A DNA stretch of 64,000 nt from Hysterium pulicare CBS 123377. Taxonomy: Eukaryota > Ascomycota > Dothideomycetes > Hysteriales > Hysteriaceae. The translations under genes and the position numbers were made by a program. The notes under the pieces are model-generated. The model saw only the letters and a list, made by a program, of their open reading frames with translations, made no database searches and was not told where the DNA came from. Where the stretch lies: the NCBI GenBank assembly GCA_000467715.1, contig AJFK01000008.1, forward strand, positions 83,043 to 147,042, written 5' to 3'. Shown here piece by piece: positions 1-64,000 of the stretch; positions within the stretch are counted from its first letter, which is position 1, and every line of letters begins with the position of its first letter.

Positions 1-1669
1 CGTTTTCGGATCATCCTCTCGACCGCATGCAGGGAAGAAATCATATGTCCCCACGGCCAACCATACCAACCTTCCATGTCCAGAAAGAATTGCGAGATCG
101 CGTGACATTCCCTTCTCCAAAAGCGAGGACATGAATCGTGCACGATACAGCGAGGAAGGAAAAGAATAGGCCCACAATAAAAAAAATGGTGGGGCCCGAA
201 TTCTCTGCATGCGGAAAGCGGAAAATTCTGTAAAAAGTGGCGGCCGATGCCAGATACAGTTGCCCGCCGGTCTTGATAATTGGTCATGGAATATCAGTCC
301 ATGTCATTAGCATCTCATCGTTCGAGTCGTACCCGTCCTACCTCATTCGTTCCATAATCCCAGTCTCCTTCTCTCACATCTTCCCGGGTCTGGTTAGGTC
401 ATTGGTGGAGGAACATTCCGGCTGCATGCGTAGAAGTGAGCCGTGTGCATTGCATATGGTGGTGGCAAAACCCAAGCAAAACCCCAAGGAGCGTTGAGGC
501 TTGCTCGAGGCGCTTTCCATCGGTATCCCCAAGAAGTCATGGCAAATAATTGAATATGGAGTCCTCGAGTATGGGACAGGATCACTTTACCCAGATAGCC
601 GAAAATCGGGTTTTGCATCTGACATTTCTCCACTTTCAGCCCAACCAACCAAGATAGCCTTTCTTACGTACGGCAATGATCAGCGTGACCGGTCAGGCAT
701 CACATTTCCTTAACGCAAGGGGGTGTACGAGTGTCTGAGCGGGTGTGCTGCGTTATCCTGTTGTGTTGTGAGTACTCACAATCGGTGATCCTGCTTCTCT
801 CACATGCACGTCAAGATGATCGCCACGTAAGTGGGCCGCTTGGGACCAACGTCTTGAGGTAACATGCACCTTTATCGTCGTTCGTTCCACGTCGTCGAGA
901 CTCATATGCAAAGCAACGAAGCTGAGGATAGAACGCACGTATGATTGACACGGCCGACTAGAAGGCTCATGTGGTGTAGTGTAGGTGAAGTACTGATACA
1001 GGGGGAAAGGAGCACGCAAAAAACAAAGGGTGATAACTGGTTCTCCACGAGCACCACAACCATTTTTACCCCGCCTCCCAAAACATCCCCAACACATGTC
1101 GCCAGGAAAAGCAGTTTTTGAAGTAGGAAATCGACAACTGGTGAAAGTGAAAGGACACAAATTGTTTCAGAGCGCCGTGTTACATGCATTATGTCTCTAA
1201 GGCCAGGGAGAAGGAAAGGGGAAAATCAGTAAACCAATTTTAAGTATCCGCGAAAGGGAGGAAAACAAAATCAGGGGTCGAGTCCGTACAGCGGCCGACG
1301 TAAAACGTATCTTTGACAAACTCTGTCCGCCTTATGTGGTATGAGCGAACCGTTATCAATGAAGATGTAAACGGCCGTCATATCGTGTCGTCATCCCTTG
1401 CAATCCCCTAATCTTCTGCCAAATAAACACCTCATGAAGTACATACAGCCGCCCTCCGTGAAAATGCAAGTCGAAACAGAGCCTGCGGATGCAAACCACC
1501 CATGCTTCCAGGTCGAGTAACCTATTAATTCCTCCGATCAGACCCTCGTTTAGGGATCGAGTACTTGTAGACGATATAGGAAGAAATGATGGACGGTTTT
1601 GCGGCGTCTACTGCTGGAAGTTGTTTGAATTTGCGTCCGCCCCTGTGCGAAAGTTAGCCCGTGTCGTGA
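1..1669. other. Intergenic, downstream of con7
   Basis: No reading frame here has recognisable protein content. The open frames on both strands are short, overlap one another and show no conserved motif. The stretch next to 1670 should hold the con7 3' UTR, since the con7 stop codon is at 1670-1672 on the minus strand. I found no tRNA, 5S or snRNA signature. Confidence 0.6.
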
Positions 1670-3253
1670 CTAAGTTCTTTCTCGGGGGTATTGACCTTGT
1701 TGGTAGATCTGTGGGGCTTGACCATATGGAGACTGAGGGTAGCTGTTGCCGTTAGGACTGGTACCGTTGTACATGGTGTTGTTGGCAGCATACTGTGCCA
1801 TTCCTTCCATCGACCCTGGGCTCTGAGTACCGTACTGAGGTGCTCCTGGTCCACCAGCACCAGCAGGCTGATAGCCTATGGGCGGCAATTGAGGACCTCC
1901 CATTTGAGGCGGACCAGCCATCTGACGAATCTGCCCGTAGACAGGAGTCTCGCCGCCGTTGTCGTGGGGGGGACGACCGTCAGCGGCACGTTGCCTCTCC
2001 TCATCTGCCTTTCGCGCGGCCTCTTCCTCCTTCTTCTTGGCCTTCCACTCCTTGCGAATCTCCTTGAATTCTGTGGTGATATAGAGTCAGCATCTATAAT
2101 AACTAATGTTTAGTGTTCCGCCAAGCTAGTGAGGCAAGGGTTGTCTCAAGTTAGCTTCCGTACTTGAGGCTATCCCGACCCAGCGGGAACACCATCTAAA
2201 TAGTCGCAACACCAACACGAGCTCAAGGGCGAACCTAGCGAGCTAAAGAACAGGGGCCAAACACGGGACTGGGGCCGCGATCTGAAACTGCAAACATACC
2301 TTCTGGAGTTCTCTTTGCTCCATGCGACTGCATTGTTACGTGTGCGTTCAGATGGTTAAGGGTTCCATAGGCTTTTTCGCAGCCGTTCCATCCGCACTTA
2401 TACATGCGCTCAATTTCTTCAAATCTTCGGCGCGGTCGCTTGTGTTGTTGCGCGCCTGGAATGGGAACAAATGAATAAACGGTTGATAATGGATGTCCAC
2501 CCTGGTATCGCGTTAGATATTCCTACACAATAGTTGTTTTGATTTAGCAAACTGTCAATTCTGAGGGGGGAAGTGCGTTCGACAGAATGCAATGCAGAAT
2601 CAAGGCAAAACGCGTGTCCAAATCATAGTGTGTGTGAGAGAAATGCCTACCGCTGGTGGTCGCTGAACTGGGGAAACCATTGATTGCGCTGGTGGACCCG
2701 AAGATGCTGGGTGACCATATGGCATATGGTGCTGAGGGTATTGGCCAGCCCATTCAGGTCGCGGGGCACCGTACATTGGGGTCGTTGGGTGACCTGGGTA
2801 TTGATGCATTTCGTGCTGTTGCGCGTATGGAGAGTATTGCCCGTGTGGTGGGTATGTTGGACTTGTAGCAGCGGCAATTGATGGATCTATAGGTACTTCG
2901 GAGTCAGACTTGATGTTGTGTTGTTGATGGTCATTGTTTTGGCCATCTTGCAAAGGCATGGACGGACTTGTTGCTTGCGCCATACCTCCAGCAGGTGCTC
3001 CTTGAGCGCCGGGCTGGTACGAACGTTGAATATACTCCGGGAAAGAGCCCGATCGAGCGGATGAGGGATTGATGCCGTACTCGGACGTCGGAGTCGCTGA
3101 TGACGAGAAGTTTGAGCTTCGTGGGTCTTGTCCTTGAGGATATTGCGCAGCAGACGCTTGATCTGCAGAAGAACCTTCAGACTGAGGTTCGGGAAAAGTT
3201 GGGTAGGGCGAGCTCAAACCTGACTGCGGATAGTCCGTCTGTCTCCCGTCCAT
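1670..3253 (-). CDS. con7: C2H2 zinc-finger regulator, Con7 type
   Basis: Three exons, complement(1670..2070, 2300..2522, 2651..3253), give 408 residues with GT-AG introns and continuous phase. The N-terminal half (about 1-235) is Pro/Gln/Ser-rich and disordered. A basic run (KRPRRR) precedes a single C2H2 finger with C244, C249, H262 and H268 (C-x4-C-x12-H-x5-H). A charged Lys/Glu helix follows and the tail is Pro/Gly/Gln-rich. The finger and the helix after it are the signature of the fungal Con7 family. In Magnaporthe, Con7 is a nuclear regulator needed for conidium shape, appressorium formation and expression of wall and infection genes. The start at 3253 is the first ATG of the frame; an extra upstream exon cannot be excluded. 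The gene lies alone, with 4.8 kb of non-coding DNA upstream. Confidence 0.9.
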
Positions 3254-6200
3254 AGACTGTGAAATGCGCCTTGAAAGCTTCGATGCACCCCAGGTTCGAG
3301 GGCTTGGAGTAGTTGTGCTGTCGAAGAAGTGGGATAGGTTGTCGAGATATGACGGTTTGCTAACCGTCGCCGGTTGATTTGCCGCGGTCAGAAAGAAGAC
3401 AGGAAGCTAAAAGCGTCAAGCCAGATGCGGTTCCGACCAAGACAAGCGCACAGCCAGAGTCCCGGGAAGTGGAGGTATTGACAGGACGCGATAGCGCTGG
3501 CCTTAAACGCGGATGATTTGCAGACGGTGGATTTCCCACGATTGCCCACCAGGTGGAGGAGGGACAAGCGGTTCGGCAGATTTGCGCCGTCAGGATAACG
3601 CACAGAATAACAATGCCACTGGAGACGCTTCCCTGGCAGTCAGCTCTGCTCGAATCGTAGGTGCAACGAAAAGTAGCACGAATGCTCTGGCGGGAAAGCT
3701 GGTTAGGAAGGATGCAGCTAGTGGTAGTGAAGTGGAGGTAACTCGAGCTGGGTGGCGTGTGCCCTGAAAATAGTGTGGCACCAATCGACGAGATGGCGAG
3801 CACCAGTAGTCGGGCAGCCTTAGCACACCAGATGAGGTAATGCTCTGCCGGCACGCCTGGGAGATCGGTTCGACCGAGCCGCGCTGATGGATAGGATGGA
3901 TAGGATGCTGTTCTGGGAACAAAGCCTGGGGCTGGTGGGTTTGCGAGTGGCCGGGCGGAGTTAGTCGTGACGGGGTGAGCCTGGCCGACGTCAAAGCCTG
4001 GGACACTATGCCCGGCGCGCGTGTTGGTGGTGATTCGTGAAGGTGAATTGAGCACGACTCGCGGCCTTGCCCACCAACAACAACAAGAACCCCAGGAGCT
4101 CGAGCAAGTCGAAAGGGGCCAGAAAACCAGTCGGGCCGTCGTCGGGGGGAGGTGGAGTTTAGGTTTCACTCTCGCTGAGCCACACGCTGGCGAGCTGTTT
4201 TTCTAATCCCCAAAGGCTCAACTGCGCCGAGGACAACCACACAGGGCGTGACGATCTGCTCGTCAGGGAGGCCGATGTTCCGGCCGGTGAAAATCTACAC
4301 GGCAGAGAAGACCGAAGACGGCGCTGGCCTGGCCTGTGGAGCTTTGCACAGAAACGGCCGTGGGCCAGAGGGAGAAAGGCAGCCTGGGCGGTCCGATGCT
4401 TGCCCGAGAAACGAGTAGACAGCTCGGGGTGGATGTGAATTTTGGGAATGTTGGGAATTTTGGGAATTTTGGGAATTTCGGGGCAGTCTGGGGAAGAGCT
4501 TCACTGGCGCGGCGCGTTGACCTCGCAGCTGGCGGCGGGTAGCACGTGTAGCACGCAGACGAGGGTCTGATTATGGGCTGGCGGGCAGCTGGTGGTTGCG
4601 CTGGCTGGGGAGGTCGCTGGTGGTGTGTGTGGTGTTGAGTAGGGCAGATTCGCGATGCGGTCTAAGGACGAAGTCGGGAAGGTGGCAAGGGCCAGGTGCG
4701 AGCACGATCCGAGGCAGGAGCAGGCTGTTGCTGCTGGGAGGCCTGCGCAGGTCGTGTTTCCAACGCTGGGCGGCCGAATCAGGCCCCCGTCCGTCGTCGC
4801 TTACCCAGAGCACCAGCGCTCGACACCAGCACGCGGAAGCAGCACCCACCGTGCAGCAGCTAGCCAAGGCTTGTCTCTGGCGTGGTCAGCACCCTCCTCA
4901 GCGCTGGAGACGTTGCTGGCTTTCGGGGCCTCTGTGGGATTCGGGGCTAACGCGCTGGCGATGAGGCTGAGAATTTAGGCCTCACGCTAGAAGCCTCGCA
5001 GGGACAGGGTGCCCACGACGACACAGAGCGACAAAGCGCGCGAAACGAGAGCAATTCGTCGCAACAAAGGCCCCTTCACCGCAAGAGTGGGGAGCTGCAA
5101 TTGCAGGATGATGTGAAGGAACAACAGCACGGCCGGCAGCGGCAGAAGCGCATCACAGAATTCAGAAACAGACCGCAACGCAAGCATGCGAAAGCGAAAG
5201 GCGACCAGGACGCCGAGCGCGAGCGTGCGAATTAGATGTGGAGTGGCGCGGAACCCTCTCTGTTCTGGGGGGCACAAGCAATTCACTGGCACTCTCTCCC
5301 ATGGCCACCTGCGGCAGACCCTCCGCAGCAGAGCGCCCGCAGAGAGGGTGATGACGGAGGTGGAGATTTCCATCCTCTGTTCTTTCTCGCACACCGACCG
5401 ATGAGTCGTTGAATGACACAGCTCCCGGCTTCCCGGTAAAGTCATCTCTCATCAACGTTGCGCATCCTCAGTCTGACGCACCTATCAGCTCCCGCCACCC
5501 TAGCGCAATTCGCCTTCGTCGCCCGCCGTCTGCATATTATTGGCATACATATTGTTTATTCAGCCTCGCCCTTCCTGCTACATATGTGGCGGGTGATATT
5601 TCTATTCTCAAGCATTGCTTTATTATTAAGAAGGAGGTGATAGACGGCGGTCAGCAGACTCAATCTGCACGCAGCACCGTTTGTCCCATGGAATGCCTGA
5701 CCCGGCAGGTATGCGCGTTCTAACTGGGGGTTGCAAGGGGGCGGGAGTTGTTTTTTGGAGACAGCAGATATTGAGCGGGGGCACTTGTATCGTGCATGTA
5801 TCCAGTATCGTGGCCCCTTGTTTCTCCTCCATTAAGGTTCCCAGCTCATGGGCCGTCTCTGTCGCAGTTCTCCTGTTGCTCCTTTTTTCCCCATGACGGT
5901 TTGAACGCTCTTCTCCGACATCACTTCTCGTCAGGCATCACCCCCATTTCCCACGCATCATGGCTTCCATGGCTCGCGTATGATGAAACATTCAATACAC
6001 GGCCCAATAAATCCATAGCAATTTTGCGAGATTCTGGATGCGCCCACTCGAATCATGTTCGGCTGCACTCATTCTCCACAGCTACTCAAGCGATGCTGAT
6101 AGTACGTAACCCTCCCAACGCAGCCATTGCCCAAGCATTACGCGTTGCATTCGAGCCCAGAAAGGATGGACTGATGAAGAATTCGATATCTCCTGTGGCG

Positions 6201-8045
6201 TTTGGGGAAAGGTCGCTCTGTTGGAGAAGGGGGCCTAGACTGAAAGCGTCATCCAACCTTTCAAGTGACAAATGCTTTTCTATTCGTGCCTTTCTTGCCT
6301 ATCCCTTATCGACAGGCAAAGGCCCGGTTGACCATGTTGACTGCCGGCATACTGTTATTGGATAAACTGCCCCACTCGAGAGTGGATGTTGCTTCCATGA
6401 CGCATTTGTGCCGCTGAGACTTGATGCGAGGCGGGATGATAGGGTATTAGATGATGCTCCCCATTGGCCCCTGCAGAGCCCGACCGAATACGCGATCACT
6501 ATCTTGTGAATAATCGCAGGTTGAGACGAATGTCATGGAAGTCGAGAGGAGACAAGCAAGCAACGCAACATTTTCTCTCGAAAAAGGATGAGCGGAGGCG
6601 ACGGGCGCGCAGCAGCCTCTGTGATTCGCGGAAATTGAAACTGCATGCAGGAGGGTCTCTCTTGGCGGCAGCTTTTCAGGCCTGGGTCTGCCGTGGGGAA
6701 CCGTGCACGAAAGCTCAGTCCGGGCGTCGTCTTCTCTCCATCGTCGAAGTCGTTGGAAGGAGGGATCTGGCAGAATTCTGCTAAAAACACTTGCATCACC
6801 AGCCACAGGCAACCCGGCCTCTAACCTGCTTTGGCGGCGAGCTTGCCTTTTAAAAGGCAGTGAATGAGTGAGTTTGGTGTGAGAAAGGGCCTTGTGCCAG
6901 CAAGGGCACACCCCTGGAGTGGCTTCGGCGAGATGGCGGCTAGGATTTGGCCGAGCTATTCACCACCTTCATTCTCACGTGGGGACATGCATGGATGCTT
7001 TGGGAAGGGAAGGCTAAATACGTCCATGCCCAGTGATGCTGGCATCCGGGACTCCGGGCCTGCTGGCTTGGGCATTCCGTCCCTAGATGCGATTGCGATG
7101 CCACTCTTTCCTCTGCTTCTGCAGGTGCCCATGTGTGCGGCTTCTGCGGTGCTGTCATGCAACCTGCCTGTTGCGGGTTGCTGACCATGTACCTCCCTCC
7201 CGCCCGCGAAAAAAAGACTCTGGCGAAGATCGTGGGATGATGAGAGGCCCGCGTTCCGTGCCCCTTCCCGATATCCTCTCAACTTCTCCCTGCGCCAAGG
7301 CTTATTGTGTCGTGTCATGTCGTTTGGTGTCAGCGAGGTCGAGGACGAGCAGCGCTGGAATGTCGGAAAGGGTTCATCACCGCAGAACCACCGAAAACTT
7401 CTTGCGTCAATCAAACTGCATCGGCCTCAGCCCTCCCTTCGAGTCAGTGCCCCTATCGATGTCACTTGCTCCCCCACTTCATCTCCAATCCCACATTTCT
7501 GGGGCGGGCAGGAGATGAATTCATTTGTATTTTACGGCCGAGGAACGATCTCGTATCACATCATACCTGCAGGAGCCGTCATGCCGGCTTGGAAACACAT
7601 ATGTAATCCTATGGAATTTGATCTGTCTACCTAGGTATTTAGGAGTAACTGCAAATGAAAAGCTTTTCCTTCAGAGCACCCCCGAATTATGTCTATGAAC
7701 ATCCAATGCAATGATCCCGTAATGGCCCGCAGTGGGTCGTCAGATGAAGTCGAAGCTTCAATGAAAATGCCAGTCTATGAGTTTGAGGGATATATCGGTA
7801 TACAGCAAGTGGGACCGCATCCTCCTTGGAGAATGTCGCAAACATTGAGCATGTTTCAATGAAATGCACAGGCCATTGCCTTGATGAAGGAAGAAAAGGG
7901 GAAGAGTGAACTGCAAACCCAGAAACAGAAAACGTCTATGTCAGTACGCCGGAGCCGTCAACACCATAATTGCTGCTACCGAACAAGGCGAACGAAGGAG
8001 GCCGACGGGAGGATGAGTGATCATCGGGTCGGCAACATTATCGTC
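3254..8045. promoter_or_regulatory. Long con7 upstream region without genes
   Basis: This 4.8 kb lies between the DBP2 stop and the con7 start, both on the minus strand. No frame shows conserved protein content. The longest open frame (3360-4169, minus) is low-complexity Ser/Pro/Arg translation of GC-rich DNA. The region has C/T- and G-rich stretches and a short tandem repeat at 4438-4481. It most likely contains the con7 promoter and a long 5' leader, plus the DBP2 3' UTR near 8 kb. The leader length is inference. Confidence 0.5.
4438..4481. repeat. Short tandem repeat, unit TTGGGAATT
   Basis: About four to five copies of a 9-bp unit (TTGGGAATT with small changes) run head to tail upstream of con7. 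The copies are not identical: one has GTT and the last ends in TCG. It is a simple microsatellite-type repeat inside the presumed con7 leader or promoter. Confidence 0.75.
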
Positions 8046-10593
<2,548 letters not shown>

Positions 10594-11045
10594 GATCAAA
10601 AGGTTTCAGTAGGGACCGGTCAAGAACAAATAATGTCCGAGGGAGTGTCTTCGCTGTTCGGGTGAGGAAAGAAAATCTGTAGTGCAGACAAATGATGGCT
10701 GTCTTGCGCAGGCAGAGTGAGGACAAACAAGTGGAAGAGAAAGGGAGTCGTTGTTTTGGTTGATGAAATGAAGGGAGGTGAGAGGCAGAAGTCAAAGAAA
10801 GTGCGACGAGGAGGCAAAGTCCAAATAATTTTCAGCGCCAAGCCGCTAACAAAATCCGGTCCAGACACGCTAGGCCTATTCCATCGGAGCAACGCCGGCT
10901 CTTCACCGCGACACGAAATATATCAATATATCGACTGCATTGTGGGAGCCTCACTATAATTATGACGGGTACCTTTGACGGCTCTACTATCTTTTTCTAT
11001 TCTTTTATTCACCGCTTTCGCTATTTCACCATGTCCCTCCACTGC
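10594..11045. promoter_or_regulatory. DBP2 promoter / THI20 3' region
   Basis: A 452-bp spacer between two tandem minus-strand genes. It must hold the THI20 terminator and the DBP2 promoter. The stretch before the DBP2 ATG is rich in C/T on the coding strand, as is common in fungal leaders. No other element is evident. Confidence 0.5.
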
Positions 11046-13176
11046 TCATGCGCCCCTTGATCCCATATCCCAAAATCCAGTTTCCATCTTGAAGAAGTCA
11101 GTCGATGGACCGATCTAGTCAGATTTGAGGAATGCGTTACCTTTGTTGCATGGATGAATATGTTAGCCAGCTCATCAACTCTGCTCACGGACTGCTTCAT
11201 CGCATACTTTTCAATCAGATCTTGTGACCCTATTAGTCACTGTCAGAACCCTTGCAGCCAAAGTCACTTACCTGAACCAGTTCTCACAGCTTCAACGTAG
11301 TCGTCAGCAACATAATTCTCGATCCATTTCCAGTAGATATTCCCTTCTCGTTTTGTTTTCCTGTCATCATATAACCGTCGAGCAATCAAACCGTATCCAA
11401 TAAGACATGGCAGCAAAGCGACCTGCAATGCAAGCCAATCTTCTGACTGTCCAATATCGAGTACATATCTGTTCCGCTATGTAAACATCTCTACTCTGGT
11501 AGAGATGTGCAGCCATTGGTGACTTACCTCGTATATGCCGTGCACGCTATGGACGAGGTTAGAAGAATATGATTACGAGGTCATCCCATACTGGCTTACT
11601 TTGACTTTCTTCATAACTTTCCAAATCATCAATTGGTATCGAGAACTCTTTGCAGAAGTCCAGGTGGAGCTTCATTTCCTCCTGGATGTGAATGATTATC
11701 CTTGCGGACTAGCTAGCCGTCAGATGGTGTGTCAGACATTGCTACGGATCTGCCTACTCTGCCGATATCTTCCTTTGATTTTGACTTATATGCAGCTAAA
11801 GCATTCGCTCGGGAGAAATGGATCTGTAATGAGTAAGTACGCTTATCTCAACCTAAGCTTGCCGTGACTAACCAGGAACAAATAGTCTTGAATCAGATAA
11901 TACTTGAAATTTTCCACTGGCAGAGTTCCGTCCCCCATTCGCTGCACGAACTCATGCTCTGCATATGCCTTCCAGGGTTCTCGCACGTCATCTCGCTCCA
12001 GCAGATACTCTATAAATCCGCCTCTTCATCCTACAAGTTAGTTTAGTTTTTCCAGACGCTGGAAGTTTGCTTACGGCGCAAATGGTAAAGTGTACGTAGA
12101 ATGAAAGTGATTGATCGGGCCACTTCCACTTCCAAGGCCCCTACTGTGTTTGATTCCGGCCTCGACATACTTATTTGCCTTTTTCACAGCTTGGACCATG
12201 CTCATTCCCCCGGCAAGGTTGCATGCAATGGCAGCTATGAAAAATAAGCTCTACTACATCCTTCCCAAAAACTTCACGTCGAGTCTTACAAGCTAGAGAA
12301 CACCCTGTGCCGTGCGTGTTTTTGGATGATAAATAATTCGTTTCCATGAATACCGTTTGCCCTTCGCCATGGAGAACATTTAGCACGATGTTCCGATCTG
12401 CCTCGTCTTTTGAAACCAGTCGGTCTTTCGTTAGCGGCAGATGGCCACCCTTGAGAAGCACATACTTCGATCCTAACTGCTGCACCGCTTTAGCAATACT
12501 CACTACATCTTCGACATTCTCCGGCTCTCTGAACGGCACTCCCGACGTTTTTAGCAGCAATTTTGCCTCTGGCAGGTTTGGCGTGAGGATAGTCGTTAGC
12601 GGGAGAAGTTGCGTGCAAAGGGATTGAACAGCTTCTTCTGGTAGCAATTGGGATCCACTCGTAGAAACCATAACCTTTAGCGTCAGACTCAAACAATGTA
12701 GAGAATTTAAGGGGTGAGCATACTGGATCAACAACAGACGTTGTGATATTGTATCTTCGAAAGGCATCCGCCACGACTTCAATCGTAGCCGCAGATGCCA
12801 ACATGCCTATTCCCCTTAACTTTAGCTCTAATACCCAACATTGGCATAAACCAGAAATATAATTTAAATACCTGTCTTAACAACATCAACTCCAACATCC
12901 TCCATCACGGCATCAATCTGCTTCTTGACGAATTCAGGCGGCGTTTCATGAATCCCATAAACTCCCAACGTATTCTGAGCCGTGAGTGCAGTTGTATTTG
13001 TCATTGCATAGCATCCATGGGCTGCTATAACTTTTTGGTCGGCTTCTAGACCGCTGGTTACATGTGTTAGTCACGAATTAGACAAATGGTAGGATAGAGC
13101 TGGGTCTATGGGGATTTGCATACGCGCCACCAGAGCTATCCGAGCCGGCTATCACCAAGATCCTCTTTGCTGCCAT
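11046..13176 (-). CDS. THI20: HMP/HMP-P kinase fused to thiaminase II (TenA), Thi20 type
   Basis: Twelve exons, complement(11046..11087, 11141..11229, 11272..11468, 11528..11546, 11600..11708, 11758..11823, 11873..12023, 12075..12234, 12290..12674, 12724..12806, 12872..13053, 13124..13176), give 489 residues; every junction keeps phase. The first half (about 1-270) is a ThiD/ribokinase-fold kinase: MAAKRILVIAGSDSSGGA start, VVDPVMVSTSG core and catalytic HGTGCS near residue 230. The second half is TenA (HEFVQRMGDGTLP, IQDYLFL, CTAYTRYVLDIG, terminal METGFWDMG). Yeast Thi20 phosphorylates hydroxymethylpyrimidine twice for thiamine synthesis and salvages degraded pyrimidine. Exon 11528..11546 is only 19 nt. 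The weakest choice is the acceptor of exon 11873..12023. Eleven introns is many for this family. Confidence 0.9.
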
Positions 13177-13533
13177 GATCGAATAATATTTGGATTTATT
13201 GATTTGAAAGATCAACTGAGACTTTTCTGGAAGAAGTTCTTTACATTGAGCCCCACTACTGGCAACAAGCGAGGGTCACGTCATCGGCGTTAGTTTTCAA
13301 ATGCCATTAGGTGGTGCAGCATGCCCATTTTCGAGTTCTATAACAGTATGAAGCCTTTTTCCATACCAATCCCTCACTATTTGACCACGTCCACCAACGC
13401 TATAACTCAAACTTCCATGTGATCCAATCTCCGATCCTTACCAATCTCCTAATTTCCACATACTAATCCGAATCCCCCTCAAATTCCGAGATATCCGGGT
13501 CTAAAGTGTCCTAAGTCAGCCAAATAATTCGCT
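13177..13533. promoter_or_regulatory. THI20 promoter / F-box gene 3' region
   Basis: A 357-bp spacer in tandem minus-strand orientation. It should carry the THI20 promoter and the end of the F-box transcript. I looked for a fungal TPP riboswitch signature (CTGAGA with a long leader intron) on the minus strand and did not find one. Confidence 0.4.
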
Positions 13534-15467
13534 TCAGATTCTACAAAAGCAGGGAAGCGCACCTCTAAAAGGCGTATACTCTAGCCTACCCCCAACTTTA
13601 ACCGCCAACATCTCCCTCACAAGCCCTAGTTCCTGATCTGAAAGAATGGTATCCGGCTCCGCCATATCAATAAGCACCGCGATTCCCTGGTTTCCCGGAC
13701 CCAGGTTCTCGATGAAATCGAGTAGGCCGCCTGATGTGAACTTACTTATCCCATTAAAAGTGACGCTTCGCAAGTTCCGCAACTTGCCGACGGGCTCGAG
13801 AATCGAGTCCGTGAGTTCTAGACCTGTGATGTAGAGATCTTGAAGTAGGGACGAGTTCGATATGATCGAGATGAGATGGTCGTCTGATAAGATCTCTGGG
13901 AGGAGAAGGAGTTTCAATTCTCTTAGCTCCGTTAAGGATTTGAGTGAATCGACGAGGATGTCTACGTCGTCTCTGAATATTCCATCCGCATCGCCGTTTA
14001 AACTGAGTGCGCGTAGGGTGGAGCGTTGATGTGTTAATGCTTGATGGAACATCTGCCCTTTCTCACGAAGCGTGTACGAATCTACCTCGAGACGTCGCAA
14101 GCCAATTTTGTCTTCCAGAAGCAGTGGCATCACGATGGAAGAACTGGACACGAAGTTGGTGAGGCTGAGGTTTCGAAGGTTGGAGCACTCCCTTAGCCAA
14201 GCTATTACTTCGAGGAATACGTCATTTTGGGTTTTCTCGAGGTCGATCTGGCCCAGCGTGTCTTCAAGTCGTAAGGTTTCTATGGCAGTACATTGGCGTA
14301 GTAAGGAGAGGTGCGGAAGTGAGTCGTTCGATAGGCAGAGACGCAGTTCCTTCAGTGATTGGCCGTGGCTGTTTAGGGCAAGGAATGTTTCGGCGCCGGC
14401 GCCTACGTCTCTAATCGTCTGAACAAATTTCAAAGATTGGGGGCGCATGGCACTAATGAATTCGGAAAGCTTGTGGTCGCGGTCCTCTGCTGCCCTATAT
14501 CATGGAAAGAAGAGTTGTTTAGTGAATGTGTTGTGGGGCGAGATTGGTTCTTACCATGTGTAGATGCTAAGAGCGTCAAAATGGGGACAGTTCTCATGAA
14601 TAGACGCGTGTACGAGCTCGTCTTCGAGTGGACTTCCATCATAAAGTTCCAGCGAATGCAGGCGAGGGAGCCGAGGAGCCCAACGGATCAGAGCGTGAGA
14701 GAGGACTGATTGTGTGGTCAGAAGGGAGAAGAAAGCATAATGAATGCAGGGAATAACTGTACGTTTGCCGCTGATAAGCTCGAGCATTGGAGTGTGTTCA
14801 GTGACAACTATTCACAGTAAGCGCCGGACCGTATATTGGCATAAGACAACCTACCTTCTCCGACTGCATCAATAATAGCAGTGTTATGCAGCCTGACAAA
14901 CTTCTTTCCGGCTGGCCGAACAGGCGTATCGATAGTCATATGGAACTTAGCAAGTGGTGCAGAAAAGAATTTCCTAACTCATCAATCAGGTGATCATCCC
15001 TTAAAATGGACGGCTGCAATGGTGGATAATACTTTTGAGTTTTGCCGCTGAACTTGTTGTCTTCGAGAAGATACTCCAGATCCCGGAAGTCCAGCGTCTT
15101 GATGTACCGACAGTAGGGAAATAAAGTTGCATTCATGCTGGAGGCAATGATGGATCTCCACAGAATAGACCATTTTTGGACTACCAATGCTTGGGTGGCT
15201 AGAGGGATGGCCTCGTCATCTCCTCCACCTCGGACGGGAGAAACATGATGAGATCTAATACATATATCAGTATGCACCCGGATCAAGGTTTTGCTATTGT
15301 GATACAGCATAGAAACAGGGGTTGAGGTACCGGTAGAGATGTGTTAGCGCAGGAACTGCCAATCCCCGATTTGCACAAGCGCAGTTGAACAGAGTATCAA
15401 AAGAACGTTGATTTGCAAGTTCCTCGCATAGAAGATGAAGGATATCATCCGGTAGCGTTGGAACCAT
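13534..15467 (-). CDS. F-box protein with leucine-rich repeats
   Basis: Five exons, complement(13534..14494, 14555..14807, 14855..14973, 15033..15254, 15331..15467), give 563 residues in continuous phase. Residues 1-45 (MVPTLPDDILHLLCEELANQ...) form an F-box, the Skp1-binding motif of SCF ubiquitin ligases. The rest is Leu-rich, with repeated L-x-x-L-x-L patterns and an RxLEVDSY-type core, consistent with irregular LRRs that would bind a substrate. The last 10 residues are uncertain: a further intron near 13510-13560 with acceptor TTAG would swap the tail. The target cannot be told from sequence. The gene lies head to head with rad9, 209 bp away. Confidence 0.75.
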
Positions 15468-15676
15468 CTCGAACAGTTGCTGATTGCTTTTGTCTGGAGT
15501 TTAGAAGTCGATGAACGTGTCGAGGTGCGATGACGTTCAGAGTCGCGTTGGTTCGGACAAAGACACGCGAACCCTTCAACAGAAAACAATGAACCTCAGG
15601 CAACAAAAATCTTGTGCGGGATCGGCCAGAACTGAACTTCACAGGATATTAGTCGGTGATGGAATAACATGTCAGC
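15468..15676. promoter_or_regulatory. Divergent promoter of F-box gene and rad9
   Basis: Only 209 bp separate the start codons of the minus-strand F-box gene and the plus-strand rad9 gene. Both promoters and both leaders must fit here. No TATA box stands out. Confidence 0.6.
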
Positions 15677-17292
15677 ATGGTTACGCTCAATTTCACTCTT
15701 ACGCCTGAGGCTGCAGCGAAAATCCATGATATCCTTGTCTGCCTTTCAAAATTCAGCGATACAGTTTCCATAGAAGCGCGTCGAGAGAGGGTAAAGTTTC
15801 ATCTCCGTATTTAGTCTCTTCAAAGTTCCTCGTTCATGATGAGTTAGTTTACTTTTACCGCTCTCAATTCCTCTAAATCCGCCTATGCGGCCGTCGCTCT
15901 AGACGGCAAACGGTTTTTCTCTCAGTATGAATGTGTCCCGAGTACCGGCGGCCATGATGGTCGATTCACGTGCAGCATGTATAGCAAGGTAGGTGACATC
16001 GTTATTTCTCCATTTTAATTATGTTTTAAAATCCCTTCCAGGCCCTCCTCTCCGTCTTCAAAGGACGCCTAGACGATCCCAGAGGCCGAGACGGCTCGAT
16101 CGACCGCTGCGAAGTCACTGTCCAAGACCGACCCGACCAAACCGAATGTCGGTTCATCGTAAGAATGGTGTGCAATCAAGGTACCTTAGCAGCATCTCCC
16201 AATAATAAGCCAGCACACTCACATCCATGATCTCCTCAGGAGTCACGAAGACGTACAAATTAACCTACGAATCCGTCGAAATAATGCACGCCCTCTTCGA
16301 CAAGGAAAATGCCAAAAACCGTTGGTCCATCCGTACAAGCCTTCTACGCGAATACATTGAATATTTCGGCACCAAGACCGAAAACCTCGATATCTGCTCC
16401 TCAGGAGAAGAAGAAGGACGCGCCATTTTCAAAAGCTTTACCGAGAAAATTGCAACCGGGAAAGAAGTTCTTAAACATCCGCTCGTGACAGCTGTCGCGG
16501 TGAATACTTCTGACTTCGAACTGTTTACTGTGCAGCCGAATCTGCATATTATCATTAATGTGCGGGATTTCAAGGCTATTGTTCTGCATGCTGATACGCT
16601 GAAGACGAGCCTGAAGGCTTGTTATTCATTACCCACTAGACCTTTGCAGTTTCATTATACGTCTGAGGGAATGAGTTGTGAGTTCACCCTCATGACGGCT
16701 GGTGATTATAATGCTACTCCAGCGCCAACACCGGCCCCGGCGCAGGCTAGTATGGTGAATTCGAGCTCAAGAGCACAGTCTGCTGCGAATGAGAAACCAG
16801 AAGCAAGGAAGGAAAGAGTAGATATGCCTCCACCCAGGGAACCAGCATCGCGGAGAACAGCACGGCGGACAAAGAATCCAGGTTCTGCGAAGCGTGGAGC
16901 GTCACCTAAGCGGATTTCGCCAGATACAGAGAGTTTATTTGTGCAGCAAGACGAAGAGGATGGTCGATGGGATCCTGTTGACTATCAACATGAACAAGAG
17001 ACTTTAGGATGGGATGCAAGTGCTGAGAATGTAAGCTTTGATAACCTTGGATTGATGATATTTATAATCCAGTTAACCGGATGAATAAACAGGACACAGC
17101 CATATACCCGACTTTCCGCGACAGTGGTAGCCTAGCGCGAACGGAAACTGAAGACAGTAATGAGGAAGCACTTGCTCCTACGCAGCGAATCTCACAGGTA
17201 TGAAAACACTACTCCTAGTACAACGCTGATACAGCATTAATTATGGTTCGTAATGACTGACCGCCTTCGAACAGATAAAAGGGCTGTGGTGA
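15677..17292 (+). CDS. rad9: DNA damage checkpoint clamp subunit Rad9
   Basis: Six exons (15677..15790, 15848..15988, 16042..16180, 16240..17030, 17093..17197, 17275..17292) give 435 residues. The first 265 or so match the PCNA-like Rad9 domain: N-terminal LNFTLTPEA, TFTALNSSKSAYA after the first intron, then FKSFTEKIA and the LKACYSLPTRPLQFHYTSEGMSCEFTLMT end of the fold, read in pieces. A Pro/Ser/Lys-rich tail follows with TQ and SQ dipeptides, which ATM/ATR-type kinases prefer. The last exon is 18 nt and encodes IKGLW, like the conserved Rad9 end. Rad9-Rad1-Hus1 is loaded at damaged DNA and activates the checkpoint kinase. This is the orthologue of S. pombe Rad9 and human RAD9A, not of S. 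cerevisiae Rad9. Confidence 0.9.
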
Positions 17293-17509
17293 AAGGATAG
17301 GTGAAAGAAACGAATGAATGCCAAAAGCCTTGGGTCCATTGATGACCAGTCCAAGTACTAAAGGGGCTTTCCTCAGCCGCGTTTAATTAGCGGTACTTTC
17401 TCATCGTCCGAGTTAAATGGTGGCTCCTTCCCGTGCTTGAAATATCTAGTCCATGCGAAACTTCGTCGGCCGATGGCTTGAAGTTTTTCACCCTATTCTT
17501 TTTAGCACT

Positions 17510-18700
17510 TCAAGTTACATTATCACTGGAATTACCGACCGCCGTGAGGACGTCTTCTTGAGTCAAGATGAAGGAGGTTGCAGAACCGGCCCCCAAAAAC
17601 TTGACATCGCCGTTCACGGGGATCTCGTTCCATTGTCCTCTAAGGACGGCATTCTCGTTATCAGGTATAGGCATCCCGCAATTCTTGTGCTTGGCCCAGC
17701 CCCAGGATATAACCTTTTTGTCCTTCGTGAGAGCAATGACGTGAGAACTCCCGGCAGAGAAGGTCTCGATCGGAGGTAGATTTGGTGGAGGACGCTCGCC
17801 CAAAGTGTCACTACCCCAGTATTTGAGCTGTCCGTCTTCGAATAAAACGTACCAACCCTTCCACGTATTGCCAATCTCTTTCCATCCCTTGATGTCGGTG
17901 GGACCGTGTCTCTTGACCTCGTTGTTGTCTCGTGCATAGATGCAGTATCGTCCATCCTTCGGGGATGATACCAGGATAGTGAAATCTCTACCGCAGAGGA
18001 CACGAACGGGGGTAAACGAGATTCCCTGCGATATGAACTCAGGCTGCCAGTATACAGGCTTCTTTTCGGGTTGTGGATGAAGTTGGCCATTGCGTCCCCA
18101 GCCCCAACCGAAGCATCTGCCATTTTGGAGTACGATGACAAAGTGATGAACGCCACCTGCGATATCGACGACACGAGGCATGAAATGATGCTCAATCGGT
18201 GGATGCACGAATTGATCCTTGTGGATCCTGGTAGTTATTTCTCCCACCCCACGGCCAAGTTCCCCATGTTCCCCTCTTCCGAAAACGCGTACGATGGAAG
18301 CAGGTTGATAAGTGGCGTTTCTTCCCCAGCCCCTATAAGAACCATGTAGAACACATGCACTGGCAGTCTCGGTGGCAGCGATCATTTTAAATCCGCTGAG
18401 TCTCTTTTCGAATTTCAACAGATGCGTGTTGTTATGGATGCCGTTGATATTAGTATTTCGACTCTTCACGCCAGCACCGCATTGATTATCCTCGTTGGAT
18501 CCTACGATATAGACGTGCCCTTTTGTTGTTAGAATGAGAGTGTGTCTTGAACCAGCTTTGATGTCGACAATGTCTTCTTCGTCCGTTGGTGGAGGCTGAC
18601 AGACTGGCTTGAATGGCTCCATATCGGTTCTAAACCCGATTCCGAGTTGACCGTGATCATTAGCGCCAGCGGCGTACAAAGTGGCCTTACGTTCAGGCAT
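17510..18700 (-). CDS. RCC1-repeat (ATS1-like) protein
   Basis: A single exon of 396 residues. Repeats of the RCC1 beta-propeller type occur along the length, e.g. LYAAGANDHGQLGIG at the start, VYIVGSNEDNQCGAG, RVFGRGEHGELGRG, CFGWGWGRNGQL and VISWGWAKH. The Gly/His and Gly-Trp-Gly spacing fits a seven-bladed propeller. The family ranges from Ran exchange factors to tubulin-linked Ats1. The low overall conservation and lack of a nuclear signal make true Ran-GEF (Pim1) activity unlikely. It has no intron, unlike most neighbours. It converges on rad9, with 217 bp between stop codons. Confidence 0.8.
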   Translation of the reverse strand: MPERKATLYAAGANDHGQLGIGFRTDMEPFKPVCQPPPTDEEDIVDIKAGSRHTLILTTKGHVYIVGSNEDNQCGAGVKSRNTNINGIHNNTHLLKFEKRLSGFKMIAATETASACVLHGSYRGWGRNATYQPASIVRVFGRGEHGELGRGVGEITTRIHKDQFVHPPIEHHFMPRVVDIAGGVHHFVIVLQNGRCFGWGWGRNGQLHPQPEKKPVYWQPEFISQGISFTPVRVLCGRDFTILVSSPKDGRYCIYARDNNEVKRHGPTDIKGWKEIGNTWKGWYVLFEDGQLKYWGSDTLGERPPPNLPPIETFSAGSSHVIALTKDKKVISWGWAKHKNCGMPIPDNENAVLRGQWNEIPVNGDVKFLGAGSATSFILTQEDVLTAVGNSSDNVT

Positions 18701-19286
18701 TGTGTTAACGAATGTGAAGAGGTAGTATATTTTGATGAAGACTGGTTTGGAGATGGTAAAAGTTGGAAAAGCGTTTCACAAGAGTGTGGATGTTAGATGA
18801 GGAGATCTTGGAGACATTTGGGGAGTGAAAGACCCGAAAGGCCCCGATTAAGAGCCTTGATGCAGAAGTTGCGAAGTAAATATTTGTATTCTCGAAAAGC
18901 CTTCCACTCTCCATTTGCCACGGAAGGTACGGGTAACTTTTTCAAACAAGACATGCGCGATAGGTATAGTTAGATGAGCTTTGGGAGAACCATAGCATTA
19001 GACTAGCGTGTTTGAATTTTTTTTTGAGGACCTTGGAACAGCCCATACCGAGAGAACTTCATCATACTTCGCAGCAAAGATGGAAGTTGGCATATCATGT
19101 GGCTGACATAATCGTCGTCCACGGCATGTTCCGCAAAGACTACAACACCCGAGCTACGACCCAGAACAGGCTAGCGCGCACTTTCACGCACTCTCACCAA
19201 TTCTCAACATCAAGACCTCCAACCACGACGAAAAACTACGAAACCATCCTCCCACCCAGCACGCACCAAGAGCACAGCCGCCCAAT
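18701..19286. promoter_or_regulatory. Divergent promoter, RCC1-like gene / RPS16
   Basis: A 586-bp spacer between two genes transcribed away from each other. The stretch just before 19287 is rich in AC (leader-like), as is common upstream of ribosomal protein genes. An A/T run lies near 19015-19026. No further gene is evident. Confidence 0.5.
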
Positions 19287-19914
19287 ATGGCTTCTCAAAG
19301 CGTGCAATGCTTCGGAAAGAAGAAGACTGCGACTGGTACGTCTTGCACACCTCAGGGCCCTGCCAGAAAAGAATATCGAAAACTGACAAAATTCAATTAT
19401 AGCTGTCGCACACTGCAAGGTACACCTCCAACGATACAAACGGATTTTTGAAGGGCTATGTATACTAAGACAAATTTTTCCAGGCCGGTAAAGGTCTAAT
19501 CAAAGTCAACGGAAAGCCGCTCTCGCTCGTCCAACCCGAGATCCTGAGATTCAAAGTCTACGAACCCGTCCTCATCCTCGGTGTCGACAAATTCGGTACG
19601 AGACAACCTTCCACCTCCACCTCTAATCATTAAACATTGATATGGGATACTAATGATATACAGCCGACGTCGACATCCGAGTGCGCGTCTCAGGCGGTGG
19701 CCACACCTCCCAAATCTACGCCGTCCGTCAAGCCATCGCCAAATCCATCATCGCCTACTACCAAAAATACGTCGACGAGCATTCCAAGAACCAGCTGAAG
19801 CAGGCGCTTGTGCAATACGACCGTACGCTCCTCGTTGCTGATAACAGGCGGTGCGAGCCGAAGAAGTTTGGAGGTCCTGGTGCGCGTGCGAGATACCAGA
19901 AATCGTACCGTTGA
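19287..19914 (+). CDS. RPS16: 40S ribosomal protein S16 (uS9)
   Basis: Four exons (19287..19335, 19403..19419, 19484..19595, 19664..19914) give 142 residues, the usual eukaryotic length. It begins [16 protein letters not shown]. The middle has [10 protein letters not shown] and [14 protein letters not shown]. The C-terminus ends [16 protein letters not shown], the uS9 tail that reaches the P-site tRNA. Exon 2 is only 17 nt (AVAHCK). The short introns near the 5' end are typical of fungal ribosomal protein genes. Confidence 0.97.
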
Positions 19915-20542
19915 GGGAAGGTGTGGCGTGTGTGTTGTTGCATGGAATGGGGAAGCGGTGTTCACTACTTGCTTTACTTATCTATCGGGTTCCATGAGAT
20001 GGGGTGCCTTTGCTGGGATTTTTGCTGGGCGACCTGATGGGATGATCATGATTCCTATGCTACGATAAAGCGGAAAAATATGTTGGTTGCAAGCAAGAGT
20101 GTGCCTTTGTGAAAATCTGTGACTTGATTGATGATAGAGTGAGTTGGAGTACTAAAAGTGATACTGGAAATCCAAGAAAAGGGCATTGTCATAAACCTCA
20201 TCACCTTCCAATTGGCAGCTAGGGATAGTCAACGTCCCATTATAAGAGGTTCCCCAGAAAAGTTGCCCCTCGTCTTTTATAATTTGTACAGGGTAGAATA
20301 TCAATCACGCTTTGCAAGATCATGCCTTCCTCCACTCGCTTTCAGATATTAAAGCAGGACTCCGAACGTACCATCGATGCTACAAGTCTCTTAAATGACG
20401 CCGCATGCTATACAGGCATCACCCACTCCCAATCCCTGAGTGTCGACAATTCGGCCCAAATGGCCCATGGGTTCGTCACCACATAAGATAATTACCTGAT
20501 GCCACCATTGTTAATTGAATATGTAAGAACACGGATCGTTGA
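19915..20542. other. Convergent 3' spacer, RPS16 / ChAPs gene
   Basis: A 628-bp spacer between two converging genes. It should contain the two transcript ends. I see no other feature. Confidence 0.5.
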
Positions 20543-22824
20543 TCAACCGTCACTCCCACTGCTCCTGAAGGCAGCGCATAGCGCTGCATACTGATGTGTT
20601 AGGTCCAGGACATGTTGCGGTAGACTAGTGCCTTGGATGATACTGCGAATTTTGACTGCGCCTTCTTCTTCGATGAGTTTGCGTATTGTAAAGAGGAGCG
20701 CAGGTGAAAACTGTGGATGATTGTCAGCCGGAATGCGATTGTGTCGGGATATAACAGATACGTACCTCTGAATACCAACGGTATTGCCATGTGACCAGCC
20801 TGATCAAGGCACCACACACATCCCGTACATTGTGGTGCATCTCGCTGAGCTTCAGGACGCCTTTCATCGCTTTCGGACTGAACTTGATTTGGAGGCAGCT
20901 CTCGTATGCTTCGACTGCTTCGTCAATGTGGTGCAACCGCTCCGCGAGCTCGCCTAGAATCTCCCATTCTTCCGCTGATTTTTTATAAAGTAGCTGTTGT
21001 TGTCGATACTGTGCCATTTCCGTACGCCAAATGGTATACACACGCAAATCTTCGTAAAGGACCATAAAAAGATTGTCAAGCCAACGCTCGCAAAGACGCT
21101 TATTTTGGAAGTGGGTATAATTCTGTGCGTTTAACGTGTCGGGCTGCGTTCTGTAGTTAGCTTGGGATAGTGTGTACCGATACTTAGGAGTCTTAAATGA
21201 AAGGTAGGGGAGAGGTTATTAGCCCAAAATTTTAAAACACATACTTCGTCGCTGCCAGCTTTGACGACTTCGGATGCAACTGTGTGGCTAGGCTTTTCTA
21301 TTGATTCAGTCGCTGCTAGTTCGCCGTTTGGAGCATCAGATGATGAAGCAGCTTCCTCCACTTGCCCATGACCGTTTTCCTTGGGGCTGGGGGAGCGCAG
21401 TGCCGTTGTGCTTGCATTTCGAGAGCCCATTTGATTGATGGTCTGTTTTTCGTGTCTGTATTCTTCCTCCATGACAAAGACCTGACTTCGTATTCGAAGG
21501 AGCTGATCCCAACCGATCTTCTTCGTAATTTCTGTGAGTAGGACATATGCTTTAAGAAAGGTACCTTTGAAACCTGCAGCATGTAATTTTCGAAGTGTCG
21601 GATGTACAAGCTCGATGTCATCCACATTGCTGTCTTCTATTTCATCGCATACGGCTTCTTGCATGATAGGGAGAAAGACTCTTGACGGTTCGGGCATTCT
21701 TGGTGCGTCTTTGTCCTGGTATGTGAACATGGGACATGAGTTGAGCGTTAATAGAGCAAGATCCCACTGCTCAAGGTTAACGTAGATTTCGGCGAGTCTC
21801 GCCCATGTACCAAATTCACTAGGAGCGGAAACCACGCTTCGTTTTGCGATTTCAAGAGCAAGATCACCACGACCTTTCTTGTTGCAGAAATCGGCCTGGC
21901 AGTCAAGCAACGAGTAGTCCATGGGGAGTTCTTGAATGGCTTCGTGCAAGAGCTGTACAGCTTTGACCTCTTCGTCTGCCGCGATATATACGCGGGCCAG
22001 TAAAGATGAAATTTCCGGATCTCGAGTCCGAAGCTTCTCGAAAAGATTGATGCCAGATGCATACCTCCCCGTCGTGTGAATATAGTCAAGCAGTCCGGTG
22101 GTTAAGTGGTTCGAAACAAGGTTTGGCACCTGAATCTCCGGATCAGAGCCCAATTGCCAACCATTGAAAAACAAGCGCTCAGCTGCATCAAGGAACTTGT
22201 GCTCGCTCTCCGTGCTCGTAATTGGGTTGAACCTCCGCACACCAACAATCTTTTTGATAGTGTCTCCAGAGCCATCATCCGCATACGAATACGCGCGAAG
22301 AACGCTGCAAAGATAGGTCTCTAGCCACAGTTCATCCGTTGCAACTCGCTTGTCTCCGCGCTCGTCAATGCAATAGCTTTCCACTGTCCCTGGAATCGCG
22401 ACCTGAACCCGCATATCCAAACGAGAAAAGGCATTGTAGCAGCAATATAAACCAGACACCACCTTGTTCGCTTTGTCGTGGAGTGAGTACGTCAGGGTAT
22501 TTATGTAGGCAGCTAGACTGGCAGAGGACGAAGCATCCACCCCAGTAACATGATGGTAGACGCCAATCTGCTTCGTCGGTGATTTAATGGGTTGTTTGAT
22601 CAGGTGCACGAGATCTGGTGGTCCGAGTTCCCGTAACGTCTGGAGAGTTTCTGCGCGAGCTTCGACAGCGGAATGGAGTTCGTCTTCGTAAATTCTATTT
22701 GGGTGAATCCGTCAGTAGAGTAAAGACGGAAAGACAGGCTGGGAATTGTTGTTTCAGAGGCGAATGATGGATGGAACATAGTCATACATCGACCAGAGCG
22801 TCCTGCAGGAGGACCAGTAGCCAT
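20543..22824 (-). CDS. BUD7: ChAPs family exomer cargo adaptor (Bud7/Bch1 type)
   Basis: Four exons, complement(20543..20710, 20766..21143, 21245..22683, 22788..22824), give 673 residues in continuous phase. Family hallmarks are ELGPPDLVHLIK, the YHHVTGVDASSSASL segment, TPR-like helices (about 200-380), the near-invariant KRLCERWLDNLFMVLYEDL block and the closing WQYRWYSE...IRKLIEEEG. In yeast, ChAPs with Chs5 form exomer, which carries selected membrane proteins such as chitin synthase from the trans-Golgi to the plasma membrane. A region rich in Ser/Glu (about 430-490) is a disordered linker. The start is the ATG at 22824. Another ATG at 22905 is followed by a strong GTAAGT donor but cannot be spliced in frame, so it may be an upstream ORF. 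The first acceptor (AAG at 22684) is the least certain junction. Confidence 0.88.
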
Positions 22825-23285
22825 GTCGAGGAAGTATTGAAGCTCAAAAAGTTAGCGCTTAAGAGGAATAGCAACTTACTCGGGAACAGCTGGAGCGGTC
22901 ACCATGCTTGGTTGGTGCCGTAAGAAAGGCGCAATCGTCTTGCAATGTGTTAATGTTGCTTAATCGCAGCTGCGCGGGTAATACAGCTCGTGCGGAATGG
23001 GAGTTCGATATGAGATCGTTGTCTTAGCCGTCGTCCTGAAGAGCGAGACAGGGCTGGGATTAGCATCCACGTTTCGGCGGGAATGCCAAGCATCTTGAAC
23101 ATGGAGCACGGAGTGGTAGAGCTCTACCTCCAACGCGACAATTCACTTTGTTGCCCATCACGAGCGTTTCCCACTTCATCCCCTCCTGGAATCTACTACT
23201 TAGGCGTCCATCATCTAGATGCCACCTCTTCTTGTCCTCAACGTCGCGAGGGAACATCAACTCCGCCAATACCACTCCTCTCGTC
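22825..23285. promoter_or_regulatory. Divergent promoter, BUD7 / HIR3
   Basis: About 460 bp separate the start codons of two divergent genes. The BUD7 side holds an ATG at 22905 (minus) followed by a GTAAGT donor, probably an intron in the 5' leader. Confidence 0.5.
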
Positions 23286-26200
23286 ATGGTATGTTTCAAG
23301 TATCAGTGCTTCTATACTCAGATATCGAATATGAGTTGTGATAGCTAACTTTGTCGTCCTACACAGTCGGCGTTCAAGGCCCTCAATATCGAGTCGGATA
23401 ACGAATCCGAGGACGAGGTCGACAACACCAAAGAAATCCAGATCGAGGAAGCTCTAAAGCTATATCAGACAGCCCTCAAGTTTCACTCGGAGGGTCCACA
23501 GTCTTTCGACAAAGCCGCCGAAGCCTACAAAGCTCTCTTCGAATCCGAAATATTCAAGTACGCCGAATCTTTGTCGGAATACCGCAGGCATGAACTATAT
23601 GGCGATAATTTGGAGTATGACAATATCCTACAAGATGACTTTGAGCCGGGTCCAGTGCAGCTCGTCGGTGCGACGGAGAGTGCGCCGAATACGCTACCAC
23701 AAATTCTGCATCTCTCCTACAAGAATCATGGCCAGTTCTTGTTGGAAATGATGCAGTACCACCTCCAGCAACACGAGGCTATTTCCCATGGGTCGCCGCA
23801 CATACTTGCCTCTCTCCAATGCTTCGCTGAAGCTCTAGATAAGGACGATGCAGATTTGGATCTCTGGTCGCGGACGTCCTCGGTGGCGGCTCTTCTCGGA
23901 AGTAGGCGTATAACGAGATTTTGTTTGGAGGCTGTCTTGGATGGTGACGATGAGCTGCTCGACAGTGTACTGAGGTTACCCGGACTCGAGGAAGGCTTTG
24001 CAGGCCAACAGCTCAGGGAGCTCACCGAGAAGCTCCAGGATGATCTTTCATTGATGCAAGCACCGCTATCATCTATGCGACGGAAAAAGCTCTCCGTAGC
24101 TCTTAAGAAACGATTGAATCCTTACTCATTTGCGCCGTTGCCATCTGATATTTCCAGGTTCAGTGATACTGAACCACTAATTGGACGTCAACCTGGTCGT
24201 TTCACCCTCAATCCAGCCAAAAGAGACTGGGCCGGCGTGGGAGAGGCAATTCTCCATCAGTACATGACGGAACAAGGCGGATACATTGACCTTGGTCCGG
24301 GCCCTGGAATCTCCATTACTCTACCTCCTGCTGCTCCCGGCGAAGTTGACATTGTTGAGGAGGACGTCTCACCAACGGGTTCGACGATTGAGGTATTTCC
24401 AATGACTGATAGGTCTGCTCAGCGACTAGGCGGTTCAACCAATCATTCTAGTACCGAAGAAAGGATCTCCAGCAAGGACGACGATGTCGCAATGCAAGAG
24501 CAAATCCGCGAATCTGCTGAAAATAACGAGAATGGCGATTCAGGAGCTCCGTCAGAGACACCAATTCCGCAGTCACGAAAGCGGTCTACTGAATCAGCAG
24601 GTCTACCAGAGACTGCAGATGGAGGACGTATACGAAGCAAACGCATACGCGCCCGGGAGACTGTTGTTGACGGAGTCCCGGGAGTGGATACTGCGGGCTC
24701 AGATCTCGCGAAGCAGATAGAGTACGAGCTCTCGACTTTTGTACTTGCGGACCAGTATTTGTTTGAGGTCATCAATGACCTACTCGCGAAACTTGATGTT
24801 CAAGGGCTTGGTGATCCCAAAAATCTTCGAGATGCCCTTACATCCACAGAGCCGGACTCTTTTACAGCTAGTAGTGGAAACCCTACACATGCTGCGAGGG
24901 ACTTGTTCGCTGCTGTGCAGTCCGGCGGTTCTAAAACAGCTGCGGTGCTACTCAGCGGCGAGACGGTCGACTTAGGCGGCATGTCTCGAGAAGCTGGTCT
25001 AAACGCTTTCTTAGGTTATGCCAAATCAGGGATCTCCCAGACTTGTATCAAACCCACCCTGGGGGCAGAGAAATTGAACAAATTTCTACCAATCATCAAC
25101 CACGGATGGTTGTCTGCCCAAGAAGTCGCATTTACTTGGCTGCAGTTCTTGCTCCTGCCGGGATCACTACCTTCACCAAAATCCCCTCAAAACCGCCGGC
25201 AGTCAAGCTACATGCAATATCGATGGGCAGAGGATTTGAAGCGCCATGTCGTCCAGATCATTGTAAATCTCGACGAGTTTATCTTTCAGCAACTTCTGAA
25301 TCGCGTCTCCGAACTTAGTTCCAGAATGCTCAAGACTCGATCCCAGGGGCATGTCTACGATTTCCAAGAATGGGACCACTCCCAAGTTGAAATGGTAGAG
25401 ACGCTATTTGAGCTTCATCTCGATATTTACTCATTGATAAAACACCCCAATAGTGGAGTGGATTCGGTCACACAAACTCTTCAAAACGACCGTCTTGAGA
25501 GATGGGCTGCACTCGCAAGGGATATGATGCAATTGCGGTCAAGCGTGAACGAGGATATCGATCTTGATGAGCTTGCCCTTCGACACATATGGGCTTCGAT
25601 ATTTCATCTCAGCGTTTGCGAAGATGTCCCCCAAGAACATATCATCTACAGTATGGAAGAGTTGAAAGCAATCTTTAAATCTATTGGTGAACCGACCATT
25701 GAGGTCCAGAATAACGCAGTAATGCCGGAACTTTCTATTGCCGCAGTAGATCGAGAGCTTGCCCGTATCAGCATGAAGGACTTCTTCCTCAGAATCTTTG
25801 ACCAGGATGAAAAGGATCCTGTGGCGGTAATAGAAAGCTTGGAACCTATTCTAGAAACACCAAAGGACTTCCAAGTTGAGGGCGAAGTCGATGGACCCAG
25901 CAGCCTAGGGAATCAAGAGCAAGACCAATCAGCTAGCCCGGCGACTTTGAATGGGCATTCTGCAGATGAGCAGCATGATTTCACTCAACATTTGAGGTCA
26001 ATTCCAAACCAGGAAATGAAGAAATTCCTTGACACAGCCAATGTTTCGCTCCGATTGTCCCTCTGGCAGCGCCTGCGAGAAGCCTACGAAGCCATTGAGT
26101 ACCCACCCAAAGTTGTTTCATGTTATCTTCGAAGCATCGAAACTCTCGTCAAAGAATTCAGCTCTCCTGCCTACCGAGATGCGCAGGAACCGGACCGACA

Positions 26201-29200
26201 ATATATGCTTCTAAGTCGGTTTCGCATCATCGATGAATTACTGGTGAAGACACTGCAGATCATCAAGAACGATGCCACTGCGTTCGACTGCCTGGCCTTC
26301 GAGCATCTGCAGACTTCGATGAGCGCTATTTCGAGTTACCTCCAAATAATGACGGCTGTGAACATCTTCGAGGATTTGACGCGCGTTGGTCAATGTCCAT
26401 TACCAAGATATGAAGGGTGTCCTAACGGAACCTTCCTTGCCATCACCAGCAAGTTGCATGATATGCAATTACGAGCGTGGATCCTGCAATATTTTCTGTT
26501 TAAGGAGGGCATCACCCAAAATGCTGAAGCCTTCCCATCGGCTGCAGATGATAAATTCGAGTATCTCCGCCATGTTCACTACGCTACTGGGGTACGAGGT
26601 TTCGGCCATGCGGCAGGAAGGATGTTTCTGAGACTGGAGAAGGATGAACTTATCCAACTAGATGATGTCACTGATGGTAATACGCGCGACATTGAGTTCG
26701 CGCAGGTGTTGTATGACTTGTACGGTTTGAAGACATTTATCAGCAATGTTGAGTGTTTGAAGTTTACCTCCGCTCACGAGATTCTGGACAAGAAGACGGC
26801 TTCACAATTACTACCTTTCATCATGTCTCAGGCTCAAAAAATCAACATCAAAGACCTGCCGAAAACAGAAGTCAAAGTCACAATTGATAAAGTTCATGGC
26901 GCTTTGGGTCGACCGAAAGCAACCGAAGACATGTCCCAGAATCGCAAGCTCCTTACGTCTTATTTCAAGGCTCCTATCAACCCCATCTCCTTATTCCGAT
27001 CTTTACAAGGCATTGGCACGTTGTCTACCAAGTACATCCCTCCTCAAGGTGCAGTTGCAGCGTCGAAAGGATGGTATTTCCTCATGGGAAATATTGCTTT
27101 GAATAAATTTCGATCTCAGAAACGAACTGGTCAAGGCCCAATAGAGGACATCAACATCGCCGCTGCTTTCTTCGTCCAAGACCTCGAATATACCATAGAA
27201 CGCTGGGAGACTTGGTACCGTCTAGCACAAACTCATGATTCCCAGCTTGAGGAAGCCGTGTCATGGACTGCGGAAAAATTGAACAGCAATAGCGCGGAAC
27301 TGCTGCACTTTCAGAGGTCAGCAATACACTGCTACTGCATGGCTGTCGCATGCGCGGTTTGTGACGCGGATCCTGCACCTCAAACCGTAGATAAAGTTTC
27401 AGATATGTACTCGGACTTTGGCAATAGAATCTATTCCTCGTCGAGACAGCCGTTCAATATGCTGGCCTTCTCTCTTCGGGAGACCGAGCAAAAATGGTAC
27501 AGTAACCATATGATCTTCCAAGGAGCTCCATTCGCGCCATTAAAAGAATACACTGCCTGGAAATTAGCCAGCGTGTTGTTCAAGAGGGCTATTGCAGGAA
27601 AGCCCGACAAGTGGTGGTAAGTCAAAATTGTTTTCCATCGCTCTTTTAATGACGCTGACGTATCTTACTAGGAACTACTACATGCTCGGAAAGTGTCTAT
27701 GGAAGATGCATCGCGCAGACGAAAGTGCTCGCGGTAATAGCCAAGCTCCGTCTTGGGAAGACGTCGTCGACGCCTTCAGTTGGGCCATTGAAATGCTTCC
27801 AGAGAAGAAAGACAACCGTGGCCGCGAACCGATCTTGGAGCCCCATTACAAGCTGGTCTCAATTGTGCACAAACTGTTCCAGTTCAAGGAAATTAGTCAT
27901 GAGAAGGGCGGAGAGATTTTGCAGCAAACATCCTATGCTCATAACATTACCCCACCTGAGAATTCGGATGACTGGGAACGGTTCGTTCTCGCGGTTTTGA
28001 AGGCGCTTCGCAGCGCAGACAAGTCAGGCTGGCACCATAGGATGACAGCTCGTACTGCCCACATCGTCTATGATGACTCTCAAGAATTTATCACCGCCAC
28101 TGCTGCCAAGCAGGAACTGACTCAGCAGATGTTTACAAAGACAATGGCAGTCCAAGTCTGGAAACCGGAGAACGAGAGACCTGGCAGACATTTTGTGTAT
28201 ACCTCACGCTACACAAGGTTCTTCGTCAAGCTCTTGGTCCAAACTGGAGACAGAGCAAACCTCGAAGCACTCGCTAAGCGCGTCCGCAAGAAGCCCCATG
28301 AATTTTTCGAGCACGCAAGGCTGTGGCAGGAATTGTGTCTAGCATATTTGAAATTGCTGCGCCGAGTTGGGAAAATACCTGAAGGTCATGAAGATGCCGT
28401 TTTCAAGTCCGCTAGCCACGAGGATTTCCAAGGTCGGAGCGCACTGGTCGAAGCCTGGTGCCATTTGCCCACGACTCAACATCCCATTTTGGATGTCTTG
28501 CGTGACGTGATTGAGCTGAAGCGCCTCAATAATGGATTGATGAAGGCTCTCCTTATCGATGATCTCATCGGAGATACATATGCTTTGCTATATGCCACTA
28601 TTGCGCCGACACTTGAACCATCGGCACCACAGCCTAGTCAACCACAGCAAGTGCCAACCCAGCACCCGCTTGCCATTGCACCTCAGCCGCTACCAGCCGG
28701 TGCTGCTTTGCCACAGCAGCCTGCAAACCCAATGGCTTTCTCGTCGCTTATGAACCTCGACGGCGCTGCAGACGCTCAGAATAGTCCCCAGCCACCGCAT
28801 AATTTCTTCCACACCAACCAACAGCAAATGCCGCATGCCGATACGACATCCCGCCCTCGGGCTAGGGGCGTGGGCCGACGTGAGCTTCAGCGGAAAGCAG
28901 AAGCCGCCGTGATGAAACCAGCAGCACCTACACCTTCTATACCGATCCGCTCGCCGCCTGTCGGGACCCATCCACAGGTCATGATACCTAGCTGGCCATC
29001 CACAGAGCAGCCTCACTCGGCATCCGACCACCGCGACCCAAGCGCAAATGGCCATGGTGGACAACTACAGATTCCCAGTAACTATGCCGGGGCAGCGCTC
29101 AGCAGTAATGGGAACGTCGAAAGTAGCGCGCCAGGTTCAATGCATGATAGTGCGGATGATGAGAGCGAATTGAGCGAATTGGATGAGCAGGAGGTTGAGG

Positions 29201-29364
29201 AAATCCAAGATAGTCAGGAGGCGAATGATGAAAAGGAGGAGAGTGTTGTTGTAAAACCATTGTTTCCGAATTTAATGACGAACAAGAAGGATATGGATAA
29301 GGCAGAGGAGAGTGTAGGTGCCAGTAGTGCTGCCACGCCTGAGGCTGGCGGGGTTGAAGCGTAG
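23286..29364 (+). CDS. HIR3: HIR histone chaperone complex subunit Hir3 (CABIN1 family)
   Basis: Three exons (23286..23288, 23367..27616, 27672..29364) give 1981 residues. The first exon contributes only the ATG. The product opens MSAFKALNIESDNESEDEV, followed by TPR-like helices (QIEEALKLYQTALKF, FDKAAEAYKALFESEIF), the pattern at the N-terminus of Hir3/CABIN1. Long alpha-helical repeats fill most of the rest. An acidic/Pro/Gln-rich tail from about 1740 ends in a Glu-rich stretch with LSELDEQEVEE. Hir3 is the scaffold of HIR, which deposits H3-H4 outside S phase and represses histone genes. The 55-nt second intron keeps frame across KPDKW-NYYM. Length fits the family in filamentous fungi. 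Confidence 0.9.
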
Positions 29365-31963
29365 GAGTATGGGTTCATGTTTGAGGGAGGACGGATTCGT
29401 GAGGAGGATGAGTTGTTGCATGAATGGTCTAAGTGACATTGTGGTATGTCCTTCTGATATTGTTCTTTTTCTTGCATTGCATTCAGCGGGTGGAGTAGGA
29501 TATGGATAGAAACTGTGGCATGAGGTAATGGATGCACTAATGGGTTTCCTTGTGGGCTTTGTTGCTATGCCGAATAGATATCTGATACCCCTTTTATTCT
29601 CCTATGGGGTTATAGATCTACCGTACATGTACAATATATGCGGTTCTGCTTTCTAGCCTCTGCGGCAACTCATGCTGGTTTGTATTCTCTCGTAGCCTTA
29701 ACCTGACTATAAGCTTTCATATCATCATTGTGAACGTTCTTATTCTTGTTCGGTCTTTCTGACTTCTCTTGATTGTGTGGGTGTAAGACCCTATCTATTT
29801 CTTTTGACTCGGTCTCTTCTCTCTGAAATCTGCTTGCTATCAAACTTCCCAAATAATGGAGACTCAATTGAGAAACCAGCGGTCATACCACTCGGCATGA
29901 CCAGGCAAAGCACAAGTGATCCAATCACCTGTTACCGCCTCTAAGTCCCGCCCTTCAGCCTCACAATTGCTCAAACCGCGAGAGGCCGGGAATGACCTTA
30001 AAAGAACAAGTTCTTTTCCCTTATCATGATCCCCCAAAAATATAACCTTTGTCCTTCACCCACTTACCACCCAATCAAGTACCCAGAAGACCATTAGCCC
30101 TACCTCGTGCACACTCGCCCACCTCCTTTCACTCCGGCTAACAAAGCTCAATTGCGGTGTGTAGGCCTTTGGCACCTCCGGGGTTTTCTGCGTAACCGTA
30201 TAAGCGGGTGACCTAAACTATAATATTTATTAGTGAGCTTTATTAAACATTTGAAATTATAACATATACTAAGTTCCATTTTATTCTTTTCTAATTTAGC
30301 ATTCTAAACATGATGCTCACTTCCAAGGCCTGCCAGACTCAATCTGCATATCTGCGCACCTGCTCAGATGCACTTCCAAAACTACCACCATATTTCGTCG
30401 AATCTGTTCGTCATGAGTTTGTAGCAATCAGCACATGATCCAAGCAAAACCTCATCCACCTTGACCTCTGACGAGACTTGACCTCCCATACTCTCTCAAA
30501 CTCGCACAAACAACCTCCGAATATCACCTCAACGTGACCCGTCAACGTGAACCGTCTTCATGACATCCAGATCTCATGCCACCAACATGTACAATGCTCT
30601 GTGAGAACAAACATCGGAACTAAAGTATTTAAGGAGTCCAAAATCCCACGTTGGAAAGACCATCACCAGAGAATTGAAGAGTCGATATAAGTACTGGCAA
30701 TCCTCTTCGAGACAGCGGCCGTGCCAAAAGGCGTAACCGCCGCCGTGAGGAAGCAGAACCTTCGCACCCCAGCTTTTCTTAAACCTCCTATATCACAAGT
30801 TGAAGAGTCTCTCCAGACTGGTACCATATCTACTTGCATGAGCAAGGCATTCCTCCTCCGGGACCAATACTATCCAGTTAAAACTGGAGAGCATTTGAAC
30901 TTGAGACTGGAATCTTCATGCTCCCGATATGTGTGAGCCAGTTTCTGGGACGATTCTTCGCCAAAAAACCAAAATCAAAGGCGATGCCAAGACATGGAAG
31001 CCACTACCGTATGATAGTTGACCAAAACAACTCCTGATTCTAATCCATGGCATTCCGAGGATGTATACCCGGACTAATGGCCTTCTATACCTCAAGCTCG
31101 GATCACAACAGGCCCCAAATACCCCTTCATGAGATTGATGAAGCATCAGACGGCAGTCATGCGGTGATTCCAAACTGTTCTGCTATGTCACGAAATGAGA
31201 GCATCCCTTTCCATAAGCCATCATCACGCCAGCCGATGAGAGTGGATCATTGACACTATTCATAATTAAGCCGAGGATCGGGAGAACATATTATATCGAG
31301 CTAGTTCCGTACCAAATGGTTGGTTCTTACCTGCTACGACCTAAACACTATATCCGTACAGCAGAAAGAGATGCTCTGTACTCATCAGAATCGAATCGAG
31401 AAGATGAAGATGAAGCCAAAAATACCTGGAGAATGTATGAACTAAGAGGGAAACGACTCCAAATCGCACCACAACATTCCGCTATGTCGATTTTTAAGAT
31501 TGTATCGATAAGGTAATGTGGTGAGTGCGGTTGCGTTCCCTGGAGGGAGCCGGGTTTTTTCAGCTGGTATCTAAATCATGGGCGATAGCATCTATCAAAA
31601 TGTTCTTGATCAGAACTGAGGGTAGATCAGACGGCTCATGTAACTGGTTGAGGACGATGAATGAAAGTGGATCCGGTGTGGGATGATTGGATGTTGAATA
31701 AGCGGAAATGGTGGACTGGAACTCTGCTATTGTTGGGCTGTGGAGCTTTGAGATGTGGGATGGGTATTCATGGGATTTAATGGACTGAGAATATCGATCG
31801 TAGGGACAAAATAGATGGAAATAGCGTGAAAGCTGGTTTCAATTAGTCTGGAAGTGTCAACCAATGTACAAGACTGATCATATCAAATCTGAAATGGCGC
31901 AAAGTTCGAATTTGAAATCTGAATTTGTATTAAACCGTATGCTTGCCCACCGCATCTTACAAC
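29365..31963. other. 2.6 kb spacer, no recognisable gene
   Basis: Open frames here are short and unconvincing. It includes an A/T-rich patch at about 30215-30310 and a perfect 18-bp palindrome at 30000-30017 (AAAAGAAC + AGTTCTTTT type). A coding-like frame of 88 codons at 31250-31516 has no family signature. Remains of a decayed transposon are possible but cannot be shown from one copy. Confidence 0.45.
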
Positions 31964-33060
31964 TCAATCAACATCCGGAATCGGTAAACCGTTCCAGATC
32001 TTCATTTTCCTTCCTTGTGATTCCATTGCTTTCATAGCAAGCTCATCTCTTAGCTTCCTTGTTTCTTGGTCTGAAACAAGTACGAAGTCGTACGTCAGAA
32101 GTTTCTCTCCTTCTTTGACACCGTATTTCTTCGCTTGTTCAGCGGAAACGGTGCCGAGATCGATGATTAGAGATTCTTTTACGCCGAAGACAGCGTCGGA
32201 AGTCTCATAGGGATCGCCACGGAGATAAAGAGCCCTAATTTATCCATCAGAGACAGCAGAGACAGCAGAGATTTCGGAACCTACGTGATCAAATGATCGT
32301 ACCCCTTCTTCTCAAACATAAAATGCATATGACTCGGCCTCCAAGGATGTCTTCCCAGAACCTTCAACATCTGTCCCACAGGTCCATCATGCGGAATCGA
32401 ATATGGCACCGGCACGATAGCCTTGAACCAGAACAAACCCTCATCATCACTCTCCATTACCGCTCTTCCATTCGGCTTGTCATAGTCCTCATATTGTACG
32501 TCATAAGAGCCCTTTGAATCCGTCTCCCAGATATCGATCTTCACGCCCGGGACAGGCTTTCCGGATGTGTCCTTGATCGTGCAGATGCAGAGCAGAGGCG
32601 TTCCCTCCGGGTCGTGTGAGATATTGGAGCCAATGGCTTCGTGTTCGGCGTCATGCGTGTGGAAGGGCCCGAGCACTGTGCCTTCTGTGCTGGCGGAAGG
32701 CTTGGGATGGTCGATGCTGTCGATGAGGAGGGAGAGGCCGAGGGTATCTGAGAGGAGGATGAATTCCTGGCGTTCTTAATTAGCATTTCAGTTATAGAAT
32801 CGCAGAGTGATCGAGAGACGTACTTGTCGCACATCCGTACACTTCTTCCCTACTGCGGTCAGGAACTCAATTCCGGCCATCCATTCTTCTGTGCTCAGCC
32901 TTGTCTCTCGCGCAAAATCATGCATGTGCTGGACTAATCGTTCGAGAAGGTATTTCAGGCGGGGATCCGGCGTTCGCGAATTGATCATGTGTACATTTTC
33001 GGTGATGTTGTCGATTGTGAGGTCCTTCAGCGGCGGGATATCTACCTCGGATGGATCCAT
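31964..33060 (-). CDS. Intradiol ring-cleavage dioxygenase (catechol/hydroxyquinol type)
   Basis: Three exons, complement(31964..32234, 32285..32766, 32824..33060), give 329 residues. Residues 1-110 form the N-terminal catechol-dioxygenase dimer domain; TEGTVLGPFH opens the catalytic beta-sandwich. The Fe(III) ligands expected for the family are visible: Tyr in KGSYDVQ, Tyr in VPVPYSIPHDGPVG, and the paired His in RPSHMHFMF. These enzymes split catechol, chlorocatechol or hydroxyquinol between the two hydroxyls, feeding the 3-oxoadipate route. The short N-terminus without a signal peptide suggests a cytosolic enzyme. The exact substrate cannot be read from sequence. It sits beside a DUF3445 protein, also an iron-enzyme family, but on 0.75 kb separate promoters. 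Confidence 0.9.
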
Positions 33061-33814
33061 TTGCTACAAAGGGTGAGAACAAGGACAGCTGTCTCTCTTG
33101 CTATACTCTAGAGTTTTTTGAGAGTAGTGAGAGCTTTCAATTCGATTGCTACTGGATGAAGAGAGAATTTGAAGTTAGTGCAAACTGGAGATTGCAGAAA
33201 AGCACGAAAGATATAAGGAACCAAGCAGCAACGTCGCACACGGTATTGATTCCGCTCCGCTAGGGCTCTGCTTAACTCATGTCATACCCCCTCCCGCATG
33301 CTTCAAATCATGGGGTCCTGTTAGTGATGATCATGGGGAGTTCGAATTGTAAGTACTTATTCAGCAATTCCCATCATGTCGGCCGAAACTCCTGCTGACA
33401 TTGACAAAGCCCATTCTGTGATAGGCTCAATCCATACACATGAAGAGGTTCCTGACATGCGGGTCTCATTATTACCCCGCCACGGAGTCGAGGTCCGGTG
33501 GCGCATTGTGAGGTCAAGAGCTTCGGCGGGGTGTTCGGTAGATTTGTGTGGGGGCATTGCCGTATAGTAGTATGTCAGGAGTATTATTATCATGGAGAAC
33601 GCGAATCTCATAATTTACACTCCTTCGACGTCCAATTCATAACATTACCAGAGGTCAATAATGTTCAGAGTTCAAAGACTTCAGTCACGTGGTATTTGGC
33701 ATTCTAGCATCCATACGTATTAGCTATCTGCTAGTATGTGCAGAGAAGCTGCTTCAGAAATGCACCACGGATCTCTCAAAATCAATCAGCGTGACATCAA
33801 CTCTCAGATGTGTC
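33061..33814. other. Spacer, dioxygenase promoter / HDOD-like gene 3' region
   Basis: 754 bp in tandem minus-strand orientation. Two overlapping open frames at 33357-33611 (minus, hydrophobic start) and 33376-33567 (plus) have no family match that I recognise. I do not call them genes. Confidence 0.4.
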
Positions 33815-35134
33815 TCAGGATCTCAAGAACTCCTTGACTTTCTCCCCCCAAACCACTCCCCTCTTATAAACCGCCATTTTCGGGACACTGCCGCTACTCA
33901 ATCCATCAATAGCAGCTACGAGTTCTTCTCCGCTGCCTTCCTCTTTCACTTGTCGTATCGGATACTGATATGTCTTGAACGCAAATACCAATGCCTTCGA
34001 TTGTGGTAATCTATGCAGAGTCTGCCTCTCACATCTCAAAACCGTCTTGTCGATATCGATCTCCTCCTTCAAGCAATCTCCAGATTCTTTCTCCTCAACT
34101 GACAGGTGATTCCCAGCAAGACAAAAGAGGTCTGTGTTGGTTGTGATGCTCCAATTGACTCGCTTGACGATTTTACCCAGGAGCAAGGAGGCGAAGAATC
34201 GGTCCATACTCTTCTCGAGCTTAGCACCATAGCCAGGCACTGGGCCATGGATATCGGCCAGTTTGAGATTGAGCTTTTTACTCGTGTCGAAGCCGGATGG
34301 GAAACAAGTGACGTAGCCTTCGAGTTTGTATTTCTCTTCATCTGTGGGATCGGAAGATGGAAGAAGAAAGAGAAAATCGGTGTCGACGTGAGAACCTAGG
34401 AGGCGAAGTGCTTCCTCTGCGGATGGTGCACTAACAGGTAGAGTTTCCGATGTAACGAGATTCTCGACATGCGATGAAGGTGCCTTGGCTTTGAACATGG
34501 TAGGATATCGTCGAGGTAGGTACGTTCCGGACATCCAAGTCCAGAACTCTTGAATTGCTGGGACGATGATGGGGTTTGCTGCTAACACGTCGTTGGCACG
34601 ATCTTTGATAAGTTGCCGGCGGAGATGAATGCGCTTCAGGTATGTGTTGTCCATTGCAACAAGATCGGACATTGTCAAGTGTCCAAGAGCTGGGAGGAGT
34701 CAGATTGTCGTAATAATGGAATAGTATTAGTCTAAATACCCATTGTTAAGTGATATTTTGGTTTGAATGGTCGTATCTGGATGGGCTCGGTGGACTGCCA
34801 ATCGAAATTTGGCAGGGGTGCAATTTGATGATATACATCTTCTGAAGGTGTCTCATTACTTTTCGACAACTGCAGAGGGGGAGCGGGCTAGGCTTGTATC
34901 AGTAATGAAGTGAGGAGAAGACTGTGACTATAAAACAGAGTATACTGAATATGAGCGCGCCAAATGCTTTCCGCTTTAATAGCATCTAGAAGACCAAGAC
35001 TCATGACAACATGCAAGAGAATGAAAACGTACCTTTCCTGCTTTCTTTGCATATAATCTTTGAAAGTACCACACCACGCCACACAGGAGACAAAGCCACG
35101 GATAAGGACCAAGAGAAAGAAAATGGGGTATCAT
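33815..35134 (-). CDS. Membrane-anchored DUF3445 (heme-dependent oxidative N-demethylase-like) protein
   Basis: Three exons, complement(33815..34689, 34740..34887, 35033..35134), give 374 residues. Exon 1 (1-34) is a hydrophobic anchor, MIPHFLSLGPYPWLCLLCGV then VVWYFQRLY. Exon 2 reaches the DUF3445 hallmark RPFKPKYHLTM, with LDxTYLKR-type helices after it. The GFDTSKKLNLKLADIHGPVPGY and RVNWSITTNTDLF segments are the family core. The His and Arg residues around HGPVPGY and RCERQTLHRLPQSKAL are candidates for cofactor contacts. Bacterial relatives are described as heme-dependent oxidative N-demethylases; fungal members are uncharacterised. The intron at 34888-35032 (145 nt) is longer than most. 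The acceptor at 34888 was chosen because an in-frame TAG lies directly upstream. Confidence 0.75.
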
Positions 35135-37159
35135 GTTGTTGAAATCAGAGGCGAATGAAGTCCTAAATTGAGAACAAGAAGCTACATGTTCAGAACATCA
35201 GAAATAAAAGAGTATGGCTTTAATCGGCTATGATTGTGTCGTTAGAAAGTCAAGCATTTGTTGGCGATAGAAATGCCCCGCAAAAGGTTTCCTATTCTGG
35301 GCAAGCGTTACGCCTTTGAGGTGGAGATAAATGCGTCTCTATTGTTTAGAAACTGAGGTTACCATAGATCGCATTGCTATGTTGAATTGCCATTGTGGTG
35401 TTAAATCGGGATTTTGGTCCAAGGAAACTGAGCGTCATAGGAGGTTGGACTAAACCGTCGAAAAAGCTTGACGATACAATCGATTACACATGGCTTCAGA
35501 GGAGCATTAACAATTCGAAGTATAACTTCGTAGCTCAGAACAGCCTGGATGCTGGGGATCCTGACGAAATAGTATAGCTAGAGTGGAATGGTGGTTCCCG
35601 ATGATACTTTTGATCCTTGAGAGGCATGTGAATTATCGAGTGAACTATCAGAAGTCTAAGGCTCGTGATATTTTGCTGTGAGCCCTTGATTTTGATCTGA
35701 AGATGTTTACTCGATCTACATTTGGAGTGTTCTCCGGTCTGAGATGTGATGGAAACATGGGCGTGTGCATGATTGCAACACTGCCACCTCCTCGATGTGC
35801 TGATACCGTTCGTATGTAGGGTGCGGGCTCCAGGGTGATTCTTGACGACGCTGTGTGTTCGGTCCGTTTGGAGAATAAACTTTCCTCAAAAGTGCTCACT
35901 ATGGCTAGGAGTAGGTCTTACTGTAAACGTACTGTAAGCTACAATCACCTGCATGGTGCACACGAATTGCATGAACACATGCAGGGCTCGAATAATAAGA
36001 AGGGAAACTTCCGCATTCCCTTTGCTCAGAAGGCCAGTTTATGAAGACACACCCATCAAAAGGCTGCTTCTTCTAGTGTCGAGATGGATGAAGAAGTCTA
36101 GATGTTAATGCATTGCCCATGCCCGTACCTATTCACCCTTTTCTCAATAGCAAGCATGACGATGATTCGGTCTCGAGTTTTTCTGCAACTCGTGGTCTCC
36201 GAAGACATTCTGTTGGTCTACCTCGGCCGCTGGTGCAACGGTGGTCGTTCATCTGAAACACAGAACGGGAGCCATTTTTAGGTCGGTGCTTTTGACAGTC
36301 TCAGAGCGCCGCGAACGGATTCAACTGTCGCCAGATCCCTCCCGAAAATCATCCCAAAAGAGAAGTGTGCGTAACAAAGTGAGTGGGCACATGCACGAAA
36401 CAGGAGAGGGAACGGCAAGCATGCCAGAAACGTTTTTAGACTCGTGAAAGACAGTTCTGAGCATTCGAAGGTTGTACAACAATTCCAACTCCGATGAATG
36501 GACGAAATTCAGGATTCTAGGAAGTGTAAGGTCGCAGTACCACTCTTTCAACCGCCATTGAAGTATGCTCGCCCAAGTGCGAGGCCACAAAGGAAGAATG
36601 GGTACAGTTAAGACGCTCTCGGTCGTCAAAGGGGCGTGTCGCCGCTCTCCCGCGGTACCTGCAGTAGTGCACGGACGATTGTGAGGTGATTGGCTGTCAC
36701 CGTTCCCTTGGAAAGCTTGGCAGTTTCACGACGCTCGACCGCTCAGGCCTCTGGAGCCTCGCGAAGCCTGCGCTCCACCATGTCGACCCCTACAAGTCCA
36801 TGCTGGTCTATCTTTGGGCTCACAATGGAACAGCCTCGCGCGCGACAACTGCATGGCCCGTTTCTCATCCATGGCCGCCCATTCTGTCCCATTAGCCGAA
36901 TGGTCCACTCAGTAAGTTTCACCGTCCGATGTTTCAGGAGAACGAAGCTGCGCCTATATCTATGGCTACACCCTCCGTGTAGAACAAAGATCCATCCAGC
37001 ACACCGGATTTTACTCTCTCTATTAAACAGAGCCAAAGTCATTCGCTTTCTTTGCTCTTGTTGTCTTTTCCGTTGTTTCTCTTTTACTTACAATCGTTAA
37101 TCTCTCGTTCTCACCATTCGCTGTCGTACCACCATTCGTTGATATCACTTTGAACCACC
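35135..37159. other. 2.0 kb spacer before CFEM gene
   Basis: No frame here has recognisable content. The last 150 bp before 37160 are a C/T-rich tract, the usual leader of highly expressed fungal genes. The stretch at 35514-35532 contains a small palindrome (GAAGTATAACTTC). Otherwise I see nothing. Confidence 0.45.
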
Positions 37160-39181
37160 ATGAAGTTCTCTGCTACTCTTCTTTTCTCTGGCCTGGTTGC
37201 CCAGCAGGTTTCTGCTACTTTTTGGGATCTTCATGCTCCCAGCTTCAACTGCCCCTCCAACACCAATAATGAATGTTCGGACAAGCAACAAGGTGGCTTT
37301 GACTGGAGTGATCTTCCTACCGGATCATTCTCTAGTTATGGCGAGTTCTCTTTCCAGGGCTTCACCTGCGCAAATAGCTTCTTCAAACGTGATTCTGTCA
37401 CCAAGAGGACTTTTGGCAGCAAGTGCATCAAGGGTTCGGTCTCCAATTCTCAACCAGCTTCCTTCTCCTGCGAAAAGTCGACTGGATTTTCCGTGACAGA
37501 GCTGCAAGTCTCCGTTGAGTTTGACTGCGACCTTGAGTTCCACTATGGTATGGAGGATGGTTCTACTTGCAAGCAGACCTCATCCTGCAAGAAAGAGGGA
37601 ACTACCGTCCAGAACACTCAGTGTGGAGGAGCCAAATCCGTTCAGGTATTCCTCGGTAGCCACCAACAGCAAGGCAAGGACAGTTGCTCTATTGGTATTC
37701 ACAGCATTGGATTCGACTGCAATTCTTCGAAAACCAGCTCGGTCTCGATTCCAACCCCTTATGTTTCCAGCACGGCAATATCCTCCGTCCCAGCTCAAAG
37801 TACGGTCGAGTCCACCCTCGCCGAGTCTACTGTGATCCTTTCAACAGCCGCGAGCACTGGAAATCTCAGTATTCCTGCAGTTGCTACTTCCACTTCTGAG
37901 GTCTTGCCCGAGTCTCAAGCTTCGGTTCCTCTTACTACGAGCACTATCTTCAGCACAACCACTATGACTGTTACTAGCTGCGCTGAGACTATTACGAACT
38001 GCCCAGCACATTCTACTGTTGTTGTTACGTCAATCATTGCTGTCAGCACTACCGTCTGCCCAGTTACCGAAGCCGGTTCCACTGCTGTTGCTCCGACTAC
38101 CGCTGTCGAATCTACCGCTGTTCTTACCTCTACCGCTGCTGAATCCACTGCTGTTATTGTCTCTACGGCAGTCGAGTCCACGATTGCCGAGGCCTCCAGC
38201 TCTGCTATCATCACAACGTCTGTACCTCTACCTTCTACGCCATCAACTCCTTCCGGAGGTTGCCCCGCAGTTCTTCCAAAGTGCATGAACACCTGGATGC
38301 AATTGAAGTCCAAATGCAAGGATAACAGCGACTACCAATGCTACTGCCAGGACGCGGAGCTTACGAAGAGCATCATCGACTGTGTCTCCGCTTGGGGTGT
38401 CTCTAGCTCGGAGATTTCGGCCGCTCTGTCATACCTTGCTGGTATCTGTGCTCAATTCATCCCCCAGAATCCGGGCATCATCACCAACTGCCCCAGCACA
38501 ATCACTCTTGGAGCCACCTCCCCGCCTTCCTCTTCCCTAGTGGTTTCAACTGTCATCGCTTCATCGGCTCCTGCTTCCAGTGTTGTGGAGGTTACCTCTT
38601 CTGCAGTCGAATCAACCGTAGTCGTTCCATCGGTTCCTGCTTCAAGTGCTGGGGAGGCCATCTCTTCTGCAGTCGGTTCGATTGTAGTTGTTCCATCAGC
38701 TCCTGCTTCTAGTGCTGGAGCCGTCACTTCTTTCGCCTTGACCACGGCTCCCGAAACCACAATAGCGCCGGCTTCATCTGTCGCAAGCTATATAATTCCC
38801 GTCACTACCATTACCTACCAAACTACCGTCACAGTTCCTTGTGTCAGCTCTGGCGTTACGATTTCCGGATCAAGCACTCTGTCAACTGTATCAACAGCCA
38901 TTACTGTACCCCAGGTTGTCTTCACAACGCAAACTGCCACCGCACCAGGAGTAACGGCATCCCAACCCGTTGGCTTGGTCCCCGGCACCCCTGCACCGGT
39001 TACCGCAACCCAAACTGAAGCTGCCGCCTCGTCATCTTTCGGCACAATCGTTGTCCCTACCGGCAACGGCACCGCCACTTCATCTCAAATTCCTCTCTTC
39101 ACTGGTGCAGCATCAACCGTCAGCTCCAGCTCTTTCGCACCTCTTGCCCTCGGCGCTATCCTCGCGCTCTTCGCTTTGTAA
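37160..39181 (+). CDS. GPI-anchored CFEM-domain cell-wall protein
   Basis: A single exon of 673 residues. A signal peptide (MKFSATLLFSGLVAQQVSA) leads to a Cys-rich N-terminal region (20-195, about 12 Cys). A Ser/Thr-rich mucin-like stalk (196-367) has many STAVES/TAAEST units. The CFEM domain lies at about 368-444 with eight Cys: C-x6-C, C-x8 or so, CxC, then Cys at IDC, GIC and TNC. A second Ser/Thr-rich stalk contains 22-residue repeats. The end is a GPI-type tail: small residues STVSSSS, then a hydrophobic LALGAILALFAL. CFEM proteins bind heme or act at the cell surface in adhesion, wall stability and, in pathogens, virulence. The Asp usually used as axial heme ligand is not obvious in this copy, so heme binding is uncertain. 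Confidence 0.9.
   Translation: MKFSATLLFSGLVAQQVSATFWDLHAPSFNCPSNTNNECSDKQQGGFDWSDLPTGSFSSYGEFSFQGFTCANSFFKRDSVTKRTFGSKCIKGSVSNSQPASFSCEKSTGFSVTELQVSVEFDCDLEFHYGMEDGSTCKQTSSCKKEGTTVQNTQCGGAKSVQVFLGSHQQQGKDSCSIGIHSIGFDCNSSKTSSVSIPTPYVSSTAISSVPAQSTVESTLAESTVILSTAASTGNLSIPAVATSTSEVLPESQASVPLTTSTIFSTTTMTVTSCAETITNCPAHSTVVVTSIIAVSTTVCPVTEAGSTAVAPTTAVESTAVLTSTAAESTAVIVSTAVESTIAEASSSAIITTSVPLPSTPSTPSGGCPAVLPKCMNTWMQLKSKCKDNSDYQCYCQDAELTKSIIDCVSAWGVSSSEISAALSYLAGICAQFIPQNPGIITNCPSTITLGATSPPSSSLVVSTVIASSAPASSVVEVTSSAVESTVVVPSVPASSAGEAISSAVGSIVVVPSAPASSAGAVTSFALTTAPETTIAPASSVASYIIPVTTITYQTTVTVPCVSSGVTISGSSTLSTVSTAITVPQVVFTTQTATAPGVTASQPVGLVPGTPAPVTATQTEAAASSSFGTIVVPTGNGTATSSQIPLFTGAASTVSSSSFAPLALGAILALFAL
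38551..38735 (+). repeat. 66-bp tandem repeat in CFEM protein stalk
   Basis: Almost three copies of a 66-bp in-frame unit encode VxPSxPASSAGxxxSSAVxS-like 22-residue repeats (about residues 464-525). Copies differ at several codons. Such repeats in wall proteins usually vary in number between strains. Confidence 0.7.
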
Positions 39182-40051
39182 ATGTGAGGAATTATAGCAT
39201 ATATTTAATGGGGTATCTGTGATACATGGGATTTTGCATTTTCAGGGTAATTAGCGAGGGTGGGTTCCAACATAATTTTTACTCGGCCAGAGCATTGCAG
39301 GCGTTTGCTTTGAACAGCGGTCGAGATTGGATTCGCGACTTTCCTTAAGAGGGTTCTAAATGTAATCTTAGTGTGTGGGTTGGATACCATAGCAATCTTT
39401 TGCTAATACAAGTGTTGAAATAAATACCAAGATTCGGTAGCGCATGATGTGAAGTGATTTTCAATTCCCATTGCTCTAACAATGCTTTTCTACCCGTCTA
39501 TCGATTATTAAGACTCTGTGAAAGGCTTTAAGTCTAGTTCATATTATGAAGCGGACCCAGAAGATAACATAGTAAATTTATCCTATTAAGCTCTAGTAGA
39601 ATAAGAATAATTAAAACTACTAGAATACAATAGAGATGTAAAATGTAACTCTAGCATATATGTGCGCACCTACTAACTTCGGTGCCAGAAGTCTACGCAG
39701 GTCGTTCTGACTCTGGGAAAGTCATTGAAGCCAGTTGCCCTTGTTAAGACCATCAGGAAAGTGCCTTTATACATAGATCTTGTACGAGTATAAGGTTTCT
39801 AAATAGACAGGAGGCTAACCTATACGCATCCTACCTATAGGAAGGCTTTTGTTTTTGATTCTAGTTTTGTGGACTTGCGATAATGATGTGGTGTTGATTG
39901 ACGAGCTGGATCTGCAGCCAGCCGACGTCACCGCGATCCTCGGTTCCCTGCGGGAAAGTTGCGCGACTTCCTCTCACCCCAGCCCTTTTTGTTGATCATC
40001 TTTCTGCTGTGTCAACCCAACGCTGGGGAACGTTTCGGAGGTGGCTACAGC
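39182..40051. other. Spacer with AT-rich, RIP-like patch
   Basis: 870 bp between the CFEM gene and NCA2. Around 39530-39860 the DNA is A/T-rich with many TA steps and short degenerate words (e.g. CTAGTAGAAT / CTACTAGAAT), the look of a RIP-mutated repeat. The last 150 bp form the NCA2 promoter. Confidence 0.45.
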
Positions 40052-42314
40052 ATGTCTTTTGTTGTTGAGTAAGTCCACGATCTCACCCATCTATAGTCCA
40101 ATCCTTATTGACCTGTATTACAGCCAGATCCGTCGGATCGATGGCCAACTTGATCGGCTACAGCTGTCAAGCCTCCACTCTACCGCGGGCTCGGGTCAAA
40201 CCTTCACCCTAAGTGCTGAGGAAGCCCACGACCCAGCAAAGACATCCCGAATCAACCAATTACAGACTCTGATCAAGAGCCTGTCTACTACATCTTCCGC
40301 AAAATCACCGCTCTCCTCAGTAAACAAGATCAAGTCAATTCTTGATGAGGCGGACATATCCATCCACTGCTCCACATGCTCTCGATACTTCGGTCAGGGT
40401 GAAGAACGCCAGGATGGACATCAAGGAGATTCCTCATATGAACACGAACTCGAATGGTTACTTCTAGGCAAAGCAACGACACAAGCGTATGGCCAGGTTC
40501 TCAATACAATTTTAGAACAGACGATACCTTTGAGCGACGACATCTGGTATTGGGATGATATTCTAGGCTCATACAGATATGCTGGATTATACTCTATTCA
40601 AACATCGCCGCTACGTTTCTGGAAATGGTCAAAAGACATCTATCGTGACGTTCGCGTCCGAGGAGGAGCTTTGACGGAAGGTTGGGGCCGCTTTTATGAC
40701 CTTGTAAAAGACGTCGTACATGAGCGGTCAATAGCAGACATTCAGAAACGTGTTATTTCACCTTTGGCCTTGGTTCGGAGCGAAGCTACACGGAAACAGG
40801 CACAGTTGAAACGAATACGGGAGATCAATGCGAATGCTTTAGGTGTGCTTATCGGTGAAGGGCTGAGTAACGAAAGGTGGTGATCCTGTAAATATTCGTG
40901 AATATGGAAGCTAACGCCCCAGCAGTATCCATGAAGATGGACTTCGGAGTCCGGGTGGTCTTGTAAATCAGGAGAACCGCCATCGATGGAAGAGCTCGGT
41001 CGTAAAGAGCATCGCCCTTATGGATGCTGTGGTCCAGACTGTCAGTGATGCCGATCTATCGGCAGACAAATTCAATGATTCTGTGGCTGCGATGACCGAA
41101 GATGATCACTATTACGAGCTCCATGAGGCATCCGGAGAGAGGACGGTAACTTCTCTTAAGCCGTCTGAAGTCGCAGATCGTTTGCAATCTCTACTCACCC
41201 TAGCACTACCGAAATACTCCACGAGCTTCGGTGCGTGCGTGAAACAAAATGGTCGACCTTCTCGAATCATTCGTTACTGGTTGCCAGCGTCATTACTGAT
41301 AGTATGTCTTAGACTTCAAGAAACCCATTTTTTGAGTTCGAATTATCTGATTATTATAGGTATCTTCCAGCACGATCTTGCGAATCGCTGTCAACCGTAA
41401 AGCTGAGATAATCACTTGGATAAGAGAGTTCGGCGCAACAGTAATGGACTTTTGGACCAACTGGGTTCTGGAGCCAACTAAAAAGGTAATCGGTACTATC
41501 CGACATGACGAATCAAGTGAAGTCTCTATCCTCAGCAAACGAAGTCTCGAGGGCGACCGGGCAAGCTTAGAGCGTATGGTTGTTGACTTTGCCGTGGAAC
41601 ATCCCGATGGGAGCCCTTTGAATGAAACCCAAATCGCCGACATTCGCGCAAAAGTAAGAGAGGGAGACCTAACCCCGGTACTGAAAGCATACGAAAAAGA
41701 TATGAAGAGTCCAATCATGGGCTCTATTCGGGGAAGTTTGGTCCAAGCACTATTGATCCAGGTCCAGAAGACGAAAGTCGACGTAGAGGTTGCGATGAGT
41801 GGAATTGACTCGATCTTGAAAAGCCAGGAATTGCTCTTTGGGTGTGGTTATTCGTATCCTTGTTGATCATGAAACTAACTCGACCAGGTTTATTGGCCTT
41901 ACGCCTGGTGTACTCGTAACTATTGGTGTTTGGAGGTGGCTTAGCGGGACCTTCAGCAGCCGGAAGGGCACCAAGAAAGGAACCAGACAGGGACAACTGC
42001 TGCTAATATTACGGTACGAGAATCGACACTGGCTTGATGAATAGCAAGGTACTAATTTATTGACCAGCAACATCGATCGCATACTTGTCGGTGCAACGCC
42101 TACTGAGTTTGGTGAGATGTCATATAAAGACCACGGCCTTCTTCTATGTGAGGTGCATATGCTACGGCAAACTACCAGTACAGTCCTCCCAAGACGAGTA
42201 TTCCGCGACTTCCTGGAAGAGATTGACGAGCTTGTTGATATTCGATCGGGTCTAGAAAAGCAGCAAAAAGTAGTGGAGAGGATACGGTGGGCTTATTCCA
42301 AGTGGTTCACATGA
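40052..42314 (+). CDS. NCA2: Nuclear control of ATPase protein 2 (Nca2)
   Basis: Six exons (40052..40068, 40124..40876, 40926..41301, 41360..41841, 41888..42013, 42068..42314) give 666 residues. The family pattern is clear: SFVVDQIRRIDGQLDRLQ at the start, an ELEWLLLGKATTQAYG segment, DDIWYWDDILGSYRYAGLYS, and the mitochondrial membrane part. Two hydrophobic segments are visible (YWLPASLLIVSSSTILRIAV near 370-395 and FIGLTPGVLVTIGVWRWL near 545-562). The C-terminus has GLLLCEVHMLR and RRVFRDFLEEIDEL. Yeast Nca2 helps express ATP synthase subunits 6 and 8 in mitochondria, and related proteins sit in the outer membrane. No classical presequence is seen. Confidence 0.92.
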
Positions 42315-42952
42315 AAAGGACTATGACGTATGTTCATCATACTCTTTCGTCTTCTCATGTCTCCTTTTGGGTCAGGCATAAAGTGGAAAAGTAGATTAAG
42401 TTGGATCTGTGGCGTTGCTTGTGGCGAGACAACAGCCGCATCGTTATGTCATGCACAAATACCCACTCAAACGAATATTCTTTGGAAAGATACATAGAAT
42501 GTAAGAGCTAGGCTTGTATTTTGAACTTTAGAGTTGGTTGTGCCTATGTCGTAGAATGTCCAAATGGCATGCGCAATCGTACTCAGTGAATGTCTCAATC
42601 TCTTTGGCGTAACTCTGCTCGCGGCCAGCATGTTGCGCCTCGATTCGCTTGGTTCGATGCTTGGCGATGCGGACCTCAACCTCATAACCCTGCGCCTGTG
42701 ACTTCAAGTACACCCAACAGCTGCCTTGTGAAAGAGCGACTCCTTCAAAACACCTCTCGACCAAGCCCGCCTTTTCTACTTTACTAACTTCTTCCTGGAC
42801 CTAGTCGAAGAAAGCCGCCAACCATCCTCCTTTGGCCCCCGTAACGAACTACTCCGATCTAGCACCAAAGCCGTCAGAGGCGGGTGCGTTCGGTGCCTTC
42901 TACGCTACCTATTACAACAATCTACAATAACCCTGTATAAACGTCCACCACC
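42315..42952. promoter_or_regulatory. NCA2 3' region / SEC4 promoter
   Basis: 638 bp between two tandem plus-strand genes. The last 150 bp before 42953 are C/A-rich and leader-like, ending ACCACC before the ATG (good start context). No other gene is evident. Confidence 0.5.
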
Positions 42953-43773
<821 letters not shown>

Positions 43774-46161
43774 TTTAGTGCAAGGCGTCTGGCGGTGTGG
43801 GTTGCGCAGTTGATTAGAGCAGCAGGGGAGAGTGTGAGAGGGGATGAAGAGCTAAGGCATTGGTGAGGGTGGCTACGTTCTGCATTTCCTAGAATGCAGT
43901 GGAATGACACCTCGTTTCAATTTCTCTCTGCACGCAAGTCTATAGGTGTGTGACGGTGTTGCCCCGGGATTCCGTTTCCGTTTCCTTTCTTTCAATTTCC
44001 TCATTACCGGAGTTTTTGAGCTTTAGGAGTCAGTCTTTTCTTGTTTCTCGTTAGTTGCATTTGTATATCGACCAAGTTCCTTTTGGTTTGGTTCTCCGTC
44101 TGCCTATCTACTTTCTGGCGGTATATCTTTGCTCTCGTTATTCCCTTTCACCGAATTTGTAGCTGAGAAGGGGAAGAGACCGAGAGGCTTGTTATTACAA
44201 GGCGTTGGTAGTACGGTGGGAGTGGATAGAAAGACAGACAGACAATTTCGAACTCAGAAAGCTGCAATGCGTCGTTGTGGTGAAAGTGCTCTTGTAGATT
44301 AATGCTAATAATATTATAGACCGTCAGTACAAGATGTGCTAGATACTATTATGTGTTGTTTAGCTAAATATAGTGAGTTGGACTCTTCTTTAGATCTCTT
44401 GTCGTTGATTTCTCTCTGTTGAATTTCGTCTCGATGTATGGGCTTAATCGGTCTTTGGCAGCATACCTCAATACTTCACCCATTCAACGAAGCTCCTAGC
44501 TTATTTTTGAGAGTCTACATATACTTTTATATCAATCTTTTATATTCTCTACTTTGCATACAACTCTCTTCTCTTTTCTTTACTACCTTAAACTAGCCTC
44601 AGCACTTCTACCTTACCCCTATTCCCCCCCACACATTCAAATCCTCTATACCCTCTTTCCCATATACCCAATCCAATCTAAAGCCACCTTCCTGAAACCC
44701 CCGTCCATTACCTCACCACCACCACCACCTAAGGCAACCCCATTTGCAACCCAATCACAGTCCCTCCAATCACAAGCCCAGCCCATCCCGGCACTCTCCT
44801 CAATCCTAGCCGTATCAAATATCCCCAAACCAAACACCTCTCGAACCTCCATTCTTCCGCTCGCCGTTCCTGTTCCCTACATCGACTAGCTCATCGCCGT
44901 GATCGGATAGGAATAGGCAAGAGATGACTCGTTACAATCCTATCTTTTGGCTCGAGTAAAAAGATTCTTGATCCCTTGTTCCTATTCCTCATCCAGATCC
45001 CTCCCATTCGTCCCCGTCCTCTCAAATTCTCATCCTATCCCAATGCCCCCCTTCTACCTACGAGCGGCATCAACTACCCACTACGCAGCACTCCCACTTA
45101 CCGCGCATACACAGACAAATAACAACCTCCTCTTAAAGCTAAAAAGCCCCGCTCATATGCACTTCCCATCCCGGCCCCCCGCCGCCTTATCTCACCTCAT
45201 CCATCTGTCTCAGGATCCAGCTCTGAACTCTGTAGGGAGCCGCTGACTTACTATTGTTCAATGATGCGAGATATAGAGTAGACGCCGGGAAAGGGGGGCG
45301 GGACAACATGGGGAAAGATGCTGTTCTAGAAGGGGTCGAAAGGAGGGGTGGGGCAGTTGGATAGTGGCGTCGGGCATGGTAGGTGGATGTTGGGGTTTTT
45401 AAGATGGTGGGTTGGAGGGACTTGGGATTTTTGATGATTGAGTTTGGTTTTATTCCGGAGAAATGGATTGGGATGGGTGAGGTTGATTTGATTGTTTAGG
45501 GAGGGAAAGGAGAAACGAGAAGGATGGGTTTTATACACTGTGTGCCCACTCTAGATCTTATTGAACTGTAGTTGATAATTTAGTTTCATGGTGATTTACG
45601 CATATTTGAATATGTATTTTCGTATAATAGGTTTGTGATAAGTCTACTAGACTTTAATGCAATAAGCAAGGGGCTTGTTATAACAATATGTAGACTTTGG
45701 ACAGATTATCAAAAGTCTCCTACTTCTTGGAGACTATCAGAGGAAGTATCAAAATACTAAAGCTTGGTTAATAATAGATAGAAAAAGAGATGTTTTAGAA
45801 GTTTAATTATTATTATAGATTTTACCTACCTACCTTAACCTAAGAGAAGGGTATAAAGGTAGTCTCAGCTTGGTATAACTCAGCTAAAGTCATAAATAGC
45901 TCTATGTATACATCAGTGCCAGAACGCTGAATATCTCATTTTCGACATAACGAGAAAATCAAGGGCTGCTTTTGGTGTGAGTCCGCGTTTCAACGAAAAG
46001 AGAAGCATCGGAAAAGCACGACATATCGCGCGTGTGAAATCCGTAGAATCTCCATGCCCCCAACACCATGCTAAAAAATCAAAGGCATTCCCCCATAATG
46101 TGCATCTATGCATGAATTTTCGTTGCCCAGTCTCATTATCATCCCGAATCGAGTCCTCGCA
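43774..46161. other. 2.4 kb spacer with C-rich and AT-rich blocks
   Basis: The first few hundred bases are the SEC4 3' region. From about 44550 to 45250 the plus strand is C/T/A-rich; from 45290 to 45530 it is G-rich. The open frames here are low-complexity Pro/Ser or Lys/Asn translations and are not genes. Bases 45540-45900 are A/T-rich with dense TA steps, like a RIP-mutated element. Confidence 0.45.
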
Positions 46162-47724
46162 TTACACATAGCCAGGCCCAAACCTCGCAATCTCCAACTC
46201 ATTCTTCAGTCGTTGGTTCTCATTCGAGACATCCTGAATCTCCTTGTTCCTCTGCTCCAGTTCCCGGCGTAGCTGCCCAACCTCTCTCCTTAATATCTCT
46301 ACCTCATCACCTCGTTGCTGCTGCTGCTGCGCGCTGACATTGCGTAAAGCGTCGTTGCATTGAGCTACCAACAGCGGATCGATCTCCGGATGAAATCGAT
46401 TCTCGTGAACGCGGGTTTCGGGTGGATCGACGAGCATTTGCGTATCCACTTCGTCAAGAAGGGTCTCGCCGACCACTTGTCCGGCATGTTTTCTAGCGCG
46501 CTTGATCTGGGCTCGCATGTTGTAGACGTCGCGTTTGAAGATGCGGATTCCGGGGAGCTTTTCTTGGAGGACTTTGACGGTTCTCCCTACGCCTCGGTCG
46601 CGTCCTTGGCCGCCTTTTTTCAGCATCTCTTGCTCTACTATCCGCCATACCAAGCCTCCGCTTTCGAGACTATGAGACGGGTGTGCCTGGTTCGGGTCAT
46701 TATTAACTTCCGTCTCTTCACCATTGCCCATTGGAGCCGTTGGGGGCTGCACATGGCTATTAATTGCACGTTGGAAGTCTTCATCAACGACTCTCCCTTC
46801 CTTATGCATTCTCTCCTTTTCCTCGCGCGCGGTGACACCTCCGAGTCCAATCCTCCCTCCTTGCACTCCCCATGTTCTCTTCCTCTGTACAGCCCACCCC
46901 TCGACTGCCCTGCCTTCGTGATTATGCTCTCCCACGCCCACCCGGAGCACCCAACTACCGTCCTCTTGTTTCTTGCCCTCGATCCACATCTTACACCCAG
47001 TCTTGGATGATTGTCTATTCTTCCGCACACGCGTCTCCGCAGTGAGTTTGTGGGTATTCTTGGGCGCACCGTAGCATACACACGCAAGCTTGATCCGCGA
47101 TCGGTTCTTTGCGGTTGTGTTAATAGATAGTGCGTAACCGTGCTCCGCAGCATACTCTTGGGCGTATCTATGGAGCTCGGTAAATGATGAGTGGAGAGAC
47201 TCAATTGGTGGAAGCATGTCGTATTCGCCTGTGGTGTTCGGTTCAATCGGTGGAGGGGGTACATGTGCTCCGTAGAAGGAAGGGTGAGTCGCGACGACGG
47301 GATGAAGCATCTCGAAGTCATTCCGATTGGCTGGTGGGGTTTGTGAGTGAGACATAGAATGGTCCGCAGAGTGGTGGTGTTGTTGTTGAGGGAAATGGGC
47401 GTTCATGTCAAATTCACTTTGATTGGATGAATGCGGAGGTGCTCGCTGGGATTCGGATGAATGATGATTATTGGAGGGGGCGGAATTAGTAGGGAGGTTT
47501 GGGTCGAGGTGCGAGTCATCCAGGTGCGAATTGTACATGCCGTTATTGGGGGGTGTAGTTGGCGTTGCGGCATCGCGGGCATGCTCGAGACGAGAACGCG
47601 TCGAGTAAGGCAGTCTTGTAGGCGTCACCTGGGGGATATCGGTAGGAAGAGCCCCGAAGATTGGGACATTGCTGTCGGGAGCGACACCATGGTGATTGGC
47701 GTTGAGCGTAGTTGCAGAGCTCAT
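46162..47724 (-). CDS. FAR1/MULE-derived DNA-binding protein with C-terminal coiled coil
   Basis: A single exon of 520 residues. The N-terminal 180 are His/Asn/Ser/Gln-rich and disordered. Residues about 180-275 form a FAR1-type (WRKY-GCM1-like) zinc domain: helix SFTELHRYAQEYAAEHGYAL, then ACVCYG, TGCKMW and GVGEHNHEG supplying Cys/Cys and His-x-His. In Mutator-like elements this domain sits before a transposase. Here it is followed by a charged linker, RIFKRDVYNMRAQIKRARK-like basic helix and a coiled coil (EVEILRREVGQLRRELEQR), with no DDE catalytic core. This is the arrangement of a transposase domain reused as a transcription factor. A poly-Gln run (five CAG/CAA) precedes the coil. The targets are unknown. 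Confidence 0.75.
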   Translation of the reverse strand: MSSATTLNANHHGVAPDSNVPIFGALPTDIPQVTPTRLPYSTRSRLEHARDAATPTTPPNNGMYNSHLDDSHLDPNLPTNSAPSNNHHSSESQRAPPHSSNQSEFDMNAHFPQQQHHHSADHSMSHSQTPPANRNDFEMLHPVVATHPSFYGAHVPPPPIEPNTTGEYDMLPPIESLHSSFTELHRYAQEYAAEHGYALSINTTAKNRSRIKLACVCYGAPKNTHKLTAETRVRKNRQSSKTGCKMWIEGKKQEDGSWVLRVGVGEHNHEGRAVEGWAVQRKRTWGVQGGRIGLGGVTAREEKERMHKEGRVVDEDFQRAINSHVQPPTAPMGNGEETEVNNDPNQAHPSHSLESGGLVWRIVEQEMLKKGGQGRDRGVGRTVKVLQEKLPGIRIFKRDVYNMRAQIKRARKHAGQVVGETLLDEVDTQMLVDPPETRVHENRFHPEIDPLLVAQCNDALRNVSAQQQQQRGDEVEILRREVGQLRRELEQRNKEIQDVSNENQRLKNELEIARFGPGYV

Positions 47725-48134
47725 GGTACAAGAATGGTCATTGGAGATGCAGTAGATAGGGAGTGTGTTGTGCTTTGGAGTGAGTGATTTGAGGATGTTT
47801 GGTGGACTAACATTTATCCGAGCACGGGAACGCGCAGCTAATATCTAGGGGTTGGTAGACTGGACAACATAACCAATTTCAATCATTTGTTGCTTTGGTT
47901 GAATCAAATCGAGGGCAGCCAGATTGCGACTTGCAGAAATAATTGAAGATATTTTATCATTCGTAAGAGTTCTCACGCACTCGACGCAGCCAGACGAGTG
48001 ATAGCTATAATATATACATAAAGTCTCGGGACACCCCATCATTCATTACATCCTAACATTTTCTGATCCATCATAACATCTGTAGTTTGTACTTCTTCGT
48101 TTCGAAATATCGTGCATGCTGACCTAACAGTTCT
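47725..48134. other. Spacer, FAR1-like promoter / Rds1 3' region
   Basis: 410 bp in tandem minus-strand orientation; a TATAATATATACATA stretch lies near 48007-48021. No gene is seen. Confidence 0.4.
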
Positions 48135-49728
48135 TTAACCGGCCTGGAAAAGACCAAGAGCGACGACATGCGGGTTGATCATGGAAAGATTAAACGGTGT
48201 AAGGAACAAATCCGAATCAGTGAGGGCAATGAACATGGTGTCATTGGCGGCTGGATCACCTTGGTAGACCTCAGAAGCGGGCTGATATGTGAAACCACTG
48301 TCGCTTCCGGTGAGGGTTAGGGGGGTATAGGTCAAATTCAATTGCGAAACCCAAGCAACGAATTGAGGTTGGCCGGCAGAGGTGGAAGTGACGTAGCTGT
48401 TGTTGGGCCCCACGGGCTGACCTGGGGCATCCCAAGTTAGGTTGAGCATCCTTCCTGGAAAAGACAGCGGCTCCGATCGGTTACGGGCAATGCCTGGTCC
48501 ACAGCCTGCACCAGTGACGTTAAGATTAACGCAGCTCTCGCTGTCAGGGATCTCTGAAATACTTGGGTCACTGGTGCGGTTACCAACGACTTCGTATGGC
48601 TTGGTGTCGTTTGGAGAGAAACGGTTCGGGTTGGGCTGGTTAACGACATGCAGAGCAGGGAAGTTCTGCCATGCAAGACGAGTTTGGTTCTCAGGGCATG
48701 AGCTGATATACGGAGCAAGGAATGACCAAGCCCAAGATTGAGGGATGCCAGTCTCAAACCATACTGGCATTGGGTGAAGACCAAGCATCTGGCGGAAAGA
48801 GATTTGTTGGCGAGCTTCGGTGGCGATGGATTGCGCCAAGAGCTGGCCGACTTCACGGGAGTCTAGGTGATTGATGAAACCCCAAACGCCAGACTCGCCA
48901 AATCGAGTCACCTTTTGATTGAAGTCGATGAATTCGCGAACAGTCTTGTAGGGGTAGTTGTACGTGCACTGAACGGGAGCGGCTTCGCCAAGCATGTTAG
49001 TCAAAAGTGTTGCATGGCCTGACTCTTGGATTGCCATAAACGCGATATAGGATCTATCCTCGGCAGTAAGTCCAGCCGCAAGGAAATCTGCTTCAGAAAA
49101 GACGGCGAGACCGTTGTTGAAGAGATCTAATTCGATCCATTCTTGATACAGGCCAAGGGCAATGGACTCGAAATCGAAATCGCTTTCGACCATATATCGA
49201 GGCAGTGTGCCGTTCGTGCCCAAACCACCTGTCAAATACGTTAGGATTCAGTTATTGTGTTTTTGAGGCTCAATTGCATGATGGCTTACCAGCTGGTGTA
49301 TACGGAGCAGGCTGTGGGTTGAACAGCCTACCGTCCGGGTTGTAGTACGTGGCGGTAGGGTTTGGAGGAAGGGCAGGAATTGAAGCTGCCAAAGTCTCAT
49401 TGGCATGTACAGCTCCTATAGTAGTTGGGGTCCCCGAGTAGGGTCCATGACTGGTATGGCCAGTAACATCACTGCTCACCCGAGGGTATGCTGAAGTGAC
49501 AGAGGTTGCAATGGCCTATCCAATGTCAGCGTCGTAGGTGCAAATCCCACTAGATATACATACCGCGACTTGAGAATCTGGGCCAAAAGCGGTTGCCAAC
49601 GAGCCCAGCGGAGAGGGTGTCTGCACGAAAGGACTGTCGGCATCCGTGTAACCAGGAACTTGTGGTCTCGGAGCGGCCGCAGCCAGAGCTCCTAGCAGAA
49701 TTGATCCAAACAGGGTCTTGCTCAACAT
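48135..49728 (-). CDS. Secreted Rds1-type ferritin-like stress protein
   Basis: Three exons, complement(48135..49228, 49290..49515, 49564..49728), give 494 residues. The start is the ATG at 49728, giving a signal peptide MLSKTLFGSILLGALAAAAP; the frame is open a few codons further but without ATG. A Ser/Thr/Pro-rich linker (25-130) precedes the ferritin_2 domain: VESDFDFESIALGLYQEWIELDLF, SYIAFMAIQESGHATLL, LLAQSIATEARQQISFRQM. The Glu and His residues in those helices are the di-metal ligand positions of ferritin-like folds. The C-terminal half is beta-rich with several N-glycosylation sites (NLT, NDT, NLS). Rds1 of S. pombe is induced by nutrient and stress signals. Biochemical activity is unknown. 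Confidence 0.88.
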
Positions 49729-50946
49729 CTTGACTAACAATGTAAAATGGGATCAAGATGGTACCTGTTTCTCGAGATGGATACCGGAGCAAAGCATGTT
49801 TAATACAGCTCGTACATGGAGGCGAGGACAGTGACGAAAGGGGCATTAGCAACACCTGCGTGCACCCGACGGTTGCAAAGACAGGGACTAAAATTGGCAA
49901 GAGAATTGATTATTCCAGTGACTTCATCACCATCCAAATGCGGGAGCAAGCATGGAGACGCGGCCTGCAATGGGAGCTATGGCCACAAACTTAGAGGTGT
50001 GAATGCAGGGGCGACAGGCATATGACAGGCTCCGGAGGGTAAAGCCGGCAAGGAGAAACCTACATTGGAACGGCAGACGAATCAAGACAAACGAGACAAG
50101 GTACCTAGCGGGCAGCCTAATGGTGCGGCTCCTGGCGATTGATGGGAATTGCGGAGACGAGTCCTGGTGAGATGGCATTCTCTGCGGCGCTAATCGAGTT
50201 CGCGGTCGTGACGGAGAGATGACATGGTAGATTCATACGGGCGATTCACACGGGCACTCGCCAGCAAAGCCTGCCCCTGCCATCAAGCATGCCATATTAT
50301 TCGCGTCCAGTGTTCGCGACATGCTTTCGGCATTCTGGCGGCAGTTGTTGGCCTGAACACTTTCTCGGCCGCTGAGAAATCGCCGTGCTTCTCGCCTTCG
50401 GGTGACAAAGAACGGTTCCGGCGTCGGGTGCGACCTTGGGATGGAGACACAATGCACGGTTCTGCATTGCTGTCCCGATGCCGTCGAACCATGGTAGTCG
50501 ATATGTCAATCCCATGACGTGGCGTTGCCCGACAGCTTGCGGCCTTCGGGGCTCACGTTTGTGATTCGAGCATGTTGTTGGGGGAGTGATGCAGCTCGGG
50601 TGCATGCAGAGCATCATGATTACCTTATCTGCTTACTATTCAACAACATCCACCATTACTGCTACACAAAGAAACAATTGAAAGTTGCATGATACGAAGG
50701 CCTGGTCCCTTCGAATTTTATAATGGTGTTGATCATTCTGAATAGATTCTTATAATTATGTGCCATATCCAGTATGTCGATGCCTTTCCTATACCTTTTC
50801 CTCGGCGTGTCTCTTCCATACACTTCAGTGTCACGAGCTGGTACTCGCAAAGATGATTGGACTTGCACATAAGTAGTCATGAAATATATTGTACAATATG
50901 CCATAAGCAAAAGACTCTTGAGAGCATGCTCCGGCTTCTTCGCGAC
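49729..50946. other. Spacer, Rds1 promoter / TRM1 3' region
   Basis: 1.2 kb. The first part is the Rds1 promoter on the minus strand; the last few hundred bases hold the TRM1 3' UTR. Overlapping open frames in 50220-50620 are mirror images of each other with no protein family. Confidence 0.45.
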
Positions 50947-53829
50947 CTACTTTGCACGGGACATAGGACCCCAATTTGCCCTTGGTGCGAATTGGTATCG
51001 TACGTACTTCTTGGGATCTCTGTCTTTTCCCAGTTCCTCATCGAACACAACTTTAAACCTCGGACGATCATTTGAGGATGTCCGGCCATGGTTGTCTGGC
51101 GCATCGACTGATCCTTTGGCCTCTCCCGTCTTTCCGCTCTCAGTTGCGGCATCCTTTGACTTAGCGTTATCCTGTATCTCTGGTGCATGAAGGGAATCCA
51201 AGGCATCTCCCAGGTTTTCGTTCTCTATCGCCGTATCCTCAGGCACCTTTGATGTGATCTCCGTGACGGCATCCCTTGACATTGCATTGTCCTCTCTATC
51301 TGGGGCGTCTTCTGCCTTTCCATTCTCCGTTGCAGTATCTTCGGCTACCTTCGATGGGAGTTCCTCCTCCCTTGACTTAGCATTATCCTGATGATCTGAC
51401 GCTTTGAGTGAATCTTGGTCATCTCCATTCTCGGTTGCAATATCCTCAGAAATCTTTAATGTGATTTCCGTTGCGGCATCTTTTAGTTTGGCATTGGCCT
51501 GTTTATCTGGCGTATCAAATGAATCTGGTGCCTCTGGCACCTCCTCGACCTCTTCATTCTCTATTGTAGTATCCTCAGGTGCCTTCACTGTTGTTTCCGT
51601 TGTGGCCTCTCCACACTCAGCTTTGTCCTGCTTATCTGGTGCATCGAGTGGATCTGGTGCCTCTTCCCCTCCGTTCTTTGTTGGAGTAGCATCGGATACC
51701 TTACATATAATCTCCGTTGCTGCATCCCTTGACTTAGCATTGTCCGGGGCATCTGGCGCATCTAGCGCATCTGGCGCATCAGGTGAATATAGTACTTGTC
51801 CCACCGTGTCATGCTCTGATGCGGTACCCTCAACCTCTTTTGGAGTGATTTCTGTTGCGGTCTCCCTCAACCTAGCTTCGTCTGGATCAACTAGTGCCTT
51901 CTGCATGATCTCCCATCCGGCCATTTCTTTCTTGAGCGGATTCACAAGAGGTGCCTTCTGACGAACCCATTCCCGCATGATATGCCATATATCGGACCAC
52001 GAAGCATCCGTTCGGATTGAGCCGCGCTTGCAATGGCTTCTCGTGACCCTGAAGCCAGCATGGCGTAGTGCTCCTCGGAGGGGCACATCAGAAGGTGCTT
52101 GGCAATGGATGACCTTTGAAATGGCACTTGGGATAAAGAAGAATGGGTGATGCTCTATCTGAGCCGGATTCATACTCGGTACTGTACGTGTGATTTGTCC
52201 TGTCGCATCTGTTGCCTTATCTTCGATGTTACCCTCTTGTGCTTTAACGCCGAACGTTATTTCTTCAAGCGCAGTCTGAAGCATGCCCTCGATCCGGTCT
52301 TTAGTGTGATACGTATTTCGGTCTGTATTTAGCAAATCTCGCAATATACTTTCAATAAATGCCGGATTGTGCAACGGCCCACCATACATTGGCCCTGAAA
52401 GCTGTTCAAATATTTAGTTTAGAGCATTTGTATGGATGGCGAGGACACATACATGAGTCTTCCGACCGCAATGTTCGCACAGCTGGCTAGCAGAAGGGCC
52501 TTGTGCAAATTGATATTTGTAAAAAGAGTTACCGTCCGGGTTCTTCACCAGATGGTTACGAGCAAGGAATTGCGTACTCCAAGCTCCACATCCATTGTCG
52601 CAATTATACACAACCATTGTCTTTCCGGCTAGAAACTTAACATCGGCAGGCGATTTCCGTATACGGATGAACACACGAATGTAATAATCGATTGAGAGAG
52701 AAAGGAGTGGTTCGATCGCAATCCCATAGCGCGCGGCCGACGAAGCTACGGCATGTAATATCAGTCGTATGCCTCCTTCATGACTATGTTCTCCTTTAAG
52801 CGGCAGACCGCCATACTGAGAATAAGTCTTTTCGAGGTAACCGTGTGACGCAAATACAGCGGAGTCAGTGCAAGTCACGCATAGGAGACCACCATCATTT
52901 AGTGCCTGCACCGCCGAGTCGAAGAATGGAGCAGCACTGCCGTATGGATCGAGATCAATAACATCGTAACCAGCCTTACCATAGAAACTGTACATGTACC
53001 CAATGGCATTACCGGTATTTACAGTGATTGTGTTCTCGAGGCGATTGTGTTTGACATTCTGTGCAATCGAGTGAGTAGCCTTGGAAGACATGTCGTTGGC
53101 TGTGACAGCAGTCACAAAAGGTATCTCCTGAGCGTACCGAAGTGCTCTAAGTCCTGTTGCGGAAAGCGCATCTAGAATTTTGAACGGCAGTTTTCGTTCG
53201 GCCTTCGGAGGTAAGTTATTTTGGCCCTCTGCTTGTTGCGCAGACTGAGCTGGAGGTAAAACTTCCACAGACGCGACTTTATTCACTTTGGCTCCATCAG
53301 GGATATTGTCTTTTTGATTCTTCGTGTGCTCCTTGTTTGTCATAGGCGCACCTCCTGTATTCAGCACCCCTTCCAGGCCAGCATCATTCGTCTTCGCCCT
53401 TTTTGCAACAGGAGGTTCTGAAGTGGTCTCGCCCGTCTGCCTGTTATTGTTCGTTTCCTGCTCCAGCTTTCTCTTAACCTGCCGAGCTCTCTTTTGCTCC
53501 ACCAAAGCCCTTTTTTTCTCTGCCTGCTGCTCTCTGACAATCATTAGGTCCACCCCGAAAGCTTTTATTGCAAGTACACTCAGATCCCGATTAAACTGTT
53601 GGATTGGGTTGTAGAATACAGATTGCCTTGCAGCATCTTCCTTTGGGATCTTCGGATCGGTAGAGGTAGGTATGCCATGAGGAACGAGAATATGTGCTAA
53701 GCCTTCTTTGATCGTAGTATACTCCTTGCCATTGTGGCTCACATCTTGTCCAGCCTTCGGTAGATCGTTGATATTCTTAAATCCTGTTGAAACTGGCTCA
53801 GGTTGTGGAGACGGTTCGGAAGAAGCCAT
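50947..53829 (-). CDS. TRM1: tRNA (guanine26-N2)-dimethyltransferase Trm1
   Basis: Two exons, complement(50947..52401, 52453..53829), give 943 residues from the ATG at 53829 (MASSEP). The methyltransferase core is complete: LDALSATGLRALRYA (SAM site, about 219-233), DPYGSAAPFFDSA (294-306), and the zinc-binding CDNGC...CEHCGRKTH near the exon junction. LSGPMYGGPLHN follows directly. The enzyme makes N2,N2-dimethyl-G26 in nuclear and mitochondrial tRNAs. Two features stand out. Between the last helix (WSDIWHIMREWVRQKAP) and the conserved end (KVVFDEELGKDRDPKKYVRYQ) lies a 265-residue acidic repeat block, so the protein is far longer than the 570 or so of yeast. The frame also stays open for 41 codons before the ATG and would encode a mitochondrial-type leader. 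Confidence 0.93.
51085..51879 (-). repeat. Degenerate 30-40-residue tandem repeat block inside TRM1
   Basis: About seven diverged in-frame copies lie at residues 634-898. Each has the pattern D-N-A-K-S-R-D-A-A-T-E-I-x-x-K-V-x-E-D-T-A, then T-E-N-G and a DAPD-rich spacer. Copy lengths run from 28 to 43 residues. The block is strongly acidic, has no hydrophobic core and sits between two conserved Trm1 segments. Confidence 0.8.
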
Positions 53830-54510
53830 CGCGAATGAACTTTGTGACGAGTAGCAGAGTGGACTACCGATACTCCATGACCATTGGCGAGAAGTATGGA
53901 GGGCTCGTTGCACACATAGAAGTCTGAGGCTGGAGGTTAATGATGCCAGTATTTACACTTGGCCAATGTCGTCGAAAAACCAAGTTGAGCAAAATGTATG
54001 GTGCGGAACAGAGCTTGAGAGTTGAGCTTCAAGAAATTATTTTTAGGTCTTGGCAATTTGGATCTTGGCAAAAGAAGCTTAATTTTAGCGTCAATGGCAT
54101 TGCTGGTGATCGGTAAAACGGTTCCTGAAAGAATGCAACCTCACGGCCTTTGCACACAAGGCCCGAGACGTTTACCTGTCTGGGGCGTTATTGTGACAAC
54201 ATTGATCAATATTACATGCACCCATGATTCTCCTCAACTCTCCTCCAGTCGTAGCGATTGCTAAGCGGCTATTTTTCGATTTTCTCGTATTCTGATCCTT
54301 CGAACATGGGTTGCTCAGCAGCTGCCTGGTTTCTAGCCCTAAAACGGGTCTCGTCTGATACATCCCGCACTACTTCGGCGGCCCCCCTATCGTCTCTGCG
54401 CGCAGATAAAGGTGCGGAGTCTTCGTCGCTCCCTTCTTGCTCTCAGCCATTCGTCTCTTCATATCAATCCACTCCGCAATTTCGTTTGTTCCCTTGAAAA
54501 ACAAAGGACC
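53830..54510. promoter_or_regulatory. Divergent promoter, TRM1 / membrane protein gene
   Basis: 681 bp between start codons. On the minus strand the TRM1 frame stays open from 53952 to 53830, with a CTG at 53947-53949 in good start context (A at -3, G at +4) and no ATG. On the plus strand, bases 54306-54500 encode an unrelated short open frame that overlaps the leader of the next gene. Confidence 0.5.
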
Positions 54511-55829
54511 ATGGGCAGAGCTACTCGTGATACTGGCGCGTACCGTGACGACCCAGATGCTGTATCGCTGCATACTACACCGGACGACTACGCTTACGAT
54601 GACGCTCCAGAGATTTCGGGACTACCTCCAGCGTATGCAGATAATGAAGTCCTCAGTGCCGGCCAACCGAGACACCTCCCACCTCCTTCTGAACAACGAA
54701 TGGATCATGACAACGAAGTTCATCTCTCCGGTGGCAAGCCCCAAGTCTGTGGTACTCAGCATCTGATGGATGGTCGGTACGATACCGATCCAGCATATCT
54801 CGAGGATGGGATTCGAAGCTATGCGAAGCACGCTCCCAATCCTTTGATATATATAAAGGGTAAATACATATTTGGTCTTAGTGAACACATATCTGATTGG
54901 CGTCAAATGTAGGGACACATCGTGAAACAATTAAAAAGGGAGATAAAACGGAGAAGAACCAAATTACCGATTTCAGAATCGTACTGAATTTGCGGAGGTA
55001 TTTTGAAAACCTTTCTGTCATGGACCTTCGAACTGTTGAGAATGGCGAGAGAGCACTTCGAGGAGGATTCATAAAGAGAAGGGCTCCGGGATATAGACAA
55101 GATCTCGAGGTTGGTAATCCAAAGCCAGAGCTAAAGGAGTGGTGCCATCGTTACTGCGCCTCTCCTGCAAGGCTTCGAACGTAAGCAGTGACAACTCGTG
55201 TTAAACGGACCCCAAAAGTAGTTGACGCCTTATTTATTAGTTTCCGCCTCCACCGCCAAGTAACCGGCTTGGATGAGACATATCTCAAAAATCAACTTGA
55301 AGGCCTGATCCGAAGCACCAACTACCGTGGTCATATCAGCGTCACGTTTCCAGTCGAAAACCAGAACATTGATTTCTATACTTCAAATCGCATCAATCAA
55401 TGGCGTCTGAAGAAATGGATTTGTTGGATCTTTTACCTGACATTCCTTTGGATCTTCACATGGCCATACCTTTTCTTCGCTACGAAACGATACTCCGTCG
55501 TGAAAGCTGAATGGCCCTTCAGCCGCACAGACTCCACGGGTCGAAAGATATACACGACAATCAGCGAACAAGCTTGGTTTGATAAGTGGTCTGTGGGCAT
55601 TCGACGCTTGGCTTTGGACAAGTTCCAGGGTGAACCTAGCTACGAAACATTGGAAGGAGTAATTGCTCGTCCAGCCGATCCTTCAATGCCAGGAACAATA
55701 CAGACTGGAAATGCAGGATTCGATAATGCTGTTGGACTTTTATCGCAAGGTTTCCAAGTAGCTAGTGCAATCCGGCGTGGTGATAATTTAGGGCGTGGTC
55801 TTCAAGGTGGGTGGGGTTATGACACATAA
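54511..55829 (+). CDS. Conserved fungal membrane protein, function unknown
   Basis: Three exons (54511..54859, 54913..55180, 55241..55829) give 401 residues in continuous phase. The N-terminal 120 are Asp/Pro/Tyr-rich and hydrophilic (MGRATRDTGAYRDDPDAV). A domain with RETIKKGDKTEKNQITDF and a Arg-rich RALRGGFIKRRAPGY segment follows. One strong membrane segment (WICWIFYLTFLWIFTWPYLF, about 262-281) is followed by WSVGIRRLALDKFQGE and the tail GNAGFDNAVGLLSQGFQVA...GWGYDT. I have seen this tail in fungal proteins annotated only as hypothetical; no domain name comes to mind. It shares a divergent promoter with TRM1. Confidence 0.75.
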
Positions 55830-57117
55830 ACAAAGGAATGCTGTTGTAGTAGGGCTCTCCTATTTGTTCATATTTGGAGCTAATCTTTCGAGTCTTCATG
55901 TTTGGATATCGATCTTTTCGATCTTCCGTTATTGGATTTCCTAGAAGATTAGAATTTGGAATGTCTGGTGTATGAATGGATGTACGAGAGCAATGCCATC
56001 TATTAACGGCTGCTTAAATCCTATCATACAAAGTATCTCATCTTGCGTAAATAGCTTGTATGCACTTACAATTGTGCGAGAAATACCTGAGTTTGGTCAA
56101 CTGTGGTATGGCAAGCAAAGTGCACTTCGAAGTCAACGTTGGACTTACTGTGACAATATGCTCACTCGTCTATGCGTTCAATGCTATGGCCGACCTCCGA
56201 AGCTCTATCCTTCTTTTCTGTCCCATCAGAGACGATCTTCACAGAATGCAGTTCTCAACTCAAGCGTTCTCGTACACAGCACGAAACGAGCTTAGCGTAA
56301 CGTGGGGCAAACCGCCAAGGATTGAAAAGCATAAAAATAGGGATTTCTCGTGGCGCAGCCTTACTTTCGCATCGCACCTCAACGGACACCATGTCACTCT
56401 GCCATTATTCGTACAGATTTTTCCTATCCACGGATTATCTTCGACCGATCCCGACGGACGGGAATCTATGAGGCTAAGTATACAAACTACCGGTCTTGTA
56501 GACACGCTGTAGTGGCAGGGGTGGCCGAAAACGGCTGTTAAGCATCAAAGGTTTTGGCAGCATGCATCTCGAAGCGGACGATCAGCTGCCAATGCTCCAC
56601 TACACATGACTTCATAAGTCTACTATGATGCAATGTGTCTCAGCTAATAGGCTAGAAAGTGCTTCTCTTCTGGCATAATGATTGGTACGCTAACGAATGT
56701 GACTTCTCTTCTACTTGGTACGCTGGTGCGGCTGCTGCAAAGGGTTCAATGTGCCTGCTGATATTTTCAGCTCGTACCACGTTTGTGTTGAACTTGCACG
56801 CCGGTATATCCGGAGTGTCTTTTTTCGGGCTTTTAAAGTCACATCTCGCCATCGCACTTGCTTGTGGAAGGACCCGTATGCTGGCAATCCATACGTGTTT
56901 TGAGAAGATCCTCCGAGATCCGTTGGTTGTTTGCTAGTATCTGAGCCACCGTTAGGCCGGTCTATTTCCATCGTTCGACCTTCCCTATAACTTTGAGCAA
57001 GACCTCTTCTTTCGTTTCACTATCCAACAAACTATTTCACATCCCATCAACTCAATAACAATCCCTCAACCGAAACCCTCCCACTCGTTCCGTCAACCCA
57101 ACTTCAAATCATCCAAT
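55830..57117. other. 1.3 kb spacer, no clear gene
   Basis: A 150-codon open frame at 56060-56512 (plus) lacks a signal peptide, domain or conserved motif. The complementary frame at 56260-56505 is similar in quality. I do not call either. The last 100 bp are C/A-rich leader of the gene at 57118. Confidence 0.4.
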
Positions 57118-57591
57118 ATGAAGTCTTTCACCACAGCTCTCATCACTGTTCTCTCGCTCATAAGCACCATTTCCGCTGCACCTGTGCAGGAGATTAAACG
57201 GACACCTGGCAGCATATACATCTGCACAGGTGCGAACTTCACCGGTGAATGCCAACACATCACCGTGCCCTTCAACAAATGCCAGCAGCTCAGCGCGCCT
57301 TACTATAAGAACCTCGGTTCTTTCGGTCCTGATGCTGGTGCATTATGCAGAATCACTTAGTACGGCCCCTAATCTCACTATCATGCAACACGTCAATTTC
57401 ACCTTTGCAAGTATATGTCCTAACATCCTCCCAGCACGGCTGATTCTTGCACCACCCACGGCGACGCTTTTGTCCAAGTCCCCGGCGTTAGCGATCTGCA
57501 TCATTTCGATGATCCGGCTACGGGCGCCAATATTGATGCCGGAGCCCAGATTACCAGTTTCCTTTGCCAGGGATGCTCTGGATGCACGTAG
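57118..57591 (+). CDS. Small secreted beta/gamma-crystallin-like protein
   Basis: Two exons (57118..57359, 57435..57591) give 132 residues. A signal peptide (MKSFTTALITVLSLISTISA) is followed by a short propeptide-like APVQEIKR with a Kex2-type KR. The mature part, SIYICTGANFTGECQHI through SFGPDAGALC, has the beta/gamma-crystallin-type pattern (Tyr...Gly...Cys pairs, SFGPDxG) seen in many small fungal secreted proteins. A second half ends CQGCSGCT with closely spaced Cys. About eight Cys in 100 mature residues fit a disulfide-stabilised effector-type or wall protein. The role is unknown. The exon junction (ACT TA / C ACG) was chosen because the frame otherwise stops at once. Confidence 0.75.
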
Positions 57592-58122
57592 GCACCATGA
57601 CAGGCTTTTCCTTCAATTGCATGTAATGGGAGTTATGGGCTACTTGGGAAGCATTAGCGAATCACTCCTTTCGATATTCAGGTTATGATGTTTGTCATTC
57701 ATTTGCATGGGAGTTAATTGGGTTGAGCCATGATGTGGGTGGAATTAGCATTGGTGGCTTCACTCCTTTTGATACCAAGGTGTATTATGTCATTCCTTGT
57801 AGCAACTTAGAAGAAGTAGTAATTAATGTATGAATGCTCTAAGCAGGTGGGAGTACGCAGTGGAATACTCCAGGCTCAATGCTAGTGTCCCTCTACCTGC
57901 AACGCTGTCAAGTCACCCCATAAGATGCCTACATGCGCGCAATACTCGTACGTGTTCCCCCAACCCACTCTGCTGCCAAAGAAAGCAAAACGCAAACTAA
58001 CATGACCCCCAACGACCTGCACCACACTCCATCCAAATCCCCTCCCAAATCTAAGGTGTATCATCAACCTTCTTATTCCCTATTCCCCTGTCAACACATA
58101 TCTTCAAGAAGTCCCTTACACC
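57592..58122. other. Convergent 3' spacer
   Basis: 531 bp between converging genes (crystallin-like, plus; SNGK-repeat, minus). No other feature is evident. Confidence 0.4.
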
Positions 58123-58757
58123 TTAGACATACCTCTCGCCAGTACTCCTACGAGCCCTCTCGCCAACACTCTTGCCATTGCTCTTGCCATTGCTCTTGCC
58201 ATTGCTCTTGCCATTGCTCTCGCCAGCCCGTTGTGCCGCCACCATGTCATCAAATGCCTTCCTCAAAGGCTCCAAAGCTATCCAGGTGGCATCGTTCTCG
58301 GCACGCACCTCCAGTAACTCTTTCTCGAAATGATTCATTTTGGCTTCGACGGCGACTTGAATGTCTTTTACAACAGTGTTGAGGTGGGCGAAGAGGGCGG
58401 GAAGAGATTGGACGGGATGCTTGGCCTGGGGGGGTTAGTATGGGAGAGACGAGAGGTGAGTGGTGGGCGCAGGAAGATAGAGGATTGTGCCGGTCTACAA
58501 GAAGTGTCGTTGTGTTGAAGGATTACCTTATGGCTCGATTCGGCTGCACCATCAACCGCACCTGGGATGGTCGGCGAATACTGGCCGAGAGGTGATTCAG
58601 TATTGCGTGGTGTGTATTTGCGTTTTGATGAGGCGTTCTTGCTCCCATGCAGAGAAATAGAATTAGCCTCAGTTGCAAGCTCATCTTCACTGAACGAGCT
58701 GCTGTCCGTTGGGCTGGCTTCGCCACTCTGAAATGTCTCCATCGCCTGCGGTGGCAT
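58123..58757 (-). CDS. Small coiled-coil protein with SNGK repeats
   Basis: Two exons, complement(58123..58425, 58527..58757), give 177 residues. The N-terminal 77 are Ser/Glu-rich (ETFQSGEASPTDSSSFSEDEL). The second exon has a helical stretch HPVQSLPALFAHLNTVVKDIQ then VEAKMNHFEKELLEVRAEND, likely a coiled coil. Four perfect SNGK repeats follow, and a basic tail (GERARRSTGERYV). The intron is phase 0 with a C-rich acceptor tract. I do not recognise the family. The 12-bp repeat looks recently expanded. A different frame upstream of and overlapping exon 1 (see 58523-59270) competes for the 5' end. Confidence 0.55.
58161..58226. repeat. 12-bp tandem repeat coding SNGK
   Basis: Unit TTGCCATTGCTC on the plus strand, four exact copies with a degenerate copy at each end (CGCCAACACTCT, CGCCAG). 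It codes Ser-Asn-Gly-Lys on the minus strand. Confidence 0.85.
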
Positions 58758-59270
58758 TGTCGTGCAGAACTTATGATGGTTGCTAAGGACAGTTGCGAAG
58801 GAAGAGCTTGTTGATGGCGGAGAAGTGAAGTGTATTGTTTGCAGATGTGGTAGCTGAGAAGAATTGCGATGTAGAAGCCGACGGCCCAAAAGACTCGAGA
58901 AACGTTTATTGCGATAAAGCCGAGAAGGACTGTTAGCATGTTAGTAGAAATACTTGGGTATATAGAGATGAAATCTGGAATGGCGAGTGAGAGGAGGAGT
59001 GGTTGGTGGGCACCTACCTGAATGGGAAGTGCGGAACTGGTGATCTGGCTAGGTGTAAGTGAACCTTCCTCAGACGATGGAATGATGGCTGTAGAGTCTA
59101 GACATTACCTGACCTGAAGAAACTCTATATTCTGCAAAGGTTGCAGATGTGAAGTTGGCTGCCAGGAGGTATTTCCTTCCCGGGACCCCCTCATAGTGAT
59201 GAATCATGATGAAGAAGAGTTTGGTAAAGCTCAACCACGCATAAGCGATGATTATATTGAAAGCTCTCAT
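58523..59270 (-). CDS. Possible small membrane protein (uncertain gene model)
   Basis: Three exons, complement(58523..58929, 59018..59044, 59114..59270), can be joined in constant phase 1 with canonical GT-AG sites and TACTAAC/CTAAC branch sites. They give 196 residues. Two hydrophobic segments are visible: FNIIIAYAWLSFTKLFFIM (residues 4-22) and VLLGFIAINVSRVFWAVGFY (about 62-81), followed by AILLSY. Beyond residue 100 the frame is basic and uninformative and overlaps exon 1 of the SNGK-repeat gene in another frame. Either the last exon ends earlier, or only one of the two frames is used. No family is recognised. Confidence 0.3.
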
Positions 59271-59863
59271 TCAGGGTTGATTTCATTGTATGATGTGACT
59301 GTATTTCCTAAATTTTCGTGAAAAATTGATGCTGTTGATCGGTCTGTACGAAGGTTTTTCGCGCTTTACCAAAGGATTGTTTCCATGAAGATGCATAATG
59401 TTCCGTTTCTCTAATTGAAGAAAGCTTGGAGCTACCTCTGTACGCATATCTGAATTCTAGATGGCCAACCTTCCCGGTCTAGAGTTTTGCGTGTGGTATT
59501 GTTGTGAATGATTCCCGGGCCGCGGAGAAGAGACATTTATATGCCTGCTATCAGTAACTTTAGCGAATCTAGGACATTGTCCGGATAGTATGGATACAGC
59601 GAGTTCTGTATCTTTCCAGAATAACAAAGCGAATGTTCGCGAAATAGCCATGTCGTCTTCCGGTATGAAATTGTGTGGGTTTGATTGCGAGAAGCGACCG
59701 TGCAAACCATAGGTGCTGAATTCTGCAGGCAACCAGCGAGCAAATCCATCCAAACTGCACTAGACGTAAACACGGAATAGATAGGAAGCTTTTGAGAATA
59801 TATGAACGAAATCTACTCCCTAAATTTGTTGACGTGGTGGGTCGCGGATCGCTTAAAGAAAAA
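59271..59863. other. Spacer upstream of U6 gene
   Basis: About 590 bp. Overlapping minus-strand open frames at 59457-59773 have no conserved content. No gene is called. Confidence 0.4.
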
Positions 59864-59910
59864 ATGTAAAAATGCGCGCTCGAACTCGCGCAGCTCGCTT
59901 ATTTTTACAT
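59864..59910. promoter_or_regulatory. Inverted repeat around a B-box-like GC core, upstream of U6
   Basis: Arms ATGTAAAAAT (59864-59873) and ATTTTTACAT (59901-59910) are perfect inverted repeats. They flank a 27-bp GC-rich core containing GCTCGAACTCG, which read on the other strand (CGAGTTCGAGC) resembles the Pol III B box. It ends just before the TATA box of the U6 gene. This suggests an upstream Pol III element; that is inference. Confidence 0.5.
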
Positions 59911-59911
59911 C

Positions 59912-59918
59912 TATATAA
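59912..59918 (+). promoter_or_regulatory. TATA box of U6 snRNA gene
   Basis: TATATAA lies about 31 bp before the inferred U6 start at G59943, the spacing seen in yeast SNR6 and vertebrate U6 promoters, where TFIIIB contacts TATA. Confidence 0.75.
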
Positions 59919-59942
59919 TTTATATTATTTTCCAGTTTCTTC

Positions 59943-60152
59943 GCCTTCGGGCATCAGGTCAATTTGAAACGATACAGAGAAGATTAGCATGGCCCCTGCA
60001 CTAAGGATGACACGCTCAGTGAGGACCCTCCATCACTCCATTCAATATAGAGTATCCTAACCTCATACTAGATCAAAGAGTAAGATTACATTGATGAAAT
60101 TATTCTCAAACTGATTTTACTAATCACGTGCATTAGGAAGCTACAAGTTTTT
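59943..60152 (+). ncRNA. U6 spliceosomal RNA, apparently with two introns
   Basis: Bases 59943-60018 match U6: a 5' stem GCC-TTCG-GGC, GGTCAATTTGAAACGATACAG, the catalytic ACAGAGA (59974-59980), AGATTAGCATGG, CCCCTGCACTAAGGATGACA and ACGCTCA. The usual tail (yeast ...ACAAAGAGA then T-run) is not next. Instead there are GTGAGG...CCTAAC...CTAG (60019-60071, 53 nt), then ATCAAAGA (60072-60079), then GTAAGA...ACTAATC...TTAG (60080-60136, 57 nt), then GAAGCTACAAG and TTTTT (60148-60152). Removing both gives a 100-nt RNA whose tail (ATCAAAGA-GAAGCTACAAG-T5) aligns well with the yeast tail in sequence and length. The 5' end is set from the TATA distance and may move by a few bases. The core is certain; the two-intron model is strong inference. 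Confidence 0.9.
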
Positions 60153-60163
60153 AATTTTTTTTT
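60148..60163 (+). terminator. Pol III terminator of U6
   Basis: T5, AA, then T9. The first T run ends the inferred mature U6 and the second is a fail-safe. No T run of five or more occurs between the U6 core and this point. Confidence 0.75.
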
Positions 60164-63100
60164 ACTTCGAGATCTTATTTCTACCAATTTTTTTTTTGGG
60201 GAATTTAAAAACTGTACAAGCAAGCATCACATATTCAAAACTTACGTATAAACTCACACATGTCATCAATCAAGGCAATCTGAAATGCATCTTTGTTGCC
60301 CACTGATTCTGCACTGGCGCCTACATAACGCTCAGAAAATTCAAAATCTCTGGATGACCACGCGCGCCGAAAACAACAGCTTGTCGCAGACGAGATTTGA
60401 CCACAATAACGACGCATTTCTACTTATATTGGTGCTGTGGGGTGTGAAGGGTGGACTTGACGCGAGAGTTCCTGATGAGTCCCTACATTTTATTGGCAAG
60501 GGACAGTCCCTCTCACTCGAAGATCAATTCTTGCCGCGGAGGAGGCCTAACCTCCAACTCCTCGATGCCTTAGGTGGACGACATATAGGGCATGTCATAC
60601 GAGGAATCCATATCTGGTATGCCCTGCGCATGATCAAGATTTCCTCTGAGGCTGACATTATAGATAACAGGTCGTGTGGTATGATACAATTAGAACTTTC
60701 GTGACAAGCCGGACCTCCTTCGGTAACGTCCTTGCCTGCGGCGTAATCGTTTCTACAATCACAAGCCAAACTCGACGACTTCTAGACGATGGTTATATTC
60801 TGACAGCGAAACTTCAAGCATTGGCCGATGACCCTATTATACCCTCGAAGCGATGCGCTATCACAGCGGAACTTGATTGGGACTCGGGTTGGGGATAGCT
60901 ACACACACCTCGCCTCACGTCAGCGTTGATGGGATTGCGTTGGACATAATCGGAAAGCGATGGCTTGGAAGTGTAATGCTGCTGGCTACGTCGGATTATG
61001 AGTAATGGCCCTGTTTCCCTTTTCGCAGAGCGTGCACCAACAGCGGCGAATTGTACCTCGAGAACTTCGCAACCGTGGGCTTGAATCGTATCATTAATCG
61101 AGAAGGATCAAAGGACTACCCAGAATAAGCCAATTCAGAGGAAGACCACAGCGCGCTCATACAACTCTCACAAAACTGTTTAATCAGTTCTTCAATCTCT
61201 AGCATGTGGCGCTGTACTTCAAGATGGACCGCGAAAAGGAACAAGTCAATGCTCCCAGCAGCAACAACATATGTCCATATTACATATCTTTTACACCTAC
61301 TCTAATGGAAGAATGGAAAAAGTCTTAACATCCACCCGATTACGCTATTCGTAGTCACCTCAATTCGGGTAAAGCTTTTTGGCATAGAAACACTGTTACT
61401 TTCCATACCCATACTGATGGCAAAGCAGACAATCACAAAGGACGCTTACGAGCACTACAACGACGAATTAAAACTCAGCAAGGATTTTCTGCAGCTGCCC
61501 TGCCGCAGGATTCTACAGACCGAAGGTCACATCCACACTCTATATTTCTGAGCCGACAGAGGGAGTCGGAAGCGCGATACCGGCAGAGAAGAGGGCGGGA
61601 AAGGACAAAGAGCTGGAGGGGGGAGAGCGCATGCACCAGGCAATGCAAATCGACCGCTGTATCGGGCTGTCTTTAAGCTGTATGTGTAGGAAAGGGTGAC
61701 TGGCACACACAATTGCATTATTTCTGGATGACGAAGTCTAGGCAAAGGCTCCTTGGGACGAGAGCGTCGCGCAGCTTGACATGGAAGAGAGACAAAAGTC
61801 GCGAGGCTTGTGAAGGGAAGATGAGAGGGGACAGCTGGGGCTACCACTTCAAGCAGCGAGGAACTTCGTGGCCGTCAATTTAAAGGGAAGACGCGGCCAG
61901 GAAGCTATTTAATCCTCTGGACACGAGGAACCGAAGGTCACGGTCAAGCCGACAGTATTTCCTCTGTGCGACAGTAACATGTAATACAGATTTCAAGCCA
62001 GGTAAGGGTTATTACGGTACATCGATATGTTGAAATTACTGCGCCTACAAGCCGGTGCACGAGTACGATTTCAGGGCGTTGCAGGCTCCATGGCCACTCT
62101 TGACGAAGTGGGAAGCACATTGAGGAACGGGTGATGGGAAACGAGAGGTAGTAGACTCCGCAAGCTTCTTTTATGGGAGGCCTGAGAGGGGGTCATTGAT
62201 TTGTGCAGCCAGCTATGCAGCCAGCTATCGAGCCCAGGAGTTCCCATCCACAGCAACCACAACATTCGTCCAGCTACTATGCTGCTGACTTGCAGGAGAA
62301 AGTCCCATTCAACAATCAGTAAAGAAATGGCTCCTCATTCTTCTTCTCTTTCTCCCTTTCGGCAGACCTACAGTATTCTGCTTTGCTTCCTTTAGAGAAC
62401 CTCTCTGGTTCTCACAATAACTAATGCGGTCTACTATCTTCTCCCCTTTTGTATCTACCGAAAGGTTGACTTTAGTTACAGGCGCCTTGACCTCTCCTTC
62501 TCCAATCGCCTCCGCTTCTCTTATTTAGACTTTAAAGGAACACCTTGAGCTTCATTCCGCATTGCCTTTTCTTGCTGTAAGGCAGCGGCCAGGGATACGT
62601 TTGAGCCTCTTTCAGCGATTGGCGCACCTCGGAGGTATAGAGTTCCGACAAAACCTCCACGTCAGCAGCGTGTAATCGTGCAGAAATGCACGAGCGCACT
62701 TCCCTTGAATTGGATCCTCTGGGAGTGGAATAGCTCTGCTACCTGCAGATGGACGGTACGATTCACGCACATGATCTCAAGATCCCGGGGATGCAAGCCA
62801 CCTCCATCGGTGCCAGTAAACCATACATAGTACGTCGTCAAGTCGGTGGGCTTTTCTCCCGGATTCGGGCAATAGCAGGTCAATCGCGTTCTGTACGATT
62901 TCATTTGAGAAGAGTCCTTGGGATGATCCACGACTGTCAAATAGCCGTCCGGTAAAAGATAGCGTCTGGATGAAAACCCGCATATCCCTTCAATGTTTTG
63001 AGTTCTCCGTCCACCAACATAGCGAAGCTTCGTTTTAGGGCAAGGACTTCAGAATCTCGTAATCTCTCAGCAGGATACAATGACTTTCGACTCCAGCTGG

Positions 63101-63943
63101 CGAACAAGCCCGAGTTTGATGCAGCAAGCTTATACCGACAAATTCAACATCAACATCACCAACCATCAATATATACACGACCTTTCTACCTTCTTCTCCC
63201 AACCCCGATGATCCCCTTCCACTTCTAACAGGCCAAACTTCAAGGTCCATGCGACGGAAACCCTGCTCATCTCCATATCCATTCCCTCCTTTGCTGCAGG
63301 CTTGATTAACTTTTGATCTGACATAATTCGTAGTAGTCAGCTAAAATAATAGTACGATGGGGACCGTCCGAAATCCATTACCCCTCTAAGTGCTGCCCTC
63401 TAGCCCACGTTTATTGTTCACAAAACGCCAGTGTAACCGTGGACATAGATGTCGTCCACAGGCGCACTGGTCGCAGCCGTAGATGAACTTGTGTATCTTC
63501 AAGGAAGTGGAAGTAGTCTTTTACTGAATTAGTAACTACTGCAATCTCGAAACTGCCGATCCATAGGAAAGAACCTAGCCGGGGTGGTCTGAAGCTGGCG
63601 AGACTAGTACATGTTCGCCAATGTTCTAATATCACGTCTAAACCACTAGTCAGACTTTCAACTAACGGATGATGATGAGTTTTTGTGAGGTCTTTATGGT
63701 GAACACCTCTGCTGTTGATGCCGTCCCAGTGAACCCTCCGCTTCCGGCGTCGTTACACTGAGCACTCCGTGGAGCTTCGCACCTCATATGCTCTCCACAC
63801 CACAATCTCGCAGACGAGGCTGCACTGGTCTTCGAAAGAGTCCTAAATGCTGGGGTGAAGGCCTTTAATACCCGTACAAGCCGTCCTTATTAAACCATCC
63901 GCAAAAATTCCTGGACCCTGGTGAATGGTGTCCTTGGCAGGTT
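60164..63943. other. 3.8 kb with no gene I can name
   Basis: Several open frames of 60-140 codons occur, none with a recognisable family. The most coding-like is a minus-strand frame open from 63048 to 62662 (no ATG; see findings). Pyrimidine-rich tracts at 62330-62580 (plus) resemble leader DNA. No tRNA or 5S signature is seen. Confidence 0.4.
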
Positions 63944-64000
63944 TCACCGCTGGTGGTCGCAGGACTTGCCGTTCTTGTTCGGCTTCTGGTTGCAGTTCAC
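63944..64000 (-). CDS. Possible 3' end of a gene running off the window
   Basis: The minus strand stays open from the right edge to a TGA at 63944-63946, encoding 18 residues (VNCNQKPNKNGKSCDHQR). Two Cys and a Lys/Asn-rich end would suit a small secreted protein, but the piece is too short to be sure it is coding. Confidence 0.2.
   Translation of the reverse strand: MNCNQKPNKNGKSCDHQR

What the first reader, a model, noticed from the sequence alone, without database searches (positions are those of the whole stretch)
59943..60152. U6 snRNA gene interrupted by two spliceosomal-type introns around an 8-nt micro-exon
The conserved U6 core runs to ACGCTCA at 60018. Two segments of 53 and 57 nt follow, each with a good donor (GTGAGG, GTAAGA), a branch site (CCTAAC, ACTAATC) and an AG acceptor. 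Only the bases between and after them (ATCAAAGA, GAAGCTACAAG, T5) restore a normal U6 tail. Introns in U6 are known in S. pombe and some other fungi and are explained as accidents of splicing on the catalytic RNA. Two in one gene, flanking an 8-nt exon in the 3' tail, would be unusual. Here the spliceosome must excise introns from its own catalytic RNA, made by Pol III.
Basis: partly seen in the sequence, partly recalled or inferred. Interest (0 to 1): 0.88.

Follow-up and report, generated by a model that had tools for sequence, protein, structure and literature searches.

The report
U6 splicing RNA with two introns
In this fungus a gene for U6, the catalytic RNA of the splicing machine, appears to be cut by two introns that the machine itself must remove, and genes for three of its other four RNAs (U1, U2, U4) are cut in the same way, so the machine seems to depend on splicing its own parts.

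Summary
Rfam U6 starts at 59943 (72.2 bits). The tail contains a 53-nt and a 57-nt segment, each with donor, CTAAY branch site and acceptor, flanking the exon ATCAAAGA. Four U6 paralogs in the same genome have uninterrupted tails; removing exactly these two segments is the best of 24 candidate outcomes against each paralog tail. The spliced tail pairs with the U2 5' end over 11 bp; retaining intron 2 breaks this. The nearest named fungi are Dothideomycetes.

U6 introns, and by recall several per gene, are known in fungi, so the window gene alone is a new member of a known kind. The genome adds more: U2 (5 of 7 hits), U1 (4 of 7 loci) and U4 (1 of 2) carry introns too, at three, two and one positions, some inside the sequences that recognise the 5' splice site and branch point. 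Two U2 genes give the same 187-nt RNA from introns at different positions, and one U2 intron has a homologue 12 nt away in another copy. This suggests introns moving among the spliceosome's own RNAs. No RNA data were available.

The parts
59911..59920 (+). TATA box (CTATATAATT) of the U6 gene, 32-23 nt before the first base
   Evidence: Same motif at the same distance in U6 copies L001 and L002, not in L003 and L005
59943..60018 (+). U6 exon 1: 5' hairpin, ACAGAGA box, AGC triad, internal stem-loop, ...ACACGCTCA
   Evidence: Rfam RF00026, 72.2 bits for 59943-60041
60019..60071 (+). intron 1, 53 nt, GTGAGG...TCCTAAC...TACTAG
   Evidence: splice motifs; part of the best of 24 candidate outcomes against each paralog tail
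60072..60079 (+). U6 exon 2 (8 nt, ATCAAAGA), first half of the U2-pairing strand
   Evidence: ATCAAAGA stands contiguously in L001, L002 and L003, ATGAAAGA in L005; pairs with the U2 5' end
60080..60136 (+). intron 2, 57 nt, GTAAGA...TACTAAT...CATTAG
   Evidence: splice motifs; its removal restores an 11-bp helix with U2
60137..60147 (+). U6 exon 3 (GAAGCTACAAG), second half of the U2-pairing strand
   Evidence: L003 tail reads ATCAAAGAGAAGC across the junction; L002 tail ends GAGCTACAAA
60148..60152 (+). T5, presumed 3' oligo-U / Pol III terminator; a longer T run follows
   Evidence: sequence; the four other U6 copies have T5-T8 92-98 nt from their 5' end
60164..60174 (+). weak B-box-like word (ACTTCGAGATC) downstream of the terminator; not above background
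   Evidence: 6 of 10 consensus positions; L001 and L002 have GGTTCGAG words at +110/+106 (8 and 7 of 10; background for 7 or more is 1.3 per 400 nt)

Best explanation
This is a real U6 snRNA gene whose primary transcript, probably made by Pol III, carries two ordinary short spliceosomal introns. Both are removed by the spliceosome, leaving a U6 of about 100 nt with the tail ACACGCUCA-AUCAAAGA-GAAGCUACAAG-U(n). That tail forms the U2/U6 helix II with the U2 5' end, which intron 2 interrupts. The gene is one case of a genome-wide state: U1, U2, U4, U6 and U3 genes of this fungus carry introns at nine sites, most of them inside elements that pair with the substrate or with another snRNA (functional assignment recalled). 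The most likely origin is occasional reverse splicing of excised introns into the spliceosome's own RNAs, followed by copying back into DNA. Shown: sequence anatomy, paralog comparison, predicted pairing, intron homology. Inferred: transcription, actual splicing, origin.
For: Rfam match. Four other U6 loci with uninterrupted tails. Claimed excision ranks first of 24 for all four paralog tails. Helix II with U2: -13.3 kcal/mol and 11 bp for the doubly spliced tail; -8.7 with intron 2 retained; -8.6 if the micro-exon is skipped. The 17 introns recognised in U6, U2, U1, U4 and U3 share one format: 50-77 nt, 16 GT-AG and 1 GC-AG, CTAAY in 16 and CTGAT in one, branch A 9-20 nt from the end. Coding introns proposed in window genes include ones of 55, 49 and 55 nt. 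U2 copies L011 and L012 have identical 187-nt exons once their different introns are removed, which fixes those boundaries. The uninterrupted U1 L063 fixes the position of both U1 introns. U2 intron B of L013 and intron C of L015 align with 35 identities in 41 columns although they sit 12 nt apart.
Against: No RNA evidence of any kind was available. At junction 1 the spliced window tail has two extra bases (CTCA-ATC against CT-ATC in paralogs), so that boundary rests on splice signals and on 1 to 1.5 points in alignment score over a GC donor at 60014. Helix II forms equally well with intron 1 retained (-13.3), so it supports intron 2 only. Intronless U6 copies exist, two of them with the same TATA box. 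No B box was found inside the introns. In the intron comparison several pairs at different sites also reach z 4-6, so weak intron resemblances there mean little; only the strongest are used. No relatives' DNA could be searched, so conservation is untested.
Confidence: 0.88

Rival explanations
1. The window copy is a non-functional U6 copy that acquired insertions; the intronless copies L001 and/or L002 supply U6.
For: L001 and L002 have the TATA box, T-run ends and U2-complementary tails, and score higher with Rfam unspliced (81.9 and 78.6 against 72.2 bits); L002 carries a compensatory change (U-A to C-G) in the internal stem-loop.
Against: Window core intact, TATA box kept, both inserts have complete splice signals, and the exon tail still pairs with U2 at full strength once spliced. 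The five mutually similar U2 copies have introns too, so an intron does not mark a dead copy here.
Confidence: 0.08
2. The transcript is spliced differently: the 8-nt exon is skipped and one 118-nt intron (60019-60136) is removed.
For: Micro-exons are hard to recognise (established knowledge); donor 60019 and acceptor 60136 both carry good signals.
Against: The product loses the CAAAGA half of helix II (-8.6 against -13.3), and single excisions of up to 120 nt were among the 24 candidate outcomes and did not rank among the best four for any paralog; each 53/57-nt unit has its own branch site.
Confidence: 0.04
3. On origin (not exclusive with the main statement): the introns are old and were lost from the other copies through cDNA of mature RNA, rather than gained by reverse splicing.
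For: Identical mature U2 exons in L011 and L012 with different introns could come from conversion by cDNA of mature U2. Of 11 same-site intron pairs, 8 are among the 25 most similar of 120 pairs, so part of the pattern is inheritance through gene duplication.
Against: Loss alone does not put homologous introns at two positions 12 nt apart (L013 B, L015 C) without sliding.
Confidence: 0.3

Closest known systems
Schizosaccharomyces pombe U6 gene with an mRNA-type intron
   Same: A Pol III U6 gene with a spliceosomal intron near catalytic nucleotides, thought to arise by reverse splicing (PMC10484740, passages seen)
   Different: One intron there, two here, in the tail. A B box inside Schizosaccharomyces U6 introns is recalled (the reference title seen was cut off before that word); none is in the introns here.
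Fungal U6 intron insertions, Canzler et al. 2016 (title seen in reference lists; paper not held)
   Same: By its title, U6 introns inserted several times in fungal evolution
   Different: Positions and intron numbers could not be compared because the paper could not be read.
Rhodosporidium dacryoidum and Rhodotorula hasegawae U6 genes (recalled from Tani and Ohshima 1991; only its title seen)
   Same: Basidiomycete U6 genes with mRNA-type introns, as I recall up to four in one gene
   Different: Other phylum; sequences not examined here.
Rhodotorula hasegawae U2 gene intron (Takahashi et al. 1993, title seen in the reference list of PMC2586383)
   Same: mRNA-type intron in a U2 gene
   Different: Here five U2 copies with introns at three positions, plus U1 and U4 introns.
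Fungal U3 snoRNA introns (PMC5832005, one section and passages seen)
   Same: GT-AG introns with RCTRAC branch sites in a small structured RNA; some genomes with both intron-bearing and intronless copies; Dothideomycete introns with varying positions
   Different: U3 is not a spliceosome part. The paper states that U3 and U6 are so far the only small structured RNAs known to be often interrupted.
Intron transposition in fungal coding genes (Torriani et al. 2011, as described in a passage of PMC3488318)
   Same: Similar introns at different places, taken as intron movement
   Different: Coding genes there; here within paralogs of one spliceosomal RNA.

Membership tests
U6 snRNA (RF00026) | 5' hairpin, ACAGAGA box, AGC triad, internal stem-loop; score above gathering | tested here: met
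   72.2 bits against 44, model 1-105; internal stem-loop folds
U6 snRNA (RF00026) | 3' tail pairs with U2 5' end (helix II) and ends in oligo-U | tested here: met
   11 bp, -13.3 kcal/mol once intron 2 is removed; T5 at 60148
U6 snRNA (RF00026) | pairs with U4 (stem II) | tested here: met
   -14.6 with spliced U4 L019, -10.4 with U4 L018
Spliceosomal (U2-type) intron | GT donor, CTRAY branch site, AG acceptor, size like host introns | tested here: met
Spliceosomal (U2-type) intron | removal restores a sequence seen uninterrupted elsewhere | tested here: met
   paralog tails, (junction 2 exact in L003; junction 1 with two extra bases)
Spliceosomal (U2-type) intron | excision seen in RNA | not testable with these tools
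   no RNA reads held
Pol III-type U6 promoter and terminator | TATA box upstream, T-run terminator, no earlier T5 | tested here: met
   CTATATAATT at 59911, T5 at 60148, longest T run inside the introns 4
Pol III U6 with B box (in intron or downstream) | GGTTCGANTCC-like element (consensus recalled) | tested here: inconclusive
   best window word 6 of 10 at 60164; L001 8, L002 7, L005 8 of 10 downstream; best inside the introns 5 of 10

The most novel reading that the evidence does not exclude
The spliceosome of this fungus has become dependent on its own activity. The five mutually similar U2 genes, four of seven recognisable U1 loci, one of two U4 genes and this U6 gene carry introns, several of them inside the sequences that recognise splice sites or form the catalytic core. 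Excised introns keep reverse-splicing into these RNAs and are fixed through cDNA, so that genes for one identical mature U2 hold different introns at different positions.
Probability: 0.4. Interest if true: 0.88.

Novelty: new variant of a known kind. Interest (0 to 1): 0.72.

Why it matters
How new spliceosomal introns arise is an old open question, and reverse splicing into RNA lying in the spliceosome's own active site has been offered as the explanation of the fission yeast U6 intron (PMC10484740). A genome in which four of the five spliceosomal snRNAs are interrupted at several sites, with paralogs that give the same RNA from different introns, would be a natural record of that process in which gain, loss and movement could be dated. 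It also raises a start-up problem: U1 genes interrupted within the 5'-splice-site-recognition sequence, and a U2 gene interrupted within the branch-site-recognition sequence, need working U1 and U2 to be read.

Tried and rejected
Relatives: exact scans with a U6 core word in viral contigs and genome contigs found 0 stretches. A U2 word gave 19 stretches in genome contigs and 10 in viral contigs, 0 of 29 followed by U2 sequence.

Donor intron: a query holding both U6 introns and the 8-nt exon matched only itself in the genome at E up to 1 (that tool warns that no match does not prove rarity). The U2 L013 intron matched only L013 and L012 (the L015 homologue was found by alignment). So no coding-gene donor was identified.

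Considered and dropped: that all other U6 copies are dead (L001-L003 keep stem-loop and U2-pairing tail); that a B box lies in an intron. In one search, outcomes leaving a tail shorter than 10 nt were dropped before ranking. U1 locus L021 has an atypical 5' end and L059 looks decayed; neither is counted as intron-bearing or as a good intronless gene. In one search three of the five DBP2 introns proposed by the spliced alignment are 209-223 nt, one of these with a poor donor; one of two HIR3 'introns' is probably an alignment gap; only those of 49-55 nt are used. RNase P was not found. The MRP match is 478 nt long for a 266-position model; its insertions hold no intron by the loose scan and were not explained further. 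A count that 7 of 8 U1/U2/U4/U6 intron sites lie in pairing regions (binomial 1.2e-4) used region sizes set from memory after seeing the sites, and is illustrative only.

Full report
What is in the window. Rfam finds one structured RNA in the 64 kb at gathering threshold: U6 at 59943-60041, 72.2 bits against a cut-off of 44. The match is strong up to about 60014 and then runs into sequence that is not U6-like. The tail is split: 60019-60071 (53 nt) and 60080-60136 (57 nt) each begin with a GT donor (GTGAGG, GTAAGA), contain a branch-site word (TCCTAAC, TACTAAT, with the A 11 and 13 nt from the end) and end in TAG. Between and after them stand ATCAAAGA and GAAGCTACAAG, then T5. A TATA box lies at 59911-59920.

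Whose genome. The assembly has 37.2 Mb in 596 contigs. The best named matches of two window proteins are Dothideomycetes: DBP2 is 96% identical to Lepidopterella palustris over 96% of the query, HIR3 69% to L. palustris, Zopfia rhizophila and Glonium stellatum (class checked). No exact match was listed, so the species is open.

Is it more than chance. Strict intron-like units have 14 distinct donors in 128,000 bases of both strands of the window, two of them adjacent in this 140-nt tail. The genome has five U6 loci over the Rfam cut-off: the window copy and L001, L002, L003, L005, the last at only 54 bits. The other four have uninterrupted tails: TTGCTATCAAAGATGAGCTTAAAGA, TACTATCAAAGATGAGCTACAAA, TGACTATCAAAGAGAAGCATATTCA and TGACTATGAAAGATGAGCAAAAAAGATCC. 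Among 24 candidate outcomes (no, one or two excisions with GT or GC donors, AG acceptors and 40-120 nt; outcomes under 10 nt dropped) the claimed pair scores best against each of the four tails. In shuffles of the tail meant to keep dinucleotides the best excision reaches the observed score in 0, 1 and 1 of 300 for L001, L002 and L003; L005 was not included in that control. Junction 2 is exact in L003 (ATCAAAGAGAAGC). Junction 1 is less sharp: the window has two bases (CA) that the paralogs lack, and a GC donor five bases upstream scores only 1 to 1.5 points lower.

What the spliced RNA does. Five U2 genes of this genome begin AGCTCTCTTTGCC once spliced (the exact 5' end is assumed). The doubly spliced U6 tail pairs with this U2 end over 11 bp with one bulged A (-13.3 kcal/mol); retaining intron 2 gives -8.7 and a different, broken pairing. 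Skipping the micro-exon gives -8.6. L001, L002 and L003 form the same kind of helix (-12.7, -13.3, -12.5; L005 not tested), L001 and L002 with the bulge at a different base. A result that limits this test: with intron 1 retained and intron 2 removed the energy is also -13.3, so helix II argues for intron 2, not for intron 1. U6 also pairs with U4 (-14.6 with spliced U4 L019, -10.4 with L018). L002 shows a compensatory change (U-A to C-G) near the base of the internal stem-loop, so I do not treat the other copies as dead. L001 and L002 share the window copy's TATA box and have GGTTCGAG words just past the T run, though by score such words are not rare; the window copy's equivalent is weak and its introns contain no B box. 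L003 and L005 lack the TATA box at that place.

The wider finding. The same genome was searched for the other spliceosomal RNAs. U2: 7 hits; 5 carry introns, one (L016) is uninterrupted but only 72-74% identical to the others, one (L017) is a sub-threshold fragment. The five intron-bearing copies are 89-100% identical to each other after splicing. Three positions occur: A, in the helix II strand (AGCTCT|CTTTG; L011, L015); B, GGCTTAG|ATCAAG (L012, L013, L014); C, inside the branch-site-recognition sequence (GTGTAGT|ATCTG; L015). U1: 7 loci by covariance model and BLAST, both covariance hits below the Rfam cut-off; 4 loci (L022, L060, L061, L062) have an intron inside the 5'-splice-site-recognition sequence (ATACTT|ACCT; ATACTC|ACCT in L022), and 3 of these (L060, L061, L062) have a second one just before the Sm site. 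L063 is uninterrupted at both places and fixes the positions; L021 and L059 are unresolved. U4: 2 hits, one with an intron (CACG|GGCATAC). U5: 1 hit, no intron. U3: 1 hit with an intron, as is usual in Pezizomycotina (PMC5832005). SRP and MRP RNAs: one hit each, no convincing intron. The loose scan gave one candidate in SRP RNA, but the RNA aligns along the whole Rfam model without such an insertion; the MRP match has long insertions without intron signals. RNase P was not found. In all, 17 introns: 16 in U1, U2, U4 and U6 at eight sites and one in U3. They are 50-77 nt long, 16 GT-AG and one GC-AG, with CTAAY 16 times and CTGAT once, branch A 9-20 nt from the 3' end. I chose these boundaries by eye from paralogs and motifs; tabulates them.

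Signs of mobility. L011 and L012 give exactly the same 187-nt mature U2 after removal of introns at different positions; these two introns are not recognisably related (z 3.2, 5 of 300 shuffles, within the background below). U2 intron B of L013 and intron C of L015 align with 35 identities in 41 columns (z 12.9, 0 of 300 shuffles) although they sit 12 nt apart. One search compared 16 of the 17 introns (L061's second U1 intron, identical to L060's, was left out), 120 pairs. Of 11 same-site pairs, 8 are among the top 25; the three with L061's first intron are not. Several pairs at different sites also reach z 4-6 (for example U2 C with a U1 intron 5.7, a U1 intron with U3 5.1), because the shuffles do not keep the shared branch-site word; values in that range mean little. 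That includes the z 4.1 of U6 intron 2 with the U4 intron. The two U6 introns have no second copy that could find.

Mechanism. I take it that the window gene is transcribed by Pol III, that its precursor is spliced by spliceosomes built with U6 already made (from this and other copies), and that the product is an ordinary U6. The transcription and splicing steps are inferred; S. pombe gives the precedent, with intron-containing U6 bound by Lsm2-8, splicing placed after 3'-end processing, and an origin by reverse splicing proposed (PMC10484740, passages). Reverse splicing into RNAs held at the spliceosome's active site, followed by copying into DNA, would explain why many of the sites fall in pairing regions (assignment recalled). 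Loss through cDNA of mature RNA probably contributes too. Without relatives' DNA gain and loss cannot be separated here.

Novelty. Introns in U6 are known in fungi: one in S. pombe, surveyed by Canzler et al. 2016 (title only), and as I recall up to four in Rhodosporidium dacryoidum. An intron in a U2 gene is known from Rhodotorula hasegawae (title in PMC2586383). A 2017 paper states that U3 and U6 are so far the only small structured RNAs known to be often interrupted (PMC5832005). Ten answered searches of the open library (in only the top of a longer list was shown) listed no report, judged by titles and beginnings of abstracts, of introns in U1 or U4 genes or in most U2 copies of one genome. 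Subscription journals are not covered, so prior description cannot be excluded. The window gene alone is a new member of a known kind; the multi-snRNA state, if not already described elsewhere, is a new variant.

Noticed in passing
L011, L012, L013, L014, L015 (U2 genes of the same genome): Five U2 genes carry introns at three positions; L011 and L012 give an identical 187-nt mature U2 from different introns.
   Followed up: yes
L022, L060, L061, L062, L063 (U1 genes of the same genome): U1 introns inside the 5'-splice-site-recognition sequence and just before the Sm site; L063 is uninterrupted at both.
   Followed up: yes
L018, L019 (U4 genes): One U4 copy has a 58-nt intron near its 5' end, the other none; the spliced intron-bearing one pairs better with the U6 copies.
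   Followed up: yes
L021:1470-1640: U1-like RNA (43.7 bits, below cut-off) whose apparent 5' end lacks the ATACTTACC sequence; variant or decayed gene.
   Followed up: partly
L017 and L059 (contig C15): Degraded-looking U2 and U1 pieces about 1 kb apart on one contig.
   Followed up: no
3' flanks of L011-L015, L019, L021, L022: U1, U2 and U4 genes share a loosely similar downstream motif (about TCATTG...GAAGAAGA), possibly a 3'-end processing signal; seen by eye only.
   Followed up: no
L003:1480-1610: U6 copy with an intact core but without the usual 5' hairpin or the TATA box of the other copies.
   Followed up: no
L057:1501-1978: RNase MRP RNA match is 478 nt for a 266-position model, with long insertions of unknown nature.
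   Followed up: partly
window:8400-10900 (- strand): The DBP2 RNA helicase gene appears to hold three long introns (209-223 nt) besides short ones; one has a doubtful donor.
   Followed up: no
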